Positions 1 to 64,000 of a stretch of DNA of 64,000 bases are shown here, in pieces (the stretch's first letter is position 1; each line of letters starts with the position of its first letter). Both the position numbers and the translations under genes were made by a program. Origin of the DNA: a virus; the IMG/VR virus record IMGVR_UViG_3300017739_000004, positions 1 through 64,000 of that record; one strand, 5' to 3'. The notes under the pieces were generated by a model that saw nothing but the letters and a program-made list of their open reading frames with translations, was not told the DNA's origin and searched no databases.

Positions 1-1
1 A

Positions 2-547
2 GGATTTGATTACAGATCAAATTATTCAGATGCATTTGTCATAGGATGTAATGGTGCTTATAAAGAATCAATAGATGCATTAGTATGTACCGATGCTTAT
101 ATGCAACATCTGATTTATGAAACAGGATATTGTAAAGATCATTTATGCTTCTTTAGTGAATGGAATCCAATACCAGATTATGCAGTTGAAACAATAGCAG
201 CTTCTTTCAATAAACCAATTATACAAAATGAAAAAATTTATAGTACCAGTGCTCAGGTAGCAGGAAGTGATGATTATGTATATGTCACATGGGTACAAGA
301 AAATGACATGGTTCGTTCTATCAAAGAAAAGATAATGTCATCTGGTTCAAGAGCATTAGAATTAGCATGTAAGATGGACTTTGATGAAATTCTATTATTA
401 GGATTTGATGGAATGGGAGCACAAAATATTTACCAAAAAGATAAAGGGTATGAAAGATCAACACCTAGAGAAGAATGGGTGGAAGAACGTAGATTAATTA
501 TAGAGCAATATTCTCATATAAATATAATAGATTTACAAACTGGTTAA
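2..547 (+). CDS. Phage protein of unknown function, C-terminal part (5' end outside window)
   Basis: The frame is open from the first bases of the window, so only the last 181 residues are visible and the true start lies upstream. The sequence alternates hydrophobic strands and helices as in a Rossmann-like fold. A segment reading SGSRALELA followed about ten residues later by ILLLGFDGMG resembles the glycine/serine loop and following strand of MptE/DUF115-like proteins, which have been linked to glycan or pterin chemistry. That likeness is weak and made by eye. The gene ends one base before a tRNA gene. Confidence 0.5.
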   Translation, partial: GFDYRSNYSDAFVIGCNGAYKESIDALVCTDAYMQHLIYETGYCKDHLCFFSEWNPIPDYAVETIAASFNKPIIQNEKIYSTSAQVAGSDDYVYVTWVQENDMVRSIKEKIMSSGSRALELACKMDFDEILLLGFDGMGAQNIYQKDKGYERSTPREEWVEERRLIIEQYSHINIIDLQTG

Positions 548-548
548 T

Positions 549-624
549 GGGGCTGTAGCTCAGTTGGGAGAGCATCTGCTTTGCACGCAGGAGGTCGGAG
601 GTTCGACCCCTCTCAGCTCCACCA
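549..624 (+). tRNA. tRNA-Ala (anticodon TGC)
   Basis: A full 76-nt cloverleaf can be drawn. The 7-bp acceptor stem (GGGGCTG with CAGCTCC, one G-T pair) is followed by a D-arm with TAGCTCAGTTGG, an anticodon stem TCTGC/GCAGG around the loop TTTGCAC (anticodon TGC at 582-584), a variable loop, and a T-arm containing GGTTCGACCCC. A discriminator A and an encoded CCA close the 3' end. It reads GCA and other GCN alanine codons. It lies between two protein genes on the same strand and is probably cotranscribed with them. Confidence 0.97.
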
Positions 625-636
625 AATGGAGAAAAA

Positions 637-1053
637 ATGTATAGATATAAAGTAGTAGTCACTAGAATCGTAGATGGAGATACAGTAGATGTTGACATCG
701 ATCTAGGTTTCGGTATGACTTATAAAAAGCAAAGAGTTAGAATGATGGGTATAGATACTCCTGAATCTAGGACTCGTGATTTAGAAGAAAAGTTTTATGG
801 TAAAGCAAGTAAAGCTAATTTAGTTAGAATATTAGATGGTAAAGATATAGAATTAGTATCACATGATAAAGGTAAGTTCGGAAGAATACTCGGTGAGTTA
901 TTTATTGGGTCATCTAAGTTTAGTGTTAACCAACAACAAATAGACGAGAATCATGCGGTACCATATTTTGGACAATCTAAAGACGACACAGAACAAGGTC
1001 ATCTTTGGAATAGAGCAGCACTAAATGAAAAAGGTATTATTTACGAAGGCTAA
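637..1053 (+). CDS. Staphylococcal-nuclease-like (SNase) protein
   Basis: A 138-residue thermonuclease-fold protein. The family cleaves DNA or RNA phosphodiesters using calcium. The active-site set is present: VDGDT (D13, D15), R35, GIDTPE (D40, T41, E43) and a second arginine in KFGRILG (R83). It has no signal peptide, so it should act in the cytoplasm, unlike secreted SNases. A GGAG ribosome site precedes the ATG, only 12 bases after the tRNA. Its role could be host-nucleic-acid breakdown or DNA repair; nothing in the sequence decides this. Confidence 0.85.
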   Translation: MYRYKVVVTRIVDGDTVDVDIDLGFGMTYKKQRVRMMGIDTPESRTRDLEEKFYGKASKANLVRILDGKDIELVSHDKGKFGRILGELFIGSSKFSVNQQQIDENHAVPYFGQSKDDTEQGHLWNRAALNEKGIIYEG

Positions 1054-1061
1054 AAAAACAG

Positions 1062-1090
1062 TTTACATTTACTTAAAAATGTGTTATAAT
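1062..1090 (+). promoter_or_regulatory. Sigma70-type promoter, extended -10
   Basis: TTTACA (1062-1067), a 17-bp spacer and TATAAT (1085-1090) preceded by TGT. It drives the nucleotide-metabolism genes beginning at 1113 and is a member of a repeated promoter family in this genome. Confidence 0.85.
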
Positions 1091-1112
1091 ATAAACTTAT
1101 TATGGAGAGATT

Positions 1113-1445
1113 ATGAAAGAATCATTGAGAGTACTACAAGAATGCGCAGAGCTTCAAGCTAAAAAATCACAAGATTATCAAAGTGACGAATCTACTGTCA
1201 CTCAAGCTATGCACTATCGTAGAGGTGTAGATACAATACACGATATTATTTTAGGCAAAGTTGTTCGTGCAACTTCTTTACTAGAATCTGGCAATGAACC
1301 TAACTTTGAATCACTAGAAGATACTTACAAAGATTTAATTAATTATTCGTCTTTTGCTGTATCTTATATTCGTGGTAAGATGGAAGGTCAAGACCCTAAC
1401 AGAAATATGTTCAACAAAAAGGTAAAGAATGTATCAAGTGAATAA
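1113..1445 (+). CDS. Nmad1-like (DUF1599) nucleotide-modification-associated protein
   Basis: A 110-residue, mostly helical protein resembling the nucleotide modification associated domain 1 family, found in phages near base-modification genes. Recognisable features are the AxxKxxDYQS start of the fold, HYRRGVDTIHDIILGKVVRA in the middle, and DTYKDLINYSSF near the end. The biochemical activity is not established. It is the first gene after the promoter at 1062 and overlaps gp42, which supports a role in the modified-cytosine pathway. A GGAG site precedes the ATG. Confidence 0.65.
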   Translation: MKESLRVLQECAELQAKKSQDYQSDESTVTQAMHYRRGVDTIHDIILGKVVRATSLLESGNEPNFESLEDTYKDLINYSSFAVSYIRGKMEGQDPNRNMFNKKVKNVSSE

Positions 1446-2106
1446 TACTGCAGATATTGCAGAAGTATTTAAAAAACACCTAGCAGCAGAAAACTTTGTC
1501 ACAGATAAAACAGGTCAAAAGACTATAGAAATAATCGGTGCATCTTTTGTTGCTGATCAGCCAGCAATATTTGGTGAACCAAATGAAAGATATATTGAAC
1601 ATGAATTAATGTGGTATGATAGAAAGTCAACTAATGTTTATGATATATACGGTCATGAACAAGCACCAAAAGCTTGGTTATATTCTGCAAATAAACACGG
1701 TGAAATCAATTCTAATTATGGCCATCTAATTTATTCTGGTAAATACTTTAGACAATACGATAAAGTATTAAAAGAATTACTTACAAATCCAGACTCAAGA
1801 CGTGGCTCTATGATCTATCAAAGACCAAGTATATGGAAAGAATACAAAGAGAATGGCAAGAATGATTTTATTTGTACCAATGCTGTGACATATTATATTC
1901 GTGATAATATGCTTCATGCTACAGTTCAAATGCGAAGTAATGATGTAGTCTTTGGTTATAAGAATGATTATGCTTGGCAAAAAGTTGTTCAAGAAAGATT
2001 ATTAGAAGATTTATATTATAATGGTACACACATCGAATTAGGCCACATTTATTGGCAAGTTCAAAACTTACATGTATATGAGAGGCATTTTGATTTAGTA
2101 ATATGA
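1429..2106 (+). CDS. 42: dCMP hydroxymethylase (T4 gp42 homologue)
   Basis: This thymidylate-synthase-fold enzyme (225 residues) makes 5-hydroxymethyl-dCMP from dCMP using methylene-tetrahydrofolate, so that hydroxymethylcytosine can replace cytosine in phage DNA. The segments KTIEIIGASFVAD, GEINSNYG, NPDSRRG and MRSNDVVFG match T4 gp42 closely. The nucleophile is C149 in DFICTNAV. Asp180 (YKNDYAW) sits where thymidylate synthases have the dUMP-selecting Asn; Asp there favours dCMP. T4 has the equivalent pair at 148 and 179. The protein stops soon after the RHFDLV motif, shorter at the C-terminus than T4 gp42. It overlaps both neighbours. Confidence 0.93.
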   Translation: MYQVNNTADIAEVFKKHLAAENFVTDKTGQKTIEIIGASFVADQPAIFGEPNERYIEHELMWYDRKSTNVYDIYGHEQAPKAWLYSANKHGEINSNYGHLIYSGKYFRQYDKVLKELLTNPDSRRGSMIYQRPSIWKEYKENGKNDFICTNAVTYYIRDNMLHATVQMRSNDVVFGYKNDYAWQKVVQERLLEDLYYNGTHIELGHIYWQVQNLHVYERHFDLVI

Positions 2107-2264
2107 AGAAGATATGGACAACTTGGAAATACGCAGTAGGTAGTTTTTCAGATGAACAAACAGAAGAGTACGACAATATAGTTGCGATAGTGAGAACTTT
2201 CATTGTTGGAATTAATATTATATGTGCATTCTTTATTATGGCAAATATAGTACACAATTGGTAA
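2103..2264 (+). CDS. Small membrane protein, cyanophage-type
   Basis: A 53-residue protein starting at an ATG that overlaps the gp42 stop codon (ATGA). A basic, aromatic N-terminus (MKKIWTTWKYAVGSFSD) is followed by one hydrophobic segment at about residues 27-49. From memory, very similar short proteins occur in many T4-like cyanophages close to nucleotide-metabolism genes. The function is unknown. Confidence 0.75.
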   Translation: MKKIWTTWKYAVGSFSDEQTEEYDNIVAIVRTFIVGINIICAFFIMANIVHNW

Positions 2265-2265
2265 T

Positions 2266-2517
2266 ATGAAAAAAAGAGAAGAGGCTTTAGTAATTACCAT
2301 GGAAGAATGTGGTGAATTAATACAAGCTTGTAGTAAAGTAATCAGAACAAAAGAAGATACAAAATATGTAAGAAATCTGCAAGATGAAATTGGAGATGTG
2401 TTAACTATGATAGAGATATTAAAGATGAGTGGTTTTGTCACAGATAAACAAATAGAAGATCGTATGAAACATAAAAAAGAAAAGTTAATGAAATGGAGTT
2501 TATTGTTTAATGGATAA
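2266..2517 (+). CDS. MazG-like nucleotide pyrophosphohydrolase
   Basis: An 83-residue all-alpha NTP pyrophosphatase. The family removes pyrophosphate from (d)NTPs using a four-acid metal site. The expected EExxE (E13, E14, E17) and ExxD (E41, D44) are present. Sitting between gp42 and dCMP deaminase, it may act on dCTP to produce dCMP for both enzymes and keep plain cytosine out of phage DNA, the job of unrelated gp56 in T4. That substrate is inferred from context only. Confidence 0.75.
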   Translation: MKKREEALVITMEECGELIQACSKVIRTKEDTKYVRNLQDEIGDVLTMIEILKMSGFVTDKQIEDRMKHKKEKLMKWSLLFNG

Positions 2518-2944
2518 ATGGGATAAAAGATGGTTAGATATTGCAGGGCTAGTAAGTTCTTGGTCTAAAGACCCAAGTACTAAAATTGCTGCTATAGCTG
2601 TAAAAGATAAAAGATTAGTTGCCACAGGGTATAATGGTTTTCCACGAGATATTGAAGATACAGACGAAAGATGGAATAACCGTGAAGAAAAGTATAAGTA
2701 TGTAGTACATGCAGAAATGAATTGTATCTATAATGCGAATTATCATAACCAATCACTGAAAGGTGCGACAATGTATATTGTTGGTTTACCGGTTTGCCAT
2801 GAATGTGCAAAGGGTATTATTCAGGCAGGAGTTTCAAGAGTAGTTGCAACATTTGATGGTGTTCCAATGAAATGGTCAAAAAGTAATGAGATAACAGAAA
2901 AAATGTTTAAGGAAGCAGGAGTGACATATGACAAAGTTCGATAA
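2510..2944 (+). CDS. cd: dCMP deaminase
   Basis: Converts dCMP to dUMP, feeding thymidylate synthesis. The zinc-dependent deaminase signature is intact: HAE at 67-69 (zinc histidine and catalytic Glu) and PVCHEC (C96, C99). Length is 144 residues, close to the single-domain deoxycytidylate deaminases, and the N-terminal SKDPSTKIAA and GYNGFPR segments are typical. It overlaps the MazG-like gene by 8 bases and the next gene by 17, so the four pyrimidine genes form one operon. Confidence 0.92.
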   Translation: MDKWDKRWLDIAGLVSSWSKDPSTKIAAIAVKDKRLVATGYNGFPRDIEDTDERWNNREEKYKYVVHAEMNCIYNANYHNQSLKGATMYIVGLPVCHECAKGIIQAGVSRVVATFDGVPMKWSKSNEITEKMFKEAGVTYDKVR

Positions 2945-3221
2945 AAAAGAATTAGAAAATAGTAAAAGAATATTTAAATCAGCTACACCTAAATACGATG
3001 TTAGCTGGTATATAAAATGGGTTGCATCATGCTTTGTATTAGCAGCTATGTCAATGAGAGGAATAGAAGGCTTCCAAATTTATGATTTGATTTTATCTTT
3101 ATGTGGTATTGCTGGTTGGCTAATCGTATCAGTATTGTGGAGAGATAGAGCACTTATTGTGTTGAATGGAGTAGGCTTAATATTTTTATTAAGAAATTTA
3201 TTTGTATACTTGACAACATAG
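2928..3221 (+). CDS. Small integral membrane protein
   Basis: A 97-residue protein with a charged N-terminal 27 residues, then about three hydrophobic segments (roughly 28-45, 51-67, 74-94). It overlaps the dCMP deaminase gene, so it belongs to that operon, but no catalytic motif is visible. Marine T4-like phages often carry proteins of this shape; the function is unknown. Confidence 0.65.
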   Translation: MTKFDKKELENSKRIFKSATPKYDVSWYIKWVASCFVLAAMSMRGIEGFQIYDLILSLCGIAGWLIVSVLWRDRALIVLNGVGLIFLLRNLFVYLTT

Positions 3222-3238
3222 ATTTAATGTGTTATAAT
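3210..3238 (+). promoter_or_regulatory. Sigma70-type promoter giving a leaderless transcript
   Basis: TTGACA (3210-3215), 17-bp spacer, TATAAT (3233-3238) with TGT before it. The predicted start point (about 3245) lies next to the ATG at 3246, so there is no room for a ribosome site. The -35 lies inside the previous gene. Confidence 0.85.
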
Positions 3239-3245
3239 ATACGTT

Positions 3246-4616
3246 ATGATTGGTAAAAAAATTGCAATAGTTTTTGGCAAGGGTCTAGACGGCTGTGGTG
3301 TCGAAAAGTTTGGTTATGAATGGCAAAGATATGATCCAGAAAATATCGATGTCTTTGCATTAAAAGAAAGAGCCTTCAATCGTGGAGGTACTCACATATC
3401 TGATTATGTAGAATTCAAACCAGACGAGATGTCTACAATCGCAGAAAGATTAAACAATGATTATGATATTGTTATAATCAATTCATATCCGAGTCCGATG
3501 CACAATCAAAAAACCGTCACAAGTTTTTATCGTGATCTAATATTAAAAATAGAAAAACCAATTCTAGTAAGTATGATGCATGAGATTATACAATCTAACT
3601 ATGATCGTATTCCATTACAAGTTGCGATCTCAAATGCAGCAGATGTAGTATTTAATTTTTCTACACATACAAATTATGCAAAAGACATGGCAAGAATTCT
3701 TACTAATAAAAAATTAGGTGAGAGAATTGCTAGAATGAAATTACCATTGACACTAGATGATTTTCAGAAGTGGAGAATTACACACGATCAAAAGAAAAGA
3801 AGATGTATCTATGCAGGCCGTTGGTCATCTATGAAACAACCTAATGTGATAATAGAACTATGGGAAAGAGATAAAGACTTTCACTATGCATTACATGGTA
3901 TAGAAAAATCTATTGGTGCTAAGTTTGATGTTATTGACCCTTGTGATTATTTTAGAAAGTATACAGGTACATATAACTATGAATCAGAAAGATGCGAATG
4001 CTTTGGAGAGTTTGATTATAACCAAGGTATGACATTAATATCAGAATCTATGTTTGGTTATAGTGGATTTCATTTACCAAAGATGCCACATAATTATGGC
4101 GATAGATTTGAATATGCACAGATGGAAATAATTGCATGTGGTACAGTTCCGATATTTGATAAACATTATAGTGAACATAACAAAGCAATTGATGGTAGTT
4201 TATTTGCAGAACACGATATTGCAATATGGAATGACCGCAATAATTTAGACAAAACAATAGAAAAGATACATGAGGTTGCAGACGACCATACAACATACTA
4301 TCAATATAACGAAGATGGTTTAGAATTTTTACACCAAGAAGCTGAATCAAGTGTGGTTATACCTCACATGATAAGACATATCTGTATTATGGGTAAACAA
4401 GAAGATAAGTGGAATACACAGGACTTATTAAGAGAAGTTTATAAGACTGAAGAAGTATATGACGAGTTTAATTATTTACTAGATAATAAGATCACAGCTC
4501 TCGGTGTAAAAGAAATTGATAATGGTGATCTAAGTTATTTTGAAAAGAAGGCAAGATTAATACATAAGAACGTGAGTGAATTAAATACGCAATCATTGGA
4601 GGATTTTTTTGGATAG
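3246..4616 (+). CDS. agt: DNA glycosyltransferase, T4 alpha-glucosyltransferase (Agt) homologue
   Basis: A 456-residue GT-B-type glycosyltransferase. The N-terminal GLDGCGVEKF (14-23), the strand DYDIVIINSYP, and the C-terminal ACGTVPIFDK (about 297-306) followed by a helix ending in EFLHQEAESS correspond by eye to T4 Agt, which places glucose on hydroxymethylcytosine in DNA. With gp42 upstream, the likely acceptor is 5-hmC DNA. The donor sugar is uncertain, because the next genes look like a sugar-nucleotide pathway. The last ~70 residues extend beyond T4 Agt and are unassigned. Confidence 0.8.
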   Translation: MIGKKIAIVFGKGLDGCGVEKFGYEWQRYDPENIDVFALKERAFNRGGTHISDYVEFKPDEMSTIAERLNNDYDIVIINSYPSPMHNQKTVTSFYRDLILKIEKPILVSMMHEIIQSNYDRIPLQVAISNAADVVFNFSTHTNYAKDMARILTNKKLGERIARMKLPLTLDDFQKWRITHDQKKRRCIYAGRWSSMKQPNVIIELWERDKDFHYALHGIEKSIGAKFDVIDPCDYFRKYTGTYNYESERCECFGEFDYNQGMTLISESMFGYSGFHLPKMPHNYGDRFEYAQMEIIACGTVPIFDKHYSEHNKAIDGSLFAEHDIAIWNDRNNLDKTIEKIHEVADDHTTYYQYNEDGLEFLHQEAESSVVIPHMIRHICIMGKQEDKWNTQDLLREVYKTEEVYDEFNYLLDNKITALGVKEIDNGDLSYFEKKARLIHKNVSELNTQSLEDFFG

Positions 4617-4965
4617 TATAGTAATCGATATAGACGATACAATCTTATTTACAAATCATCAATACAAAGATGCTAAACGTAAATATGGTGAAGCAAAACC
4701 AAATGATATAGTAATCAAAGGTATAAGAAAGCTTCATGCAAAAGGTTATAAGATTATATTACATACAGCCAGACGAATGTTAACCTTTGATGGTGATATT
4801 GAAAAGATTATAGCTGATGTCGGAGACATAACTACATCATGGTTAGAAAGACATGAGGTGCCCTACGATGAACTCGTTTGGGGTAAACCATATAGTTCAA
4901 CCTATTATGTCGACGATAAAGCAATGAATTTACAAGAGTTTAAAGAATGGACAAATTCAATTTAA
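4609..4965 (+). CDS. HAD-superfamily phosphatase, capsule/LPS-biosynthesis type
   Basis: A 118-residue HAD hydrolase without a large cap. The nucleophile motif is VIDIDDT (D7, D9), motif II is LHTAR, and the late acidic motif is YVDDKAM. Its start is TTG, set by a GGAGG six bases upstream; no ATG fits. It overlaps the glycosyltransferase gene by 8 bases and the next gene by 19. Homologues of this shape occur in sugar-phosphate and LPS pathways, so it probably dephosphorylates an intermediate of the sugar nucleotide made by the next gene. Confidence 0.75.
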   Translation: MDSIVIDIDDTILFTNHQYKDAKRKYGEAKPNDIVIKGIRKLHAKGYKIILHTARRMLTFDGDIEKIIADVGDITTSWLERHEVPYDELVWGKPYSSTYYVDDKAMNLQEFKEWTNSI

Positions 4966-6434
4966 TAATACCAGCTGCAGGAGCAGCCACGAGACTAAGA
5001 CCTCTATCCTCGAGCACGTCGAAGGTAATGGTACGTGTGAATGGTAAACCTTGCCTTGACTATATCATAGAGGCAGTCAATGGATCCGTTGACGAAGTAG
5101 TTGTTGTGGATGGCCAATTCACTGATATTCGCGAATATTGTAAAGTGAAACATCCGAAGGTAAGGTTCGCCAACCAACCATCATTAGATGGTCCAAGAGA
5201 TGCAATTAAGATTGGAATGGAAGCTTTAGAAGATAGTGGAAAGCCAGTTGTTGTATGGCTTGGTGATGCAATTATCTTAGAAAAAGGTATGCCATTAGGT
5301 CATGACTTTTTATTAACTAAAAGAGTTGAAGATCAATCAGCATGGTGTATGTGGGATGGTCGAAACTATTATAATAAACCAAAACAACCAGTAGAAAATT
5401 CTAATGCTCTAGTTGGTTTATATTCTTTTAGTGATGGTGTTGCAGCTTTAAATGCTTTTAGTAATACAGATGGTTATGATATATCAGATGCTCTTATTGA
5501 ATATGTTATAGATAAAGATACAACGTTTGCAGAATATATCACAGAAAAATGGTACGATATTGGTGACCTTCCAACATATTATAAAACATGTGCAGCATTA
5601 TTAAACACAAAAGCTCGTGCATTTAATAATTTAAATTTTGATTCTGATTTAGGTACAATCAGAAAATTACCAGACTATCATGACAAACATTCATTAACAA
5701 CATTAAGAGAAGAAAAAGAATGGTATGAACATCTTACTCCAGAGCAATCTATGTTTACACCTAGAATATTACCACATCCTGTTGATTTAATTATGTCATA
5801 CGAAAGTGGCACTTTACTTAGTGATCTTATGTTATACGACAATATACCTAATAGTCATTGGGATTATATTATGGATAGAATCTTTAATATTAAATTAAAA
5901 TATTTTAACAATAGAGTAGAAGATAAAGACATTATAGACAGTTTTGATGAATTATCTAAAAAGATGTGGTGTGATAAAACAGAAGAAAGAGTATGTAATG
6001 AAATGTATGATAGCCATGTCGGTGCTAATCTAATAAAAAGAGCTGAATGGATTTATAAAAGAACATCGCCCATATCTGGAATGCATGGTGATTTACATTT
6101 TGCAAATATATTATATAATCAACAAACAGATCAATTTAAATTTTTAGACCCACGTGGTAATTATGGTGGTTGCATTGGAACAATAGGCGACGATATTTAT
6201 GACTGGGCCAAATTAGCACACGATTGTTATTGGGGTTATAACTCAATTGTTGCTGATGTACCACAAAATAAATATGTTAAAGATTTATTTACACGTAAAC
6301 TAGATGAATATAATTTAGATAAAGATTTAATATTGTATGGTGGATTAGTATTATTAGGTACTTGTATACCATTGCATTATGAAGATGCAGATAGACAAAA
6401 AAGAATGATGGAGATTATTAGAAATGAAATATAG
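4947..6434 (+). CDS. Bifunctional sugar/choline-type nucleotidyltransferase-kinase fusion
   Basis: 495 residues in two domains. Residues about 5-225 are a nucleotidyltransferase: PAAGAATRLRPLS (9-21), the lysine in STSKVM, WLGDAI, and KWYDIGD near its end. Residues about 280-495 are an aminoglycoside/choline-kinase-like fold with MHGDLHFANIL (near 377) and FLDPRG (near 400), the catalytic loop and metal motif. Such a fusion can phosphorylate a small alcohol or sugar and activate it to a CDP- or UDP-linked form. Next to an Agt-like transferase, it may make the donor for DNA glycosylation; a surface-glycan role cannot be excluded. Confidence 0.8.
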   Translation: MDKFNLIIPAAGAATRLRPLSSSTSKVMVRVNGKPCLDYIIEAVNGSVDEVVVVDGQFTDIREYCKVKHPKVRFANQPSLDGPRDAIKIGMEALEDSGKPVVVWLGDAIILEKGMPLGHDFLLTKRVEDQSAWCMWDGRNYYNKPKQPVENSNALVGLYSFSDGVAALNAFSNTDGYDISDALIEYVIDKDTTFAEYITEKWYDIGDLPTYYKTCAALLNTKARAFNNLNFDSDLGTIRKLPDYHDKHSLTTLREEKEWYEHLTPEQSMFTPRILPHPVDLIMSYESGTLLSDLMLYDNIPNSHWDYIMDRIFNIKLKYFNNRVEDKDIIDSFDELSKKMWCDKTEERVCNEMYDSHVGANLIKRAEWIYKRTSPISGMHGDLHFANILYNQQTDQFKFLDPRGNYGGCIGTIGDDIYDWAKLAHDCYWGYNSIVADVPQNKYVKDLFTRKLDEYNLDKDLILYGGLVLLGTCIPLHYEDADRQKRMMEIIRNEI

Positions 6435-7674
6435 TTCAATTATACCACTGATCGGTGGAGAGAGTATAGCGGTAATGAATAAGTTAAATGGACAAATGCC
6501 AGAGGAAGTTTTATCTTACACTGGCTTTGTAGATAACGATAGTCATTACATTAATTATTTAAGAGATAAAGGGTGGGAAGGTAAATACACTTTATTAGAT
6601 GAAAAGTCAAACCATAAACCAAAGAAAGTAGATATCGTAAATACAGTTTGTCCTTGTGCAGGTCTATCATCACTATCACAACATACAGTTCGTAATGAAG
6701 GCCACAATGACTGGATGTTTGAATCAGCACATTATGTTTTAGGTAAGATACAACCAAGAGTGTTTTGGGGTGAGAACGCACCAAGACTAGCAATGGAACC
6801 CGGTAAAGAGGTTGTAGCTAAATTAAGAGATATTGGTAAAGAGTATGGATATACGTTTAGCATCTATAAAACTAAATCTTTAGTACAAGGATATAGCCAA
6901 ATTAGAGATAGAACATTTTACTTCTTTTGGAAAGGAGATCAAACACCTTTACTAGATTATATACACAGACCACATGAACTAATTGAAGATACTATTTCAA
7001 ATGTTGTAAACAAAAAAGACGACCCTATGAGCGTTGTTCCTAATCAGAAAAAACCATCAGACGATCCAGTTTACAAATATTTTTTAAATAAAACTGGTAT
7101 GACTCATGCTGAGTTTGTTGCAGCATTACCTGGACCTAATATGAATTTATTTGATTATATGGATTATATTGGAGGAGAGACTAAATGTGTCGGACCAAAT
7201 ACAGGTAAAACATATGCTGGTTGGCTAGAGGTATTAGAACATTTAAAAGGTAATGATGATGAACATTCTGCTAGATGGGCAAAGAGTATAGAAAGAATGG
7301 TTGCTAAACAAAAAGCTGGTGGTAGCGTTATGAGAAAGAGTACCACATTTCCAAAGGGACATATCGGAGCATTTGTTGGCCACTATCCATCTATGTTAAC
7401 ACATCCAGTAGAAGATAGATATTTAACTTATAGAGAAATGTTATCTATAATGTATCTGCCAGAAGATTTTGAATTATTACATCCAAAGAAATTTCAAAAT
7501 CATATATGCCAAAATGTACCAGTCAAAACTGCTGAAGATATGATGGAACAAGTTATAAAGTTCTGTAATAATAGATTAGATTTAATTGATACTGATTATA
7601 TTTTACAAGATAATAAAAGAAAGTGCCATGAATATGCAGAAAACAGTTTACAATTGGACCAGTTTATGGTATAA
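6424..7674 (+). CDS. C5-cytosine DNA methyltransferase-like protein
   Basis: 416 residues with C5-methylase motifs: CPCAGLSS (C78 within the PC motif, near 76-83), the ENV-type motif as GENAPRL (near 116-122), [10 protein letters not shown] (near 158-167), and a C-terminal segment with [13 protein letters not shown] and NHICQNVP, typical of motifs IX-X. Motif I at the N-terminus is degenerate (PLIGGESI), so S-adenosylmethionine binding needs checking. It overlaps the upstream fusion gene by 11 bases. Since the phage seems to carry hmC, its cytosine target, timing or a modified chemistry is open. Confidence 0.75.
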
Positions 7675-7675
7675 T
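7647..7675 (+). promoter_or_regulatory. Sigma70-type promoter before bS21/uvsX
   Basis: TTTACA (7647-7652), 17-bp spacer, TATAAT (7670-7675) preceded by TGG. It lies over the last codons of the methyltransferase gene and drives bS21, uvsX and the helicase genes. Confidence 0.8.
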
Positions 7676-7708
7676 AGTAGACATAATATAAATATAATAG
7701 GAGTGATT

Positions 7709-7969
7709 ATGCCAAGTGTTGATTTAAGACCAAGAAAAAGACATCCAAAAGATAAACGTCCAGCAAGACCAATGCCTTTTGATGTCGGATTAAGAAAATT
7801 TAGAAAATCCTGTGAGAAAGCAGGTATTGTTCAAGAGGTACGTAAAAGAGAATTTTACGAGAAGCCTACAGCAAAAAGAAAACGAAAAAAAGCCGAAGCA
7901 AGAGCTAGACATCTTAAAGCTTTAAGAATGGAACAAGCTTCAGGTTTTGCAATGAGGAGAAGTAGATAA
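7709..7969 (+). CDS. rpsU: Ribosomal protein bS21 homologue
   Basis: 86 residues. [35 protein letters not shown] and the basic helix after them match bacterial S21 almost position by position. The N-terminal ~20 residues ([19 protein letters not shown]) are a basic extension not found in the E. coli protein. bS21 sits near the anti-Shine-Dalgarno in the small subunit and helps initiation. A phage copy could replace host S21 and favour phage mRNAs. The start chosen is the ATG 8 bases after AGGAG; longer reading upstream would cross the promoter. It is joined to uvsX by TAATG. Confidence 0.92.
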
Positions 7970-9021
7970 TGTCAATAATGGATAAATTGAAAAAGAATAG
8001 TAAAGTAAAAAGTACTGATATATTATCAGAATCTATATTATTCGGAGAGAAGGATATGATTCCTACAGATGTGCCTATGGTAAACGTTGCTTTATCAGGA
8101 GATATGGACGGAGGCTTGTCATCAGGTCTTACAGTATTGGCAGGGCCGTCTAAACATTTTAAGACAAGTTTTGCTTTACTTATGGGTTCAGCCTATATGA
8201 AGAAATATCCAGAAGCTGTTATGCTTTTCTATGATTCAGAATTTGGTTCTCCACAGAACTATTTTGAATCTTTTGGTATTGATACAGATAGGGTATTACA
8301 TACACCGATTCAAAACGTTGAGGAATTAAAATTTGACTTAGTTAGCCAATTAGAAAATATTGAAAGGGACGATAAAGTAATTATTGTAATCGATTCAATT
8401 GGTAACTTAGCATCTAAAAAAGAATTAGAAGATGCACTGAATGAAAAATCAGTTGCTGATATGACAAGAGCTAAAGCATTGAAGGGATTGTTCCGTATGG
8501 TCACTCCTTATCTCACTATGAGGAACGTCCCTTTACTTGCTGTCAACCACACCTATCAAGAAATAGGATTATTTCCTAAAGCAATTGTATCAGGTGGTAC
8601 AGGTATTTATTACTCAGCTGATAATATTTGGATTATTGGTAGGCGTCAACAGAAAAAAGGTACTGATGTCACAGGATATCACTTTATAGTTAATGTAGAG
8701 AAATCAAGGTTTGTAAAAGAGAAATCTAAAATACCAGTTGAAGTCACTTGGGAAGGCGGTATCGCATCCTATGGTGGAATACTAGATGTAGCTTTAGCCG
8801 GCGGCTATGTGACCAAACCAAATGTTGGTTGGTACGCAAGAGTTAACAAAGATACAGGTGAAATTGAAGATGGTAAAGTACGAGAAAAAGATACTAAGAC
8901 TAAAGAGTTTTGGGATCCAATCTTTGAAGAAACTGACTTTAAAGAATTTGTAAAATCTTATTATTCTATTGGTCATAAACCATTACTTGACATTGACTTA
9001 GACATAGTAATGGAGGAATAA
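7969..9021 (+). CDS. uvsX: UvsX RecA-like recombinase
   Basis: A 350-residue strand-exchange ATPase that forms filaments on single-stranded DNA for recombination-dependent replication and repair. The Walker A is atypical but T4-like (GPSKHFKTS, 59-67). Walker B is KVIIVIDSIG (near 136-145), and the VNHTYQE and SGGTGIYYSADNIW segments are standard. It starts on the stop codon of bS21. The C-terminus is acidic, as in UvsX. The gene order uvsX, small genes, gp41 follows that of cyanophages. Confidence 0.95.
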   Translation: MSIMDKLKKNSKVKSTDILSESILFGEKDMIPTDVPMVNVALSGDMDGGLSSGLTVLAGPSKHFKTSFALLMGSAYMKKYPEAVMLFYDSEFGSPQNYFESFGIDTDRVLHTPIQNVEELKFDLVSQLENIERDDKVIIVIDSIGNLASKKELEDALNEKSVADMTRAKALKGLFRMVTPYLTMRNVPLLAVNHTYQEIGLFPKAIVSGGTGIYYSADNIWIIGRRQQKKGTDVTGYHFIVNVEKSRFVKEKSKIPVEVTWEGGIASYGGILDVALAGGYVTKPNVGWYARVNKDTGEIEDGKVREKDTKTKEFWDPIFEETDFKEFVKSYYSIGHKPLLDIDLDIVMEE

Positions 9022-9101
9022 TGTTTAAAACAATTTATAAAGCCTTTCACAAATTTATGAAATCTGGAAGGATAAATAAAATTATTAAGATGATAACATG
9101 A
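9021..9101 (+). CDS. Very small basic protein between uvsX and gp41
   Basis: A 26-residue reading frame that starts on the last base of uvsX and ends ATGA-overlapped with the next gene, after a GGAGG site. It is basic and amphipathic (MFKTIYKAFHKFMKSG at the start). The tight coupling on both sides is the main reason to call it a gene. Function unknown. Confidence 0.5.
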   Translation: MFKTIYKAFHKFMKSGRINKIIKMIT

Positions 9102-9418
9102 TAACAGAATCTGATTATAAATTTGTAGAAAACCCATCACACCCACTTCATGGAGTGAGGTATACACAGGGTGCATATAAAGACGTGACTGTTATATATG
9201 GAACAGTGAAAATTAAAGAAAGTCCTGAGCTCGATATGGCGAGCTTAGGATTTACCTTTCAAATAATAGACCCTGCAGATTATACTGTAGACGAACTCCA
9301 AGAAAGTGAAGATTTTAAAAATTATATGGGTGCAGTATTACAACATATAATTGAAAATAATTTAGAGGATATGAAAATTGGAACAACTCCAGACACACAT
9401 ACTGAGCCATCTTCTTAA
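9098..9418 (+). CDS. Conserved T4-like protein upstream of gp41
   Basis: A 106-residue acidic protein with a strand-rich middle (GVRYTQGAYKDVTVIYGTVK) and a helical acidic end. From memory, cyanophages keep a protein of this shape between uvsX and the gp41 helicase gene, but no activity is known. It overlaps the helicase gene by 41 bases. Confidence 0.65.
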   Translation: MITESDYKFVENPSHPLHGVRYTQGAYKDVTVIYGTVKIKESPELDMASLGFTFQIIDPADYTVDELQESEDFKNYMGAVLQHIIENNLEDMKIGTTPDTHTEPSS

Positions 9419-10760
9419 TAACGAAGAGTATTGCAGAAGAGTAATACCTTATATTAAGAACGAATATTTTGAAGGCTCACACAAAACAGTTTTTGATCTA
9501 ATCGTTTCTTTTGTTAGTAAGCATAATAAATTACCAACAGGAAAAGTATTAGAATTAGAACTCAGAAAAATCAATGCACACGAAGATGTATTAAATCAAG
9601 CCTCAGTATTAATTGGTGAGCTTAAAAATAAATCAGACGTAGACACAGAATATCTAATACAAGAATCAGAAAAGTGGTGTAAAGAAAGAGCAGTCTATAA
9701 TGCTATCATGGAATCTATACAGATTATTGATGGTAAAGATACAAAGAGAAGTGAAGGTGTTATACCTGAAATACTATCTGATGCTTTAGGCACATCTTTT
9801 GACCAAGAAATAGGTCATGATTACGTTGATAACTCGGAAGATAGATTTGATTTTTATAACACAAAAGAAGATCGTATACCATTTGATTTAGATTACTTTA
9901 ATAAAATTACAAAAGGTGGATTACCAAACAAGACTTTAAATATTGCTCTTGCCGGGACTGGCGTAGGTAAATCTTTGTTTATGTGTCATTGTGCTGCTTC
10001 AGTCCTGGAACAAGGCAAGAACGTATTATATATTACAATGGAAATGGCCGAAGAAAGAATCGCAGAAAGAATAGATGCGAACCTTATGAATCTTCCAATA
10101 GAAAGATTAGGGTCATTACCTAAAAATGTATTTAACGAAAAGATACAAAAGATTGCAAAAGCATCTATTGGTAAACTTATTATTAAAGAATACCCAACAG
10201 GTGCAGCTCACACAGGACATTTTAGAGCCTTATTAAACGAACTTAAATTAAAAAAGAATTTTAAACCAGACATTATATATGTTGATTATTTGAATATTTG
10301 TTCTTCCAGCCGTATGCGCGGGTTAGGTGGAAGTATAAATAGTTATTCGTATATCAAAGCAATCGCTGAAGAACTCAGAGGATTAGCTGTGGAATTCAAT
10401 GTTCCGATAGTGTCGGCAACACAGACGACGAGGTCTGGGTATAGTAATACTGACGTTGGCCTAGAAGATACATCTGAATCATTTGGTTTACCAGCAACTG
10501 CCGACTTGATGTTTGCTATTATTAGCACAGAAGAGTTAGAAGAATTAGGACAGTTATTAGTAAAACAATTGAAAAACCGATATAACGATCCTACGAAATA
10601 TCGCAGATTTGTGGTAGGAGTAGATCGGTCTCGTATGAAACTTTATGATGTTGAGGAGTCTGCACAATCAGATATTATGTCAGATATGGTGCCAGACAAG
10701 CCAATAAATAAGTTTGGTGAAAGAGAACAACCGGATTCTTTCACTGACTTTAAAGTATAA
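9378..10760 (+). CDS. 41: Replicative DNA helicase/primosome subunit (gp41)
   Basis: A 460-residue DnaB-family hexameric helicase that unwinds the replication fork. The N-terminal collar (THILSHLLNNEEYCRRVIPYIK) aligns with the start of T4 gp41. Walker A is LAGTGVGKS (near 191-199), followed by LYITMEMAEERIAERI, a Walker B in DIIYVDYLNI and the SATQTTRSG sensor. The start is TTG inside the upstream gene, with GAGG about ten bases before; no suitable ATG lies nearby. The C-terminus after the RecA fold is acidic. Confidence 0.93.
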   Translation: MEQLQTHILSHLLNNEEYCRRVIPYIKNEYFEGSHKTVFDLIVSFVSKHNKLPTGKVLELELRKINAHEDVLNQASVLIGELKNKSDVDTEYLIQESEKWCKERAVYNAIMESIQIIDGKDTKRSEGVIPEILSDALGTSFDQEIGHDYVDNSEDRFDFYNTKEDRIPFDLDYFNKITKGGLPNKTLNIALAGTGVGKSLFMCHCAASVLEQGKNVLYITMEMAEERIAERIDANLMNLPIERLGSLPKNVFNEKIQKIAKASIGKLIIKEYPTGAAHTGHFRALLNELKLKKNFKPDIIYVDYLNICSSSRMRGLGGSINSYSYIKAIAEELRGLAVEFNVPIVSATQTTRSGYSNTDVGLEDTSESFGLPATADLMFAIISTEELEELGQLLVKQLKNRYNDPTKYRRFVVGVDRSRMKLYDVEESAQSDIMSDMVPDKPINKFGEREQPDSFTDFKV

Positions 10761-10775
10761 AAAGGGAGAAAACTT

Positions 10776-10958
10776 ATGGATATGATGAACGTAGTAAAAA
10801 ACTGGGTACTCGCAAGATGGGCCGAAAGGACAACTTGGGATGGCGGTGTAATCATCGCGGTTAGTTTGTCTTACTTACTCTTCGGAGGTTTAGTAGATGC
10901 ACTAGCATGGATAGCCTTAGCTTATGGTGTATACACACTAGTTAAAGCAGAACTATAA
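10776..10958 (+). CDS. Small two-helix membrane protein
   Basis: 60 residues. A short soluble head (MDMMNVVKNWVLARWAERTTWDGG) precedes hydrophobic segments at about 25-36 and 40-55. A GGGAG site precedes the ATG. Marine T4-like phages carry similar proteins after gp41. It ends just before a terminator, so it closes the uvsX-gp41 unit. Holin-like by size, but no evidence ties it to lysis. Confidence 0.65.
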   Translation: MDMMNVVKNWVLARWAERTTWDGGVIIAVSLSYLLFGGLVDALAWIALAYGVYTLVKAEL

Positions 10959-10965
10959 CATATCG

Positions 10966-10990
10966 GGGGAGCGTTCAGCTCCCCACTTTA
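10966..10990 (+). terminator. Hairpin terminator after the uvsX-gp41 unit
   Basis: A 7-bp GC stem, GGGGAGC (10966-10972) with GCTCCCC (10978-10984) around GTTCA, followed by ACTTTA. The T-tract is weak, so termination may be partial. Confidence 0.7.
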
Positions 10991-10991
10991 A

Positions 10992-11010
10992 TTGTCACAC
11001 AATTGTCACA
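10992..11010 (+). promoter_or_regulatory. TTGTCACA direct repeats, candidate operator
   Basis: TTGTCACA at 10992-10999 and again at 11003-11010, spaced 11 bp, ending nine bases before a -35 box. The same arrangement recurs before the promoters at 47085 (inverted) and 48026. The helical-turn spacing suggests protein binding on one DNA face. Confidence 0.6.
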
Positions 11011-11018
11011 TAAAACCG

Positions 11019-11047
11019 TTGACATTTTCCTTAAAACATGATACTAT
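11019..11047 (+). promoter_or_regulatory. Sigma70-type early promoter
   Basis: TTGACA (11019-11024), 17-bp spacer, TACTAT (11042-11047) with TGA before it. Nearly the same sequence occurs at 48026-48054. It drives the small genes from 11077. Confidence 0.8.
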
Positions 11048-11076
11048 AGACATATAAGATTAAATAAGGAGTAAAA

Positions 11077-11289
11077 ATGTCAAATATAATAAACGATCAA
11101 ATCCTCGAGCAGATAGCTGAAGAGGTCGCTGAAATGTCAGGAATGGCAGTAGTGAACGAAGTAATGGATAGACCAGAAGGTGCGCCTTCACCGGCATCCG
11201 ATTCATGGGACGAGTTTTTCGCATTCGCAGATATGGATAAACTAAGAAATGACTTAGTTATGAAAAGATTTGAGGAGATGTCAAGATGA
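11077..11289 (+). CDS. Small acidic protein of unknown function
   Basis: 70 residues, very acidic, helical, with EFFAFADMDKLRNDLVMKRFEEM at its end. An AAGGAG site precedes the ATG and the promoter at 11019 lies directly upstream. It overlaps the next gene by 4 bases. Its early-promoter position suggests a host-takeover role, but no family is recognised. Confidence 0.6.
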   Translation: MSNIINDQILEQIAEEVAEMSGMAVVNEVMDRPEGAPSPASDSWDEFFAFADMDKLRNDLVMKRFEEMSR

Positions 11290-11483
11290 GTTGGAAGATA
11301 TTAGCAGAACAATCTATTGTCGACGGTAAGCAAAAGTTTACCGAAGATGATATTCGAAGCATGGTCGGTGCGCCAAGCTTAGCAGAAGAAAAGGCAGATC
11401 AAGAAAGAGCTGCCAGAAACGAATGTGTATGTGGTACTATTGATTGTAAGACCGAATACTCATGTATAACCTCGGGGTGGTAA
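11286..11483 (+). CDS. Small cysteine-containing protein
   Basis: 65 residues starting at ATGA overlap with the upstream gene. Four cysteines near the end (CVCGTIDCKTEYSC) could bind zinc or a metal cluster. No known family recognised. Confidence 0.6.
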   Translation: MSWKILAEQSIVDGKQKFTEDDIRSMVGAPSLAEEKADQERAARNECVCGTIDCKTEYSCITSGW

Positions 11484-11484
11484 T

Positions 11485-11655
11485 ATGAAAGCAACGTTAA
11501 GTAAAGACGATTATAGAGAATTCAACGAAAGAGTTGGTAATCTATCAGATAAAGGTGTGGAAGTACCACACTTAGTCACTAAAATTAGTGATGACAAATT
11601 TGAAATTGAACTACTTGGCTCGCCTGATTTAGATGAACTAGATAGGCTTTCCTAG
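11485..11655 (+). CDS. Small acidic protein
   Basis: 56 residues (MKATLSKDDYREFNERVGNL at the start), acidic, one base after the previous stop codon. Its TAG is overlapped by the GTG start of the next gene. Function unknown. Confidence 0.6.
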   Translation: MKATLSKDDYREFNERVGNLSDKGVEVPHLVTKISDDKFEIELLGSPDLDELDRLS

Positions 11656-11831
11656 TGGAAATTATAATTTATATCATAGTAATTATAGGGTGTGGCTATA
11701 CATCCTATAATCTAGGTATTAAAAAAGGTATTCGTCAAGGAGCAGAGAATGCAATTGATGTTTTACACGAACGAAAAATCATTCGATACGATCACAAAGG
11801 CGATATTCAGCCTTATAATAATTTAAAATAA
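11655..11831 (+). CDS. Small N-terminally anchored membrane protein
   Basis: 58 residues with a GTG start that reuses the last base of the previous stop. The first ~15 residues are very hydrophobic (EIIIYIIVIIGCGYTSYNLG), followed by a charged cytoplasmic tail. Cyanophages carry proteins of this layout, but the function is not known. Confidence 0.6.
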   Translation: MEIIIYIIVIIGCGYTSYNLGIKKGIRQGAENAIDVLHERKIIRYDHKGDIQPYNNLK

Positions 11832-11834
11832 ATA

Positions 11835-11868
11835 TTGACAAAATCTAAAGTCTCTGTTATTATAAATA
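11835..11868 (+). promoter_or_regulatory. Overlapping early-type and T4-late-type promoter before the cargo cluster
   Basis: TTGACA (11835-11840), 17 bp, TATTAT (11858-11863) preceded by TGT. Overlapping its end is TATAAATA (11861-11868), the consensus of T4 late promoters read by gp55 with gp33. The next gene begins at 11896 after GGAGA. The late box fits the virion character of the genes downstream. Confidence 0.65.
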
Positions 11869-11895
11869 GAAATAGTAATATTAAATGGAGATACA

Positions 11896-12987
11896 ATGAA
11901 AAGGTTTAAATCTTTTATTTACGAAGCCAGCCTATCTGGCAAAACAACTAAATACAAAGATAACACGGGTGCGTGGTATCAGTATGTCGAGTTGAATCCA
12001 GAATTAAAAACATTAAAGCTAGAAAATGATTCATTTTTATTTGAATTAGATGGAACACCAACAAAAACCGTATTAAAGAAAGGTACTGAATTAGAAATTG
12101 TTGGAAGAGAAGTGAAAACACTGCTAGATTCATCAAGATCAAAATTAGCACATATGAAATATAAAGGTAAAGACTATAGAGTACCTACTAGCAAATTACT
12201 TAAACCTTCAGGTAAAGAGGTTGCACCAATTGAAGCAGACCTAACACAAAAAGAGAATCCAGGTGTATTTACAAACTTCAAGGCAGGGCATGGTCATGAA
12301 GGTCAATTCATTCAAAGATGGATTAATAGTTCTGGTACCCTTTGGGAATTTGAATATAAAGGTAAAGAATATCGTATAACAAATCTAAGTGCACCTACTA
12401 CAAAAACCGTTGGTAATCCAAAGACAGATGTAGTAGTTGAATTAGATAAAAAAATACCAGGCCTAGGTAATAAACTTTATTATAGTTTGAAAGATGCTAA
12501 TGCAACATACTTTGAAAACTGGATATTACCAAAAAGATTCTTTCAAATATTTGGTAGCTCATCTAAAAAGATTATAGAAAATGCTTATGAACAATTGAAT
12601 AAGAATAACAAGATAGGAAGGTCAGGTTATAAATCAGTATCAATTTGCCCTTTTGTTAAGAGTAAACCATATAACCATACTAAACTATCTAAGAGTCAAA
12701 ACATAGAAGTATTATCCGGTGCAAATAAGTTTGGTAAAACTGATGCAACTGCAAATTGCTTTTTTGCTGGTACAGTACCAGAAACTATTGCAGAGATTAT
12801 TGATGGTACTATATCAGTAAAAGATATGGCTGGAAAGATTAATGTCGGTTTAGATTTTAGAGGCTCAAACGATATTAAGAACTCATCAGTCTTTATTAAG
12901 AATGACGAAGGTGGCTGGGATATAAGAGAAAACTGGATTGGAAGAGGTGAACTAAAACTAGATAAAAGCATGGGACAAAGTAAGTGA
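11896..12987 (+). CDS. Capsid-targeted protein, possible PD-(D/E)XK nuclease
   Basis: 363 residues. The first ten, MKRFKSFIYE followed by A, look like the T4 internal-protein capsid-targeting peptide cut by the prohead protease after Glu. Residues about 25-75 repeat a small beta-rich pattern seen again near 140-160 (YKGKDYRV and YKGKEYRI). GNPKTDVVVEL with a following YYSLKD resembles the core of PD-(D/E)XK nucleases, with Asp then SLK in place of ExK. This assignment is tentative. First gene of a long run of similar targeted proteins. Confidence 0.55.
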   Translation: MKRFKSFIYEASLSGKTTKYKDNTGAWYQYVELNPELKTLKLENDSFLFELDGTPTKTVLKKGTELEIVGREVKTLLDSSRSKLAHMKYKGKDYRVPTSKLLKPSGKEVAPIEADLTQKENPGVFTNFKAGHGHEGQFIQRWINSSGTLWEFEYKGKEYRITNLSAPTTKTVGNPKTDVVVELDKKIPGLGNKLYYSLKDANATYFENWILPKRFFQIFGSSSKKIIENAYEQLNKNNKIGRSGYKSVSICPFVKSKPYNHTKLSKSQNIEVLSGANKFGKTDATANCFFAGTVPETIAEIIDGTISVKDMAGKINVGLDFRGSNDIKNSSVFIKNDEGGWDIRENWIGRGELKLDKSMGQSK

Positions 12988-13622
12988 TAAGATTTTCAAA
13001 CTATATATCCGAAGATGCGCATGAACTAATTTTCACGCCACAAGATGATCTGAAAGAACCAGATTATGATGATATAGAAATATTTAAAGATAATTGGGTT
13101 AAAATAAAATTACCAACACCACCACGAGAAGATCGTGAAATAAATGCTGTGATTGATGCAGCCAATACAGCCACAGATGAACAAAAAGCTGAGTATGAAA
13201 ATTGTGATAAAGATGCATCATATTATATTAAAAAAGTTTTAAGAGAAAATAGTTTAGAATATGATGAAGATGTTATTGAGTATATTGAAGAACAATGTGT
13301 ACCTATAGTGAGACACTATAAAAATTATTATAATAGACCAAGGCCGTATCAAGTTGCTGCAATTATGAATAAAGAATTGAAAAGATTTAAAACTGATACA
13401 GCAAAAACGCCATCATATCCATCAGGCCATACAGTTCAGCCAATGGTGGTGGCATTACATTATGCAAAAAAATATCCACAACAAAGAGAAGCACTTATTA
13501 AAGGAGCTAAGATATGTGGATATGGAAGAGTTATAGCCGGATTACATTACCCAGCTGATTACGATGCTGGATTAAAGTTAGCAAACGATTTAATGAAGTA
13601 TATAGATTATGAGAAGTTTTAG
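12984..13622 (+). CDS. Capsid-targeted PAP2-type acid phosphatase
   Basis: 212 residues, GTG start overlapping the upstream stop. The leader VIRFSNYISE then D fits the prohead-protease site. The catalytic phosphatase motifs are complete: K(x)6RP as KNYYNRPRP, YPSGH, and GRVIAGLHYPADYD. No membrane segments are present, so it is a soluble class-A-like vanadium-type phosphatase. Packaging of a phosphatase into the head would deliver it at infection. Its substrate is unknown; nucleotides or host phosphometabolites are possible. Confidence 0.8.
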   Translation: MIRFSNYISEDAHELIFTPQDDLKEPDYDDIEIFKDNWVKIKLPTPPREDREINAVIDAANTATDEQKAEYENCDKDASYYIKKVLRENSLEYDEDVIEYIEEQCVPIVRHYKNYYNRPRPYQVAAIMNKELKRFKTDTAKTPSYPSGHTVQPMVVALHYAKKYPQQREALIKGAKICGYGRVIAGLHYPADYDAGLKLANDLMKYIDYEKF

Positions 13623-13968
13623 AAAATTCTGGCTAGAGGCTGATGCAAGAACACCTCGTAAAAAAGGTCAACACAAAGGCAGTTCAAGTCATAGTGACTT
13701 ATACACTGACGAAGACCCTAGAGGAACAATCCACGGATTAGGATTTAAAGATGCTGCAACAGCTAAAAAGGGAATTAGTATTATTAATAAAGCTGATAGA
13801 GAACATGCTCACAAAGTACAAGCAACTTTAGTGATGCAACAAAGAGCAAAAGAAGCTATTAAGAGAACTAAAGACCCAGAAAAGAAAGCAAACTTAACAG
13901 CCGCATATAAGATTTGGACAGACCATTTAGAAAAATTGAAAAAGAAAACTAAGGAAATGAATAAATGA
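13609..13968 (+). CDS. Capsid-targeted basic protein
   Basis: 119 residues. The leader is MRSFRKFWLE then A. The rest is basic: a GQHKGSSSHSDLYTDEDPRG segment, then GLGFKDAATAKKGISII, then a lysine-rich helix. From memory, the second segment recurs in many phages, often as a domain of virion proteins. DNA-associated internal head protein is the likely role. Confidence 0.65.
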   Translation: MRSFRKFWLEADARTPRKKGQHKGSSSHSDLYTDEDPRGTIHGLGFKDAATAKKGISIINKADREHAHKVQATLVMQQRAKEAIKRTKDPEKKANLTAAYKIWTDHLEKLKKKTKEMNK

Positions 13969-15197
13969 GATTTCAAAAATATATAACCGAAGCTAAAAAT
14001 ACTCACATGACACACATTGAGGATTTAGTTTTAGACGGTGGAGTTAAGGGAGCCCGCCAAGCAATCCTCGCGCTTAGATCAATGAGGGATATGTTGAGCG
14101 GTAATGTGAAAGCACCAATAGACATTACCACAAAGTGGGACGGGGCTCCCGCCTTATTTGTAGGAACTGATCCAAGTGATGGTCAGTTTTTTGTCGCAAA
14201 GAAAGGCATTTTTGCCAAAACACCAAAAGTGTATAAGAACCATGACGATATAGATGCAGATACTTCCGGCGATCTTAACAAAAAGCTTAAATTAGCATTT
14301 GACAAATTAAAAGACCTTGGCATCAAAGATGTAATACAGGGCGATTTTATGTTTGAAAAGAAAGATTTAAAAGATGTTAAAATCAACGGTGAAACACATA
14401 TTACATTTCATCCAAATACAATTGTTTATGCAGTACCTAAAACATCTAGTCTAGGTAAGAAAATTAATAAATCAGACCTAGGAATTGTTTGGCATACTAA
14501 GTATTCTGGTTCATCTTTTGAAAATATGACAGCAGAGTTTGGTGTTGATATAGTAAAAGATATTGGTAAATCATCAAAGGTATGGATGGTTGATGCGACT
14601 CTTCGTGATCTATCTGGTACTGCTACATTGACTGATGATGAAACAACTAAATTAAATGCAAATCTATCTGCTGCCGGTAAAACATTTAGAAAGATATCAT
14701 CTGGTGTATTAAAAGATATAGAAGATAATAAAGAACTTAATTTAATTTTGAATATCTATAATAACCTTAAAGTAAGAAAAGGCCAAAGAGTAGAAAATAC
14801 TAAGTCTCACGCAACTGGTTTAGTCATGTATGTTAAACAAAGATATGCAAAAGAGATTGATAAAAGGTCGTCAGATAAAGGAAAACAGAAACAAAAAGAT
14901 AATAGAGATGAATTATTGAAGTTTTTTAGTAAAGAAAACATAAAAAACCTAAAATTAATCTATGATTTGCAGAATTTTATCATCAATGGCAAATTAATTA
15001 TTATAAATAAACTAAACGAACTATCAAAAATTGATACATTCGTTAAAACAAAATCCGGGTTTAAAGTCACCGGTGTAGAAGGCTTTGTGGCTATAGACCG
15101 AACGGAAGGTGGTGCTGTTAAGTTAGTTGACAGAATGGAATTCTCAACTAATAATTTCAGCAAAGATATTATAAAAGGCTGGGATAACCCAGGCTAA
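13965..15197 (+). CDS. Capsid-targeted ligase-fold nucleotidyltransferase
   Basis: 410 residues. The leader is MRFQKYITE then A. TTKWDGAPALFVG carries the KxDG motif of ATP-dependent ligases and capping enzymes, with the lysine as probable adenylation site. FVAKKGIF, IQGDFMFE (motif III-like) and HPNTIVYAVP (motif IV-like) follow in the usual order. The C-terminal half is helical and lacks an obvious OB-fold. The family is close to uncharacterised ligase-like proteins of T4-type phages. It may seal or activate nucleic-acid ends early after injection. Confidence 0.72.
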   Translation: MRFQKYITEAKNTHMTHIEDLVLDGGVKGARQAILALRSMRDMLSGNVKAPIDITTKWDGAPALFVGTDPSDGQFFVAKKGIFAKTPKVYKNHDDIDADTSGDLNKKLKLAFDKLKDLGIKDVIQGDFMFEKKDLKDVKINGETHITFHPNTIVYAVPKTSSLGKKINKSDLGIVWHTKYSGSSFENMTAEFGVDIVKDIGKSSKVWMVDATLRDLSGTATLTDDETTKLNANLSAAGKTFRKISSGVLKDIEDNKELNLILNIYNNLKVRKGQRVENTKSHATGLVMYVKQRYAKEIDKRSSDKGKQKQKDNRDELLKFFSKENIKNLKLIYDLQNFIINGKLIIINKLNELSKIDTFVKTKSGFKVTGVEGFVAIDRTEGGAVKLVDRMEFSTNNFSKDIIKGWDNPG

Positions 15198-15216
15198 TGG
15201 GAAACCGAGGATATAA

Positions 15217-16620
15217 ATGTCAATAAAATCATTTAGTGATTACGTAGTAGAATCGAGTAGAGAAACGACCTTTACTTTTGGAAGATATAATCCACCTACT
15301 ATTGGTCACGAAGTATTATTCAATAAAGTAAAAGATATTGCTCGTGGTGGCAAGTATCGTATATATGCTTCAAAAAGTGAGGATCCAAAAAAGAATCCTT
15401 TACCATATAAATCTAAAATTAAACTCTTACGAAAAATGTTTCCAAAACATGCTAGAAATATCGTAGACGACACAAAAGTGCGAAACGTTTTTGATGTTTT
15501 AACTAATATGTATGATGCAGGATTCCATAAAGTTAATTTAGTAGTTGGCTCAGATAGAGTAAGAGAATTTGATATATTATTAAATAAATATAATGGTATT
15601 AAAGGACGTCATGGATTCTATAAATTAAAAATCAATGTAATTAGTGCGGGAGAAAGAGACCCGGACTCAGATGGTGCCGAAGGCATGTCAGCCTCAAAAA
15701 TGAGAATGGCCGCTCAACAGAATGACTTAAATTTATTTAGTCAGGGATTACCAAAAGACTTTAAAAGGATTGAAGATTTATTTAATGCCGTACGAATGGG
15801 TATGGGATTAAAAGAAAGTAAATCATATAGGAAGCACATATCACTTCCTCCAGTTTCAGAAACTAGAGAAGAATATGTAGAAGGCAGTCTTTTTAAAGTT
15901 GGTGATCTTGTAAGAATAAAAGAAAATAGAGAGAAAGGTACAATAGTATATTGTGGTTCAAACTATGTAATGGTTGAATCAAATGATATAAGAAAAAGAT
16001 ATTGGCTTGATGCAATAGAAAATATTACTGAATACAATGAAGTTGGTACTACTAAAACATTAAGAAAATATTTAAAGATGACTCCATTTTCAGAAGTTAA
16101 GAAAGATCGTAAACCATCACAAGACCCAGATATAAAAGATAGAAAGGGTACACAACCAAAAGGTTATTATGGAAAAGATGCCGAAGGTAAAGGAATGGCT
16201 AAGTCCACTAAACAAGCAAGAGCAAGACACTTTGAAAAAGGTGCAAAGATGGACGACGATAATCCAGCAGCATATAAACCAGCACCAGGTGATGCTACTG
16301 CAAAGACAAAGAAATCAAGACACACAAAGAAATTCAAACAAATGTATGGAGAGATGGCCGAACATCTTACATTTGAAGATTTTACAATAAACGAACAAGA
16401 TGCCGATGCAGCTCTTAAAAAGAAAGCTGATAAAACAGGTATGCCTCTTGGTATATTAAAACAAGTATTTAAAAGAGGTGTTGCTGCTTGGCGAACAGGT
16501 CATAGACCAGGGACTAATGCTGTACAATGGGGATTAGCTAGAGTTAATTCTTTTGTCACTAAGTCTGCTGGCACATGGGGTAAGGCTGATAAAGATTTAG
16601 CCGCCAAGGTGAGGGGTTAA
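15217..16620 (+). CDS. Capsid-targeted NMNAT-like nucleotidyltransferase with C-terminal virion domain
   Basis: 467 residues. The leader MSIKSFSDYVVE is followed by S. Residues about 17-200 form a HIGH-superfamily nucleotidyltransferase: FGRYNPPTIGHEVL contains the TxGH signature and EGMSASKMR resembles the ISxTxxR motif of NMN adenylyltransferases. A KOW/SH3-like piece lies near 225-265, then a basic linker. Near 388, LTFEDFTINE then Q looks like a second protease site. The last ~70 residues (LKQVFKRGVAAWRTGHRPG) match a domain common in phage virion proteins (DUF5824-like). Two mature chains are therefore possible. Confidence 0.75.
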   Translation: MSIKSFSDYVVESSRETTFTFGRYNPPTIGHEVLFNKVKDIARGGKYRIYASKSEDPKKNPLPYKSKIKLLRKMFPKHARNIVDDTKVRNVFDVLTNMYDAGFHKVNLVVGSDRVREFDILLNKYNGIKGRHGFYKLKINVISAGERDPDSDGAEGMSASKMRMAAQQNDLNLFSQGLPKDFKRIEDLFNAVRMGMGLKESKSYRKHISLPPVSETREEYVEGSLFKVGDLVRIKENREKGTIVYCGSNYVMVESNDIRKRYWLDAIENITEYNEVGTTKTLRKYLKMTPFSEVKKDRKPSQDPDIKDRKGTQPKGYYGKDAEGKGMAKSTKQARARHFEKGAKMDDDNPAAYKPAPGDATAKTKKSRHTKKFKQMYGEMAEHLTFEDFTINEQDADAALKKKADKTGMPLGILKQVFKRGVAAWRTGHRPGTNAVQWGLARVNSFVTKSAGTWGKADKDLAAKVRG

Positions 16621-17186
16621 TGGCAGATTTTAAATTAACACCAGCTAGAGAAAAAGAACTAGAGAAGTTAGCTAAAGATTTGCCAGATAACGATTTTAAA
16701 AAAAGGTATGGTAAAGATTGGAAATCAGTCAAAATAGCCACAGCAATGAATATGCTGAAAAAGAAATACGGATTTAAAGAGGATAAAATGAAATTTAAAG
16801 ACATAAGAGAAAAATATAAAAGTAAGTTCCCTACTTCTCTTGTCGCTGCTGCAGTTAAGATAGCGTTAGACATGGGTGGTAATATGACTGGAGCTTATAA
16901 CAAGATCGAAAAGATGAAGCGTGGGTTAGGGGACGATCCTGCAGTAAAAGATGCTTTAAGATTAGCTAATGAAGAAAATGTAAAAGAAGATGCAGCTGAA
17001 ATATATGAGTTTGCAACTTCAATGACATACTTTGATAAGAAAGGAGCGACCAAAGCTGAAAAAATAGCAAAGGGTTTAAAGATTTATAAAAGTACTAAAG
17101 AAGTAGGTAAAGCACCAAACTTTGCATACACAGTACATGTTGATGGACCATTTGATAAAGTAGAAAAATGGAGTCAGCTAATATGA
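16620..17186 (+). CDS. Basic virion-associated protein, possible internal start
   Basis: 188 residues without a leader peptide at the first start. An internal ATG at 16788, after GAGG, would give a product beginning MKFKDIREKYKSKFP, closer to the targeting pattern, so two products may be made. The C-terminal part (SMTYFDKKGATKAEKIAKGL and VHVDGPFDKVEKW) has an alpha/beta look. It starts on the stop of the previous gene (TAATG) and ends overlapped by the next. Function unknown. Confidence 0.6.
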   Translation: MADFKLTPAREKELEKLAKDLPDNDFKKRYGKDWKSVKIATAMNMLKKKYGFKEDKMKFKDIREKYKSKFPTSLVAAAVKIALDMGGNMTGAYNKIEKMKRGLGDDPAVKDALRLANEENVKEDAAEIYEFATSMTYFDKKGATKAEKIAKGLKIYKSTKEVGKAPNFAYTVHVDGPFDKVEKWSQLI

Positions 17187-18265
17187 AAACATTTACAGAG
17201 ATAAGAAATTTACAAGAGGCTCCTTTAACATCGCGAGAATCAGTTAAAGAATCAGTTAATGAAGCATATTCAAAAAATTTAACCGATAAAGATGTAGATG
17301 CTCAATTCAAAAAATTCGGCAAAGGGGCAGAAGAATTTTTTGGACCTCTTGATAAGGCAAGAGCTGAAATGAAGCAAGACTATAGCCCAGCTAATTCAGC
17401 AAGACCAAAGGTATGGACAGCTTTAACTTACCCTGTTAGAGATGGAGATTATTACTTTGCATTTATATCAAATAACGAAAAGAAAAATATTAAATTTAAT
17501 GACCAGATGAACGATCTTCTTAAAGATGCATTGAAAGAAATTAATCGACAAAATAAGGCTATCAGAGCAGTTGAAGCACGTGAACTTTTATGGGATAAAG
17601 CAAGTGAAGCTGTTAAAAAACTACCAAGGGATTTAGGAGCAGGTGATACAATGACTAGAGAAGAAATCTGGATGTCAATTGGTCATATGCTTGGAATGAA
17701 TGAGTCTATAAAAGAAATGCAAGGTGCAATGCAAACCAAAGCTGGAATTAAAGTAGGCAGAAGAGCAAAGGCACCTAAGTATGAGTCTAAAGTAAAAGAA
17801 ACTAAAGAAAGTAAATTCAGATCATTTAGAGATGGTTTAAAAGATTTAGCTGAAGCAGCTGGTTTTGAATTTGTTGATATGGATAAAAAGAGTAGAGATA
17901 CTGTTGTTGCGTTAGCTAAGAAATTTAAGTTAAAAGTAAAAGAAAGAAAAAAAGGTTCACTCAGTAATATCGATGTTGAAGGTTCTAATGCAAATGTTGC
18001 TAAATTTATGGAGAAACTTCCACAAGATGCTTTAGAAGGTGTTAATGAAGGTATGGCTTTAACTATGAGACAAATAATGTCAAAGTATGGAAGAGAGTTA
18101 AAGAAAGCTCAAAGAACAGGTAATCTTGAATTATCTCAAAGAGCAGAAGATGATTTATATATGTGGGCATTAGACAATGGTGAAGTTAATACTGATGACC
18201 CAGACGAATTTATTGAATGGTTAGATCAGAACCTAGATGACATTGTTGCAGGGAGGATAAAATAA
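17183..18265 (+). CDS. Capsid-targeted protein, unknown enzyme or structural role
   Basis: 360 residues from the ATG overlapping the upstream stop; this start gives the leader MKTFTEIRNLQE then A, which a longer reading would bury. A second possible cut lies at KESVNE then A. The middle has a globular region near 30-140, and the C-terminal 75 residues (ALTMRQIMSKYGRELKKAQR) form an acidic helical domain. No catalytic motif is recognised. Confidence 0.62.
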   Translation: MKTFTEIRNLQEAPLTSRESVKESVNEAYSKNLTDKDVDAQFKKFGKGAEEFFGPLDKARAEMKQDYSPANSARPKVWTALTYPVRDGDYYFAFISNNEKKNIKFNDQMNDLLKDALKEINRQNKAIRAVEARELLWDKASEAVKKLPRDLGAGDTMTREEIWMSIGHMLGMNESIKEMQGAMQTKAGIKVGRRAKAPKYESKVKETKESKFRSFRDGLKDLAEAAGFEFVDMDKKSRDTVVALAKKFKLKVKERKKGSLSNIDVEGSNANVAKFMEKLPQDALEGVNEGMALTMRQIMSKYGRELKKAQRTGNLELSQRAEDDLYMWALDNGEVNTDDPDEFIEWLDQNLDDIVAGRIK

Positions 18266-19011
18266 TGAAATCATTTAAAGGATATGTACAAGAAAATTTT
18301 AAAGAGTTGGTAAAAATTAGTTGTGCTGTTGACCCAAAGAATTCAGCAAAATTTGAAGGACTATTAAAGAAAGAAAACTTTGGTTATAACGGACCAATGG
18401 ACCAATCAAGATATGATAGATTAGGTTTAGATGAATTTATTATAGTAGGACCAAATACTCCTGTAATGAAATGGGTGTCTAAAAATAAATCTATGATAAT
18501 CAAGTTAGCTAAATTACCAATGCCTAAAATAACATTTGCATCAGTAGATGTAAATCAACATGGTGGAGATTTATTACAAGAAAAGTTTTTACAAGATTTA
18601 TTAACACCAAATGAATTCAAACGTGAGCTTGAACAAGAAATAGAAGATGCAGGCTATTCACCTAAAGTAATTAAAAAGATTACAAAAAAAGGAAAAGGCT
18701 ATGAAGTCAGAGTTGCATCTTATATAGGGTCATTGAGAGATATATTTACAAACATGGGCGCAAGTAAAATTAATTTTAAAAAAGGCGGAGGCGTTAATAT
18801 AATTATGGTTGAAGCAATAGATCACCCAGCTTATATCAATGTTATTCTTCAAGATTTTGCTAAGCATATGAAAAGAATTAAACCTCATGCTAAAAAAGCA
18901 GGTACTAAATTAACTGTTCAAGGTAAAGATGTTAGAGTTGATGGTCTTGCCACAGCTATTAAAAAGATGTTTGATTTTATGACATCAGATGGGAAGGGTT
19001 TTTATGAGTAA
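18265..19011 (+). CDS. Capsid-targeted protein
   Basis: 248 residues with leader MKSFKGYVQE then N. GGAGG lies 10 bases before the ATG. Basic, alternating strands and helices, with VDVNQHGGDLLQEKFLQDLL and a lysine-rich run KKITKKGKGYEVRVASYIG. No family recognised. It overlaps the next gene by 8 bases. Confidence 0.6.
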   Translation: MKSFKGYVQENFKELVKISCAVDPKNSAKFEGLLKKENFGYNGPMDQSRYDRLGLDEFIIVGPNTPVMKWVSKNKSMIIKLAKLPMPKITFASVDVNQHGGDLLQEKFLQDLLTPNEFKRELEQEIEDAGYSPKVIKKITKKGKGYEVRVASYIGSLRDIFTNMGASKINFKKGGGVNIIMVEAIDHPAYINVILQDFAKHMKRIKPHAKKAGTKLTVQGKDVRVDGLATAIKKMFDFMTSDGKGFYE

Positions 19012-19447
19012 AGATTACAGAACAATTGGTCAGTTATTAGGAGATAATTTAAAATCATTAAATGAAGTCAGATATACTAATATCTACAATAGAATTAAAG
19101 GTGTTAAAGGACTTAAAAGAAAAGACCTAGATATGATTAGTGCTATTGATCCAGACATATTAAAGAATGTTGTAAACTCATTAGACTTCCTGAAAGACGA
19201 CGTAGAATTAGAAGAAGGCAAACTTGCAGATGAAATGATTAGACGACACTTTGCAAATGTTTGGGCTATGAGTGCAAAAGAACCTAAGATACTAGATATG
19301 TTTCATAAATCAGTAAATACATCTAATTTTAATGTTAAGAAAAAAGCTTATCAAAAAATGCCAATTGGACCATTTATTCGTGATGAATTAGGTGGAGGTT
19401 ATTTGGATCCAAAAATAATTAAAAAGCTTAATTTAAAATCGTCATGA
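19004..19447 (+). CDS. Small virion-cluster protein
   Basis: 147 residues starting MSKDYRTIGQLL. The start was chosen because GGAAGG lies six bases before it; an in-frame ATG 15 bases upstream lacks a site. The leader does not fit the targeting pattern well, although DVELEE then G near residue 63 could be cut. Helical and basic. Its place in the run suggests an internal head protein. Confidence 0.55.
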   Translation: MSKDYRTIGQLLGDNLKSLNEVRYTNIYNRIKGVKGLKRKDLDMISAIDPDILKNVVNSLDFLKDDVELEEGKLADEMIRRHFANVWAMSAKEPKILDMFHKSVNTSNFNVKKKAYQKMPIGPFIRDELGGGYLDPKIIKKLNLKSS

Positions 19448-19638
19448 TAGGATTTAAAGTATTTGTTGAAGATGTATATAGCAAATACGCAGAACTTTTA
19501 GCAAAGAAATCAGCTATTGTACAATTAGTCAGTAGAGGTGAACAATCTGGAAAAGGTATGAATAAAAAAGCTGTAGTAAAAGCAATGACTAAAGTTGATA
19601 AAGAGATCGCAGAAATAGAAAAGAAAATAAAGCTATGA
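19444..19638 (+). CDS. Small capsid-targeted protein
   Basis: 64 residues with leader MIGFKVFVE then D, followed by a lysine-rich amphipathic helix pair. ATGA overlap with the upstream stop and a 4-base overlap with the next gene. After cleavage it would be a ~55-residue basic peptide, like the small internal peptides of T4 heads. Confidence 0.6.
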   Translation: MIGFKVFVEDVYSKYAELLAKKSAIVQLVSRGEQSGKGMNKKAVVKAMTKVDKEIAEIEKKIKL

Positions 19639-19910
19639 AAACATTTAAAGAATTTAGAAAAGAAGTAAAAGAGAGATCAGCTCTTGTAGCTAATCAAACT
19701 GATATTATAGATGTTGTTTTAAAAGACTTACATGCTTTATTGCTCAAAGAAATGGGTAAAGGAAAAACTGAGTTGATGAATAATGTTGCTAGATTAGTTG
19801 GATTAAAAGTCACACAAAAAGGTCAACAAAAGAATAAAGCTTTTTTATATGATCTTGAAAAAGGATTTAGAAAATCAAATCCAAGAGGCTCATCACGAGG
19901 TCAAAGATGA
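19635..19910 (+). CDS. Small capsid-targeted protein
   Basis: 91 residues with leader MKTFKEFRKE, very near the T4 form MKTYQEF. The body is helical and basic, ending SNPRGSSRGQR, a flexible nucleic-acid-binding style tail. The cut residue is less clear than in its neighbours. Overlaps both neighbours by 4 bases. Confidence 0.6.
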   Translation: MKTFKEFRKEVKERSALVANQTDIIDVVLKDLHALLLKEMGKGKTELMNNVARLVGLKVTQKGQQKNKAFLYDLEKGFRKSNPRGSSRGQR

Positions 19911-20476
19911 TTACATTTAAAGAATTTGTAAACGAAAAGAGTGCAGGCTTATGGGCTAATATCCATAAGAAAAGAAAGTCAGGTAAGAGAATGAGAAAGC
20001 CTGGAGAGAAAGGTGCACCAACAGCACAAGACTTTAAGAATGCATCTAAAGAGAGTTTTACACACATGAATGTAAAAAGTAAAGCAAGACCTGGATTTAA
20101 AATAGATGGACCAAAGGGTGTACATAAATTATCACCAAGTGTAAAAAGAGAAATAGATAAAATATTAAAAGGTCAAGAAGATAGAAAAAAAGCTTATAAC
20201 TATTATACAAGAATGGGTCAATTACCACCTAAAGGTACTCTAAAAAAAGTTATAGCAAATGAAGGTAAAGGTAGTAAGCCTGAACCATTTGAAGCTGGAT
20301 TTAAAAGAAGAGTTGTAAAAACAACTAAACCAGAACATAAAGAACAAGGTTATAACTGGAGAATCAAGGGTAAGAAGAAAGATAACTTGACAATTAAGTT
20401 ATATAAGAATAAACCAAACTTTAAAGAGTTTGTAAAACAAATGAAAAGGGTAGCAGGGCATGAATTCGGAGGCTAA
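19907..20476 (+). CDS. Capsid-targeted basic protein
   Basis: 189 residues with leader MITFKEFVNE then K. The segment SAGLWANIHKKRKSGKRM and the following KPGEKGAPT are widespread in phage virion proteins (from memory) and may themselves follow a cleavage site. The rest is strongly basic, consistent with packing among DNA. Overlaps the next gene by 17 bases. Confidence 0.65.
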   Translation: MITFKEFVNEKSAGLWANIHKKRKSGKRMRKPGEKGAPTAQDFKNASKESFTHMNVKSKARPGFKIDGPKGVHKLSPSVKREIDKILKGQEDRKKAYNYYTRMGQLPPKGTLKKVIANEGKGSKPEPFEAGFKRRVVKTTKPEHKEQGYNWRIKGKKKDNLTIKLYKNKPNFKEFVKQMKRVAGHEFGG

Positions 20477-20858
20477 AACATTTTCTGAATGGAAAGAAAG
20501 ATATGCTCTGTACGAGAATAAGTATGTACCACTTGAACAACCAATGGTTCAGCTCACAGAAGCGGAATATGACGGAAGAAAAGTAGAGCTTGATAAACCA
20601 AGTCGTAGTTCAGGTAAAAAGAAATATGTTGTATATGTAAAGAATCCAAAAACTGAAAAGGTTATGAAAATAGAGTTCGGTGATGAAAAAGGTGGATTGT
20701 CAGCTAATGTCAATGATAGAGAAGCTGCAAGAAACTTTGCAAGTAGACACAATTGTGATACTAAAATGGATAAAACCAAAGCAGGTTATTGGGCGTGTAG
20801 ATTACCATGGTATGCAAAAGAATTAGGAATGAAAGGTGGCGGTAGATACTTTTGGTAA
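20460..20858 (+). CDS. Conserved virion protein with long cleavable leader
   Basis: 132 residues. A long N-terminal propiece ends PMVQLTE then AEYDGRK, a textbook prohead-protease site. The mature part (AEYDGRKVELDKP, then VKNPKTEKVMKIEFGD, RNFASRHNCDTK and AGYWACRLPW) corresponds to a small protein conserved across T4-like marine phages and other tailed phages. Two cysteines and aromatic residues suggest a compact fold. Probably a head component present in many copies. Confidence 0.7.
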   Translation: MNSEAKTFSEWKERYALYENKYVPLEQPMVQLTEAEYDGRKVELDKPSRSSGKKKYVVYVKNPKTEKVMKIEFGDEKGGLSANVNDREAARNFASRHNCDTKMDKTKAGYWACRLPWYAKELGMKGGGRYFW

Positions 20859-21135
20859 ATTAAATTTTCCATTTATGGAAGAGTATGAATGTAAAGATGG
20901 AGTCTGTCGTACTTTTGATCCAGAACGTGATGATGCAGAATATGTTTGGCATCGCGATAAAGAAAATAGAGAAGTCGAAGTACTAGAAGGTGAAGGTTGG
21001 CAATTTCAATACGAAGGTTGTCTTCCATATTTATTAGAAGAAGGCATGATATTCGATATACCAAAAGGAGAATATCACAGATTAATAAGAGGCATATCGC
21101 CATTAAAGTGCAGGATAATTAAGAAGCATGGATAG
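20836..21135 (+). CDS. Cupin-like protein
   Basis: 99 residues from a GTG at the end of the upstream gene, with AGGA seven bases before; an ATG 39 bases on gives an 86-residue alternative. The strand-rich VWHRDKENREVEVLEGEGW and DIPKGEYHRLIRG are cupin-like, with histidines at expected turns but no complete metal set. Related proteins are common in cyanophages. Function unknown. Confidence 0.6.
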   Translation: MAVDTFGKLNFPFMEEYECKDGVCRTFDPERDDAEYVWHRDKENREVEVLEGEGWQFQYEGCLPYLLEEGMIFDIPKGEYHRLIRGISPLKCRIIKKHG

Positions 21136-21451
21136 CGAACAAAGACAAGTTTATACAATACAGTCACAAAGACTTGACCGAATTGAAGAAAAGTTAGATC
21201 AAATGGGTGAAGCAATAGTGATGCTCGCGAGAGCAGAAGAAAAGATAGCTACTCTGACAAGTTTTAGTAAACAACAATCAGAGCAGATACAAAATCTTAT
21301 AAATAGATTAGACAGAGTTGATAATATGGTAAGTAGTAATACTAACACTGTCGCATTAATTAACAAAGTTTTTTGGTTGATTATAGTTGGTTTAGTATCA
21401 GCATTCACCTGGGAAATGGTAGTACATAGTGGTTTAATTAACGGAGGATAA
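21128..21451 (+). CDS. Coiled-coil protein with C-terminal membrane anchor (XhlA-like layout)
   Basis: 107 residues. Residues 10-75 form a long heptad coiled coil (QRLDRIEEKLDQMGEAIVML) and about 80-97 are one transmembrane helix (FWLIIVGLVSAFTWEMVV). This is the layout of haemolysin XhlA-type holin accessories, but sequence likeness is slight. It overlaps the cupin-like gene by 8 bases. Confidence 0.6.
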   Translation: MDSEQRQVYTIQSQRLDRIEEKLDQMGEAIVMLARAEEKIATLTSFSKQQSEQIQNLINRLDRVDNMVSSNTNTVALINKVFWLIIVGLVSAFTWEMVVHSGLINGG

Positions 21452-21455
21452 CGAA

Positions 21456-22094
21456 ATGAAACTCACTGATAAAGAAGGACTAGAAATTGCAGCCGCCGTT
21501 AAAGACGTGTTGGAAGGAAAAGTCAAGAAAGAAGATAAGAAAAAAGTGCAAGAGGTTGAAGAACCTAGAGCTGCTGGCGAAAAAGAGTTCAAGAAAAAAC
21601 ATATCGTCAAGAAATCAGGAGAAAGACCTGATGGTACGGTAATGAAAGAGGGAAAGCTTAAAGCCGGTAGAGGTAAGGCAACAATAGACGTAGACCATAC
21701 CGGCGAAGGAATACCAGCTGCGCAAAGAAAATTTAAGATCAAATTTAAAAGAAACAGATTTGGTGGAACAGATATTTCTGGAGAAAAGAAAGATATTCTA
21801 GCATATTTACAATCAAAAGATTACGATATGGAATCAGACGATATTGAAGAATTTTTTCCAGAACTTTTAGAAGGTGCTAAACCTAAAGCTGAAGATGTCG
21901 ACGAAGAAGAACTCGAAGATGATAAAGAAGAAGCTGATGAGCAATCTGAAAAGCAAAAGAAATATCAAGCATTCTTTAATAAAGCACTTAAGAAGTTTGG
22001 AGTAAAATCACCAGCTGAATTAGAAGGACCTAAGAAAAAAGAATTTTTTGATTACGTCGATAAAAACTATGAAGGCGACAACGAGGCAGACTAA
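21456..22094 (+). CDS. Highly charged virion/prohead-core-like protein
   Basis: 212 residues, rich in Lys, Glu and Asp. AEDVDEEELEDDKEEADEQ forms an acidic stretch, and the last ~50 residues (EKQKKYQAFFNKALKKFG and KKKEFFDYVDKNY) are a motif often found at the C-terminus of phage virion and prohead-core proteins. No N-terminal targeting peptide, but EFFPELLE then G near residue 137 could be a cut. A scaffold or internal head role fits. Confidence 0.55.
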   Translation: MKLTDKEGLEIAAAVKDVLEGKVKKEDKKKVQEVEEPRAAGEKEFKKKHIVKKSGERPDGTVMKEGKLKAGRGKATIDVDHTGEGIPAAQRKFKIKFKRNRFGGTDISGEKKDILAYLQSKDYDMESDDIEEFFPELLEGAKPKAEDVDEEELEDDKEEADEQSEKQKKYQAFFNKALKKFGVKSPAELEGPKKKEFFDYVDKNYEGDNEAD

Positions 22095-22591
22095 TGGATT
22101 TCTTTAAAGCAAGAGAATCATTTTTAACTGAAGGCAAAGTTTCAATTGCAAAGCTTAGTGCTGGAATGACAGTGAATGTTATTCACTCTGGTCGCTCAGC
22201 TAAAAACTTTGGTGTTAAAGATGAAAACGTATATGGTGGAAAAGTAAAAGTATTAGGAATAGGTATTATACCTTTCAAGAAACTAGCTAAGCCAAATATG
22301 GTTCTTGCAAAAGATTTAAATGAGCTTAAAAAGAAATATGAAAAAGTATTTAAAAGCGAAGAAATCCAATATGGGTCTTTTTTTAATGCAAGGCATAGAT
22401 TAAAAGCTGCTTTTTCTAAAATTACAGAAGATGATAAAAGAGTTAAGCCTGGCTTTGGTGCTTATATATGGCAAGTAATAGAAGGCGATAATAAAGGTAA
22501 ATATGATTATTGTTATATAGGTAATGATAACAATGATAATTGGGAAGTTAGATTTTTAAACAAATCAACCGAGTTTGTATTAGAAACATAA
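22094..22591 (+). CDS. Capsid-targeted protein
   Basis: 165 residues, ATG sharing bases with the previous stop (TAATG). The leader MDFFKARESFLTE then G is a clear protease site. Mature part is beta-rich with KVKVLGIGIIPFKKL and a C-terminal WEVRFLNKSTEF strand pair. No family recognised. Confidence 0.6.
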   Translation: MDFFKARESFLTEGKVSIAKLSAGMTVNVIHSGRSAKNFGVKDENVYGGKVKVLGIGIIPFKKLAKPNMVLAKDLNELKKKYEKVFKSEEIQYGSFFNARHRLKAAFSKITEDDKRVKPGFGAYIWQVIEGDNKGKYDYCYIGNDNNDNWEVRFLNKSTEFVLET

Positions 22592-22610
22592 TATACTCAA
22601 AGGAGTATAT
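22591..22610 (+). other. Hairpin in the mRNA between two genes
   Basis: ATATACTC (22591-22598) pairs perfectly with GAGTATAT (22603-22610) around AAAG. No T-run follows, so it is more likely an RNA-processing, stability or translation element than a terminator; the loop and 3' arm carry the AGGAG sequence upstream of the next gene. Confidence 0.5.
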
Positions 22611-22620
22611 ATAATATAGT

Positions 22621-22989
22621 ATGGATAATTTTGATGTATTGACGCATAAGAATTTTAAATTGTATGCGGCTAAAATGTATAATAATCCTGAGTGTTTAGA
22701 TGTTAATGAATTTACACAAGACGTTAACAGATTTAAATATCTTAAAAGATTATTAAAGCGATATGAGTTAACTGGTGATCTCCAGGAAAGACTTATATTA
22801 AATCATTTAATAGTATTATATAATGTATTTGGAATTGAGGCTTGTAATAAGATGATGTGGTACAAGATCAATGATGAACATTGGCATTATCTCAAACCAT
22901 TCTTAGTTTATCTTAATTACCTTCCTGAATCTGAAAAAGTAGAAGTCGCAATGGATCCATATATTGTAGAGGTATTAAGAGAATTATAA
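22621..22989 (+). CDS. Conserved phage protein, helical
   Basis: 122 residues. RFKYLKRLLKRYELTGDLQERLILNHLIVLYNVFG is a long amphipathic helical block seen in many T4-like marine phage proteins of unknown role. No catalytic motif. It is followed with no gap by the next virion-type gene. Confidence 0.65.
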   Translation: MDNFDVLTHKNFKLYAAKMYNNPECLDVNEFTQDVNRFKYLKRLLKRYELTGDLQERLILNHLIVLYNVFGIEACNKMMWYKINDEHWHYLKPFLVYLNYLPESEKVEVAMDPYIVEVLREL

Positions 22990-23571
22990 ATGGGAATATT
23001 AAGTAGAGCAGCCGACCTGGCATATGCAATTAGATTTTTAAAATTGTTTGTCACACCATTTAATAAAACTAAAGCCTTTGAGCTCGGCATTATAGACGAG
23101 AAAGGTAAAAACTTAATTAAGGTTCGTGAGTTTGGAAACGCAGATCAAAGAGGTGCATATACTGTTTTTCATAGATTAGTTTTTAATCTTAAAAAATTAC
23201 TAGAAAAAATACCAGGCGGCCGATCAAAGCTAGCATCTTATGCAGCGGCTTTATATTTAATTAAAGAAAAAGATCAATTAAGCGACGAAACAGTAAATTA
23301 TATACTAGACAATATAGAAAAAAATTTAGAATTAGATGAATCAAGAGAGTATCTATCAGATTTTGAAGAATTAAATCCTGGCAGATATTATCTCAAAGAA
23401 ACATTAGCTCATTACGAAACAGGTGAAGAGCTATTTCAAAAAGGTGATATTATCGTAAATGAAGATTTACAAATACCAGTTGGAGATGTACGTGGTATAA
23501 ATATATTTACGGCAATACACGAAAAAACAAAACAAAAAGTGTATTTTACACATAGTAATATAGAACGATAA
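22990..23571 (+). CDS. Conserved virion-cluster protein
   Basis: 193 residues. The N-terminus MGILSRAADLAYAIRFLKL and the block VFHRLVFNLKKLLEKIPGG followed by KLASYAAALYLIKE resemble a protein conserved in T4-like marine phages, usually beside the preceding gene. A beta-rich end follows (QIPVGDVRGINIFTAI). Likely structural or prohead-associated; exact role unknown. Confidence 0.65.
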   Translation: MGILSRAADLAYAIRFLKLFVTPFNKTKAFELGIIDEKGKNLIKVREFGNADQRGAYTVFHRLVFNLKKLLEKIPGGRSKLASYAAALYLIKEKDQLSDETVNYILDNIEKNLELDESREYLSDFEELNPGRYYLKETLAHYETGEELFQKGDIIVNEDLQIPVGDVRGINIFTAIHEKTKQKVYFTHSNIER

Positions 23572-23804
23572 TGGCGACAAAATATACAAAATCATTCAAC
23601 GAATACTTAAAACAATGGGAAGATGCTGCAGCAAATTCAGTTGCTGGTGGAGGTGTAGCAATGCCTTCAGATGCAATGGGCAAAAAAGCGTTATTAAGAA
23701 GAAAGAAAAAAGTTTATGATGGCCGAACTAAAGAGGGTAAAAAGTTTGTAGAAAGAATCCTCGCTAGGAGAGCAGCTCGTGAAGCATCTAAAAAAATTAC
23801 TTGA
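23571..23804 (+). CDS. Small capsid-targeted basic protein
   Basis: 77 residues. The leader MATKYTKSFNEYLKQWE then D is followed by AAANSVAGGGVAMPSDAMGK, a glycine/alanine linker seen in other phage head proteins. The end, KKKVYDGRTKEGKKFVERIL plus ARRAAREASKK, is strongly basic. Probably an internal DNA-binding head protein. Confidence 0.62.
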   Translation: MATKYTKSFNEYLKQWEDAAANSVAGGGVAMPSDAMGKKALLRRKKKVYDGRTKEGKKFVERILARRAAREASKKIT

Positions 23805-24006
23805 TTGGTTTATAAATTTATTTCAAGATAGATACGAAATCCTTGTGTCTATCGATGCAAAGTATGGTAATAGTGATGACCAGAAATTTATAGCCAATAA
23901 GATTATAATACAAAAAGAAAAACACCTTAAGTTTAGAACTGAAGAAGATCAGATCATAGAATTTAGAACTTCATCTGGACTTAATTATATTATTAAGGAA
24001 TTATAA
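23779..24006 (+). CDS. Small protein before the spanin genes
   Basis: 75 residues from a GTG overlapping the previous gene by 26 bases. An amphipathic N-terminus (KHLKKLLDWFINLFQDRYEI) could lie on the membrane; the rest alternates strands. Function unknown; its place suggests the late or lysis group. Confidence 0.55.
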   Translation: MKHLKKLLDWFINLFQDRYEILVSIDAKYGNSDDQKFIANKIIIQKEKHLKFRTEEDQIIEFRTSSGLNYIIKEL

Positions 24007-24383
24007 TGCAACAATTATTAATAGGTATAATACTTATTTTAGGATTAGGTGGATGGTGGTTATATAATGAGAACCAAACACTGACTGAAAATAATATTAA
24101 ACTAGAATCTGCTGTTCAAGAGCAGCAAGAAACTATAGCTCAAATTCAAGAGCAATACGAAAAACAAGGCAAATCATTAATGCAAATGAGCAGAAAGAAT
24201 GCTGAGATAGAAGCTGAGAAAGCAGAGTATCTAGCAATATTTGCCAGACATAATTTAGATAACTTAGCTTTAAGAAAACCTGGCCTTATGGAAAACAGAT
24301 TTAATGCAGCAAGTGAACAAGTGATGGAGGGATTAGAAGATGATACAGAAGTTCTTTACAATCTTAATACTACTGACAATTAG
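24006..24383 (+). CDS. Putative inner-membrane spanin (Rz-like)
   Basis: 125 residues. A single N-terminal membrane helix (LLIGIILILGLGGWWLY) is followed by a long coiled coil rich in Gln/Glu (QEQQETIAQIQEQYEKQ), then a short end. This is the usual i-spanin layout. The next gene is a lipoprotein whose start lies 44 bases inside this gene in another frame, the typical overlapping Rz/Rz1 arrangement. It would span the periplasm and fuse the membranes at the last step of lysis. Confidence 0.72.
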   Translation: MQQLLIGIILILGLGGWWLYNENQTLTENNIKLESAVQEQQETIAQIQEQYEKQGKSLMQMSRKNAEIEAEKAEYLAIFARHNLDNLALRKPGLMENRFNAASEQVMEGLEDDTEVLYNLNTTDN

Positions 24384-24852
24384 TGGTTGTTCTTTATTAG
24401 GAACAAAACAAATAGAGGTTGTATCTAAACCTGTGCAAATAGATATTATGCAACCAGATTTACCAAGACCTGTAGAATTGACAGCTCCTACTTGGTATGT
24501 TGTATCAGAAGCTAAGATAGCAAATCCATGTAAAAAGGTAGATGATAAAAGACCAAAGGTATGTGATTTAGGAGATAGAGAAAATCCAGATTGGCCTGAA
24601 GGCTATACTTATTTAGATAGATTTCTTGATGATATGAAAGAACAAAACAATGGAGAGATTGTTTTTGTAGCCACCTCAGTTGGTGACTATAAAGTAATGG
24701 CTGAAGATATGCAAGAACTCAAAAGATATATTAAACAATTAGGTGAAGTCGTAATTTATTATAGAAATGTGACTATGCCTGATGGTCAACAAGGCCAAGG
24801 CGTTGGTATTAAAATCGACGAACCTGAAGCATTAGAAAATGTGAGAGGATAA
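24340..24852 (+). CDS. Putative outer-membrane spanin lipoprotein (Rz1-like)
   Basis: 170 residues with a lipoprotein signal: basic N-terminus, hydrophobic FFTILILLTI, lipobox ISGC with the lipid-bearing Cys at 17. A proline-rich stretch follows (MQPDLPRPVELTAPTW), as in o-spanins. It is longer than most Rz1 proteins and has an added C-terminal domain near 85-160 of unknown role. It overlaps the preceding coiled-coil gene. Confidence 0.68.
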   Translation: MIQKFFTILILLTISGCSLLGTKQIEVVSKPVQIDIMQPDLPRPVELTAPTWYVVSEAKIANPCKKVDDKRPKVCDLGDRENPDWPEGYTYLDRFLDDMKEQNNGEIVFVATSVGDYKVMAEDMQELKRYIKQLGEVVIYYRNVTMPDGQQGQGVGIKIDEPEALENVRG

Positions 24853-25142
24853 TGGTAGGCCTAATTATAAACCTAATCAGATTTATTATATCTGCAATTT
24901 TAAAAGTCTATCAACCTAAATGGTTGCTTCGCTTTGATAAATGGTGCGAAGATAAAATTGGTATAGACTTAATAAAACAAGAAGAAAAATGGTTTGAGAA
25001 ACATCCCTTATTATTAAAAAGAATTCAACTACTAGAACAAGACACACACCCTCCAGTCGCTCAAGGCGGCGCAACAGAATTAAAAGACCTCATACAAAGT
25101 CTTGAAAATCGTGTAGTAAAAATAGAAAAAAAAATTAAATAA
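24852..25142 (+). CDS. Membrane protein with coiled-coil tail
   Basis: 96 residues. Hydrophobic N-terminus (VGLIINLIRFIISAILKVY) and a C-terminal short coiled coil (LKDLIQSLENRVVKIEKKIK). It follows the o-spanin gene with TAATG coupling, so it may belong to the lysis group; cyanophages have similar proteins of unknown role. Confidence 0.6.
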   Translation: MVGLIINLIRFIISAILKVYQPKWLLRFDKWCEDKIGIDLIKQEEKWFEKHPLLLKRIQLLEQDTHPPVAQGGATELKDLIQSLENRVVKIEKKIK

Positions 25143-25145
25143 ACG

Positions 25146-25174
25146 TTTACAAATTGCAAAATTTGTGTTATAAT
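25146..25174 (+). promoter_or_regulatory. Sigma70-type promoter before nrdA
   Basis: TTTACA (25146-25151), 17 bp, TATAAT (25169-25174) with TGT before it. The predicted transcript start (about 25181) lies only a few bases before the first nrdA ATG. Confidence 0.85.
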
Positions 25175-25185
25175 ATATACTAATT

Positions 25186-27447
25186 ATGAATGATAAAAGT
25201 ATTATGTCAATTAATGTCACGAAGCGAGATGGTTCACTACAACCATTTGATTTAGATAAAGTTCATAAAGTTTTGGAATGGGCAGTCGCCGATATTAGTG
25301 GTGTGTCAATGTCTGAAATAGAACTAAAAGCGAATATACAATTATTCGATAAAATTAATGCTTATGATATACATGAGTTATTAATCAAATCTGCAGCTGA
25401 GCTCATATCAGAAACCACACCTAATTATCAATTTGTAGCAGCAAGACTCATTTCATATAAACTTCGTAAAGAAGTCTATGGTGATTATCAACCTTGCTCT
25501 CTTAGAGAACTTATTACAGATAATATTGCAAGAGGCGTGTATGATGATGAAATATTACAAAAATATACTATAGAAGAATTAGTAGATTTAGATAATTATA
25601 TTAAACATGAAAGAGACGATACTTTTACATATGCAGGAATGGAGCAATTTCGTGGAAAGTATTTAGTTCAAGATAGAAGAACTAAAAAACATTATGAAAC
25701 TCCACAAATGCTTTATATGATGATCAGTGCAACTTTGTTTGCTGATTATGGTGATAATAGAATGAAATTTGTAAAGGAGTATTATGATGCGATTTCTCAA
25801 TTTTATATTTCGTTGCCTACACCGATTATGGCAGGAGTTAGAACTCCTACGAGACAATTTAGTTCATGTGTCCTTATTGAATCCGACGATTCCCTGGATT
25901 CTATTAATGCTACTGCTACTAGTATTGTTAAGTATATAAGTAAAAAAGCCGGTATTGGTATAGGTGCAGGAAAGATTAGAGCTCTCGGAGCTAAAATAGC
26001 AGATGGCTCTGTTGTACATACAGGGCTTATACCATTTTTAAAATATTTTCAGTCAGCCGTTAAATCCTGTTCCCAGGGAGGTGTAAGAGGTGGAGCAGCT
26101 ACTGTGTATTTACCAGTATGGCATTATGAATTTGAAGATTTAGTGGTATTAAAAAATAATAAAGGCACAGATGAAACAAGAGTTCGTCACATGGATTATG
26201 CCTTTCAATTTAATAGATTGATGTATGAAAGATTATTAGAAGGTGGTCATATCACTTTCTTCGATCCTAAAGATGTACCAGAATTATATGATGCATTCTT
26301 TAGTGACCAAGATTTGTTCAAAGAGCTATATGAAATAGCTGAACGAAAAACTTCAATTAGAAAGAAAAGCTTACCAGCATTAGAAGTCTTTTCCAGATTT
26401 TTAACTGAAAGAAAAGATACGGGTCGTATTTATTTAATGAATGTCGATCATGCAAATGAGCATAGTTCTTTTGAAGAAAAGGTAGCACCAATACACATGA
26501 GTAATTTATGTTGTGAAATTGATTTACCAACCAAACCTTTAAATGCTTATGACGATCATACAGGTGAAATATCACTTTGTACTTTATCAGCAATTAATTG
26601 GGGTTTAATAAATGACCCTAAAGAATTTGCAAAGTATTGTGATCTATGTGTTCGTGGTTTAGATGAGTTAATGGATTATCAACAATATCCAATAGCTGCA
26701 GCAGAATCAAGCACTAAGAGTCGTAGGCCTTTAGGTGTTGGTATAATTAATTTAGCATATTTCTTAGCTAAGAGAGGTTTGAAATATGATGAATCAGCAT
26801 ATGAAACAGTAGATGAATATGCAGAGGCATGGTCTTATTATCTAATTAAAGCTTCAGCTGATCTGGCAAAAGAAAAAGGTAAAATACCTTTGAATAATCA
26901 TACAAAATATGCCAGTGGAAAGTTGCCAATTGATACATATAAGAGAGCGATAGATAATTTAATAGAGCATAAAGAGCGTCTTCCATGGGAAGATTTGCGA
27001 GAGCAACTCAGAGAAACTGGAATTCGGAATTCAACTCTAATGGCATTAATGCCTGCTGAAACAAGCGCTCAGATTAGTAATAGTACTAATGGAATAGAAC
27101 CACCAAGAGCATTGGTGAGTTATAAACAAAGTAAAGACGGAGTCATGGCTCAAGTCGTACCCGGCATTTACAATTTAAAAAATAAGTACGATTTACTCTG
27201 GGAGCAAAAATCACCAGCAGGTTATTTAGGAATATGTGGTATATTGCAAAAATATGTTGACCAAGGAATATCAGTCAATACTTCATATAATCCAGAACAT
27301 TATGAAGATAATAAAATTCCAATGTCTGTTATGATACAAGACCTGGTCACAAGTTATAAGTACGGTTTAAAACAATTATATTACTTCAATACATACGATG
27401 GTGCTGGAGAAATGATAGATGAAGATTGCGAGACATGTAAGATATGA
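25186..27447 (+). CDS. nrdA: Ribonucleoside-diphosphate reductase large subunit (class Ia NrdA)
   Basis: 753 residues; reduces NDPs to dNDPs with NrdB. An ATP-cone at residues 8-95 (VTKRDGSLQPFDLDKV) gives allosteric control. Catalytic-site residues are recognisable: the substrate cysteine in RQFSSCVLIESD, the radical cysteine segment SNLCCEID, and LMPAETSAQISNSTNGIEP. The protein ends with the redox pair CETC, reduced by glutaredoxin, which is encoded in the same operon. No intein or intron interrupts it. A later in-frame ATG at 25204 is an alternative start. Confidence 0.96.
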   Translation: MNDKSIMSINVTKRDGSLQPFDLDKVHKVLEWAVADISGVSMSEIELKANIQLFDKINAYDIHELLIKSAAELISETTPNYQFVAARLISYKLRKEVYGDYQPCSLRELITDNIARGVYDDEILQKYTIEELVDLDNYIKHERDDTFTYAGMEQFRGKYLVQDRRTKKHYETPQMLYMMISATLFADYGDNRMKFVKEYYDAISQFYISLPTPIMAGVRTPTRQFSSCVLIESDDSLDSINATATSIVKYISKKAGIGIGAGKIRALGAKIADGSVVHTGLIPFLKYFQSAVKSCSQGGVRGGAATVYLPVWHYEFEDLVVLKNNKGTDETRVRHMDYAFQFNRLMYERLLEGGHITFFDPKDVPELYDAFFSDQDLFKELYEIAERKTSIRKKSLPALEVFSRFLTERKDTGRIYLMNVDHANEHSSFEEKVAPIHMSNLCCEIDLPTKPLNAYDDHTGEISLCTLSAINWGLINDPKEFAKYCDLCVRGLDELMDYQQYPIAAAESSTKSRRPLGVGIINLAYFLAKRGLKYDESAYETVDEYAEAWSYYLIKASADLAKEKGKIPLNNHTKYASGKLPIDTYKRAIDNLIEHKERLPWEDLREQLRETGIRNSTLMALMPAETSAQISNSTNGIEPPRALVSYKQSKDGVMAQVVPGIYNLKNKYDLLWEQKSPAGYLGICGILQKYVDQGISVNTSYNPEHYEDNKIPMSVMIQDLVTSYKYGLKQLYYFNTYDGAGEMIDEDCETCKI

Positions 27448-28490
27448 GTATATTAAAGAAAAATAAAAAATCACATTTAGTAAAGAATATGTTTTTTGAC
27501 GAGGGTGTTGACGTCGCAAGATACGATCAAGTTAAATACCCACAGATAGATAAGATTACTGAAAAACAATTAGGCTTCTTTTGGAGACCAGAAGAAGTAG
27601 ATGTATCTAAAGATAAAAAAGATTTCGGTGAACTTACAGAACATGAACGACATATATTTACTTCAAATTTAAAAAGGCAAATCTTGTTAGATAGTGTACA
27701 AGGTCGTGCACCCAATTTAGCATTCTTGCCTCATGCTTCATTACCTGAAGTAGAAAACTGGATAGAGACATGGTCATTTTTTGAAACAATACATTCAAGA
27801 TCATATACACATATAATCAGAAATGTATATCCAGACCCTTCAATAGTATTTGATAATATGTTAAATGTAAAAGAGATTTTAGATTGTGGTAAAGATATTG
27901 CAAAATATTATGATGATCTGATTGCGAAACCAAATAAAAAGAATTTATGGTTATGTATGCAATCAGCAAATGCCCTAGAGGGAGTCAGATTTTATGTCTC
28001 TTTCGCCTGCAGTTGGGCATTTGCTGAGCTTAAAAAGATGGAAGGTAATGCGAAGATAATAAAATTTATTGCAAGAGATGAAAATACACACCTGGCAAGT
28101 ACAACTACTATATTAAAATTATTAAGAAAAGAACCAGGGTATGCAAAAATAGCAAAAGAAACAGAACAAGAATGTGTTGACCTTTTTGTGAAGGTCATAG
28201 AACAAGAAAAACAATGGGCTGAATATTTATTCAGAAATGGATCCATGATTGGATTAAATGAATCTATCTTAAAAGATTATGTCGAATGGATAGGTGCAAA
28301 AAGAATGCGAGCTGTCGGATTACCATGCCCATTTAATGTTCCACAAATGAATCCATTACCATGGACTGAGAAATGGATTTCAGGTGGAAATGTACAGGTA
28401 GCCCCACAAGAGACAGAGATTAGTTCTTATGTGGTTGGTGGTGTTAAACAAGACGTTGATGATTCAACATTAAAAGGATTAAGTTTATAA
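27444..28490 (+). CDS. nrdB: Ribonucleoside-diphosphate reductase small subunit (class Ia NrdB)
   Basis: 348 residues. Holds the di-iron site and tyrosyl radical needed by NrdA. The segment FFETIHSRSYTHIIRN carries a metal Glu, a metal His and the radical Tyr in the same spacing as E. coli. Other ligands lie in ALEGVRFYVSF and IARDENTHLAST. The C-terminal ~15 residues should dock to NrdA. It overlaps nrdA by 4 bases and the cytochrome gene by one. Confidence 0.96.
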   Translation: MSILKKNKKSHLVKNMFFDEGVDVARYDQVKYPQIDKITEKQLGFFWRPEEVDVSKDKKDFGELTEHERHIFTSNLKRQILLDSVQGRAPNLAFLPHASLPEVENWIETWSFFETIHSRSYTHIIRNVYPDPSIVFDNMLNVKEILDCGKDIAKYYDDLIAKPNKKNLWLCMQSANALEGVRFYVSFACSWAFAELKKMEGNAKIIKFIARDENTHLASTTTILKLLRKEPGYAKIAKETEQECVDLFVKVIEQEKQWAEYLFRNGSMIGLNESILKDYVEWIGAKRMRAVGLPCPFNVPQMNPLPWTEKWISGGNVQVAPQETEISSYVVGGVKQDVDDSTLKGLSL

Positions 28491-28939
28491 TGGGTAATGA
28501 AAGTTTTTATTTAGTAATAGGTATAGTTGGCTTTATGTTTGGCTTAGTAAGTTATACACATAGCAATTTAGAATATACAGGGTACGAAAGAGTACAAAAT
28601 TGTACTGGTGAATGTTATGAAAAGTATGTAGCAGAAAATGGTACACCTGCAGAAATCGAAAGAAAGAAACAAGCAGCTGCAGCAGACGATCCATTTAGTT
28701 CTATTAAAGGACTATGGGCTGGATGTGCTGCATGTCATGGACAATCAGGTCAAGGTATGGGAATATTTCCTAAACTTGCAGGCCAAGATGCAGATACAAT
28801 CATAGAAAAATTAACTATATACAAGAACAGAGGTGAAGTTGGTAATATGAGTTCTACTATGTGGGCACAAGCCGGACAATTATCGGAGCAAGAGATAGAA
28901 ACCCTGGGTAATTTTATTCAGGAAACTATGAATGAATAG
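28490..28939 (+). CDS. Membrane-anchored class I cytochrome c
   Basis: 149 residues. Residues 6-22 form one membrane helix with no clear signal cleavage site, then a periplasmic domain. The haem-binding motif is CAACHG (C79, C82, H83). The sixth ligand is probably M120 or M124 in GNMSSTMW. The length and the HGQSGQGMGIFPKLAGQ segment fit small electron-carrier c-type cytochromes. It is placed between nrdB and glutaredoxin. Maturation would need the host cytochrome c assembly system. Host-derived metabolic gene is the likeliest origin. Confidence 0.88.
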   Translation: MGNESFYLVIGIVGFMFGLVSYTHSNLEYTGYERVQNCTGECYEKYVAENGTPAEIERKKQAAAADDPFSSIKGLWAGCAACHGQSGQGMGIFPKLAGQDADTIIEKLTIYKNRGEVGNMSSTMWAQAGQLSEQEIETLGNFIQETMNE

Positions 28940-29390
28940 GTTTAAAGCACCTCCAAACATAGCAACATTTTTATTAAGAATACCTTTATCAGCTATGTTT
29001 TTACAACAGGGATTGAGTAAATTACCTGTTGATGGTGCAATAGCAGAAGCTTGGGGATTACCATTTATAGTATGGTGGTTTGTCACATGGGGTGAGATAG
29101 GTGCAGCAATTGGTTTAATAGCTGGTGGTATATTAGGTTTAATACCATGGAATGCTAGACATTTCTTTCTAGCTAGATTAGGAAGAACCTATCCAAACTT
29201 TAGATGGTTAACAGAAGAAGCCGGTGATCTTATCACAAGATTTAGTGGTATAACAATGACTTGTATTGCAACTGGTGTAATATGGATTTTAAGTCCAGCA
29301 AGTTTATGGGATGTAATATATAATGATTACTTACATGTTAGTTTATATGTAGGTGGTTTATATTTTGCTTTAAGAGGTAATGTAAGATGA
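28932..29390 (+). CDS. DoxX-like membrane protein
   Basis: 152 residues with about four hydrophobic segments (near 15-30, 45-68, 95-118, 125-145). The N-terminal PPNIATFLLRIPLSAMFLQQGLSK resembles DoxX-family proteins, some of which interact with quinone oxidases or thiosulphate oxidation. It overlaps the cytochrome gene by 8 bases and glutaredoxin by 4, so the pair is translationally coupled. A joint role in respiratory electron flow is an inference. Confidence 0.65.
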   Translation: MNRFKAPPNIATFLLRIPLSAMFLQQGLSKLPVDGAIAEAWGLPFIVWWFVTWGEIGAAIGLIAGGILGLIPWNARHFFLARLGRTYPNFRWLTEEAGDLITRFSGITMTCIATGVIWILSPASLWDVIYNDYLHVSLYVGGLYFALRGNVR

Positions 29391-29626
29391 TTATAGAAAT
29401 ATTTGGAAAAGATTTTTGTCCTTATTGCGATAAAGCAGTAAGAATTGCTCAACAATTTATACAAGAGAGTGAGCATAAATACGAATATAAAAAATTAGAA
29501 AGAGATTTTACAAGGGAAGAATTATTTGAACAATTTCCAGGAGCTAGAACTTTTCCACAAATAAGAATTGATGGTAATATTATTGGTGGATGTACAGACT
29601 TCGAAGCTTGGGTACTGAATAGATGA
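29387..29626 (+). CDS. grx: Glutaredoxin
   Basis: 79 residues with the dithiol active site FCPYCDK (C11, C14), the TFPQIRIDG cis-proline loop and GGCTDFEAW at the glutathione site. It should recycle NrdA by reducing its C-terminal cysteines. It starts with ATGA overlap to the DoxX-like gene. Confidence 0.93.
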   Translation: MIIEIFGKDFCPYCDKAVRIAQQFIQESEHKYEYKKLERDFTREELFEQFPGARTFPQIRIDGNIIGGCTDFEAWVLNR

Positions 29627-29754
29627 AACTAGAATGTGAATATTGTTTTAATAGTTTTGTCATAAGACCAGACAATAAAGAAACTCGTATCAATTTCTGT
29701 CCACACTGTGGTGAACCGATAGAAGATGATGACGAGTTGGATTTCCATGAATGA
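29623..29754 (+). CDS. Small zinc-ribbon protein
   Basis: 43 residues starting at ATGA overlap. Two CxxC pairs (CEYC near 4-7 and CPHCGE near 26-31) form a rubredoxin-like zinc ribbon, with an acidic tail. Could be a nucleic-acid- or protein-binding accessory; function unknown. Confidence 0.7.
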   Translation: MKLECEYCFNSFVIRPDNKETRINFCPHCGEPIEDDDELDFHE

Positions 29755-30175
29755 TTGGCTTTACGAAGGTAAGGTATTTAATCCACCAGATGATTTCACA
29801 TCCGAAGATTATTATGGATTTGTCTATTGCATTACGCACTTGGGAACCGGGACTAAATATATTGGAAAGAAGTTTTTCTGGTCCAAGAAAACTTTACCTA
29901 TCACAAAGAAAAGAAAAAGACGAAAAAGATTATTAGTAGAATCAGATTGGAGAGATTACTTTGGTTCTAATACACATTTAAAAGAAGAAGTTGTAACAGC
30001 TGGTAAAGATTTTTTTCATAGAGAGATAATTCATTTATGTAAAACAAAAGGTGAATGTGCATATATGGAAGCTAAAGAGCAATTTGATAGAGATGTTTTA
30101 TTATCAGATGATTATTATAATGGTATTATCAATTGTCGTATTGGTGCTCAATCAGTAAAAAACTTAAAAAAATAG
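29747..30175 (+). CDS. GIY-YIG-like phage nuclease
   Basis: 142 residues from the ATG overlapping the previous stop. YGFVYCITHLGTGTKYIGKK corresponds to the GIY...YIG strand pair, and ESDWRDYFGSN carries the next conserved Arg and aromatic residues. The basic stretch KKRKRRKRLL could bind DNA. T4-like phages have similar stand-alone proteins; there is no sign that it is an intron-encoded homing enzyme here. Confidence 0.7.
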   Translation: MNDWLYEGKVFNPPDDFTSEDYYGFVYCITHLGTGTKYIGKKFFWSKKTLPITKKRKRRKRLLVESDWRDYFGSNTHLKEEVVTAGKDFFHREIIHLCKTKGECAYMEAKEQFDRDVLLSDDYYNGIINCRIGAQSVKNLKK

Positions 30176-30204
30176 TTTACATTTACATAAAACTGTGTTA
30201 TAAT
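30176..30204 (+). promoter_or_regulatory. Sigma70-type promoter
   Basis: TTTACA (30176-30181), 17 bp, TATAAT (30199-30204) preceded by TGT. The following ATG is 11 bases beyond the -10, leaving a leader of only about 5 bases. Drives the rnh group. Confidence 0.85.
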
Positions 30205-30215
30205 ATATCTTATAT

Positions 30216-30578
30216 ATGGGCAAAATAATTAAATTTCCTACTGGTGAAGAAATCGATCCTAAAGATTTAGGTATTGAAAGAACAGAATACGATATAATAA
30301 AAGACACTTCAGATGAATGTATCAGTGCATCACAAGAACTTCTGTCAATAATAGAAGAATTTATTACGACAGGTCAAGTATCAGAATATCCAGAATTTTT
30401 AAACATGAATTTTAGAGAAGAGGCTTTTCACGAGTCAAGGGATATATTTGTAATTGTCAATATGATAAACGCAATGTTGCAAAGGTATATGGGTATACCT
30501 CATGCATTGCATAAAGAATTAGATCGTAATTATGTAAAAATAAAACTGATGGGTAAATTACCATCAGAGGAAGAGTGA
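30216..30578 (+). CDS. Conserved T4-like phage protein
   Basis: 120 residues, acidic and helical. MGKIIKFPTGEEI at the start and FREEAFHESRDIFVIVNMIN in the middle are typical of a marine T4-like family of unknown role. No ribosome site is present; the transcript from the promoter just upstream would be nearly leaderless. Confidence 0.65.
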   Translation: MGKIIKFPTGEEIDPKDLGIERTEYDIIKDTSDECISASQELLSIIEEFITTGQVSEYPEFLNMNFREEAFHESRDIFVIVNMINAMLQRYMGIPHALHKELDRNYVKIKLMGKLPSEEE

Positions 30579-30579
30579 T

Positions 30580-30678
30580 ATGGGAAAACTAAGGCAATGG
30601 TTTAGAATGTGGTTAGATAGACAAATAGAGCAATCATTACAAAGACAAGCCAATAAATTACACGGTAAGAAGAAATGA
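30580..30678 (+). CDS. Very small basic protein
   Basis: 32 residues (MGKLRQWFRMWLDRQIEQSL at the start), basic and amphipathic, fitted between two genes with one spare base upstream and an ATGA overlap with rnh. Coupling is the main support. Confidence 0.5.
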   Translation: MGKLRQWFRMWLDRQIEQSLQRQANKLHGKKK

Positions 30679-31529
30679 TATTATTAGATTATAGTCAAAT
30701 AGCTTTATCAAATATTATTGTACAAAGATTAAATGATGAATCTATGATACGTCACATGATACTGAACAGTATTAGAATGTATAATAAAAAATATAGAGAT
30801 CAATATGGCCAAATGGTTATTTGTGCAGATGGTATGAATACATGGAGAAAAGATTATTATCCATTGTATAAAGCACATAGAAGAAAAAACAGAGAAGAGT
30901 CAGATCAGGATTGGAATGAAATATTTAGAATTTTACATCTTGTTCGTGATGAAATTAAAGAGAACTTGCCTTATAAAGTATTACACATGGACGGTGTAGA
31001 GGCAGATGATATTATTGGAAGTCTTGTTATGTTTACACAAGAGTTTGGTAATGATGAACCAATAATGATTGTATCTAGTGATAAAGACTTTATACAATTA
31101 CAAAAATTTAATAATGTCAAACAATATAGTCCAATACAAAAAAAGATGGTGACTGATGATAACCCTCGAACCTATGCATTTAATCATATAATGAGAGGTG
31201 ATGGTGGTGATGGTATACCAAATGTTTTATCCGCTGATGACACTTTTGTCACAGATAAAACTCAAACACCATTAAGACAAACTAAGATTAATGAGTGGTT
31301 AGAAAACTCAGACAATCTAAAAGAAATTATGGACGAAAATACTTTTAGGAATTATCAAAGAAATAAGAAATTAATTGATTTAACAGAAATTCCAGAAGAG
31401 ATACAGGAATCCATTATAAATAAATATGTAGAACAACCAATCGCTATGCGTATGAAAGTTCTTAATTATTTAATTAAAAAAAGATGTAATCAGTTGATCG
31501 AAGTCGTGGAGGAATTTTATAATGGCTAA
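30675..31529 (+). CDS. rnh: RNase H / 5'-3' flap exonuclease (T4 Rnh homologue)
   Basis: 284 residues of the FEN/5'-nuclease family; removes RNA primers and flaps from lagging-strand fragments. Acidic metal residues are visible in MILLDYSQ (D5), CADGMNTWRKDYYP, GVEADDIIGSLV and VSSDKDFIQL. RGDGGDGIPNV is the helix-hairpin region. It overlaps both neighbours, as expected for a replication operon. Confidence 0.9.
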   Translation: MILLDYSQIALSNIIVQRLNDESMIRHMILNSIRMYNKKYRDQYGQMVICADGMNTWRKDYYPLYKAHRRKNREESDQDWNEIFRILHLVRDEIKENLPYKVLHMDGVEADDIIGSLVMFTQEFGNDEPIMIVSSDKDFIQLQKFNNVKQYSPIQKKMVTDDNPRTYAFNHIMRGDGGDGIPNVLSADDTFVTDKTQTPLRQTKINEWLENSDNLKEIMDENTFRNYQRNKKLIDLTEIPEEIQESIINKYVEQPIAMRMKVLNYLIKKRCNQLIEVVEEFYNG

Positions 31530-31956
31530 ACCAACAATACCAGAAATATTTGAGAAGGCATCAAGCCTTACAGCTCGAAAAGATAAGATAGCATATATTC
31601 AAGAAGCTGCTGGAAAATATCCAGCTTTTCGTGATGTCTTGCGAATTAATTATGACCAAGATGTTGTATGTCTATTACCAGAAGGTGAACCACCTTATAA
31701 AAAAGATGATGCACCACATGGTCATGAGTATCAAATATTACACAAAGGTTATCGTATGTTTCAATATTTTTTCAAAGGTGGAAAAGGCAGTATGCTTCAA
31801 CCAATGAGAAGGGAAAGTATGTTTGTAAATTTATTAGAAACTTTACATGCAGAAGAAGCAGAATTATTAGTTTTGGCAAAAGATAGAAAACTAAAGTATA
31901 AAGGAATAACTAAAAAGTTAGTCCAAGATGCTTTACCAGGTTTAATTCAAAAATAA
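31522..31956 (+). CDS. Conserved T4-like phage protein after rnh
   Basis: 144 residues. The segment KYPAFRDVLRINYDQDVVCL and RMFQYFFKGG are characteristic of a family widely placed next to rnh or DNA-replication genes in marine T4-like phages (DUF6433-like, from memory). Probably a nucleic-acid accessory; activity unknown. Confidence 0.65.
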   Translation: MAKPTIPEIFEKASSLTARKDKIAYIQEAAGKYPAFRDVLRINYDQDVVCLLPEGEPPYKKDDAPHGHEYQILHKGYRMFQYFFKGGKGSMLQPMRRESMFVNLLETLHAEEAELLVLAKDRKLKYKGITKKLVQDALPGLIQK

Positions 31957-31989
31957 CAGGGAGGAATCTATAGTCGAACCTATATTATC

Positions 31990-32009
31990 GGGGTCAGTGC
32001 ACTGGCCCC
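31990..32009 (+). terminator. Hairpin terminator after rnh group
   Basis: GGGG T CAGTG facing CACTG G CCCC makes a nearly perfect palindrome with a small loop, then ATTT. It lies directly before the next promoter. Weak T-tract, so efficiency is uncertain. Confidence 0.65.
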
Positions 32010-32011
32010 AT

Positions 32012-32040
32012 TTGACATTTAATAACTAGTGTGTTATAAT
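32012..32040 (+). promoter_or_regulatory. Sigma70-type promoter giving a leaderless transcript
   Basis: TTGACA (32012-32017), 17 bp, TATAAT (32035-32040) preceded by TGT. The expected start point is the base before the ATG at 32048. Confidence 0.85.
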
Positions 32041-32047
32041 ATACAGT

Positions 32048-32596
32048 ATGAATATTTTTATTTTAGATAATGACCCAGTGATCGCAGCTCAAATGCAATG
32101 TGATAAACACGTAGTCAAAATGATAGTAGAATCGGGACAAATGCTTTCAACAGTACATAGAATGCTTGATGGTAAAATGGAACGAAGACTATCTAAGTCT
32201 GGAAAAGTAAGAGTACAATATTGGAAGCTAGATGATGATAGAGAGAATGTGTTATATAAAGCATGTCATTTTAATCACCCAAGCACTGTATGGACTAGAG
32301 AATCAATGTATAATTATAGATGGCACTATAAACATTTTATAGCTTTGTGTGATGAGTACACATATAGGTATGGTAAAATACATGCCACAGATAAAAAACT
32401 AAGAGAACCTTTAAGTAAATTACCTAATAATATACCAGTAAAAAAGATGACACAATTTAAATTAGCGATGGCATCAAATCCAGAATGTATATTCGAGGAT
32501 CCAATAAAATCCTATCGTGCATTTTATAAAACCAAAGAAGCAAGATTTAGTATGGTATGGACAAAAAGAGAAACACCTAATTGGTTTAGAGTATAA
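32048..32596 (+). CDS. denV: Pyrimidine-dimer DNA glycosylase family protein (DenV-like)
   Basis: 182 residues. The N-terminal MNIFILDNDPVIAAQMQCDK and HVVKMIVESGQMLSTVHR segments fit the Pyr_excise/endonuclease V-like family found in marine T4-like phages; HPSTVWTRES and NYRWHYKHFIAL are other shared blocks. The family includes T4 DenV, which removes UV-induced dimers. Sequence differs from T4 DenV itself, so exact activity is inferred. A surface-ocean phage would benefit from it. Confidence 0.72.
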   Translation: MNIFILDNDPVIAAQMQCDKHVVKMIVESGQMLSTVHRMLDGKMERRLSKSGKVRVQYWKLDDDRENVLYKACHFNHPSTVWTRESMYNYRWHYKHFIALCDEYTYRYGKIHATDKKLREPLSKLPNNIPVKKMTQFKLAMASNPECIFEDPIKSYRAFYKTKEARFSMVWTKRETPNWFRV

Positions 32597-32604
32597 ATAT
32601 TACA

Positions 32605-32856
32605 ATGATATACGAATTTAAAAATACAAAAACAGATGAAGTATTTGAATTGGTTATGCCATTAGCTGAATTAGATGATTATTTAAAAAACAATCCACAT
32701 ATAAAAAGGCATCATTCATCTGCACCTACCATATCGTATAGTGGTGAAGCAAGTAAAGGTGTATTAAACAGAGCAGGTGATGGTTGGAAAGAAGTTCAAG
32801 ATCGTATTAAAAGCGGATTACCACCAAAAGACAAACACAGGATAAAAACAAAATGA
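32605..32856 (+). CDS. Conserved phage protein
   Basis: 83 residues. MIYEFKNTKTDEVFELVMPL begins like an FmdB-type zinc-ribbon protein, but the cysteines are absent. The C-terminal GWKEVQDRIKSGLPP motif is shared with cyanophage proteins. Function unknown. Confidence 0.62.
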   Translation: MIYEFKNTKTDEVFELVMPLAELDDYLKNNPHIKRHHSSAPTISYSGEASKGVLNRAGDGWKEVQDRIKSGLPPKDKHRIKTK

Positions 32857-33122
32857 AAAGAAAAGTTTTAGATAGCTGGAAAAGACCGATTGAAATAGAA
32901 GTTGAAGATAATACACCTGATCGTATACCTCAACAACTAAATTTTAATTTTGGACCAAGAGAGGCAACACCAGAAGAATTTGAAGAGTGGAGAAAAAGCG
33001 AATTGGATTGGTGGGGTGATCGACAATTTAAGTTTATTGTTTTAGCTGTAATAGTACAATTCAGCGCACTAGCATTTATGTTTACAACATTCATGGTAAT
33101 TGATATGGGATTAGGTAAATGA
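32853..33122 (+). CDS. Small membrane protein
   Basis: 89 residues. A polar N-terminal ~60 residues is followed by one transmembrane helix (FIVLAVIVQFSALAFMFTTF) near the end. ATGA overlaps on both sides couple it to its neighbours. Function unknown. Confidence 0.6.
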   Translation: MKRKVLDSWKRPIEIEVEDNTPDRIPQQLNFNFGPREATPEEFEEWRKSELDWWGDRQFKFIVLAVIVQFSALAFMFTTFMVIDMGLGK

Positions 33123-33793
33123 ATTTTTTACATGAAACAATAGAACTGGATTATGCTGATCTAAAAACAGAAACAAAAGAATCAGGCAGAACTTATTTGG
33201 ATCCAGATGGTCATACATATCCATCTATAACTACAGTGTTATCGATATTATCTAGGGATGCGATTATTGCATGGAGAAATAGAGTTGGTGAAGAAGAAGC
33301 AAATCGTGTTAGTAGAATAGCTTCACAAAGAGGAACAAAGGTACATAACGTTATAGAAAAATATATTGCTAATAATCCAGATTATTTAGATGGTGTAATG
33401 CCACACAATATACAAACATTTAAAGATATACAAAGACATATAGACGAAAATTTAAATAAGGTTTACTCAATAGAAGCACCATTATATTCAAAACATTTAG
33501 GTGTTGCTGGAAGAGTTGATTGCGTAGGTCAATGGAATGGTAAAGATTCTATTATAGACTGGAAAACATCGCGTAAAGAAAAGAAAAAAAAGTGGATTTC
33601 TAATTACTTTATGCAGGCTGCAGCTTATGCAATCATGTGGGAAGAAAGAACGGGTAATCCTATTAAACAATTAGTAGTTGCCATAGCTGGTGACGAAGGT
33701 GCTCAAATCTTCATAGAAGATAGAGATAATTGGACTGATGACTTGATTAAAACAATCAATGATTATAAACGAGAAAAACTTTTTGGGAGATAA
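33119..33793 (+). CDS. PD-(D/E)XK exonuclease (MGME1/Cas4-like)
   Basis: 224 residues. The nuclease core is visible: SQRGTKVHNVIEKYI (metal His region), then GVAGRVDCVG (Asp), then SIIDWKTSRK (the DxK pair), then a QAAAYAIMWEE helix (Gln-Tyr motif). These are hallmarks of RecB/MGME1-type exonucleases of marine T4-like phages. Probably degrades single-stranded or host DNA, or processes replication ends. Confidence 0.83.
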   Translation: MNFLHETIELDYADLKTETKESGRTYLDPDGHTYPSITTVLSILSRDAIIAWRNRVGEEEANRVSRIASQRGTKVHNVIEKYIANNPDYLDGVMPHNIQTFKDIQRHIDENLNKVYSIEAPLYSKHLGVAGRVDCVGQWNGKDSIIDWKTSRKEKKKKWISNYFMQAAAYAIMWEERTGNPIKQLVVAIAGDEGAQIFIEDRDNWTDDLIKTINDYKREKLFGR

Positions 33794-33794
33794 T

Positions 33795-33995
33795 ATGAAT
33801 TATTTACTAGAAGCTTTAATCAAAAAATTAGAAGGTGAAATAGAAGTTCACAAAGCTAATGTTATGGTATATGTAAAAAATCCTGCAGGTATTGGTGAAC
33901 ATTCTGATGTAGTCGAATCTATTGAAAAAGAAATAGAAAAGGTTGCAGATGCTGAAGATAAGATTGAAGCAATAATGAAACACTTTAAATACTAA
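33795..33995 (+). CDS. Small acidic helical protein
   Basis: 66 residues. The ATG one base after the exonuclease stop was chosen over an upstream in-frame ATG within that gene. It is helical, with ESIEKEIEKVADAEDKIEAI near the end. Function unknown. Confidence 0.55.
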   Translation: MNYLLEALIKKLEGEIEVHKANVMVYVKNPAGIGEHSDVVESIEKEIEKVADAEDKIEAIMKHFKY

Positions 33996-33999
33996 AACT

Positions 34000-34007
34000 T
34001 ATAAATA
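34000..34007 (+). promoter_or_regulatory. T4-late-type promoter box
   Basis: TATAAATA followed by G, in an intergenic gap before a capsid-targeted gene. A sigma70-type promoter lies directly downstream, so the next gene may be made both early and late. Confidence 0.55.
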
Positions 34008-34011
34008 GCTA

Positions 34012-34040
34012 TTTACAATATCACAATTTTGTGTTATAAT
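34012..34040 (+). promoter_or_regulatory. Sigma70-type promoter giving a leaderless transcript
   Basis: TTTACA (34012-34017), 17 bp, TATAAT (34035-34040) preceded by TGT. The expected +1 coincides with the ATG at 34047. Confidence 0.85.
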
Positions 34041-34046
34041 ATACCT

Positions 34047-34652
34047 ATGGAAAGTTTTAAACAATACATATATGAAGGCAATAAAGGATTGACTATATTC
34101 GATATAGACGATACAATGTTTAAAACAAAAGCTAAAGTATTAGTAAGAAATAAAAATACTGACAAGGTGAAAGAATTATCACCTCAAGAGTATAATAACT
34201 ATAAGTTGCAGAAAGATGAAGAATGGGATTATCGCGAGTTTAAATCTGCAAAAGTTTTCTTCAAAACGGCAACACCAATAGCACGTATGGTTGAAAAGGC
34301 TAAAGCAATTATTAAGAACGCTACGGCCAAAGGTTCAAAGGTTATCATTGTGACTGCAAGAGCTGATATGGATAATAGAGATTTATTCATTAAGACTTTT
34401 GAAGCTCATGGTATACCTATGAAAAATGTATATGTTGAAAGAGCTGGAAATATGTCAAATAAATCTAGTGCAGCTGCGAAACAAGTAATATTTAAAAAAT
34501 ACTTAGAGACCGGCGAATATGCAAGAGTAAGATTATTTGATGACCACATGGAAAATCTAAATGCATTATTAGAATTAAAAAGAGATTATCCAAATGTAGA
34601 TTTTCAAGCTTATCAAGCAGATATGAAAGGAAGTGTAAAAAGAATTAAGTGA
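34047..34652 (+). CDS. Capsid-targeted HAD phosphatase
   Basis: 201 residues. The leader MESFKQYIYE then G fits the prohead-protease site. The mature protein begins almost at once with the HAD nucleophile motif TIFDIDDTMF, followed by IVTARADMDNRD (motif II), a lysine in SSAAAKQVIF and LFDDHMEN (motif IV). Polynucleotide 3'-phosphatases and 5'-nucleotidases share this fold, so end repair is possible. It lies apart from the main cargo cluster. The ATG is placed at the transcript start; a longer reading would include promoter sequence. Confidence 0.75.
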   Translation: MESFKQYIYEGNKGLTIFDIDDTMFKTKAKVLVRNKNTDKVKELSPQEYNNYKLQKDEEWDYREFKSAKVFFKTATPIARMVEKAKAIIKNATAKGSKVIIVTARADMDNRDLFIKTFEAHGIPMKNVYVERAGNMSNKSSAAAKQVIFKKYLETGEYARVRLFDDHMENLNALLELKRDYPNVDFQAYQADMKGSVKRIK

Positions 34653-34744
34653 TTTATAATAGAATGAGAAGTGCAGCCTATGGTGAAGGTCAAAGATATT
34701 TTCGCTGGTGGCTCTTTAAAACAGGGAGAATGAATGCCAATTAA
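34649..34744 (+). CDS. Very small basic aromatic protein
   Basis: 31 residues from a GTG overlapping the previous stop (GTGA). Contains GEGQRYFRWWLFKTGR. It overlaps the next gene by 11 bases. Coupled placement and a non-random composition are the support; function unknown. Confidence 0.45.
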   Translation: MIYNRMRSAAYGEGQRYFRWWLFKTGRMNAN

Positions 34745-34928
34745 ATTAAGTAAAAGTATAACAAGAATAGATCGTGCCACAAAGAAGGTGACGACAGAAC
34801 ACGACTATATGCATACTCATAGTACACCTGATCTTATTGAAAAATATAATAATCACATGACAAGAAAGAAAGACAAAAGAAAAATTAAGAATGAATTAGT
34901 AAAACGCGGAGGAGTGGTTTTTGGCTAA
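34734..34928 (+). CDS. Small basic protein
   Basis: 64 residues, after a GGGAGA site. Basic, with YMHTHSTPDLIEKYNNHMTR then a lysine-rich segment. Similar short proteins occur in T4-like phages; function unknown. Confidence 0.55.
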   Translation: MPIKLSKSITRIDRATKKVTTEHDYMHTHSTPDLIEKYNNHMTRKKDKRKIKNELVKRGGVVFG

Positions 34929-35061
34929 ACCTACTGGTGCATATTCAACACACCATGTTGGAATCAAAAAGGGTACTAGCCAAGGACGTAGACCGGACAC
35001 TTCTACGATGAATAAAAACAAACGCCGGTCGTACAAAAAATATCGAGGTCAAGGAAAATGA
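34921..35061 (+). CDS. Small very basic protein with TTG start
   Basis: 46 residues. The start is TTG, set by GGAGGA seven bases upstream; no ATG is available before residue 30. The C-terminus STMNKNKRRSYKKYRGQGK recalls a short basic protein conserved in many tailed phages. It overlaps both neighbours. Nucleic-acid binding is likely. Confidence 0.6.
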   Translation: MAKPTGAYSTHHVGIKKGTSQGRRPDTSTMNKNKRRSYKKYRGQGK

Positions 35062-35441
35062 AAAAATTATTATTTTGGGTGATTGATTGCTGGAGAGTTG
35101 TTATGGATATGAGGTATAATCCTTTAAGACATATTAAAGACCCATCAATTCAAATGTACTTTTATTTAGCACTCTTTATGATGTGGAGTGGATATTTTGC
35201 AGTTCTTGCATGGACTTATTTAGGGTGGGTTGATTATAGTATTACATATTCTGTTGTAATTCACTTAGCTGTATTAATTCCTTTATTTATTACAAATGCT
35301 ATATTTGCAGAAGCAGAAAAAAATGGTTCTAAGTGGTATACAAGTTTTAGAACACAACAAGATATAGAGGCTATGAATAAAAGATTATCACAACCTAATT
35401 ACGAAAAAAGAGTTAAGTGGGATATAGATAGAGAAGCTTAA
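35058..35441 (+). CDS. Integral membrane protein
   Basis: 127 residues with two or three membrane segments (near 33-54, 60-88) and a charged C-terminal tail. ATGA overlap with the upstream gene. No family recognised. Confidence 0.6.
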   Translation: MKKLLFWVIDCWRVVMDMRYNPLRHIKDPSIQMYFYLALFMMWSGYFAVLAWTYLGWVDYSITYSVVIHLAVLIPLFITNAIFAEAEKNGSKWYTSFRTQQDIEAMNKRLSQPNYEKRVKWDIDREA

Positions 35442-35566
35442 TGTATAGTGCTAGAGAAAAAAGACTTATTCAACAAAGAGTAATCTCTACGGTTTTAGGT
35501 ATAAGTTTATTGATAGGTACAATATATATTTTTATTGCTTATCAGCCAAGTTTATTTAATGGGTAA
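35441..35566 (+). CDS. Small membrane protein
   Basis: 41 residues starting on the last base of the previous stop. A basic start (MYSAREKRLIQQRV) then one membrane helix (STVLGISLLIGTIYIFIAY). Overlaps the next gene by 8 bases. Function unknown. Confidence 0.55.
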   Translation: MYSAREKRLIQQRVISTVLGISLLIGTIYIFIAYQPSLFNG

Positions 35567-35735
35567 AGGAAGTAAGCGAAGGCCTACTATTATAACAGAT
35601 CAGCAATTCCAAGATAATTGGGATTCTATTTTTACTCGTAAAAAAACTCCTAAGCACGGTGCAACAAAAATTCATAAAGACAAGACCAAACTAAAGCCTA
35701 GAGATTATAAATATAAGAATAAGATAGAGGAATAA
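35559..35735 (+). CDS. Conserved small basic phage protein
   Basis: 58 residues from ATG within the previous gene. MGKGSKRRPTIITDQQFQDN and WDSIFTRKK are widely conserved in phage proteins of this size (from memory). Lysine-rich second half. Function unknown. Confidence 0.62.
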   Translation: MGKGSKRRPTIITDQQFQDNWDSIFTRKKTPKHGATKIHKDKTKLKPRDYKYKNKIEE

Positions 35736-35737
35736 CC

Positions 35738-36004
35738 ATGAGTATAGATTTAGATAAATTTGATTTTGGATTTACGGCTGTAGATGAAGATGAATTGGAA
35801 GTCGTACAGAAACAAAGTCAAAAATTAGAATCAACTTCAGGCAAAGCAGAAGAGCTAGAAGATAAATTAAATAAATTATATAATTCTATATTACCATTAT
35901 TAAGTAATTTAAAAGCAAATCCAGAAAAAGATTATATTTACTGGCCTAAGAGAACAGAAAAAGTAGAAGCATTCGAAGATTTAATTGCGGAGATAGTTAA
36001 GTAA
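35738..36004 (+). CDS. Coiled-coil protein before fibre-like genes
   Basis: 88 residues, acidic, with a central coiled coil (ESTSGKAEELEDKLNKLYNS) and a PEKDYIYWPKRTEKVEAF motif common to cyanophage homologues. It starts three bases after the previous stop and overlaps the first fibre-like gene by one base. Possibly a tail or fibre accessory. Confidence 0.6.
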   Translation: MSIDLDKFDFGFTAVDEDELEVVQKQSQKLESTSGKAEELEDKLNKLYNSILPLLSNLKANPEKDYIYWPKRTEKVEAFEDLIAEIVK

Positions 36005-36999
36005 TGGGTGTCAAAGGTAGTGGAGAATTAAGATTTCCAGATCACGAGAACGAAAGTACTGGTCAAGATATAACAGAAGAATTTGGACCAGATGGTTCAT
36101 CTAATACAAACATAAGTTTAAAATCTTTTTATAAAGGTGGTAGTAGAGTACCAAATATAACTGAAAATAGTAATGTACCTACATCAGGTGAAATATCATT
36201 AAAAGATTTTTATAATGCAGCTGATTTAAGTTTTGATGGTAATTCATCTGGAACAACAGGTAATTTCAGCTTTGCGGCCGCTGATTTAATTCCAGCAGGT
36301 AATGGACATCCTAATTTTGATATGAATTCATCAGGTACGGCTGGTATAAGTAATACATGGGAAATGCAAAATAGAACAACACAGGCTAATCCACCTCCAG
36401 CCTTTCCATCAAGTAATTCTGCAGCCCTTTCAACTGCAACTATTCATATTGGAAACGATCAAACGAATAAAAGAATTCTATTACTATTATTAAAAGATGG
36501 TTCACACGCTGTTCAAGCTGGTGGATTAAATGGTACTAACGCATCATATAGAGTATTACCTTATGTTGGTTTAGAAAATGCTACATGGACAGCTAAAATA
36601 GAATATAATTCTAATGGTGGGGGATATGATAGTACTAATAGTACAATAGGAACATATAATGGTGCAACTAATAGTATATTAACTTATAGTACATCTTCAG
36701 CATTTCATACACTACCAACTGCAGATACATTTCTTAGTGTGCCATCATTTACTGGAATGGCAGCTGATGGAGAAAGCATAATTTCAGATGGAAGTTCAAG
36801 ACAATTTACTTGGGCTGCGAAGGTAGCTGGTAATCTCAGTAGTACTGCATCTAACACAGGTTCTGGTACAGTTTCAGGTGGACTTTCAACGACAGGATGT
36901 AGAATTACTATAAAAGCTGTATCAGGTAGTGATACATTTCAAACTGTATCTGATTATTGGGAAATAGGTTTATCAACTCAAAAAGGTGGATTAGAATAA
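36004..36999 (+). CDS. Fibre-like virion protein
   Basis: 331 residues, rich in Gly, Ser, Thr and Asn. The N-terminal part repeats a short motif (NISLKSFYKGG, then EISLKDFYNAA), also echoed in the next gene, suggesting attachment modules. The rest is beta-rich, low-complexity sequence like phage adhesins. No catalytic motif. Its stop overlaps the next start, so the pair is coupled. Host-recognition role inferred. Confidence 0.6.
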   Translation: MGVKGSGELRFPDHENESTGQDITEEFGPDGSSNTNISLKSFYKGGSRVPNITENSNVPTSGEISLKDFYNAADLSFDGNSSGTTGNFSFAAADLIPAGNGHPNFDMNSSGTAGISNTWEMQNRTTQANPPPAFPSSNSAALSTATIHIGNDQTNKRILLLLLKDGSHAVQAGGLNGTNASYRVLPYVGLENATWTAKIEYNSNGGGYDSTNSTIGTYNGATNSILTYSTSSAFHTLPTADTFLSVPSFTGMAADGESIISDGSSRQFTWAAKVAGNLSSTASNTGSGTVSGGLSTTGCRITIKAVSGSDTFQTVSDYWEIGLSTQKGGLE

Positions 37000-38228
37000 T
37001 GGCAGTTCCTAGTTCAGGTACATTAACAATGTTAAAAATCTTTTCAGAAAAAAATGAAAACGATTATGATGCAAATAATGCTGATGGAGAAAGTTCATTT
37101 AGTTTAACCGGGTTAAGTAGTAATTCTACGAATGATAGTTCAGGTGGTAATATTAATCTCAATAGTGATGGAAGCCCAGGTCCTGATGGAAACACTCCTC
37201 ACTCAATGAGTGAGTTTTATAATTATGACCAAGACTTTATATATTGGGGAACTAACATTGGTGTAGGACAAGCATGGGGTAATCAAACCGGTACAAATGC
37301 TTCTACTGCATTAGCTGGTTGTACCATAGGTTTTGCTTTTCAACCTGCAAATAATAGAGTTAGATATAGAACAAGTAATTTTAGTAATTCAGTAGCTACT
37401 AGTTATTCTTTTAGTAATATAACTTATAATACAACAACTGATCCAGACCAATGTGAATTCCAAATAACATTTTCAGGAACAAGTTTTGGTTCAGGTTCAA
37501 CATCATTACCAGTAGGTCTTACTAGTGGAACTTTCCAACAAATGGCTAAACAAAGTAGCTCAAGTGATACAGGGTCATTTACAGATAACACATGGTCAGT
37601 GACCAAAACTAGTGGTAGTGGTAGCAGGTCTTATAGTACTAATGGTGGCACTAACCCTTCATGGAGTGTACGAGCAAAAAATTCTAGTGGAACTGTTCTT
37701 GCAACAAGTCTTTCATCAAATAATAATCAGATTAGTCTAACTGCTACTAGAAGTAGTGGTGGTGGATTCCCAGGATTTCCAGGTCCGGGTGACTTTTGTA
37801 TACATGAAGATATGTTAGTCAATACAGAATTAGGCCCAATGCATATCAAAGAAGTTGTAGATAGAGACCCAAAACTATGGGCATACAATTGGGATAAAAA
37901 ACAAAAAGAATTAGTAGATCAAGTTAAAGTTTTATTAGTAGAACATGATAATTTATATATTATTAATAATGAATTTAAGATAACAGAAGATCATATTATG
38001 TATGGTGAGAATAATGAAACATATTCTATAATACCAGAACTTGCTTTGAAAAATTATGGTAAACACTCACAAGAATTAAAGGTTGGTGATAAACTAAGTA
38101 CTTTAAGCGGTGATAAATATATAGTGAATACCATAGAAAGATATGATGGTATGCATTTAACTTATACTATTAGTACACAATATAATAATTTTTATGCTAA
38201 TGATATATTAGTTGACTCGGAGATATAA
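36999..38228 (+). CDS. Fibre-like virion protein with C-terminal Hint domain
   Basis: 409 residues from the ATG overlapping the upstream stop; an earlier in-frame start would extend into that gene. Residues 1-255 are Ser/Asn/Gly-rich fibre sequence (GTLTMLKIFSEKNEND early on). After a GFPGFPGPGD linker, C267 begins a Hint fold: FCIHEDMLVNTELGPMHIKE, then KITEDHIMYG (block B-like His), ending NNFYANDILVDSEI. The usual final His-Asn plus nucleophile is absent, so cleavage without splicing, as in hedgehog-type proteins, is more likely than intein splicing. Confidence 0.75.
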   Translation: MAVPSSGTLTMLKIFSEKNENDYDANNADGESSFSLTGLSSNSTNDSSGGNINLNSDGSPGPDGNTPHSMSEFYNYDQDFIYWGTNIGVGQAWGNQTGTNASTALAGCTIGFAFQPANNRVRYRTSNFSNSVATSYSFSNITYNTTTDPDQCEFQITFSGTSFGSGSTSLPVGLTSGTFQQMAKQSSSSDTGSFTDNTWSVTKTSGSGSRSYSTNGGTNPSWSVRAKNSSGTVLATSLSSNNNQISLTATRSSGGGFPGFPGPGDFCIHEDMLVNTELGPMHIKEVVDRDPKLWAYNWDKKQKELVDQVKVLLVEHDNLYIINNEFKITEDHIMYGENNETYSIIPELALKNYGKHSQELKVGDKLSTLSGDKYIVNTIERYDGMHLTYTISTQYNNFYANDILVDSEI

Positions 38229-38398
38229 TGAAATCTTATATAGTCACATGTACTTATACATCAGATGGTGGTGGAACAGCAAAACAATATATGATTGGAG
38301 AAGATTATGAAGAAGGTACAACAGAATATGAAAACGAATTAGCCCGTCTGACTGCAGAAGCGCAGGTGGGTTATGATAATTATGATAACGGAGTATAA
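38228..38398 (+). CDS. Small protein between fibre and lysozyme genes
   Basis: 56 residues (MKSYIVTCTYTSDGGGTAKQ at the start), beta-rich then acidic. Starts on the previous stop codon and ends one base before lysozyme. Function unknown. Confidence 0.55.
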   Translation: MKSYIVTCTYTSDGGGTAKQYMIGEDYEEGTTEYENELARLTAEAQVGYDNYDNGV

Positions 38399-38399
38399 T

Positions 38400-38840
38400 A
38401 TGAATATAGAACAATTAAAAGAAACACTGAAAATTGATGAAGGAGTAGTTTATGAAATATATAGTGACCACCTTGGTTATCCTACATTCGGTATTGGTCA
38501 TCTTGTCCTTGAAGGAGATGAAGAACATGGGAAGTCGTTGGGCACTCCTGTATCCGAGGCACGAGTTGATGATTGCTTTGAAAAAGATGTAGAATATGTT
38601 TTAAATGATTGCAAAATCTTACACGAAGATTTTGATAATTATCCAGAAGAAGTCAAGCAAATAATTGCTAATATGATGTTCAATATGGGAAGAACAAGAT
38701 TAACTAAATTTAGAAAACACAATGCAGCATTACAAAAAGGTGATTGGAAAACTGCAGCTATCGAAGGACGAGACTCAAGATGGTACAAACAAGTGACAAA
38801 CAGAGCCGAGAGGCTGATGAAAAGACTAGAGGAAGTGTGA
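38400..38840 (+). CDS. e: T4-type lysozyme (glycoside hydrolase family 24)
   Basis: 146 residues; cleaves the glycan of peptidoglycan at lysis. The catalytic trio E14, D23 and T29 (LKIDEG, YSDHLGYPTFGIGH) keeps the spacing of T4 lysozyme E11-D20-T26. MFNMGRTRLTKF and SRWYKQVTNRAERLM match the T4 C-terminal lobe. The ATG chosen follows directly after the previous gene and gives an N-terminus like that of T4. No signal peptide, so a holin is required. Confidence 0.93.
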   Translation: MNIEQLKETLKIDEGVVYEIYSDHLGYPTFGIGHLVLEGDEEHGKSLGTPVSEARVDDCFEKDVEYVLNDCKILHEDFDNYPEEVKQIIANMMFNMGRTRLTKFRKHNAALQKGDWKTAAIEGRDSRWYKQVTNRAERLMKRLEEV

Positions 38841-38971
38841 GACCATTTCCTATAGGAGCTTTTGTTGAATCAGATCAAGAACAATCTGTAAAAGGTTGGT
38901 ATTGGTGTTCTGATAAAAGAGCTCATTTTAGATATACTGATTGGCATAAACCAATGAGTGATTTTTTATAA
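38837..38971 (+). CDS. Small SH3-like or beta protein after lysozyme
   Basis: 44 residues from a GTG overlapping the lysozyme stop, after GAGGAA. Aromatic and beta-rich (KGWYWCSDKRAHFRYTDWH). Function unknown. Confidence 0.45.
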   Translation: MRPFPIGAFVESDQEQSVKGWYWCSDKRAHFRYTDWHKPMSDFL

Positions 38972-38974
38972 ATA
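38967..38974 (+). promoter_or_regulatory. T4-late-type promoter box
   Basis: TATAAATA, 22 bases before the ATG at 38996, which has its own GGAGG. It overlaps the end of the preceding small gene. Confidence 0.55.
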
Positions 38975-38995
38975 TAATATATACATGGAGGAATT

Positions 38996-39193
38996 ATGTT
39001 TACGTGGTTAAAAAATTTATTAGGTGTAGGAGAAGCATCTGGCAAAAGAGCTAGAAATGCGAAAGGCAGATTTGTTGCTGATAATCCAGATACACCTGAT
39101 GTGAACGAAGCGTATGTTGATGGTAAAACACCAACTCGTAAGAAAAAACCTGCCGCTAAAAAAAGAGGCAGACCAAGAAAGAATAGGAAATAA
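38996..39193 (+). CDS. Small virion-type protein with AT-hook-like tail
   Basis: 65 residues. MFTWLKNLLGVGEASGKRAR at the start, then NAKGRFVADNPDTPDVNEAY, and the end KKPAAKKRGRPRKNRK, whose RGRPRK core is that of an AT-hook, a minor-groove binder of AT-rich DNA. Behind a late-type promoter, so probably a virion or DNA-packing protein. Confidence 0.62.
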   Translation: MFTWLKNLLGVGEASGKRARNAKGRFVADNPDTPDVNEAYVDGKTPTRKKKPAAKKRGRPRKNRK

Positions 39194-39195
39194 AA

Positions 39196-39462
39196 ATGGC
39201 AAGCACATTAAAATTATTAGGGTCGGAAGCGGCTTTAAGTACAACTGCTAGTAATGTCGGAAGAGCTAAACTTGTAAGAGTATTAAATACAGATACAACT
39301 GCTAGATTAGTGACTGTAAAAAGTGGTTCTAATACTATAGGTACTATAACACTTGCACCATCTGAAGTACAAAATATTATGAAATTACCAGCTGAAACTT
39401 TAGAAGTAGCAACGGCAGCAAGTACAAAGGTAAAAGCAGTAAGTATAGCATATACTAATTAA
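39196..39462 (+). CDS. Small beta-rich virion-type protein
   Basis: 88 residues, Thr/Ala/Val-rich beta pattern (KLVRVLNTDTTARLVTVKSG). Cyanophages carry similar small structural proteins. It is directly followed by iscU with stop/start overlap. Confidence 0.58.
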   Translation: MASTLKLLGSEAALSTTASNVGRAKLVRVLNTDTTARLVTVKSGSNTIGTITLAPSEVQNIMKLPAETLEVATAASTKVKAVSIAYTN

Positions 39463-39956
39463 TGGCATATTCAAAAGAGGTCACCGAGAGATTTTATGGG
39501 GTCTTAAATAATCCTCAGAGTTTTTCTGTGGGAAGATTCGACCCCAAAGCGCCTAATGTCGCTACAGGAATGACCGGTGCTCCAGCTTGTGGAGATGTCA
39601 TGAAGCTACAATTAAAGCTGAACGAAAAAGAAGAAATAATCGATGTTAAATTTAAAACATATGGTTGTGGTTCAGCTATAGCATCATCTACAATGTTTGT
39701 AGAAATGCTGAAAGGTAAAACTGTAGAAGAAGCTAAAAAGATTAAAGATCGTGATATAGCAGAAGCTTTAGATTTACCACCAATCAAATTGCATTGTTCT
39801 GTTTTAGCAGAAGATTCTATTAAGAAAGCAATAGAAGATTGGGAAAGCAAAAAACATAGGCAGCATAATTATCAAACTTATCCAACAACAGAGCATGACG
39901 AATCAGATGATTTAGAAGCTGCCAAGAGAGTTGATAATGTCGGAAACACTGATTGA
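39462..39956 (+). CDS. iscU: IscU/NifU-type Fe-S cluster scaffold
   Basis: 164 residues. The three scaffold cysteines and the conserved Asp are present: GAPACGDVM, TYGCGSAIASS and LHCSVLAED. After the fold (to about 130), a 35-residue acidic, His-containing tail is added. IscU assembles Fe-S clusters with a cysteine desulphurase; none is visible here, so host IscS would be needed. Paired with an A-type carrier immediately downstream. Confidence 0.9.
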   Translation: MAYSKEVTERFYGVLNNPQSFSVGRFDPKAPNVATGMTGAPACGDVMKLQLKLNEKEEIIDVKFKTYGCGSAIASSTMFVEMLKGKTVEEAKKIKDRDIAEALDLPPIKLHCSVLAEDSIKKAIEDWESKKHRQHNYQTYPTTEHDESDDLEAAKRVDNVGNTD

Positions 39957-40317
39957 ATTAACTGATGAAGCAATTAAAAAACTTCTTCAAAAAAAAGACC
40001 AAGAACGATTTAATTATATACGGCTTGGGATCACAGGTGGAGGTTGCGCTGGTTTTGAGTATATCTTTGATTCTGTTGTTAATAAGTCTGTTGACGACAT
40101 AGTATTAGACTTTGGTAAATTACAATTCGTAGTCGATAAAGTTTCCATACCATATCTATCTGGTATGACTTTAGACTTTGAAAAACAAGGACTAAATGAA
40201 GTCTTTGTATTCAGAAATCCAAAAGAAACATCAGCCTGTGGTTGTGGTGTTTCTATCAATTTTGATCTACAAAAAGTAGAAGAAGATAATTCCAAGATAT
40301 TTGCGATCGAAGTATAA
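39937..40317 (+). CDS. iscA: A-type Fe-S carrier (IscA/ErpA family)
   Basis: 126 residues from the ATG inside the iscU end. Cysteine ligands are in GGGCAGFEY and ETSACGCGVSI, the family pattern. It would receive clusters from IscU and pass them to apoproteins. Overlap of 20 bases with iscU implies joint production. Confidence 0.88.
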   Translation: MSETLIELTDEAIKKLLQKKDQERFNYIRLGITGGGCAGFEYIFDSVVNKSVDDIVLDFGKLQFVVDKVSIPYLSGMTLDFEKQGLNEVFVFRNPKETSACGCGVSINFDLQKVEEDNSKIFAIEV

Positions 40318-40322
40318 TTTAT

Positions 40323-40330
40323 TATAAATA
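40323..40330 (+). promoter_or_regulatory. T4-late-type promoter box before the curli-like block
   Basis: TATAAATA followed by G, 25 bases before the first gene of the block. No sigma70 -35 is obvious, supporting late transcription. Confidence 0.6.
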
Positions 40331-40354
40331 GATTATATAATAATTAATAATATT

Positions 40355-40651
40355 ATGGAAGACATATTTACTTTAATATCAGACGTGGGATTGCCAATCG
40401 CAGGAGCTTTGGTCATGGGTGTCTTTATATTCATAATTATAAAACAAATAATGATGGGTATAGTAGATAATATCAGAACTCTTACTATGTTTTGCGAATC
40501 TTTAGAGAATCGTGCTAGAACTATGAGTAATGAAATGATTAAAATAGATATGTTAGTTAGCAGTGCATTAGAGTTAAGACCAGATATCGATAGAGTAGCA
40601 AGAGCTGAAAATTTTATTGAAGATGGTAAACTTGATGTGAGGAGAGATTAA
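40355..40651 (+). CDS. Membrane-anchored coiled-coil protein 1
   Basis: 98 residues. One N-terminal membrane helix (LPIAGALVMGVFIFIIIK, near 13-30) then a helical coiled coil. Similar in layout to the next gene and probably a paralogue: both have a DxGxP motif before the helix. Such pairs can be holins or complex anchors; the link to the csg genes is by position. Confidence 0.62.
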   Translation: MEDIFTLISDVGLPIAGALVMGVFIFIIIKQIMMGIVDNIRTLTMFCESLENRARTMSNEMIKIDMLVSSALELRPDIDRVARAENFIEDGKLDVRRD

Positions 40652-40947
40652 TGGATGTACAAATCACAGAAGCTGATTTTACTATTGTTTCTCTAATCAC
40701 TGACTATGGCTTTCCAACTGTAATGGTAGTTGGGTTAGGATATTTTGTCTATTTCGTATGGCAATTTATTAATAATAATATCGAGCCAGAAATAGAAAAG
40801 ATGCATTTCCAATTAATAAAAGTGATTGACCAAATGAGAATGTTGGACCAAGATTTAATTAGGCTTCAACAAAAAGTAGATGTAGTTTTAGAATATAAAG
40901 AGAATGAAAAAAAGAAACGAGGAGAATTGGGAAAAGATGAAAAGTAA
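40651..40947 (+). CDS. Membrane-anchored coiled-coil protein 2
   Basis: 98 residues. ITDYGFPTVMVVGLGYFVYF forms the membrane segment near 16-36, followed by a coiled coil (EKMHFQLIKVIDQMRMLDQD) and a charged tail. Starts on the previous gene's stop. Likely paralogue of the preceding protein. Confidence 0.62.
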   Translation: MDVQITEADFTIVSLITDYGFPTVMVVGLGYFVYFVWQFINNNIEPEIEKMHFQLIKVIDQMRMLDQDLIRLQQKVDVVLEYKENEKKKRGELGKDEK

Positions 40948-41443
40948 TTTAGAAGTTGCTGGATTAATTGCTATATTTGGTTTATCTTTGTATGGCGTAT
41001 CACCTGCAATGTCTGCAGATGAAATTGTACATAAGTTCAAAAATCCATCATTTAGTGGAGTTGGTACAGGCGCACATTATCTTACAATAGAAAACCAGGA
41101 ACATTCCAGAAAAAAAGCGATCGAAGATGCACTTGAAGCTGCAAAGAATGCTGCTGAAAGAGAGGCAGAGAATTCAACTCTTGCAAAATTTATTAGAAAC
41201 CTAGAGAGTAGAATATATGCTCAATTTGCTAAACAATTAGTTGAGTCAATGTTCTCTAATGATAACCCTGCGGGGTTTGGTTCTTTTATTTTAGAAGGTA
41301 ATATAATCACATGGGAAGTTGTCACAGATGAATCAGGTGCAGAGTTTATTAGATTGACAGTTGTAAGTGAAGATGGAACAGAAACAGTAATTGAAATACC
41401 TGTAGGTACAGGAAACTTTGGACAAGACCCAGATAATGGTTAG
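40937..41443 (+). CDS. csgF: CsgF-like curli assembly protein
   Basis: 168 residues. A signal peptide (GLIAIFGLSLYGVSPAMSA) is followed by IVHKFKNPSFSGVG, matching the FRNPNFGG start of mature CsgF, the part that inserts into the CsgG pore. The rest has a helical neck (LEAAKNAAEREAENS) and a beta C-terminal domain ending IEIPVGTGNFG. In curli systems CsgF caps CsgG outside the cell. The ATG inside the previous gene was chosen for GGAG spacing and signal peptide. The next gene is csgG. Confidence 0.85.
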   Translation: MKSNLEVAGLIAIFGLSLYGVSPAMSADEIVHKFKNPSFSGVGTGAHYLTIENQEHSRKKAIEDALEAAKNAAEREAENSTLAKFIRNLESRIYAQFAKQLVESMFSNDNPAGFGSFILEGNIITWEVVTDESGAEFIRLTVVSEDGTETVIEIPVGTGNFGQDPDNG

Positions 41444-42368
41444 AGTACTTTTAGCATCATTAATAATTTTAAGTGGTTGTGCTTCGATACCGAAGTGGTC
41501 GGACGATCCACAAGATTGTAAGATACCAAAGATTGTTGATGTAGTCACGGCTGTACAAAAAGTTTTTGAAAGAAAATACATTTGTGTAGATATGCCAGAG
41601 GTTGTTAACTTACCTGCTTATATACAATTATTAGAATTACCACCACCAACAATTGAAAAACCAGTTGTTGCAGTATATAGTTTTTTAGATAAAACGGGTC
41701 AAAGAAAAGCAAGAGAAGGTATAGCAGATTTCTCAACAGCTACGACTCAAGGTGGAGTAGAATTATTAGTAGACGCTCTAAAGACAGCCGGAGGTGGCAC
41801 ATGGTTTAGAGTTGTTGAAAGACAAGGCGTAGATCATCTAGTTAGAGAAAGACAGATTATCAGAAGCGCTAGACAAGAGTTTGCAGGTGATAATGGCCCG
41901 CAACCTTTAAACCCTTTATTATTCGCAGGAATGATTATAGAGGGTGGAATAATTGGTTATGATACTAACATAATGACGGGAGGTCGGGGCGCACGAACTC
42001 TCGGTATTGGTTATGCGAAACAATATCGTAAAGATGTTGTGACTGTTTCGGTTAGAGCTGTTTCAGTTCTGACTGGTGAAGTATTATTAAACGTCCAAGC
42101 TCGTAAGACTATTTTATCTTATGGGTCAGGTGGTGATATCTTTCGTTTTATAGAGGAAGGTACTCAACTAGTAGAATATGAGGACGGTGTGGGAAATAAT
42201 GAGTCGGTGACATATGCAACACGAGCAGCAATTGAAGCTGCGGTGTTGGAATTAATTTACCAAGGCCACGATCGTGGTTATTGGAATATAAGTGATGGGC
42301 ATCGCCATCCACATCTTAATGATGGGGTAAACGATAAACATCAATTAGAGGAGTACGAAAATGAATAA
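41436..42368 (+). CDS. csgG: CsgG-like outer-membrane secretion lipoprotein
   Basis: 310 residues. Lipobox LIILSGC with lipid Cys at 15. The CsgG fold is visible: VVAVYSFLDKTGQRK, GVELLVDALKTAGG, WFRVVERQGVDHLVRERQII, and ALLFAGMIIEGGIIGYD-type strands (written here as LLFAGMIIEGGIIGYDTN). VSVRAVSVLTGEVLLNVQA and GGDIFRF complete it. CsgG forms a nonameric pore through the outer membrane for unfolded curlin export. Overlaps csgF by 8 bases and the curlin-like gene by 8. Confidence 0.9.
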   Translation: MVRVLLASLIILSGCASIPKWSDDPQDCKIPKIVDVVTAVQKVFERKYICVDMPEVVNLPAYIQLLELPPPTIEKPVVAVYSFLDKTGQRKAREGIADFSTATTQGGVELLVDALKTAGGGTWFRVVERQGVDHLVRERQIIRSARQEFAGDNGPQPLNPLLFAGMIIEGGIIGYDTNIMTGGRGARTLGIGYAKQYRKDVVTVSVRAVSVLTGEVLLNVQARKTILSYGSGGDIFRFIEEGTQLVEYEDGVGNNESVTYATRAAIEAAVLELIYQGHDRGYWNISDGHRHPHLNDGVNDKHQLEEYENE

Positions 42369-43098
42369 ACTTTTAAGTATAGCATTGCTATTGTCGACTA
42401 CTTTTGTTTTCGCACAAGCCACTGATGATAACGAAATTAAGATCACACAATCTGGTGATACCTTAAAATTATATGTAGACCAAATCGGTTTTGGAAACAA
42501 AATCGGCGGTGATGACGCTTCAGGCGGTTCACTATCTGCTATGACTATTACAGGTAGTTCACTAGAGTTTGATTTAGATTTTACTGGTAATCAAAACGTT
42601 TTATTTGGACCAGTCGAAGCTGATAGTTCTTACTATAAGCTCGATTTTACTGGTGATTCAAACAAAATAGATTGGAATATTGGTTATATCGGAAGTGCTG
42701 ATGATTCAAACATTAACTTTGATGTGACAGGTGATTCTAACGAATTTGACCTAGATCAAGGTTATGTTGCTAGTGCAGAAAGATTAGATGCTGATTTAAT
42801 TTTAATTGGTAGTTCAAATATATTTGACATAGACTGGGAAAGTGATGATAACGTTTGGGACTTTGATATTACAGGAGATTCAAACAATATTAACACATTA
42901 CAAAATGACGGCGAACACAATCTTGAGTTCACTTTAGTAGGTGATTCAGCTGACGTCGACATTAATCAAATATCTGGTACATGTGCAAGTGGAGCAGGAA
43001 CAAGTTGTGTTTCACCAAATGCAAATATTGTATTAGATGTGACTTCAGACAATGCAATCATTCAACTTAATCAACAAGATTCGTCTAACGATTCTTAA
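42361..43098 (+). CDS. Secreted curlin-like repeat protein 1
   Basis: 245 residues. Signal peptide MNKLLSIALLLSTTFVFA, then repeats of about 20 residues with a G-D/S-S-N turn (TGDSNKIDWN, TGDSNEFDLD, GSSNIFDIDW, TGDSNNINTL). The alternating hydrophobic pattern and Asn/Gly turns recall the beta-arch repeats of curlins CsgA/CsgB, though Asp replaces many of the Gln/Ser. Probably the substrate of CsgG. Two cysteines lie near the end. GGAG precedes the ATG. Confidence 0.7.
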   Translation: MNKLLSIALLLSTTFVFAQATDDNEIKITQSGDTLKLYVDQIGFGNKIGGDDASGGSLSAMTITGSSLEFDLDFTGNQNVLFGPVEADSSYYKLDFTGDSNKIDWNIGYIGSADDSNINFDVTGDSNEFDLDQGYVASAERLDADLILIGSSNIFDIDWESDDNVWDFDITGDSNNINTLQNDGEHNLEFTLVGDSADVDINQISGTCASGAGTSCVSPNANIVLDVTSDNAIIQLNQQDSSNDS

Positions 43099-44161
43099 TT
43101 TATTACTCATTAGTGGGTTTGCTTTTTCTAGCGAACCCATTGGTGGTATTAAAGAATCTATTGGCTATGGTGGAATTACAAGAGATGATGAAACTTATAA
43201 CCATGATGTCGGATTAGAAATTCAACTTAACGATCAAGCTGAAACAGCAAATGGTCGTATGCTTATAGAGTTCTTAGACGATGCAGAACTCCAACTCAAA
43301 GAACATTCAAGGGTTTTAATAGATACGGTTTATTACGATCCAAACCCAAACCTATCAAAAATGACTATGCGTATGGTCAGTGGAACAGCAAGATTTGCAT
43401 CAGGTTCTAAGGGTTTAATTAATAAAGCAAACATAGAAATATCAACACCAACCGCTACAATTGCTGTAAGGGGCACGGACTTCACCACAACAATAGATGA
43501 AATTGGACGAAGCCTTGTTATCTTATTACCTGACGATAAGGGAGAACCTTCAGGTGTTATTGAAGTCACCAGTTTAGGTGGAACAGTTGTATTAGATGAA
43601 GCTTATGCAGCCACAATGGTGTCATCTTATGATTTACCACCAACAACAGAAACCGTAATTCAAGGTATAACACCTGCACTGATTGATAATATGTTTATTG
43701 TGAATCCACCAGAGGAGGTGAAAGAGGCAGTAGAAGAACAATTAGCCGATGAACAAAACGAAGATCAAGGAATATTAGATATAGATTTATTAGACTTTAC
43801 TGAATTAGAAGAAGATGAACTAGAAGAAGATGACTTAGGTGAGTTTAATGAATTAGATATTGATGAATTAGATGTAGAGTTTTTAATAGATGTTTTAGAC
43901 ATTGTAGATTCTGGTGATCTATTTGATACATTAGGTGAGTTTGATATTCAAGGCGCAACAAGAGGATTTAATGATGAATCACAATATAATGTCTTTTTAA
44001 GAAATGGTGATTTAGTATTTTATAGAAATGTAAATGGTGTAATAGAATTACAATTCGAAGCTGGAGGTAGCTTTACCTTAGACACAGATACTCCAACATG
44101 GTCAGGTATAATTACTGGTAATGATGGAGAAGATATAATAGTAAGGATTAGACAGTTATAA
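43052..44161 (+). CDS. Secreted FecR-domain protein
   Basis: 369 residues. Starts inside the curlin-like gene; the N-terminus (INKIRLTILNLLLISGFAFS) is a signal peptide. A FecR domain spans about 55-185: RVLIDTVYYDP, MRMVSGTARFASGSKG and ISTPTATIAVRGTDF are typical. An acidic linker follows (LEEDELEEDDLGEFNELD), then a C-terminal beta domain. FecR domains occur in periplasmic or surface proteins, some with signalling roles, and this one may organise the curlin-like proteins. Confidence 0.75.
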   Translation: MQSFNLINKIRLTILNLLLISGFAFSSEPIGGIKESIGYGGITRDDETYNHDVGLEIQLNDQAETANGRMLIEFLDDAELQLKEHSRVLIDTVYYDPNPNLSKMTMRMVSGTARFASGSKGLINKANIEISTPTATIAVRGTDFTTTIDEIGRSLVILLPDDKGEPSGVIEVTSLGGTVVLDEAYAATMVSSYDLPPTTETVIQGITPALIDNMFIVNPPEEVKEAVEEQLADEQNEDQGILDIDLLDFTELEEDELEEDDLGEFNELDIDELDVEFLIDVLDIVDSGDLFDTLGEFDIQGATRGFNDESQYNVFLRNGDLVFYRNVNGVIELQFEAGGSFTLDTDTPTWSGIITGNDGEDIIVRIRQL

Positions 44162-44169
44162 ATAAAACT

Positions 44170-44847
44170 ATGAATAAGAACTTCCATTACAATTTCGTAC
44201 CACTATTAACAACTATGTTTATGTTTCTTGCATTTGATTTAGTTGCTGGTCCTACAGACGATAATCATATTCACGTCGAACAAGTAGCTGATGGTGATAA
44301 TATAGAATTAAATATATCTCAAATAGGTTTTGCAAATAGCATAGAATTTTCATTTGCGCATTCAGGTAATGTATTTAATCTTCAACAAAATGGTAATGGT
44401 AATAGCATATCATGGGTGTCATATTGGGGCTCAGGTAAATCATGGGGTGGAGATGTTGATGGTTCTAATAACACAGAAAATATAATTCAGTATGATGGTG
44501 CAACTTATGGTAGACATATATGGGGTGATGAAAATATTGTAGATGTTTATCAACATGGAAATCATACACACAATTTAGACATTCACGTTGATGATGTCGA
44601 ACATGACTCATGGCAAGATGGTGCTGGGTCGCATTATAGTCATGTATATTATTATGGTAATTCAGATGGTTCAATAACTAATCTTAAACAAGAAGGTACA
44701 GGAAATCATAATGCACAAGTAGTTTTATATGGAAATTATTTAACAACACTTAATGTTTTACAACAAGGGTCAAATAATCAGTCATATAATTTAACACAAA
44801 ATTGTCAAACAGTAGGTGGATGCACAGTTAACGTCACACAAGATTAA
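44170..44847 (+). CDS. Secreted curlin-like repeat protein 2
   Basis: 225 residues. Hydrophobic signal peptide near residues 10-28 (TTMFMFLAFDLVAG), then curlin-like repeats with Gln and Asn at regular places (NISQIGFANS, FNLQQNGNGNSISW, VDVYQHGNHTHN, LKQEGTGNHNAQVV, LQQGSNNQSYN). This is closer to CsgA/CsgB repeats than protein 1. Many histidines are clustered around 90-160. Ends with two cysteines (QNCQTVGGCT). Its stop overlaps the cyclase start. Confidence 0.75.
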   Translation: MNKNFHYNFVPLLTTMFMFLAFDLVAGPTDDNHIHVEQVADGDNIELNISQIGFANSIEFSFAHSGNVFNLQQNGNGNSISWVSYWGSGKSWGGDVDGSNNTENIIQYDGATYGRHIWGDENIVDVYQHGNHTHNLDIHVDDVEHDSWQDGAGSHYSHVYYYGNSDGSITNLKQEGTGNHNAQVVLYGNYLTTLNVLQQGSNNQSYNLTQNCQTVGGCTVNVTQD

Positions 44848-46685
44848 TGAAATATATTACTTCGGTATGGTCTACATTATTACTCGTATCAGCTCTGATA
44901 TTAATAAGAGTTTATGATCCAGCAATAGTCGAGCAAGTCAGGCTCAATACATTCGATCAATACATCAAAACACTTCCAAAAGAAAAATCAAATGATATAG
45001 TACTTGTTAATATCGGTGAGAAATCACTTGGTAAGATTGGTCAATTTCCATGGCCTAGACAAGAATACGCACAAATGATTTCTGACCTAAGAAATATTAA
45101 TGCTGGCTATATTGGATTTACTATAATGTTTCCAGAACCAGATAGATTTGGTGGTGACGATATATTTGCTCAATACATACAAGACAATGGGATTATCTTA
45201 TCACAAGACGCAGATAACAATGGAAGGGCCGACAGTGCACCGTATGTAGGGCATGCACTATTTGGTACATCAGACCCTTTAGATTTTATATACAAATATA
45301 ATGGTATAGTTGCTAATATTAAGAATTTAGAACAAGAGGCATGGGGTATAGGATTAATAAATGCATCACCTGAAGTAGATAATATCACTAGAAGAATACC
45401 ACTTATGACAAATGTAAAAGATGAAATCTATCCATCTTTTGCTTTAGAATTAACTAGATTAAATATGGATCAGTTATCTTATACTATAAAATCAAATGAA
45501 GCAGGTATAGAAAGTGTAGTAGTTAGACCTTTTGAAATACCTACAGATAGTGATGGTTCAATATGGTTAAAATGGAATACAGAATTTGAAGAAATAGAAT
45601 ACGAAAGGCTAATGCCAGGGTATGATAATTTAGAAGGTAAGACTGTTATAGTCGGTGTATCAGCCAGTGGATTAGGTGCTCAGATTCCTACTCCTGGTGG
45701 TTTGATGAATCCAAACCAGCTTCAAGCCGCAGCTCTTCAAACAATTCTGTCAGACAATCCGATTTCTCGTCCTCTATGGGCTGATTCAATAGAAATTCTT
45801 GTAAGTGGAATTCTGGCTCTGTTGTTAATTCTGTTGATATATCGCGCACCGATTTGGGCTTCAGGACTCGGCTTCGTTGTTCTTTGTGTTGGACAAGCCG
45901 GATTGACTTTTTATATCTGGAATAAATTTTATATACTCCTCGATCTTAGTTATTCACTAATATTATATATAATATCTTTTGCTTCAACGAGTTTTAATAA
46001 CTTCTATAAACAATTTGCTCTTAGACAACAGATAAAGAAACAATTTGAAACATATTTGGATCCAAGACAAGTGGCTCTATTACAAAAAGACCCAAGCAGA
46101 TTAAAGCTTGGTGGTGAAAGAAAAGAAATGACTTTCTTGTTTATGGATATAGTAGGATTTACTCCTATATCAGAACATTATAAAAATAATAATGACCCAG
46201 AAGGGTTAGTAGAAATTATAAATAATTATTTAAACCGTATGACCAATATTATCTTAGACAATGGTGGTACTATTGACAAATATATGGGTGATTGTATAAT
46301 GGCCTTTTGGAATGCTCCATTAGACTGTGAAGATCATGCATACCTAGCTACTAAAACAGCTATGGAAATTGAGAGAGCAGCAGATGAACTTATTAAAGAA
46401 CTTGAAGATAAAGGCTTACCACGTATTGATGTTGGTATTGGTATTAATTCCGGGACTTGCATCGTCGGAAACATGGGATCCGAAACTAGATTTGACTATT
46501 CCGTCATTGGAGATGCCGTCAACTTGGCAGCTAGACTCGAAGGCCAAACACGCAATTACGATGGGGTTCGAGTGTTGTTGGGCGAACAAACATATAAAAG
46601 CTGTTCATCTGGAGAATTCACTGAAGTCGATAGAATCAAAGTTAAAGGTAAATCCGAACAGGTTAGAATATATACCCCAATTTGA
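44847..46685 (+). CDS. CHASE2-domain adenylate cyclase
   Basis: 612 residues. An N-terminal membrane helix is followed by an extracytoplasmic CHASE2 sensor (about 30-300; FDQYIKTLPKEKSNDIVLV, FPWPRQEYAQMI), then about three membrane helices (near 314-385) and a class III cyclase domain. Metal aspartates D434 (FLFMDIVGF) and D482 (DKYMGDCIMAF) are present, and K478 with GDAVNLAARLE supports ATP over GTP. It should make cAMP in the cytoplasm in response to an envelope signal. FecR-CHASE2 cyclase pairs exist in bacteria. Rare in phages. Confidence 0.88.
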   Translation: MKYITSVWSTLLLVSALILIRVYDPAIVEQVRLNTFDQYIKTLPKEKSNDIVLVNIGEKSLGKIGQFPWPRQEYAQMISDLRNINAGYIGFTIMFPEPDRFGGDDIFAQYIQDNGIILSQDADNNGRADSAPYVGHALFGTSDPLDFIYKYNGIVANIKNLEQEAWGIGLINASPEVDNITRRIPLMTNVKDEIYPSFALELTRLNMDQLSYTIKSNEAGIESVVVRPFEIPTDSDGSIWLKWNTEFEEIEYERLMPGYDNLEGKTVIVGVSASGLGAQIPTPGGLMNPNQLQAAALQTILSDNPISRPLWADSIEILVSGILALLLILLIYRAPIWASGLGFVVLCVGQAGLTFYIWNKFYILLDLSYSLILYIISFASTSFNNFYKQFALRQQIKKQFETYLDPRQVALLQKDPSRLKLGGERKEMTFLFMDIVGFTPISEHYKNNNDPEGLVEIINNYLNRMTNIILDNGGTIDKYMGDCIMAFWNAPLDCEDHAYLATKTAMEIERAADELIKELEDKGLPRIDVGIGINSGTCIVGNMGSETRFDYSVIGDAVNLAARLEGQTRNYDGVRVLLGEQTYKSCSSGEFTEVDRIKVKGKSEQVRIYTPI

Positions 46686-47016
46686 TTTCATAGAACCAGC
46701 ACATTGGACATCATACGCAGTATCTTTTGCATTACAATATGCCGATATTCATTATACTAATAAAGCTTTACAATATCAATGTGTACGTGAGCTTAATCCT
46801 TTAGTTGGTAAAAGACCATCATGGAATCATTTAGTAGCTCACAAGGTAATTACATTGTGGCCTGTGTATCACCCAGACTTTAATAAGTATCCAATCACTG
46901 ATAAAGACTTAAATCAAGTTAATGTGTTTATGGCCATTGTTGTATTACATAATAAAAGAGTGCTTGAAAAAGTGCAAAGACACCCAGATATCTGTCCTAA
47001 GATTTCTACTATTTAA
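46561..47016 (+). CDS. DUF5658-like membrane protein (start uncertain)
   Basis: The convincing part lies after 46685: SFALQYADIHYTNKALQYQC then ELNPLVGKRP resembles the D..T...l....ELNP pattern of DUF5658 membrane proteins, followed by a hydrophobic helix (VNVFMAIVVLHNK). No start codon exists in this part; the frame runs back into the cyclase gene, and an ATG at 46561 is only one candidate. A frameshift from the cyclase gene or a lost start are alternatives. Confidence 0.45.
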   Translation: MGFECCWANKHIKAVHLENSLKSIESKLKVNPNRLEYIPQFDFIEPAHWTSYAVSFALQYADIHYTNKALQYQCVRELNPLVGKRPSWNHLVAHKVITLWPVYHPDFNKYPITDKDLNQVNVFMAIVVLHNKRVLEKVQRHPDICPKISTI

Positions 47017-47030
47017 GTTATATTACACTG

Positions 47031-47070
47031 TGTGACAGTTGTGTGACAACTGTGTAACAATTGTGTGAAT
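47031..47070 (+). promoter_or_regulatory. TGTGACA repeats, candidate operator
   Basis: TGTGACAG (47031-47038), TGTGACAA (47042-47049), TGTGTAACAA and TGTGTGAA follow each other with about 11-bp period. They are the reverse complement of the TTGTCACA repeats at 10992 and 47999 and sit upstream of a -35. Confidence 0.6.
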
Positions 47071-47084
47071 TCTTTAAAAAACCG

Positions 47085-47113
47085 TTTACAAACCTATCAA
47101 ACTATAGTATAAT
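47085..47113 (+). promoter_or_regulatory. Sigma70-type early promoter
   Basis: TTTACA (47085-47090), 17 bp, TATAAT (47108-47113). It lacks the TGn extension. Drives the small genes from 47142, which has an AAGGAG site. Confidence 0.8.
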
Positions 47114-47141
47114 GGTACTATAATTTAGATAAGGAGAAAAA

Positions 47142-47438
47142 ATGAGTTATAACATAATATTAAAATCCGTCGACGGATTTCAAAGCGTAGATAAAGAAGC
47201 AGTAGTTGCTTTTGTAAAAGATAAATTAAGCTATAGTGTAGACCCAGTAGCTAGATCAGAAAACAAGTTCTGGTTAAATGGAAAATGGGAAGGCGGTAAA
47301 TTTTACGCATTCCTAGAAGGTCAAAGATACTATCAGTTAGTTATCAATAGATTTGATTTTGGAATCAAAGCTGGTGGAGATTTTAATTCTTGGAATGTAG
47401 CAGGCATTCTTAGAGAAGAAATTAAGGAGGCGTTATAA
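47142..47438 (+). CDS. Small early protein
   Basis: 98 residues, mixed alpha/beta (VKDKLSYSVDPVARSENKFW). First gene after an early promoter with repeated operator-like sites. Overlaps the next start by one base. No family recognised. Confidence 0.6.
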   Translation: MSYNIILKSVDGFQSVDKEAVVAFVKDKLSYSVDPVARSENKFWLNGKWEGGKFYAFLEGQRYYQLVINRFDFGIKAGGDFNSWNVAGILREEIKEAL

Positions 47439-47674
47439 TGCAAGTAGTTATAAAAGGAAACCCAATATATAATGGCGTGGTACGTGATGGCGCCATTATA
47501 GAAATACCGGTACCAGCAGAATTGCATGTTCTGGCTTTAGCAAAAGGTCCAGATTCAGGCGATGCATGGGACCTATTGTGTAGAAAGTTACCATCCTATG
47601 GTTTTATGAACCCTATTGGTAAAATGCACATAAGCCATCTAGTGATAGATGGAGTGGAAAAAAGGTTCCACTAA
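47438..47674 (+). CDS. Small early protein
   Basis: 78 residues, beta-rich (QVVIKGNPIYNGVVRDGAII), coupled to the previous gene. No family recognised. Confidence 0.58.
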   Translation: MQVVIKGNPIYNGVVRDGAIIEIPVPAELHVLALAKGPDSGDAWDLLCRKLPSYGFMNPIGKMHISHLVIDGVEKRFH

Positions 47675-47777
47675 AAATAAACAGGAATCGAGGAAGAGCT
47701 GTAGATGGTTGGTTGTTGTGAAGCTCTACGAGATAACCTTAGTAATGATTGGTTTAAAATCAATTAAGACGTGAAAT
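47675..47777. other. Intergenic region with inverted repeats
   Basis: No convincing gene. AGAGCT (47695-47700) and AGCTCT lie about 30 bases apart and could form a stem, and ATTGGTTTAAAATCAAT is a near-palindrome just before 47766. Could hold a small RNA, an attenuator or an operator. Confidence 0.35.
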
Positions 47778-48029
47778 ATGGTGTTGAGATCATTACAAAA
47801 AAAGGTTAACAAAGAAGTGACAGAAATTTTGGATAAGCAATTGGGATGTCATGGTAAACGAGATTCTTTATGGTCGTTAGCTATCGACCTAGATAAAATT
47901 CAGGTAAGGCCTGACTTAGAAGGACACGCTGTCGAACTTGGGGTAACACCCAAGCCATTGAAACACCGCAAAAACTTATGTGACCAGCCAGTCACAAATT
48001 GTCACACAATTGTCACACAAAACAGTTGA
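47778..48029 (+). CDS. Doubtful small reading frame
   Basis: 83 residues (MVLRSLQKKVNKEVTEILDK at the start) with no clear ribosome site. The last ~20 codons run through the TGTCACA repeats and into a -35 box, an odd place for coding sequence. The first 60 residues look plausible. Either a real small gene with a regulatory tail or chance. Confidence 0.3.
   Translation: MVLRSLQKKVNKEVTEILDKQLGCHGKRDSLWSLAIDLDKIQVRPDLEGHAVELGVTPKPLKHRKNLCDQPVTNCHTIVTQNS
47989..48017 (+). promoter_or_regulatory. TTGTCACA repeats, candidate operator
   Basis: TTGTCACA at 47999-48006 and 48010-48017 (11-bp period) with a weaker copy, CAGTCACA, at 47989-47996. Directly upstream of a -35 nearly identical to that at 11019. 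Confidence 0.6.
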
Positions 48030-48054
48030 CATTTACAGAAAAGCGTGATACTAT
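48026..48054 (+). promoter_or_regulatory. Sigma70-type early promoter
   Basis: TTGACA (48026-48031), 17 bp, TACTAT (48049-48054) preceded by TGA. It closely matches the promoter at 11019-11047 including the following AGACATATAA, suggesting duplication. Confidence 0.8.
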
Positions 48055-48087
48055 AGACATATAAATTAATAATGATAAGGAGTAAAT

Positions 48088-48234
48088 ATGAGTGATTATT
48101 ATAATAACGACGATATTGTTAGCAGCGTCGATCAATCAAAAGCTGACATCATAAGTAGACTAGACGAAATTGAATCAAGAATTGAAAAGATTTTTGAAAT
48201 CGTTGAAAATATGGAGGCTAATTTAAATGGATAG
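48088..48234 (+). CDS. Small acidic coiled-coil protein
   Basis: 48 residues after an AAGGAG site. DIISRLDEIESRIEKIFEIV forms a short coiled coil. Overlaps the next gene by 8 bases. First gene of its early transcript. Confidence 0.6.
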   Translation: MSDYYNNDDIVSSVDQSKADIISRLDEIESRIEKIFEIVENMEANLNG

Positions 48235-48673
48235 AATAAAATTTGAAAATGTCTCCGAGGACATCTCTTACGCAATAGGCTCTTCTCTTAGAGGCTATAT
48301 TAATGAAGTAACTACAAACCAATTGATTGCAATGTTTGGTGAGCCAAGCAGAGTACCTTCTGGTGATGGTAAAGTCCAACTTGAATGGATTATTAAAACT
48401 AAAGTTATTGAAGAAGATGGCAACGAAATAGATAGTTGCTTTACACTTTACGATTGGAAAGGTTCAGCACCTTCCGATGATAATGCCGAATGGAAAATCA
48501 ATGTTGGTGGTAGATCACAACAAGATTATTGGAATGTATTTGATGCATTTGATATTGCTAACGAAACAGATTTCTTATATGCTTACGATGGTGATGGCAA
48601 ACTATGTCAATCCAAAGAAGGTTTTAGTCTACATCTATTACAGATGTGTAAAGAGGAGGCAGCAAATGGATAG
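48227..48673 (+). CDS. Early protein of unknown function
   Basis: 148 residues, acidic. NQLIAMFGEPSRVPSGDGKV and VQLEWIIKTKVIEEDGNEID with FTLYDWKGSAP have an alpha/beta look shared with uncharacterised phage and plasmid proteins. Overlaps its neighbours by 8 bases on each side. Confidence 0.6.
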   Translation: MDRIKFENVSEDISYAIGSSLRGYINEVTTNQLIAMFGEPSRVPSGDGKVQLEWIIKTKVIEEDGNEIDSCFTLYDWKGSAPSDDNAEWKINVGGRSQQDYWNVFDAFDIANETDFLYAYDGDGKLCQSKEGFSLHLLQMCKEEAANG

Positions 48674-48965
48674 AACAGATTCTTATGTCATGACTGCTTA
48701 TACTGACTCTGCTGGTGATATGTTAGAAATTGAGACAGTCAGAAATACAATAAAGTCAATAAACAAACAAAATGCAAGAGCTGAAAGGTATCATAATAAC
48801 CATCCGATGAGTGATGATATTGTATCTATGCCTAGATATCGTGTTTCATTAAAAGGTAGGTATGGAAGAAATAATCCAAACTATTGTTCATGGAGAGGTA
48901 ATAATGGTAGTGTTCCCTTAGAACATGCAGAAAGAGTGGATGTATATATCCATAGGAGTAATTAA
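48666..48965 (+). CDS. Early protein of unknown function
   Basis: 99 residues from the ATG overlapping the previous stop. RYRVSLKGRYGRNNPNYCSW and the ending HAERVDVYIHRSN are basic and beta-rich. A longer in-frame reading lies within the previous gene and is not used. Confidence 0.58.
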   Translation: MDRTDSYVMTAYTDSAGDMLEIETVRNTIKSINKQNARAERYHNNHPMSDDIVSMPRYRVSLKGRYGRNNPNYCSWRGNNGSVPLEHAERVDVYIHRSN

Positions 48966-48967
48966 AA

Positions 48968-49141
48968 ATGGTAATGAACTTTGAACACATTGCAACTCGA
49001 ATACCTTTAAATGTAAGAGTTGACATGATAAGCTTTATATGTTATAATATAGGTTTAAAAAACAAAGCAATTAATAGAGTAATGAAATTTTATGATATTG
49101 ATGAAAATGAATATTTTTACGAAGGAGTGATTTATGGGTAA
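48968..49141 (+). CDS. Small protein containing an internal promoter-like sequence
   Basis: 57 residues (VMNFEHIATRIPLNVRVDMI early, YDIDENEYFYEGVIYG at the end). It starts two bases after the previous stop and overlaps the next gene by 8 bases. A perfect sigma70-type promoter lies within its coding sequence at 49020-49048. Confidence 0.5.
   Translation: MVMNFEHIATRIPLNVRVDMISFICYNIGLKNKAINRVMKFYDIDENEYFYEGVIYG
49020..49048 (+). promoter_or_regulatory. Sigma70-type promoter inside a small gene
   Basis: TTGACA (49020-49025), 17 bp, TATAAT (49043-49048) preceded by TGT, followed by ATAGG. It is within coding sequence but matches the family exactly; it would transcribe the genes from 49134. 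Confidence 0.65.
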
Positions 49142-49421
49142 AGCATTTGATGAAATTAGAGCTCAGTTATTAGCTGAGAAAGAAAAATACGAAGCAGAAA
49201 AAGAATTTAAAGAAACTGTGAGAAGAGTTTATAGTAGACCAAAAGACTATAATAAATTATCTGGTTCTGTGAAAAAAGCAAAACATCTAGCACCTGGTGG
49301 TTTAGATTTACATAAAGACGAGAACAGACATTATTCAAAAGAGAATACAGAAAAATGGTTAGGTTCAACATCTTATATGGAAACATATCAGTCAATGAAG
49401 GAGCAAGACTCATGGGATTAG
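49134..49421 (+). CDS. Small charged protein
   Basis: 95 residues, helical, charged N-terminal half (FDEIRAQLLAEKEKYEAEKE), after GGAG. Function unknown. Overlaps the next gene by 10 bases. Confidence 0.58.
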   Translation: MGKAFDEIRAQLLAEKEKYEAEKEFKETVRRVYSRPKDYNKLSGSVKKAKHLAPGGLDLHKDENRHYSKENTEKWLGSTSYMETYQSMKEQDSWD

Positions 49422-49519
49422 GTGCAAGTTTATATGAGGTGTTTCTAGTAATTATAGGAACAGGTTTTTGTACAGCAACTTATGTGGTTGTTGACTATTT
49501 TGTAAATGGTGGTAAATGA
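49412..49519 (+). CDS. Very small membrane protein
   Basis: 35 residues with one membrane helix (VFLVIIGTGFCTATYVVV). Preceded by GGAG and overlapped on both sides. Confidence 0.5.
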   Translation: MGLGASLYEVFLVIIGTGFCTATYVVVDYFVNGGK

Positions 49520-49722
49520 GATTATTAGTAGAAAATTATGGTAATGTAAGAGTATTTAAAGATCGCTCTTTAGTAGGATTACCTCGTTATATTATAGAAT
49601 CTATGGATCCCGATTTTGGTTTTAGACATACTAAAGTTTTATCTGGTGTATGGTATAAAAAAGAAAAAGTGTTAGAGATAGCATTGGATATGGCTCAAGA
49701 ATTAGATGGCAGAGAAAAGTAA
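49516..49722 (+). CDS. Small protein
   Basis: 68 residues, ATGA overlap. Strand-rich start (RLLVENYGNVRVFKDRSLVG) and a helical end. Unknown. Confidence 0.55.
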   Translation: MRLLVENYGNVRVFKDRSLVGLPRYIIESMDPDFGFRHTKVLSGVWYKKEKVLEIALDMAQELDGREK

Positions 49723-49855
49723 AGATATAGTTGGTAGTTTACAAAAACAAGCTTGGAGAAGAGCAACACAATTGCCTAAGCCAAATTCAGGTACACCACA
49801 TGATTGGGAAGATTACGAAAAAATGAAAGAGGATAAAAATAATGAGCGAACATAA
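49706..49855 (+). CDS. Small protein
   Basis: 49 residues starting inside the previous gene. LQKQAWRRATQLPKPNSGTP then a charged end. Overlaps the next gene by 14 bases. Unknown. Confidence 0.5.
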   Translation: MAEKSKDIVGSLQKQAWRRATQLPKPNSGTPHDWEDYEKMKEDKNNERT

Positions 49856-50135
49856 AGACGCTGTAATAAAACAAGCTAAACTATTATTAGCTGAACAATG
49901 GGCAAATGGAATTACGAATGTCCATGTGTTTGATACTACTAAAGTTCAGATGTGGTACGAGAATATTAATACAGAAAAAGACGGTCGTGTCACAGATATA
50001 ACTTACAACGATGGACGTATTGAAAGATCACAAAATGGAAAAGTGATTAGAACTTTTGGTGAGAAACAATTATGTGGCAATGACTTAATTAATCAATGGG
50101 AGAGATTTGGACCAACAGTTGACATCTCAATTTAA
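49842..50135 (+). CDS. Small protein of unknown function
   Basis: 97 residues, alpha then beta (VIKQAKLLLAEQWANGITNV, VTDITYNDGRIERSQNGKVI). AGGA lies upstream. Its last codons contain the -35 of the next promoter. Unknown. Confidence 0.58.
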   Translation: MSEHKDAVIKQAKLLLAEQWANGITNVHVFDTTKVQMWYENINTEKDGRVTDITYNDGRIERSQNGKVIRTFGEKQLCGNDLINQWERFGPTVDISI

Positions 50136-50147
50136 CTGTGTTATAAT
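50119..50147 (+). promoter_or_regulatory. Sigma70-type promoter giving a leaderless transcript
   Basis: TTGACA (50119-50124), 17 bp, TATAAT (50142-50147) preceded by TGT. The expected start is two bases before the ATG at 50156. Confidence 0.85.
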
Positions 50148-50155
50148 ATAATATT

Positions 50156-50512
50156 ATGGGAATGACTAATTTTTATCAAGGTTCACTGAGGTATTCACCT
50201 TGTGGCCGAAAAAGAAAAAATCACATGGCTAATCCAGTCAAGAAAAAACCAATTCATTTTAAAAAGATGAAAGTTGAAAAGTCAACATTAGATATAATGC
50301 GTAAAGAACAAGCAAAGCAATATAAATCATTAATGGAAGAAGCTATCAAAGATGGTACATGGTTAGATCAGGCAGGTAATACAGCTAAAAAAGAGAATCC
50401 AGTTTATACTGGCACATTAGTAAAAGGTATTGCCACAATGCATAAATCAAATGCTGTTCCAGTTATTAATCAGCAAGAAGCAGAAGATATTGCTAAAATG
50501 AGGAGAGGTTAA
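50156..50512 (+). CDS. Conserved basic phage protein
   Basis: 118 residues. The N-terminus FYQGSLRYSPCGRKRK is a motif seen at the start of short phage proteins in marine T4-like genomes. Basic linker, then a helical C-terminus. The leaderless position sets the start, but the second Met at residue 3 is also possible. Confidence 0.6.
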   Translation: MGMTNFYQGSLRYSPCGRKRKNHMANPVKKKPIHFKKMKVEKSTLDIMRKEQAKQYKSLMEEAIKDGTWLDQAGNTAKKENPVYTGTLVKGIATMHKSNAVPVINQQEAEDIAKMRRG

Positions 50513-50637
50513 TGAAAGAGTTTTGGAAACAGTTTTTTGGTTTTTGGAACAATATTTTCAATTGGTCGTTTAGAGTTTTAATATTATTAATTATTTGTTA
50601 TTTTATATTACATTTAATTAATGGTGGTAATATATGA
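50512..50637 (+). CDS. Small membrane protein
   Basis: 41 residues starting on the previous stop. Aromatic amphipathic start (MKEFWKQFFGFWNNIFNW) then one membrane helix (FRVLILLIICYFILHLI). Size and layout are holin- or inhibitor-like; no further evidence. Confidence 0.52.
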   Translation: MKEFWKQFFGFWNNIFNWSFRVLILLIICYFILHLINGGNI

Positions 50638-50681
50638 AAGAGTATCGTCGTGACGACGGTTAAATATCAAATAGGAGTATT

Positions 50682-50888
50682 ATGATAACAGAACAAGGAA
50701 GTAAAAAAGAAATCTCTACGTTTATGAGAGGACCATTGAAGTCAGATTTATTTGAATCAAATGGAGTTTATGGATGTGATTATTACCGAGACGGAGTTTT
50801 GGTTTTAACAGAAATGTATGAAGGTAAAAGCAGACACTATGCACAAGCAGCTGCAGAGAATTACGTAGATGGAATTAAACAAGTTTAG
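50682..50888 (+). CDS. Small protein
   Basis: 68 residues after an AGGAG site. YGCDYYRDGVLVLTEMYEGK is beta-rich and the end is helical. Followed by a structured element. Unknown. Confidence 0.55.
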   Translation: MITEQGSKKEISTFMRGPLKSDLFESNGVYGCDYYRDGVLVLTEMYEGKSRHYAQAAAENYVDGIKQV

Positions 50889-50890
50889 AA

Positions 50891-50935
50891 GGTTGACCGG
50901 AGTTTCCAACTCCTTATCATTAGCTTCGGTTAACC
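50891..50935 (+). terminator. Nested hairpin, probable terminator or structured RNA
   Basis: GGTTGACCGGAG pairs with CTTCGGTTAACC (two G-T pairs), and GGAGT pairs with ACTCC inside it, giving two alternative stems. AATTTTTAT follows, so termination on the plus strand is likely. Confidence 0.55.
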
Positions 50936-50948
50936 AATTTTTATATAT

Positions 50949-52091
50949 ATGAGTATGGCAAGAAAAAAGAAAAGAGGACCAACCTTAGAAGATAAGTATT
51001 TAGGACCAGAACCTAATTATGGACCACACAATAACGTTGGTGAAGGCGAAGAAAGACTTAAAGAATATCACAGAGGTGCATCTTGGTTTTATTATTACGA
51101 GAATAGAAAGAAAGCACACAATGCAATATTACACTATGCAAAGCACGATTTAAAATTAACGAATAAAGAACTAGTTAATTTAAATAAAAATCCTGTATGG
51201 AAAATTAATCAAAAAAATTATAAACCAATTGCAATGTATCAAGCAGGCTGGGTTGGAGCTCCTTTAGATTTAGAAGCAGTTAATCAAAGATTACGTGATC
51301 TAGTGAAAAAAGGTGAGAAGATCAAACTACAAAAATTAAAAGAGAGTCCACCAAAGCCTGTCATTACACCACAAGAAAGAACAAGAAAAAAAGTTATAGA
51401 AACAATTTATATGGACTGGGACTCTACAATAGTAGAAGGTTGGTTTGATGAAGATTATACACAAAAGTTTTCTGCCTATAATAGATTTAGAGGTTATGGA
51501 TTAAAAAGTAATTCAATTAATATATTTAAAGCTTTATTAGAACAAGAGTATAATAATATACAAGAGGCTTATAATAGAACTTGCGAGCAATGTGTAGAAG
51601 CCTATTCACATATTACAAAAGGTAATAAAAGAAAAATATTAAAACAATTTGAAGATGTATTTGCTGATTTAGAAAAATTAAGAACATCATTTAAATCAGC
51701 TCGTAAACCAAGAGCACATAAACCAAAAACATCAGACAAACAAGTTGAAAGATTACAATACATGGAAGAAAGTATTGATGATAAACTTGTTTCAATTAAT
51801 CCTGTACTCATACCAAGAAGTCATAAGCTTTTTGTTTATAATACAAAACAAAGAAGATTATTTGAATACAAGACTGAATCAGCTCATGGATTTGAAGTGA
51901 GTGGTACAACAATTAAAAATTTTGATGACGAAAGTAGAGTTGCACTTTTACGCAAACCAGAAGAGATATTACCACAAATTTTAAATAAAACAGAAAAACA
52001 AATTGAAAAGGTTTGGAGTAATATCACAACAAAAATAAATAAACCTACAGGCAGAATCAACTCAGACTGTATTTTATTAAGGGTAATATGA
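50949..52091 (+). CDS. Large conserved T4-like phage protein
   Basis: 380 residues, basic, largely helical. Early part GPEPNYGPHNNVGEGEERLK, then a helical central part, and a C-terminal beta region (KLFVYNTKQRRLFEYKTESA) followed by HGFEVSGTTIKNFD. Cyanophages have a homologous-looking gene near gp33/gp59. No catalytic motif recognised. Overlaps gp33 by 4 bases. Confidence 0.6.
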   Translation: MSMARKKKRGPTLEDKYLGPEPNYGPHNNVGEGEERLKEYHRGASWFYYYENRKKAHNAILHYAKHDLKLTNKELVNLNKNPVWKINQKNYKPIAMYQAGWVGAPLDLEAVNQRLRDLVKKGEKIKLQKLKESPPKPVITPQERTRKKVIETIYMDWDSTIVEGWFDEDYTQKFSAYNRFRGYGLKSNSINIFKALLEQEYNNIQEAYNRTCEQCVEAYSHITKGNKRKILKQFEDVFADLEKLRTSFKSARKPRAHKPKTSDKQVERLQYMEESIDDKLVSINPVLIPRSHKLFVYNTKQRRLFEYKTESAHGFEVSGTTIKNFDDESRVALLRKPEEILPQILNKTEKQIEKVWSNITTKINKPTGRINSDCILLRVI

Positions 52092-52330
52092 CAGAAATAA
52101 TTGAAGAAAAAATAATGACTAAAAAAAGATTTTCACTTGCAGTTGAGAGTTTAGTATCTAGTCATAAAATGAATTATATAGATGCAGCTGCGCATGTAGT
52201 TCAAGAAAGAGGATTAGATTACAGGTCTATGAAAAGACTTATGACAGATTCTCTAAAAGCAAAAATAGAAGCAGAAGCTAAAAGCTTAAATTTATTAAGA
52301 GTAAAAAAAACTAATAAATTACCAGTATGA
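52088..52330 (+). CDS. 33: Late-transcription coactivator (gp33 homologue)
   Basis: 80 residues. The helical SLAVESLVSSHKMNYIDAAA, HVVQERGLDY and KIEAEAKSLNLLR segments correspond in order to T4 gp33, which binds the RNA polymerase beta flap and links it to the sliding clamp for late transcription. The gene order gp33-(small)-gp59-gp32 is that of T4. It fits the TATAAATA boxes found here. The start is an ATGA overlap with the previous gene. Confidence 0.78.
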   Translation: MTEIIEEKIMTKKRFSLAVESLVSSHKMNYIDAAAHVVQERGLDYRSMKRLMTDSLKAKIEAEAKSLNLLRVKKTNKLPV

Positions 52331-52500
52331 CAATCTGGAACAATACTAAAGATTGGGAAAAGACTTCCAATGAATGGGTTGCAACCATGCACAAATCAAG
52401 ACTTAAAAAAGAAAAAAAAGCTATGTGTAATCACGATGATTTTGGCTGGTGTGAGAATTGTTTAACAACTGAAGATGGTGAGAAATTAGAACCAGTATGA
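52327..52500 (+). CDS. Small Cys/His protein between gp33 and gp59
   Basis: 57 residues. CNHDDFGWCENC gives three cysteines and a histidine suited to zinc. ATGA overlaps both neighbours. Basic helix in the middle. Unknown function. Confidence 0.58.
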   Translation: MTIWNNTKDWEKTSNEWVATMHKSRLKKEKKAMCNHDDFGWCENCLTTEDGEKLEPV

Positions 52501-53090
52501 AAGACCCTTTTGATTCTTACAAATTATATAATTCGTTAAAATTACATTTTGAAACTGATAATTATGATGCGATTAAATATAATTTTAAAACTTCAGTTAA
52601 ACCTACTTCTTTCTTTAAAAGAAAAGATAAATATTTTTTTGCAAAGTTAGCAAATACATACGATGATCTCTTAGATTTCTATGTTGCTAATTTCAAAAAT
52701 GATGTTAAGTATGTCGGTGATATGCTTAACGAACATGGCGAACGATATTATCGTGAGCATAAAAAGGTATGTGAAAGTTTAACATATACTTTTGAAAATG
52801 ATATAAATAAATTATACGAAAGTAATTCTGATTTTAATGCTTTATTAGAAGCAAAAGATAATGAACATCCTTTCGTAATAACTTATTGGCTTCAAGATGA
52901 AATACACTTAGAAACTGTAGTAATCTTGGATGCAATAACCGGGTTTATAAATCGTGAGAATAAAAAGATTTCTGAAACAATTATTTGGCCAGATATCTTT
53001 AGAAAGATTACGAAATATAAACCTTTCGTAAAGTTCGATAAAACTAAATGTGTAAATATTTTGAAAAAGACCTTTACAAAGACACAGTAA
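52497..53090 (+). CDS. 59: Helicase loader (gp59 homologue)
   Basis: 197 residues, near the length of T4 gp59 (217). The N-terminal half (YKLYNSLKLHFETDNYDAIK, FFKRKDKYFFAKLANTYDDL) and the C-terminal helical half match the family, which loads gp41 on gp32-coated forks. It lies just before gp32, as in T4. Its last codons contain the -35 of the gp32 promoter. Confidence 0.85.
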   Translation: MKDPFDSYKLYNSLKLHFETDNYDAIKYNFKTSVKPTSFFKRKDKYFFAKLANTYDDLLDFYVANFKNDVKYVGDMLNEHGERYYREHKKVCESLTYTFENDINKLYESNSDFNALLEAKDNEHPFVITYWLQDEIHLETVVILDAITGFINRENKKISETIIWPDIFRKITKYKPFVKFDKTKCVNILKKTFTKTQ

Positions 53091-53101
53091 TGTGTTATAA
53101 T
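53073..53101 (+). promoter_or_regulatory. Sigma70-type promoter before gp32
   Basis: TTTACA (53073-53078), 17 bp, TATAAT (53096-53101) preceded by TGT. The leader is about 50 bases, unlike the leaderless members; GGAG precedes the gp32 ATG. A long leader could allow translational autoregulation as in T4 gp32. Confidence 0.83.
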
Positions 53102-53158
53102 ATAAGTATATTTTGTTATGTATAAAGTGGATAATTCAGTAATATATGGAGAAATAAA

Positions 53159-54064
53159 ATGTCGTTAGATAATTTAAAGAGTATGCGAGGCTCATCAATA
53201 GATAAACTCGTTAAGGCAGCAGAAGCTGTATCCACAAGTAAACCAGAAACTACTTCTTATGAAGATACTAGATTCTGGAAACCTACTAGAGATAAAGCAG
53301 GAAACGGATATGCCGTGATTAGATTCTTACCTGCCAAAGAAGGCGAAGACCTTCCTTGGGTGAGATATTGGGACCATGGCTTTAAGGGACCTACTGGACT
53401 ATGGTATATAGAAAACTCATTAACCTCTATTGGTCAACAAGACCCAGTATCAGAAGCTAATTCTGTTTTATGGAATACAGGTAGAGACGAGGATAAAGCT
53501 TTAGCTAGAGAAAGAAAGAGAAGATTACATTACGTAAGTAATATTCTTGTTATTTCTGATCCAGATAATCCACAAAATGAAGGGAAAGTTTTCCTTTATA
53601 AGTTTGGTAAGAAAATATTTGATAAGATCATGGATGTTATGCAACCACAATTTGCAGATGAAACACCTATTAACCCTTATGATTTTTGGGAAGGTGCCGA
53701 TTTTAAAATTAAGATCAGAAAGGTCGAAGGTTGGGTAAACTATGATAAATCAGAATTCAGTAAAGCATCTGCTTTATTTGAAAGTGATGAAGCAAGATTG
53801 CAAGAGACATACGATCAATTGCATGCCTTATCAGAATTTACTGATGCCGCAAACTATAAATCTTATGATGAACTTAAGGCTAAGTTTAATAGAGTACTAG
53901 GAATTGATGCGGGTGTAGCAATGGATGCACCAGTTATGGAATCTGCAGAACCAGCTTCTCAACCAGCAGTTGATAATTCACCTGTAATTGATACACCAAC
54001 AGACGATGGTGGATCGGAAGAAGAAGATACACTTAGTTATTTTGCTAAATTAGCGAATGAATAG
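53159..54064 (+). CDS. 32: Single-stranded DNA-binding protein (gp32 homologue)
   Basis: 301 residues. The cooperative N-terminal arm (LKSMRGSSIDKLVKAAEAVS), the OB-fold core (WKPTRDKAGNGYAVIRFLPA and DLPWVRYWDHGFKGPTGLWY) and an acidic tail ending DTLSYFAKLANE are all present. The Cys/His zinc ligands of T4 gp32 are missing: no cysteine is seen in the protein. Coats ssDNA for replication and recombination. Followed by a strong terminator. Confidence 0.93.
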   Translation: MSLDNLKSMRGSSIDKLVKAAEAVSTSKPETTSYEDTRFWKPTRDKAGNGYAVIRFLPAKEGEDLPWVRYWDHGFKGPTGLWYIENSLTSIGQQDPVSEANSVLWNTGRDEDKALARERKRRLHYVSNILVISDPDNPQNEGKVFLYKFGKKIFDKIMDVMQPQFADETPINPYDFWEGADFKIKIRKVEGWVNYDKSEFSKASALFESDEARLQETYDQLHALSEFTDAANYKSYDELKAKFNRVLGIDAGVAMDAPVMESAEPASQPAVDNSPVIDTPTDDGGSEEEDTLSYFAKLANE

Positions 54065-54116
54065 TAGTCTCGTAAGAGGCCAGGCTTCGTAGCTATAGAT
54101 ACGGGAGTCGAAAGCA

Positions 54117-54139
54117 GGGACCTTCGGGTCCCTTTTTTT
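54117..54139 (+). terminator. Strong intrinsic terminator after gp32
   Basis: GGGACC (54117-54122), TTCG loop, GGTCCC (54127-54132), then seven Ts. It also borders the 3' end of the convergent minus-strand tail genes. Confidence 0.93.
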
Positions 54140-56219
54140 AATCTGATGAAACAGCTGAATTAGATGTTTGTTGACCTTCTGGATTAATACCGACTGATGC
54201 AATTGTTGGACCGACACTTGTATTAGCATTAGAAATATTATTAATTACAACATTTCCTGTTGCACCACCATTACCTAATGCAAATAACTCTGGTCCACTA
54301 TTAATTGTAGGTAAAATTAAATTATTAGATTCATCATTGACTCTTTCCATAGAATCGGCAAGTTCATTAAACACTATAGCAAGATTTTGTAAAGGTGCTA
54401 TTCTATCTACACCATCACCTAATACATTATCAAAAAGTAATCCTTCATTAACAATTGTTTCACCACTTAATAATCTTACACCATCTGAAAATTTGGCTAG
54501 ACTTTCTACTGCATCATCTGATATTTTAAAATCTTTATCAAGATCAAGTCTACTAAAAACTGCAAAGGCTCTTCCAAGTTCTTCCATACCTTCTGCACCA
54601 GCTTTAAGTTCAGGTCCTTTATCAGCAACTTCCATTGCTATATCTAATGGTGATTTTTTAGAACCTGTAAAAAATTCTAAAACACTTGAACCAAAATTAG
54701 ATAGTGCACTACTAAAAGCTTCAGAACCAAAATATGAAATTCCATTACCGACTTTGCGTAGAGCATAGTTAAGATCGTCTGAATCTTGTTTAATATCTCT
54801 TCCCTCACCAATTGATAATAAGGTAGTCACTTTACTTTTAATATCTTCAGCAAAATTACCTTCTTTAGACATAAAGTTTGCTAAACCAGAACCAACTCCT
54901 GCAACAGCTGTACCTATTCCAAATACAGCCAAACCAGCTCCAATACCTGACATTGCTAAAAAGAATTTTCCACTTTCACCAATAAAAGTATCGCCATCGG
55001 CTTCGACCGCATCTTTTATAGATAACAATATTAAAACATTATCTTTAATTTGTTGTGCAAATAATTCTCCAGTTCCTGTAAATCTTGCAACACCTTCGGC
55101 AACTCCTGAGCCAGCACCTGCAACTGCAGCACCTGCACCAAATATAGCTAAGCCAGTTCCAATACCACTCATGGCTAAGAAAAACGCTCCACTATCAAAT
55201 AACATATCAATATTACCACCTAATGAATCTTTAATTGATAATAATATTAGTACATTATCTTTTATACTTTGGGCAAACTGAGTATCTGAACTAAATTTAT
55301 TAATACCTTCTGCAGCTCCTACTCCTGCTGAACCAACAGTTGCTCCAGCTCCAAAGACTGCAAGACCTGCAGCTAATCCTGTCATAGCTGCGGGGAAGAA
55401 GGCACTATCTATTAAGAACTCAAGATTACCACCTGCATCATCTGCAATAGATAATAATGTCAATACATTTTGTTTTATACTCTCACTATCTAAACCTATA
55501 AATTTATCAGCTGCGCCCGCGGCCGCGGAACCAACTCCAAATACACCAAGACCGATTCCTAAACCAGCTAATACTGCTGTCAGAACTCCACCTTCTGCAT
55601 AGAATGAAAGTAATGAACCTTCGCCATCAGCTGATGGTACTATAGCCATAATCTCTTGTATATTATTTGCAACTTTAGCTCCATCTACGCCTTGAAATTC
55701 TTTCATTGCTTTTGCAGATGCAAATAATGCTATACCTAAACCTGCTGCAGCTATACCTGCTCCAGCTAAAGCTCCACCAAGTTTACCAATCATTGACCCA
55801 CGGCTTTTAGCTTCTGTAGCTTGTACTTTACTTGCTTTACTTGTTTCTTCAGCTACCTTAGAATCTTTTTCTAGTAATTTTAATTTTTCTTGATCGTCTT
55901 GTTCTTTTTGAAATTGATTTTCAGCTTGATCTTGTTTTTGTGATTTAAATATATTAGCTATAGAATTTAATATATCTGTTTGAGGTGCAGATTGTTCTGC
56001 AAAACCTTTTAAGGCTACTTGTTGTTCTAATATTGCGGTTTGAGTATTTTCTTTTGCAGGCTTTTCTTTACCAAATATATTTTTACTAGAAAAAACATCT
56101 GTTAAATCTTTTAAAGCTTTTTTACGATTTTTATTTGGATCATCGTCACCGCCACCGCCGCCACTACCTCCGGCACCAGCACCAGTTTGTCCAAACAATT
56201 GGTTAAAATCTTCTGCCAT
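54138..56219 (-). CDS. Tail tape-measure-like protein with glycine-rich repeats
   Basis: 693 residues. A Gly-rich start (GAGGSGGGGGDDDP), a charged helical region to about 140, then four imperfect repeats of about 85-95 residues (near 160-480), each with a helix NVLTLLSIxD, a GGN..L.DS turn and a hydrophobic Gly/Ala stretch (LAVFGAGATVGSAGVGAAEG). The hydrophobic stretches resemble the membrane-inserting parts of tape-measure proteins. The C-terminal region is helical, then Asn-rich. Placed in the hub/tail cluster, it probably sets tail length or occupies the tube lumen (T4 gp29 role). Confidence 0.65.
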   Translation of the reverse strand: MAEDFNQLFGQTGAGAGGSGGGGGDDDPNKNRKKALKDLTDVFSSKNIFGKEKPAKENTQTAILEQQVALKGFAEQSAPQTDILNSIANIFKSQKQDQAENQFQKEQDDQEKLKLLEKDSKVAEETSKASKVQATEAKSRGSMIGKLGGALAGAGIAAAGLGIALFASAKAMKEFQGVDGAKVANNIQEIMAIVPSADGEGSLLSFYAEGGVLTAVLAGLGIGLGVFGVGSAAAGAADKFIGLDSESIKQNVLTLLSIADDAGGNLEFLIDSAFFPAAMTGLAAGLAVFGAGATVGSAGVGAAEGINKFSSDTQFAQSIKDNVLILLSIKDSLGGNIDMLFDSGAFFLAMSGIGTGLAIFGAGAAVAGAGSGVAEGVARFTGTGELFAQQIKDNVLILLSIKDAVEADGDTFIGESGKFFLAMSGIGAGLAVFGIGTAVAGVGSGLANFMSKEGNFAEDIKSKVTTLLSIGEGRDIKQDSDDLNYALRKVGNGISYFGSEAFSSALSNFGSSVLEFFTGSKKSPLDIAMEVADKGPELKAGAEGMEELGRAFAVFSRLDLDKDFKISDDAVESLAKFSDGVRLLSGETIVNEGLLFDNVLGDGVDRIAPLQNLAIVFNELADSMERVNDESNNLILPTINSGPELFALGNGGATGNVVINNISNANTSVGPTIASVGINPEGQQTSNSAVSSD

Positions 56220-56228
56220 TTATTTTAC

Positions 56229-56603
56229 CTATTTGCCACCAAATGCTTTTCCAGCCTCGCTTATACCAAATGCACCTAATGTCACTACGACAAATGATGT
56301 ATAAATTGTATCACTAATTACTAAATCAACTCCTTGGAAAGCTGTGATTAAATCACATATTCCAAATACTGTCATTAAAGTAAAAGAGATAAAACCAATA
56401 ATTGATTTTTCATTGACATCATTATCATCTAAAAATAAATCCATAAATTTACGTTTAGGTGGTGCTAATTGTTTACGAGCTGCTTCAGCTTCAGCTTTCA
56501 TTTCTTTAATAGTATCTTCGGACTGATCGAGTTTATCGATCAAAGCCATATACTTATCTAAGTCTATTTCTACTTCATTTCTGCTATTATCTTGTTCAGT
56601 CAT
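56229..56603 (-). CDS. Membrane protein with coiled-coil head, holin-like
   Basis: 124 residues. A charged coiled-coil N-terminal half (IDKLDQSEDTIKEMKAEAEA) is followed by two membrane helices (IIGFISFTLMTVFGICDLI and TIYTSFVVVTLGAFGISEAG). Two-helix proteins with soluble heads include holins, but a tail-associated membrane role is also possible since neighbours are tail genes. Confidence 0.58.
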   Translation of the reverse strand: MTEQDNSRNEVEIDLDKYMALIDKLDQSEDTIKEMKAEAEAARKQLAPPKRKFMDLFLDDNDVNEKSIIGFISFTLMTVFGICDLITAFQGVDLVISDTIYTSFVVVTLGAFGISEAGKAFGGK

Positions 56604-56604
56604 T

Positions 56605-56790
56605 CTATCTTCCTTGTTGTCTTATTCTTTCATTTTCCTGTTCTATATGAGCCCTGAGCATCGCAGTATATACCTCCCTCTCCCATGGCATCATATCATT
56701 TAGTTCTTCCAAACTATAGTTATGATGTTGCATCATCGCAAAGTTTGACTGATAATGGTTTACCAGCGTATCATGCGAGAGGCCTACGTA
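56605..56790 (-). CDS. C-terminal extension of gp26 reached by -1 frameshift
   Basis: 61 codons in the frame -1 to gp26, open from the slippery T7 run, with no start codon in its first 18 codons. It reads YVGLSHDTLVNHYQSNFAMM, then QHHNYSLEELNDMMPWEREV, then an AHIEQENERIRQQGR helix. The MQHH..SL..L..M.PWERE.Y pattern is protein-like and, from memory, occurs in marine T4-like phages at this place. A fusion protein of about 295 residues is predicted. The stop lies one base before the next minus-strand ATG. Confidence 0.75.
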   Translation of the reverse strand, partial: YVGLSHDTLVNHYQSNFAMMQHHNYSLEELNDMMPWEREVYTAMLRAHIEQENERIRQQGR

Positions 56791-57491
56791 AAAAAACTTT
56801 GAAGCCCTTTTAACCCTATTGTATTTTCATGCTGACAATTAGTGCAACAAAATGTGTCTTCGTAAGACATTGCTGGTACGTTTGTAAAAAAATCTTGAAT
56901 CATTTTAAATTGTTCTGATCCAAATGATTCTACAAAGTCTACCAAATCTTCTTTTGTTTCTTCGTCTGCATTATATACGTTGTCGTCATCAAATATAGTA
57001 TCGACACTTGCAACTACTAAATCCATTAAACCTTGAACGGTATCTAGTTTGTTTAAATCAATATTTTCTAAACTATCCATTGTTGGATATCTTAAAGTCA
57101 TTCCAATCTTTTTTTGTTGATCTAACATAAAAGTTTTTTCTACATCAAGATTGCTAACTTTAATATCATCAATATTAATTTCAATGTCATTCATAGTTTC
57201 ACATTCTTCACATTTCATTCCGATTTTTATTTTCTCACCTACAGATTTAGCTCGTAGATTTAAAAATAAAAACTCTATATCAAAAGATGTTAATTTACCA
57301 ACATCTTTAATATCGCAACAACTCATAATTAAATTTCTTACTGCTTGTTGGATTTGCATAGCATCCTTAGATTCTAATGCTACTAACAAGACTTTTTCTT
57401 CCCTTACTAAGTAAGGTCTCATACTAATTTTTTCTCCAGTTGATGGTAATTCAACCATATACTGAGGAACACTCAATTTTGGTAAAGCCAT
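56784..57491 (-). CDS. 26: Baseplate hub protein (gp26 family)
   Basis: 235 residues before its own stop. The family (T4_baseplate/gp26-like) shows KLSVPQYMVELPSTGEKISM, RPYLVREEKVLLVALES and QQAVRNLIMSCC near the N-terminus. Two CxxC pairs (CEEC near residue 100 and CTNC near 221) could bind zinc. It has GGAG before the ATG. The hub starts baseplate assembly. A frameshifted longer form is likely, see the extension. Confidence 0.85.
   Translation of the reverse strand: MALPKLSVPQYMVELPSTGEKISMRPYLVREEKVLLVALESKDAMQIQQAVRNLIMSCCDIKDVGKLTSFDIEFLFLNLRAKSVGEKIKIGMKCEECETMNDIEINIDDIKVSNLDVEKTFMLDQQKKIGMTLRYPTMDSLENIDLNKLDTVQGLMDLVVASVDTIFDDDNVYNADEETKEDLVDFVESFGSEQFKMIQDFFTNVPAMSYEDTFCCTNCQHENTIGLKGLQSFFT
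56790..56796 (-). promoter_or_regulatory. Slippery sequence for -1 frameshift
   Basis: On the minus strand the gp26 codons AGT TTT TTT ACG TAG contain T TTT TTT, a permitted -1 heptamer, two codons before the stop. Confidence 0.7.
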
Positions 57492-57516
57492 TATTTTCTT
57501 CTCCTATATAATAATA

Positions 57517-58164
57517 TTATCCAATTAGAGATTTAGGAAAACCCGCTCCGATAGCTGATACACTACTAGCAATGGTATCTTCCGGTACATATCTATCATA
57601 AGACATTGTCACCTCTATTTTGCTTTCTCCATTTGGTGCTTGCGTTAATTGCATAGCGCCAATTCCAACTGGGAAAGCATCAATTAATTTCACGCCATAA
57701 ACCACATCATTTTCTTGGTTCAGTTGTTGTATCACAACATCACAAGTATAATCATTTTTATAACCTAAGGCATAACCTTCAGAACTTACAATCATTTGCG
57801 CCCAGTCATCAAACATTCTTTTTATATAAAAATCGTTTGTGACTAAAAAGCTAAATGATACATCAGCATCTGTATAACCTTGCACTCTCTTTTCAGGATA
57901 TCGTGCAGTGTAATCAAATTGTTTTGTTTGAATTGCTTTAGATGGCAATGATGTAGACTCACATAATAATGATAGTGTTCTTGGATCACTTAATAATTGA
58001 TTTTTATTAAAAGTGCCTCTTACTAAACTACCAAGTATTGCATCAATGTCTATATTAATTAAAGCTTGAGATGGTGGTGTAAAGAGTACATTAAATCTAT
58101 TAGTACGACCTATGCCACCTCTATTATTAATTTCTGCTTTTAAATCGTCTATTGAGCCTGCCAT
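57517..58164 (-). CDS. Tail-tube-fold protein (gp19 family)
   Basis: 215 residues. GRTNRFNVLFTPPSQ at the start, LPSKAIQTKQFDYTARYPEK and the C-terminal beta segment KIEVTMSYDRYVPEDT are typical of gp19-like tube proteins. Longer than T4 gp19 (163). It could be the main tube subunit or a hub/tube paralogue, since the sheath gene is not in this window. Preceded closely by the 58166 gene. Confidence 0.7.
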   Translation of the reverse strand: MAGSIDDLKAEINNRGGIGRTNRFNVLFTPPSQALINIDIDAILGSLVRGTFNKNQLLSDPRTLSLLCESTSLPSKAIQTKQFDYTARYPEKRVQGYTDADVSFSFLVTNDFYIKRMFDDWAQMIVSSEGYALGYKNDYTCDVVIQQLNQENDVVYGVKLIDAFPVGIGAMQLTQAPNGESKIEVTMSYDRYVPEDTIASSVSAIGAGFPKSLIG

Positions 58165-58165
58165 T

Positions 58166-58765
58166 TTATGTTGCCTGTTTCTTACTTAACATTTGACTAT
58201 CTCTAAAGACTTTTGATAGAGATGCCTTTTCAAATTGTTCGGTTGGCAAGAATATTGCAATTTCCCAATCTGTCATTGGTACTCTTCTAATTGTTGATTT
58301 GATATGTGAAGTTAAATATCTTTTATAACATGGTGCAAATTCACGAAACTTTACTACACCTTTTAAAAGATCATATTTAAGACCATTTAACCTAGCATTT
58401 TCATTTGGTTCTTCTGGTCCAAATTCCATTAACTTGTCTAAAAAGGCTGCCCTTACATCTGGTCTAAGATAATGCAAATTAAGTGCATCAAATCCATCTT
58501 TATTAACTCCCATTAAAATGCCTAATGGAAATCTATCATAATATGGTAATACATTTTTTAATTTTGGATCGTATGCATACATTACCATATCACCAATTCT
58601 TGGTTTAGTACTAGTAAAAAGCGCAGGGTCTTTTAAGACTTTATTTCTCGTCACATTTAGATTACGAACATTTTTCATAAACCACTTTTGAGCTTCTTTA
58701 GACCTAGGATTTACTCTAGCTCTATAAGCTGACGACGAAATCTTATCAAATAAACTATCTGCCAT
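58166..58765 (-). CDS. Head/tail morphogenesis protein (often called gp2-like DNA-end protector)
   Basis: 199 residues. Contains GDMVMYAYDPKLKNVLPYYD, the DALNLHYLRPDVRAAFLD segment and TDWEIAIFLPTEQFEKAS, typical of a conserved myovirus family. It lies next to gp4, as gene 2 does in T4, but similarity to T4 gp2 itself was not evident. A structural or end-protection role is inferred by context. Confidence 0.55.
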   Translation of the reverse strand: MADSLFDKISSSAYRARVNPRSKEAQKWFMKNVRNLNVTRNKVLKDPALFTSTKPRIGDMVMYAYDPKLKNVLPYYDRFPLGILMGVNKDGFDALNLHYLRPDVRAAFLDKLMEFGPEEPNENARLNGLKYDLLKGVVKFREFAPCYKRYLTSHIKSTIRRVPMTDWEIAIFLPTEQFEKASLSKVFRDSQMLSKKQAT

Positions 58766-58770
58766 ATCTT

Positions 58771-58778
58771 TATTTATA
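58771..58778 (-). promoter_or_regulatory. T4-late-type promoter box (minus strand)
   Basis: TATAAATA on the minus strand, five bases before the ATG of the 58765 gene. If used it would give a nearly leaderless message; it could equally be chance in AT-rich sequence. Confidence 0.4.
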
Positions 58779-58783
58779 ACAGT

Positions 58784-59224
58784 TTACAGTACTTTTATAC
58801 CTAGATTCTTTAAAGTTTCTTCTGTCCAGACTTGAAATTGCCAACCATTATGTTTTGCAAACTTATCTGCAGCATTCCATTTATCTTGATTTCTTGAAAA
58901 GGTAAGTGCTTCATTGATATATCTTTTAGTTTTTCTTGATTTCTTTTTAGGTGGCATAGTTTGATTCTTTGGTTTGATTTCCACCAAAAAGATTTTTTTG
59001 TTTTCCATTTCTATTAATAAGTCTACAAAATACCTATGTATTTTATTATCAATAGAACATTTATAAGGAACAACAACTCCTTCACTATTCCATAACTTAA
59101 CTTTGGGGTTATTCTCGCACCATCTAAAGGCATTTCTTTCCCATAATGATCTGAATACCACATCGCGTGTATTGCCAGCATACTTTTCTGGCTTTTTAAT
59201 TGTGTATTTACCCTTGTAACTCAT
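58784..59224 (-). CDS. 4: Head completion nuclease-like protein (gp4)
   Basis: 146 residues, matching T4 gp4 (150) along its length: MSYKGKYTIKKPEKYAG, then FRSLWERNAFRWCENNP, IHRYFVDLLIEMENKKIFLV, EIKPKNQTMPP, RYINEALTFSRNQDKWNAA. The DLL...EIKPK segment is a PD-(D/E)XK-type signature. It closes filled heads before tail joining. The first gene of the minus-strand tail cluster, with late-type promoter boxes upstream. Confidence 0.9.
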   Translation of the reverse strand: MSYKGKYTIKKPEKYAGNTRDVVFRSLWERNAFRWCENNPKVKLWNSEGVVVPYKCSIDNKIHRYFVDLLIEMENKKIFLVEIKPKNQTMPPKKKSRKTKRYINEALTFSRNQDKWNAADKFAKHNGWQFQVWTEETLKNLGIKVL

Positions 59225-59231
59225 ATAAATA
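59224..59231 (+). promoter_or_regulatory. T4-late-type promoter box (plus strand)
   Basis: TATAAATA, 42 bases before the plus-strand gene at 59274. It abuts the first codon of the divergent gp4. Confidence 0.6.
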
Positions 59232-59255
59232 ACTCTATATACTTTTATTTATTTA

Positions 59256-59263
59256 TATTTATA
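59256..59263 (-). promoter_or_regulatory. T4-late-type promoter box (minus strand) before gp4
   Basis: TATAAATA on the minus strand, 31 bases before the gp4 ATG. Together with the plus-strand box at 59224 it forms a face-to-face divergent pair whose transcripts would overlap. Confidence 0.6.
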
Positions 59264-59273
59264 AGGAATACAT

Positions 59274-60239
59274 ATGTCAGAAAATACCAATAAAGATGCA
59301 GGTTCTCAAGCATTAGAACCAACAGAAGTATTGTATTATCCATCAAGATTAGAAAGTGATTTGTCTAAAGGTACGTCAATGTTAAAATTTACAATTGTAG
59401 AAAGACGTCATAGAGAAATAATGAAGCATATTTATTTACCATCTCCAAATTCATTTAATTTAAATGATGGTGCTAGTTATGATTCATTGGATAAAGGTGA
59501 TATACAACAAGCTTTTGGTGGAGCCGCTAGTCTGCTTGGCCAAGCAATCAGAGGTGACCAAGCTAGAGGTGGAGGTGCAGCTGGTGCTGAAAGTTTTACT
59601 GCTGATTTAGCTGTTACGGGTTTATTGTTTGGTGGTGGCATACCTATTATTGGTGGATCAATGAATGAAATAGCTTTTCAAGCAGGTGCTGCTGCAAATA
59701 AACAAGAAAGAACCAGATTTACAGGTAATGCTATTCGTACATTCAGTTTCCAAATAGAACTTTCACCAGAAAGTAGTGATGAAAATAAAAAAATAGTTAA
59801 AATATTAGATACATTTAGAAGGTATCTTTATGCTGCTAAAGGTACTAATGTATTGGCATTAGATTATCCACCAGAATTTTTAGTAGAATTTTATAATGGT
59901 AAAAAAATAAACACTAACTTTCCAGTATTTGCTCCAGCATATTTAGAATCTATACAAACTACTTATAATCCAAATACTTTTGCATTACACACAGATGGTG
60001 GTGCAGAAACTTATACACTAAATTTGACATTTAAAGAAAGTAGAAAATTAATTAGAGAAGAAATAGATACATTAAAAGCAAATCAAGAATCAAATACAAG
60101 ACATCAAGAACTTTATAAAAATCAATATTTAACAGCTGATCAAGTTAGCCAATTAGAAAGAGGTGTACGTACATTAGAAAATGAGAAAATAGAAGAGTTA
60201 AAAGAAGCATACTTAGATGAACAAGGAACAGGATATTAG
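59274..60239 (+). CDS. Baseplate tube cap/initiator (gp48/gp54 family)
   Basis: 321 residues. YPSRLESDLSKGTSMLKFTI and MKHIYLPSPNSFNLNDGASY at the N-terminus, a Gly/Ala-rich hydrophobic middle (VTGLLFGGGIPIIGG), and a gp19-like C-terminal tube fold (TGNAIRTFSFQIELSPESSD; PVFAPAYLESIQTTYNPN). Length matches gp54 (320) and is near gp48 (364). It caps the baseplate and starts tube growth. AAGGAA lies upstream. Confidence 0.8.
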   Translation: MSENTNKDAGSQALEPTEVLYYPSRLESDLSKGTSMLKFTIVERRHREIMKHIYLPSPNSFNLNDGASYDSLDKGDIQQAFGGAASLLGQAIRGDQARGGGAAGAESFTADLAVTGLLFGGGIPIIGGSMNEIAFQAGAAANKQERTRFTGNAIRTFSFQIELSPESSDENKKIVKILDTFRRYLYAAKGTNVLALDYPPEFLVEFYNGKKINTNFPVFAPAYLESIQTTYNPNTFALHTDGGAETYTLNLTFKESRKLIREEIDTLKANQESNTRHQELYKNQYLTADQVSQLERGVRTLENEKIEELKEAYLDEQGTGY

Positions 60240-60241
60240 AT

Positions 60242-61165
60242 ATGTTTTTTAATAGATTTCCAAATACTAAATATGACTTTGATGGTCAAGGTAAATTTCA
60301 AAATATAAAAAATATTTTTAGAAGTGTAAGAGCTCTTCCAGAATTTTTAGATACATTTACATCATACAAATTATATGATGTCTTAAATGGTGAAAGACCA
60401 GATATTGTATCTTCCAGATTATATGGAACACCACAATTTTATTGGACATTTTTTGTAGTAAATGATTTCTTACATGATGGTTATAGAGCATGGCCAATGT
60501 CTCAACAAGATTTAGTACAATATTTTGAAACACAATATGAAGGTTTTGTTATAACAACTGATCCAGAAATTGTTCCTGATGCTGATGGGTTAGATACATT
60601 TAAAAATTCTATAGCTGGTCAATTTGATTTAGGAGAAATATTACATGGAGGTACCTCTGGTGCAAAAGGTACTTTAACTAAAAAAGATGTAGACATGAAT
60701 CAATTAGTTATTCAAGATGTGACACTAGGTACTGCTGGTAAACATCCAATTAGTGGTGCAGATGACTCTTCAATTACTGGTGGTCAATTTATTGCTAACG
60801 AAGCTATAATACAAAACTCAAATACTGAACAAGTAGAAAGCCATATTGTTTACAAATATATTGATGCACCATATCAATATTATGCAACAGCAGATTCAGC
60901 AAATCAAAGATCAGTGACTAACAGAACATTTATAAATTCAAGTGAAAAAGAACAAATAGCAATTGATCCTAACAATTCAGAAGCTAATAGTGATGGACAA
61001 GTTTTTAGAACTACAAATAATACAGTAGATGAAAACTTTATTTCATTTAAAACATATCGTGAATATGAAACAGAGCTGAATGATGCTAGATCACAAATTA
61101 GATATGTAGACCCTAATTATATTGGAGAGTTTGTAGAAAGGTTTACAGAATTATTAAACGAGTAA
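60242..61165 (+). CDS. 53: Baseplate wedge protein (gp53 family)
   Basis: 307 residues. The N-terminal ~110 residues (FFNRFPNTKYDFDGQGKFQN, SYKLYDVLNGERPDIVSSRL, YGTPQFYWTFFVVNDFLHDG) are the gp53 LysM-like domain conserved in myoviruses. The remainder is longer than in T4 gp53 (196) and includes a C-terminal YETELNDARSQIRYVDPNYI, a wedge-contact segment. It ties wedges to the hub. Confidence 0.87.
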   Translation: MFFNRFPNTKYDFDGQGKFQNIKNIFRSVRALPEFLDTFTSYKLYDVLNGERPDIVSSRLYGTPQFYWTFFVVNDFLHDGYRAWPMSQQDLVQYFETQYEGFVITTDPEIVPDADGLDTFKNSIAGQFDLGEILHGGTSGAKGTLTKKDVDMNQLVIQDVTLGTAGKHPISGADDSSITGGQFIANEAIIQNSNTEQVESHIVYKYIDAPYQYYATADSANQRSVTNRTFINSSEKEQIAIDPNNSEANSDGQVFRTTNNTVDENFISFKTYREYETELNDARSQIRYVDPNYIGEFVERFTELLNE

Positions 61166-61169
61166 TATT

Positions 61170-62579
61170 ATGACAATTGGTTCAGGCAGTGAAAGCAATG
61201 AAAACCAAGTTTTTTCACCAAAAAATTATCTATTAAGAACAGTCAAACTATTAAGACAAGGATTGGGTGGTCAAGATATTGGCGCTAAAGCTATTGACAT
61301 CACACAAAAAATATTATCTATTGATATTGTAGAAAGTATTTATAAATCTGGCATACAAGTAGATTTACAAATTAAAGATGATGTACAACTTTTTAGTAGT
61401 ATGCGCTTAAATGGTGCTGAAAAGATCGCATTGATTATTTCAAGAGCACAAGATACACCTGACGAAACTATCAAGCTTTTATTATCTATTATTAATATTG
61501 ATACATTTTCAGATGTTAATCCTGGAATGAAATCATATAAATTAAGATGTGCATTTGATTATACTATAGTAAATCAATCAAAAATTATATCCGACGAATT
61601 CACTGATATTTCAAAAAAGATAAGTGACATAGCAAAAACAGATTTAGGTATATCTGAAAAGCTTTTAGATATTAGTGAATCATCACAATCTGCAAAAGGC
61701 ATCATACCTAGAATGAAGCCATTAGCTGCTATTAATTGGTTAACAAGAAATATTGCTGATGCAGGCACACCATACTATTTTTATCAAACTTCTTCTGGTA
61801 CAGTACATTTAAAATCATATAAACAAATGTTAAGAGATATACACGAAGAAGATAATCTTTATACAAATAATGTTAATTTTAATTTATTTGATAAACAAGA
61901 TAAGATGGCTGATTCAACAGAATTGTCCTTTGCACAAGAAAAATTTAATATAATTAGTATTAATTCTAATTTAAATATATCACCATTTAAAGGTGTAGCT
62001 GATGGTACATATAGATCAAACAAATTAAGCTATGATATTTATAAAAAAGAATTTAAATCATCAGTTAAATTCGAAGCTAATGAATTACAAAATCATTTAA
62101 ATAAATTTGCTGCAATTCCAAAAGATTATTTTGAGAATAAAGGTGAGACAGGAAAAAATTATTATATTAATTTAAATAGTGGTGCATTTGATGGTAATGC
62201 TACTAATTATCATAATGTAGTAGATGATATTATACAAGAAAAAGAAGCTTATCATACAAGACTTGAAACAATAACACAAGAATTTGTTATACCTGGAGAT
62301 TTTAATATAGAGGCTGGAAAAGTTATAAGAATATTATTATTAGATAACGCATTTGAAGAAAAGGTGCACGAAGATGATACAGGAGATGCTATTGATAGAC
62401 AAAACTCCGGTCTGTATTTAATTACTTCTATAGTACATACATTTAGAAATCAAGAATTTGTTTCAAGATTAGTATGCAAAAAAGATACACATATAGATGA
62501 CCAGAATCAGCCAATAGATTATTTTGCATCGACTGACCCTGGCAGAACAATTGATTTAATAGGAAATAATAATGGATAG
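61170..62579 (+). CDS. Baseplate hub protein (gp27-like)
   Basis: 469 residues. LRTVKLLRQGLGGQDIGAKA at the start, then beta-rich domains and AINWLTRNIADAGTPYYFYQ, a segment typical of hub proteins of the gp27/VgrG type, then an OB-like end. Overlaps the gp5-like gene by 8 bases, matching the gp27-gp5 partnership that forms the hub and spike base. Confidence 0.75.
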   Translation: MTIGSGSESNENQVFSPKNYLLRTVKLLRQGLGGQDIGAKAIDITQKILSIDIVESIYKSGIQVDLQIKDDVQLFSSMRLNGAEKIALIISRAQDTPDETIKLLLSIINIDTFSDVNPGMKSYKLRCAFDYTIVNQSKIISDEFTDISKKISDIAKTDLGISEKLLDISESSQSAKGIIPRMKPLAAINWLTRNIADAGTPYYFYQTSSGTVHLKSYKQMLRDIHEEDNLYTNNVNFNLFDKQDKMADSTELSFAQEKFNIISINSNLNISPFKGVADGTYRSNKLSYDIYKKEFKSSVKFEANELQNHLNKFAAIPKDYFENKGETGKNYYINLNSGAFDGNATNYHNVVDDIIQEKEAYHTRLETITQEFVIPGDFNIEAGKVIRILLLDNAFEEKVHEDDTGDAIDRQNSGLYLITSIVHTFRNQEFVSRLVCKKDTHIDDQNQPIDYFASTDPGRTIDLIGNNNG

Positions 62580-63012
62580 ACGAGATGATAATTTTAGAAA
62601 TGGTATGTTCAGTTGGTTTACTGGCGAAGTATTAAAGATACATGCGGATGGTACTAATAGAGTAAAAGTATTTCCTCATGGGTATTATGATGAAAAATTT
62701 AATAGTGAAGAAGAAGCAGATAAATTACCATGGGCAACAGTCATGATGCCATGTACCACAGCTGGTACTAATACAAGCCATCAAAATCATAGCCTAGAAG
62801 TTGGTTCTCATGTTGTTGGTTTTTTTAGAGATGGCCCAAGTGCACAAGACCCAATTATTATGGGAACAATACATGGTAAAGATAAACCAACGTTAGCAAG
62901 TCCTGATGTAAAACAGCAAAGATTCCAGGGTGGACAAAATATAATTTTTGATAATAAATCTGGAACAATCACATTGGCTGGTTCTTCAGTTGGTAAAGTA
63001 ATAATATTATAA
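62572..63012 (+). CDS. 5: Baseplate spike OB-fold protein (gp5 N-terminal-like)
   Basis: 146 residues. FSWFTGEVLKIHADGTNRVK, then DKLPWATVMMPCTTAG and GSHVVGFFRDGPSAQDPIIM, match the OB domain of T4 gp5/VgrG. No lysozyme domain and only a short C-terminal beta piece (NIIFDNKSGTITLAGSSVGK) follow, so the spike lacks its own muralytic enzyme, as in cyanophages. The separate lysozyme gene is at 38 kb. Confidence 0.85.
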   Translation: MDRRDDNFRNGMFSWFTGEVLKIHADGTNRVKVFPHGYYDEKFNSEEEADKLPWATVMMPCTTAGTNTSHQNHSLEVGSHVVGFFRDGPSAQDPIIMGTIHGKDKPTLASPDVKQQRFQGGQNIIFDNKSGTITLAGSSVGKVIIL

Positions 63013-64000
63013 TGACTCAATTAACAGCAACAGTTCCACCAATGGAGTGTCCCGATACACAGTTGCCAACCCCAGCTAATCTAGCAAATCTTTTTGGTAA
63101 TCTGATTACACAAGCCGAGAGAGGTGCGTTATCTGAAATTGCAGAAATACAAGAAGAAGCTCAAAAATTAAAAGAAAAAATAGAAAAGATACGAGAAGAT
63201 ATACTAAGTCCTTACGATCCTAAATTCAAAAGATTAGAAATACCTGAAAAAGAATATGAGATAATGATTACTAGATTAGTCAATGAATATAGTACTTATG
63301 TTCAGGCGAAGATGTTAGAGATTATTGCTGATCTTACAACAATAGAAATTAATGTCACTATATTAGGAGTAGAAGTAGATGCAATCAAATTTGCAATAGA
63401 CAGACCATATCGAGCAGAAATACTTGGACAAATAGATGTTGATAGTATGTATGATTTATTACCACCTGAATATCAAAGCTTTAAAGATAAATTTGATAGT
63501 GCAGATTTAAAAGGTAAAAAAATAAATGACTTTATTGAAACTAAAATAAAAGAATTTTTACAAGGTAATATTATTCAAGGATTAAAAGATTTAGAATTGA
63601 GTTTTACATTACCAACTGATCCAAGAGCTGCTATTCAATTAAAAATTCAAGAAATTAAAGATGATGCAAAGAAAGATATGAACGAAAAGATAGAAGATTT
63701 AAAAACAATTACAATTGGTGGTTATACATTAGAACAAATATTAGGTGGAGAGTTTGATGATAATGTAGAGATAACTGAATTTACTTTTGATAGACTAATT
63801 GATAAACTATTAGTTTTTGCACAAGACTATTGGAGTTATTTAGTAAAAGAAATGCTATCAAAAATAACAGATGCAATCAAAGATATACCTGGATTAGATA
63901 AGATAATAGAATTTTTAACATTTACATTCTGTGATTTCTTAACACTTATAGGATTTCCAAAGACAATTGACTTATCTGCATTCAATGGTATTACAGTAGT
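63012..64000 (+). CDS. Virion structural protein downstream of gp5, cut by window end
   Basis: The first 329 residues are visible and no stop is reached. An N-terminal helical and coiled-coil part (IAEIQEEAQKLKEKIEKIRE), then alternating helices, then a hydrophobic part near the visible end (FLTFTFCDFLTLIGFPKTID). It begins on the gp5 stop, so it is translated with the baseplate genes. Large proteins in this place in cyanophages are virion components. Confidence 0.6.
   Translation, partial: MTQLTATVPPMECPDTQLPTPANLANLFGNLITQAERGALSEIAEIQEEAQKLKEKIEKIREDILSPYDPKFKRLEIPEKEYEIMITRLVNEYSTYVQAKMLEIIADLTTIEINVTILGVEVDAIKFAIDRPYRAEILGQIDVDSMYDLLPPEYQSFKDKFDSADLKGKKINDFIETKIKEFLQGNIIQGLKDLELSFTLPTDPRAAIQLKIQEIKDDAKKDMNEKIEDLKTITIGGYTLEQILGGEFDDNVEITEFTFDRLIDKLLVFAQDYWSYLVKEMLSKITDAIKDIPGLDKIIEFLTFTFCDFLTLIGFPKTIDLSAFNGITV

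Follow-up and report, generated by a model that had tools for sequence, protein, structure and literature searches.

A membrane-anchored cytochrome c and a DoxX-like protein inserted in the nucleotide-reductase operon of a T4-like phage: a candidate auxiliary electron-transport module

A T4-like phage genome carries, between its ribonucleotide reductase (RNR) gene nrdB and its glutaredoxin gene grx, a membrane-anchored class I c-type cytochrome and a DoxX-like integral membrane protein, and on balance we favour reading this pair as an auxiliary electron-transport module. The supporting observations are the gene order, the haem site, the fold, the selection acting on both genes, their phylogeny and the recurrence of redox genes beside them in relatives. 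The analysed stretch (the window) comprises 64,000 nucleotides of IMG/VR record IMGVR_UViG_3300017739_000004, a T4-like virus record of 102,948 bases with a G+C content of 32.8%. The genome has terminase, tail and RNR genes; its large terminase shares 67% identity with that of the named Phage C48C1, the closest terminase, and ~45% with those of cyanomyoviruses and the Pelagibacter phage Mosig.

Gene organization at the locus

All genes of the locus lie on the plus strand. The class Ia RNR large subunit gene nrdA (25186–27447; Pfam Ribonuc_red_lgC, E = 1.2e-120; PHROG 84) is followed by the small subunit gene nrdB (27444–28490; Ribonuc_red_sm, E = 3.8e-47; PHROG 86), the cytochrome gene (28490–28939; 149 aa), the DoxX-like gene (28932–29390; 152 aa) and grx (29387–29626; Glutaredoxin, E = 1.7e-9). 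From nrdB to grx (27444–29626), consecutive genes overlap by 1, 8 and 4 bases, and these coordinates bear out the claim of the first-pass annotation that the two genes sit between nrdB and grx, joined by overlaps. A tiny zinc-ribbon protein (29623–29754) follows grx and overlaps it, and a SegE-type GIY-YIG endonuclease (29726–30175), again overlapping, is kept at the same site in relatives. A spanin-like gene pair lies directly upstream of nrdA.

In relatives such as L103, L104, L106, L108–L110, L127 and L131, nrdB ends where grx starts, and phages with this direct order (e.g., L104, L106 and L110) reach NrdA/NrdB identities of up to ~77% with the window. The same slot holds the cytochrome alone in L001, L012 and others, and the cytochrome with DoxX in L031 and L034. 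Because phages with similar NrdA and NrdB have nrdB directly overlapping grx, the cytochrome–DoxX pair is an insertion into the nrdB–grx order, as the first-pass annotation had proposed in describing the two flanking genes as normally adjacent. Median dN/dS, calculated for sequence pairs with dS of 0.1–1.5, was 0.26 for the cytochrome and 0.19 for DoxX; both genes are thus under purifying selection and encode maintained proteins, and these values, together with conservation across hundreds of contigs, exclude a chance arrangement.

Properties of the two proteins

The 149-aa protein matched Pfam Cytochrom_C with an E-value of 2.9e-8, above the curated cut-off. It possesses a single N-terminal hydrophobic helix (residues 4–26), a C38-x3-C42 pair within a C-x3-C-Y motif, a CAACH haem site at residues 79–83, and M124 W125. 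M124, approximately 40 residues past the haem motif, is invariant in the alignment and corresponds to the Met of MAPHA in 8yts, i.e., to the distal axial Met ligand. Both CxxCH and MW[AGS]QA were kept in 89 out of 89 complete unique cytochromes; one of the pattern sets used for retrieval contains the haem motif itself, but loci fetched with motif-free patterns show the same conservation, so this result is not circular. The AlphaFold2 model (pLDDT 84.8) matched cytochromes c552, c553, c554 and c4 in Foldseek, with an E-value of 2.8e-5 to 8yts and target TM-scores of 0.73–0.82 for the six best matches; cytochrome c4 of the Pseudomonas bc1–cbb3 supercomplex (8smr_K) was a weaker match. Its haem motif, Met ligand and modelled fold identify the protein as a class I c-type cytochrome, with haem loading predicted. 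The expectation of a membrane-bound cytochrome with an intact haem motif thus held, and loss of the motif in relatives, which was to count against it, was found in none of the 89 homologues.

The DoxX-like protein scored slightly short of the curated threshold: the match to Pfam DoxX (PF07681; E = 2.4e-4) reached 22.1 bits, 1.5 below the cut-off of 23.6. All 15 aligned homologues match PF07681 (best E = 6.5e-7) and two bacterial orthologues exceed the cut-off with 27.8 and 31.9 bits. There is no agreed chemistry for the DoxX family; in the phage protein, E55, R103, D132 and H135 are invariant positions. The AlphaFold2 model (pLDDT 83.3) is all-helical and forms a compact multi-helix membrane bundle. 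A Foldseek comparison of this model with the PDB matched no solved fold; the receptor matches returned, all with E ≥ 0.4, are meaningless.

Distribution and ancestry

Neither protein was matched in 50,697 named phage records, and PHROGs contains a family for neither. An alignment search of IMG/VR, by comparison, recovered at least 548 cytochrome loci and at least 172 DoxX loci. The phylogeny against bacterial cytochromes that had been proposed as a check placed all phage cytochromes, except the L062 type, in one clade (SH-aLRT 99) with a long stem. In a bacterial sampling that was pattern-based and hence biased towards the query, its sister group consisted of gammaproteobacterial cytochromes of Litorivicinaceae and Halieaceae, which share 38–41% identity with the phage proteins. 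These membrane-anchored c4/c5-like cytochromes have the N-terminal helix, C-x3-C-Y, CAACH and MWGQA in common with the phage sequences, whereas their gene neighbours differ. The tree topology suggests a bacterial origin of the phage cytochrome, probably through one old acquisition followed by a long life in phages; L062 forms a long branch and perhaps represents a second capture. Four sequences with cytochromes of 53–60% identity, L148–L151, carry the labels of Synechococcus, Planctomycetaceae and Sphingobacteriales metagenome-assembled genomes (MAGs) and were rejected as host homologues, as they fall in the phage clade. L148–L150 contain T4-like phage RNR operons with the cytochrome gene, and L151 was judged by its tree position; all four are phage DNA introduced as binning contamination.

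Close bacterial copies of DoxX are rare, with three genomes and one weak match among ~780 searched. They fall inside the phage tree, and the copy from Litorivicinus shares 80% identity with a phage sequence, so that the transfer could have run in either direction between phage and bacterium. Of the bacterial neighbourhoods, only that of Litorivicinus AH-657-M20 has DoxX near the cytochrome, 4 kb upstream and on the same strand. Ten bacterial genomes encoding the nearest cytochromes were tested, and nine of them have no such DoxX; the pair is therefore not obligatory.

The nearest bacterial relatives of both proteins are gammaproteobacterial, and these affinities would suggest a marine gammaproteobacterium as the host, a placement we consider evenly balanced. 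IscU was not discriminating as a host marker (best bacterial identities of 64% and 63%). In the window, iscU (NifU_N, E = 1.4e-39) lies beside a gene for an A-type carrier (Fe-S_biosyn, E = 8e-16) at 39462–40317, forming an Fe-S cluster assembly locus; T4-like marine genomes with both genes have been described, some of them assigned to gammaproteobacteria or SAR86 (PMC5332604). A further cluster at 40904–46685 encodes the curli-type secretion proteins CsgF (PF10614) and CsgG (PF03783), a FecR-domain protein and a 612-aa membrane protein combining CHASE2 (PF05226, E = 1e-43) with a class III adenylate/guanylate cyclase domain (PF00211, E = 7e-21). Pelagimyophages have been shown to encode CsgF and CsgG (PMC7029224); what looks unusual is that a phage cluster of this kind includes a CHASE2 nucleotide cyclase.

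Gene neighbourhoods in relatives

The nrdB gene occurs within three genes upstream of the cytochrome in 47 out of 92 unique neighbourhoods, and 33 of the 92 have both nrdB upstream and grx downstream; neighbourhoods share ancestry, and these and the following counts measure recurrence rather than independent events. Other upstream genes, labelled by eye, were SbcC (16/92) and a DNA-polymerase-like gene (9/92). Three upstream genes can be read in 79 of the cytochrome neighbourhoods, and 37 of these have no nrdB; the RNR link is therefore common, but neither defining nor conserved. DoxX is located mostly away from RNR genes.

An electron-transfer gene was found within three genes of DoxX in 21 out of 62 unique neighbourhoods, directly adjacent in all 21, and no redox neighbour was recognised in the other 41. 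The adjacent partner was cytochrome c in 13 cases, pseudoazurin in five, alternative oxidase in two and peroxiredoxin in one. The pseudoazurin-type cupredoxin (PF00127, E = 9e-16), which had no match in named phages, is encoded directly upstream of DoxX in L065, L288, L294, L307 and L309, and its copper ligand pattern is kept in four out of four complete sequences. The alternative oxidase (PF01786, E = 1e-71) keeps its di-iron pattern in five out of five complete sequences; it adjoins the cytochrome in four neighbourhoods (L016, L017, L029 and L335), and these contigs, L277 and L280 carry it beside cytochrome c or DoxX. No cyanophage record matched it at E ≤ 1e-5. Phage C48C1 encodes an alternative oxidase of 61.7% identity (OQ984149.1, 26255–26818), annotated as a hypothetical protein, along with IscU and a peroxiredoxin.

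Two membrane proteins without a Pfam match, whose families are unassigned, recur in 39 out of 92 cytochrome and 19 out of 62 DoxX neighbourhoods. Both are present in the window genome on the plus strand: TM86, a small one-helix protein recognised from the neighbour clusters (32853–33122), and TM130 (35058–35441), which is 75% identical to its copy in L002, where it lies directly upstream of cytochrome–DoxX. Phage C48C1 has a TM130-like protein, also annotated as hypothetical.

Cytochrome c and pseudoazurin are functional equivalents in bacterial respiration. That either of them can fill the same slot is the best indication that DoxX cooperates with a one-electron carrier in the periplasm.

A candidate electron-transport module and its alternatives

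As an electron-transport module, the pair would act as follows. The phage cytochrome would be exported, receive haem from the host cytochrome c maturation machinery and stay anchored in the cytoplasmic membrane through its N-terminal helix. Like c4/c5-type cytochromes, it would carry single electrons from the quinone/bc1 side of the host chain to a host terminal oxidase, and the DoxX-like protein in the same membrane would most likely couple this carrier to the quinone pool. Respiratory electron flow, proton-motive force and an unclogged quinone pool might thereby be sustained as protein turnover in the host breaks down. A place in the RNR operon would provide co-expression with nucleotide synthesis and would not be essential. 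The benefit could lie in ATP, in an unclogged quinone pool or in protection from stress; because little energy is conserved by an alternative oxidase, over-reduction may just as well be relieved as ATP supplied, and the alternative oxidases found next to these genes would fit an electron outlet no less than a gain in ATP. The first-pass annotation had suggested that the pair may sustain respiration and ATP supply while dNTPs are made. The respiratory, electron-transfer part of this proposal is strengthened by the pseudoazurin and alternative oxidase neighbours in relatives, but the specific tie to dNTP synthesis is not supported, given the many neighbourhoods without nrdB and the location of most DoxX genes.

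The alternative that survives best, though we consider it unlikely, is that DoxX and its carrier protect against redox stress by draining excess electrons or relieving thiol or peroxide stress at the membrane, with energy secondary. Its model is the DoxX–SseA–SodA complex of Mycobacterium tuberculosis, reported to be a protective membrane oxidoreductase complex (PMC6930017). Consistent with such a role, a peroxiredoxin gene immediately precedes DoxX in L067, and peroxiredoxins are also encoded close to several cytochrome loci and in Phage C48C1; the alternative oxidase fits as well, in its capacity as an electron outlet. However, no superoxide dismutase and no SseA-type thiosulfate sulfurtransferase could be recognised next to DoxX in the annotated neighbourhoods, and glutaredoxin, the next gene in the window, is explained by RNR, since phages that lack the pair likewise have grx after nrdB.

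It is distinctly less probable that the pair serves reduced-sulfur oxidation, with the DoxX-like protein playing the part it has in thiosulfate:quinone oxidoreductase (DoxDA) and electrons passing to the cytochrome, as they might in phage SoxCD. The DoxX family is named after this archaeal enzyme, and phage sulfur-oxidation genes are known, including soxD, itself a cytochrome gene (PMC8190135). The partner set in the window nevertheless differs from DoxDA, as it does from DoxX–SseA–SodA, and doxA, sox and dsr genes were not recognised beside the pair in the clusters read, of which the small ones are partly annotated. Bacterial cytochrome homologues adjoin tusDCBE-like genes, assigned by eye, in L152, L154, L157 and L158, but this neighbourhood belongs to tRNA thiolation and is probably unrelated.

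Less probable still is a membrane change unconnected with electron flow, e.g., superinfection exclusion or altered lysis timing. Small phage membrane proteins often act in this way, TM130 and TM86 recur nearby, and the spanin-like pair is close at hand. The invariant haem and Met ligands of the cytochrome, and the intact copper and di-iron patterns of the alternative partners, argue instead for redox chemistry, and PADLOC returned no defence-family match.

The haem domain of a c-type cytochrome must be outside the cytoplasm for maturation, and a direct part in ribonucleotide reduction, such as electron delivery or oxygen control for NrdB, was therefore dropped as highly improbable: RNR is cytoplasmic, RNR with grx alone is common, and the tight overlaps in the window and the 33 nrdB–grx settings are offset by the 37 of 79 readable neighbourhoods without nrdB.

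Comparison with known phage systems

An auxiliary metabolic gene (AMG) is a host-like metabolic gene inside a phage genome. The position of the pair between nrdB and grx places it inside a T4-like genome; expression and benefit are predicted. The best reading of the electron-transport module is that phages of heterotrophs may carry a device comparable to cyanophage plastocyanin and PTOX. Cyanophages encode plastocyanin (petE), PTOX and ferredoxin (reviewed in PMC10452541), and in both cases T4-like marine phages combine a soluble or anchored electron carrier with a broadly similar type of quinol oxidase. The genes described here are, in contrast, non-photosynthetic, with cytochrome c, pseudoazurin and DoxX instead and an alternative oxidase unmatched in cyanophage records. 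Phage SoxD, likewise a phage-encoded c-type cytochrome, was reported from two contigs in which the haem motifs are incomplete or absent (PMC8190135), whereas the cytochrome of the window type is a single-haem carrier with an intact motif at hundreds of loci. Reads of cbb3 oxidase have been noted in viral-fraction metagenomes (PMC3474794), and the pelagimyophage AMG paper is without a cytochrome. In the open-access literature we found no report of a cytochrome–DoxX pair, none combining phage, cytochrome c, DoxX and AMG, and no viral pseudoazurin.

More broadly, phages of marine heterotrophs may possess a respiratory toolkit of modular design, with DoxX combined with carriers that can replace one another (cytochrome c or pseudoazurin) and with outlets (alternative oxidase or peroxiredoxin), by which host respiration is rewired during infection, a proposal that we put forward tentatively and hold to be nearly as plausible as not. 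If true, it would be the heterotroph counterpart of viral photosynthesis. The DoxX family would gain a testable partner, since cytochrome c or a cupredoxin in one slot points to a membrane protein that uses a periplasmic one-electron carrier. Viruses that support electron transport have been known chiefly among cyanophages; were a conserved, widespread carrier module present in heterotroph phages, the reach of viruses in the ocean would extend to aerobic respiration.
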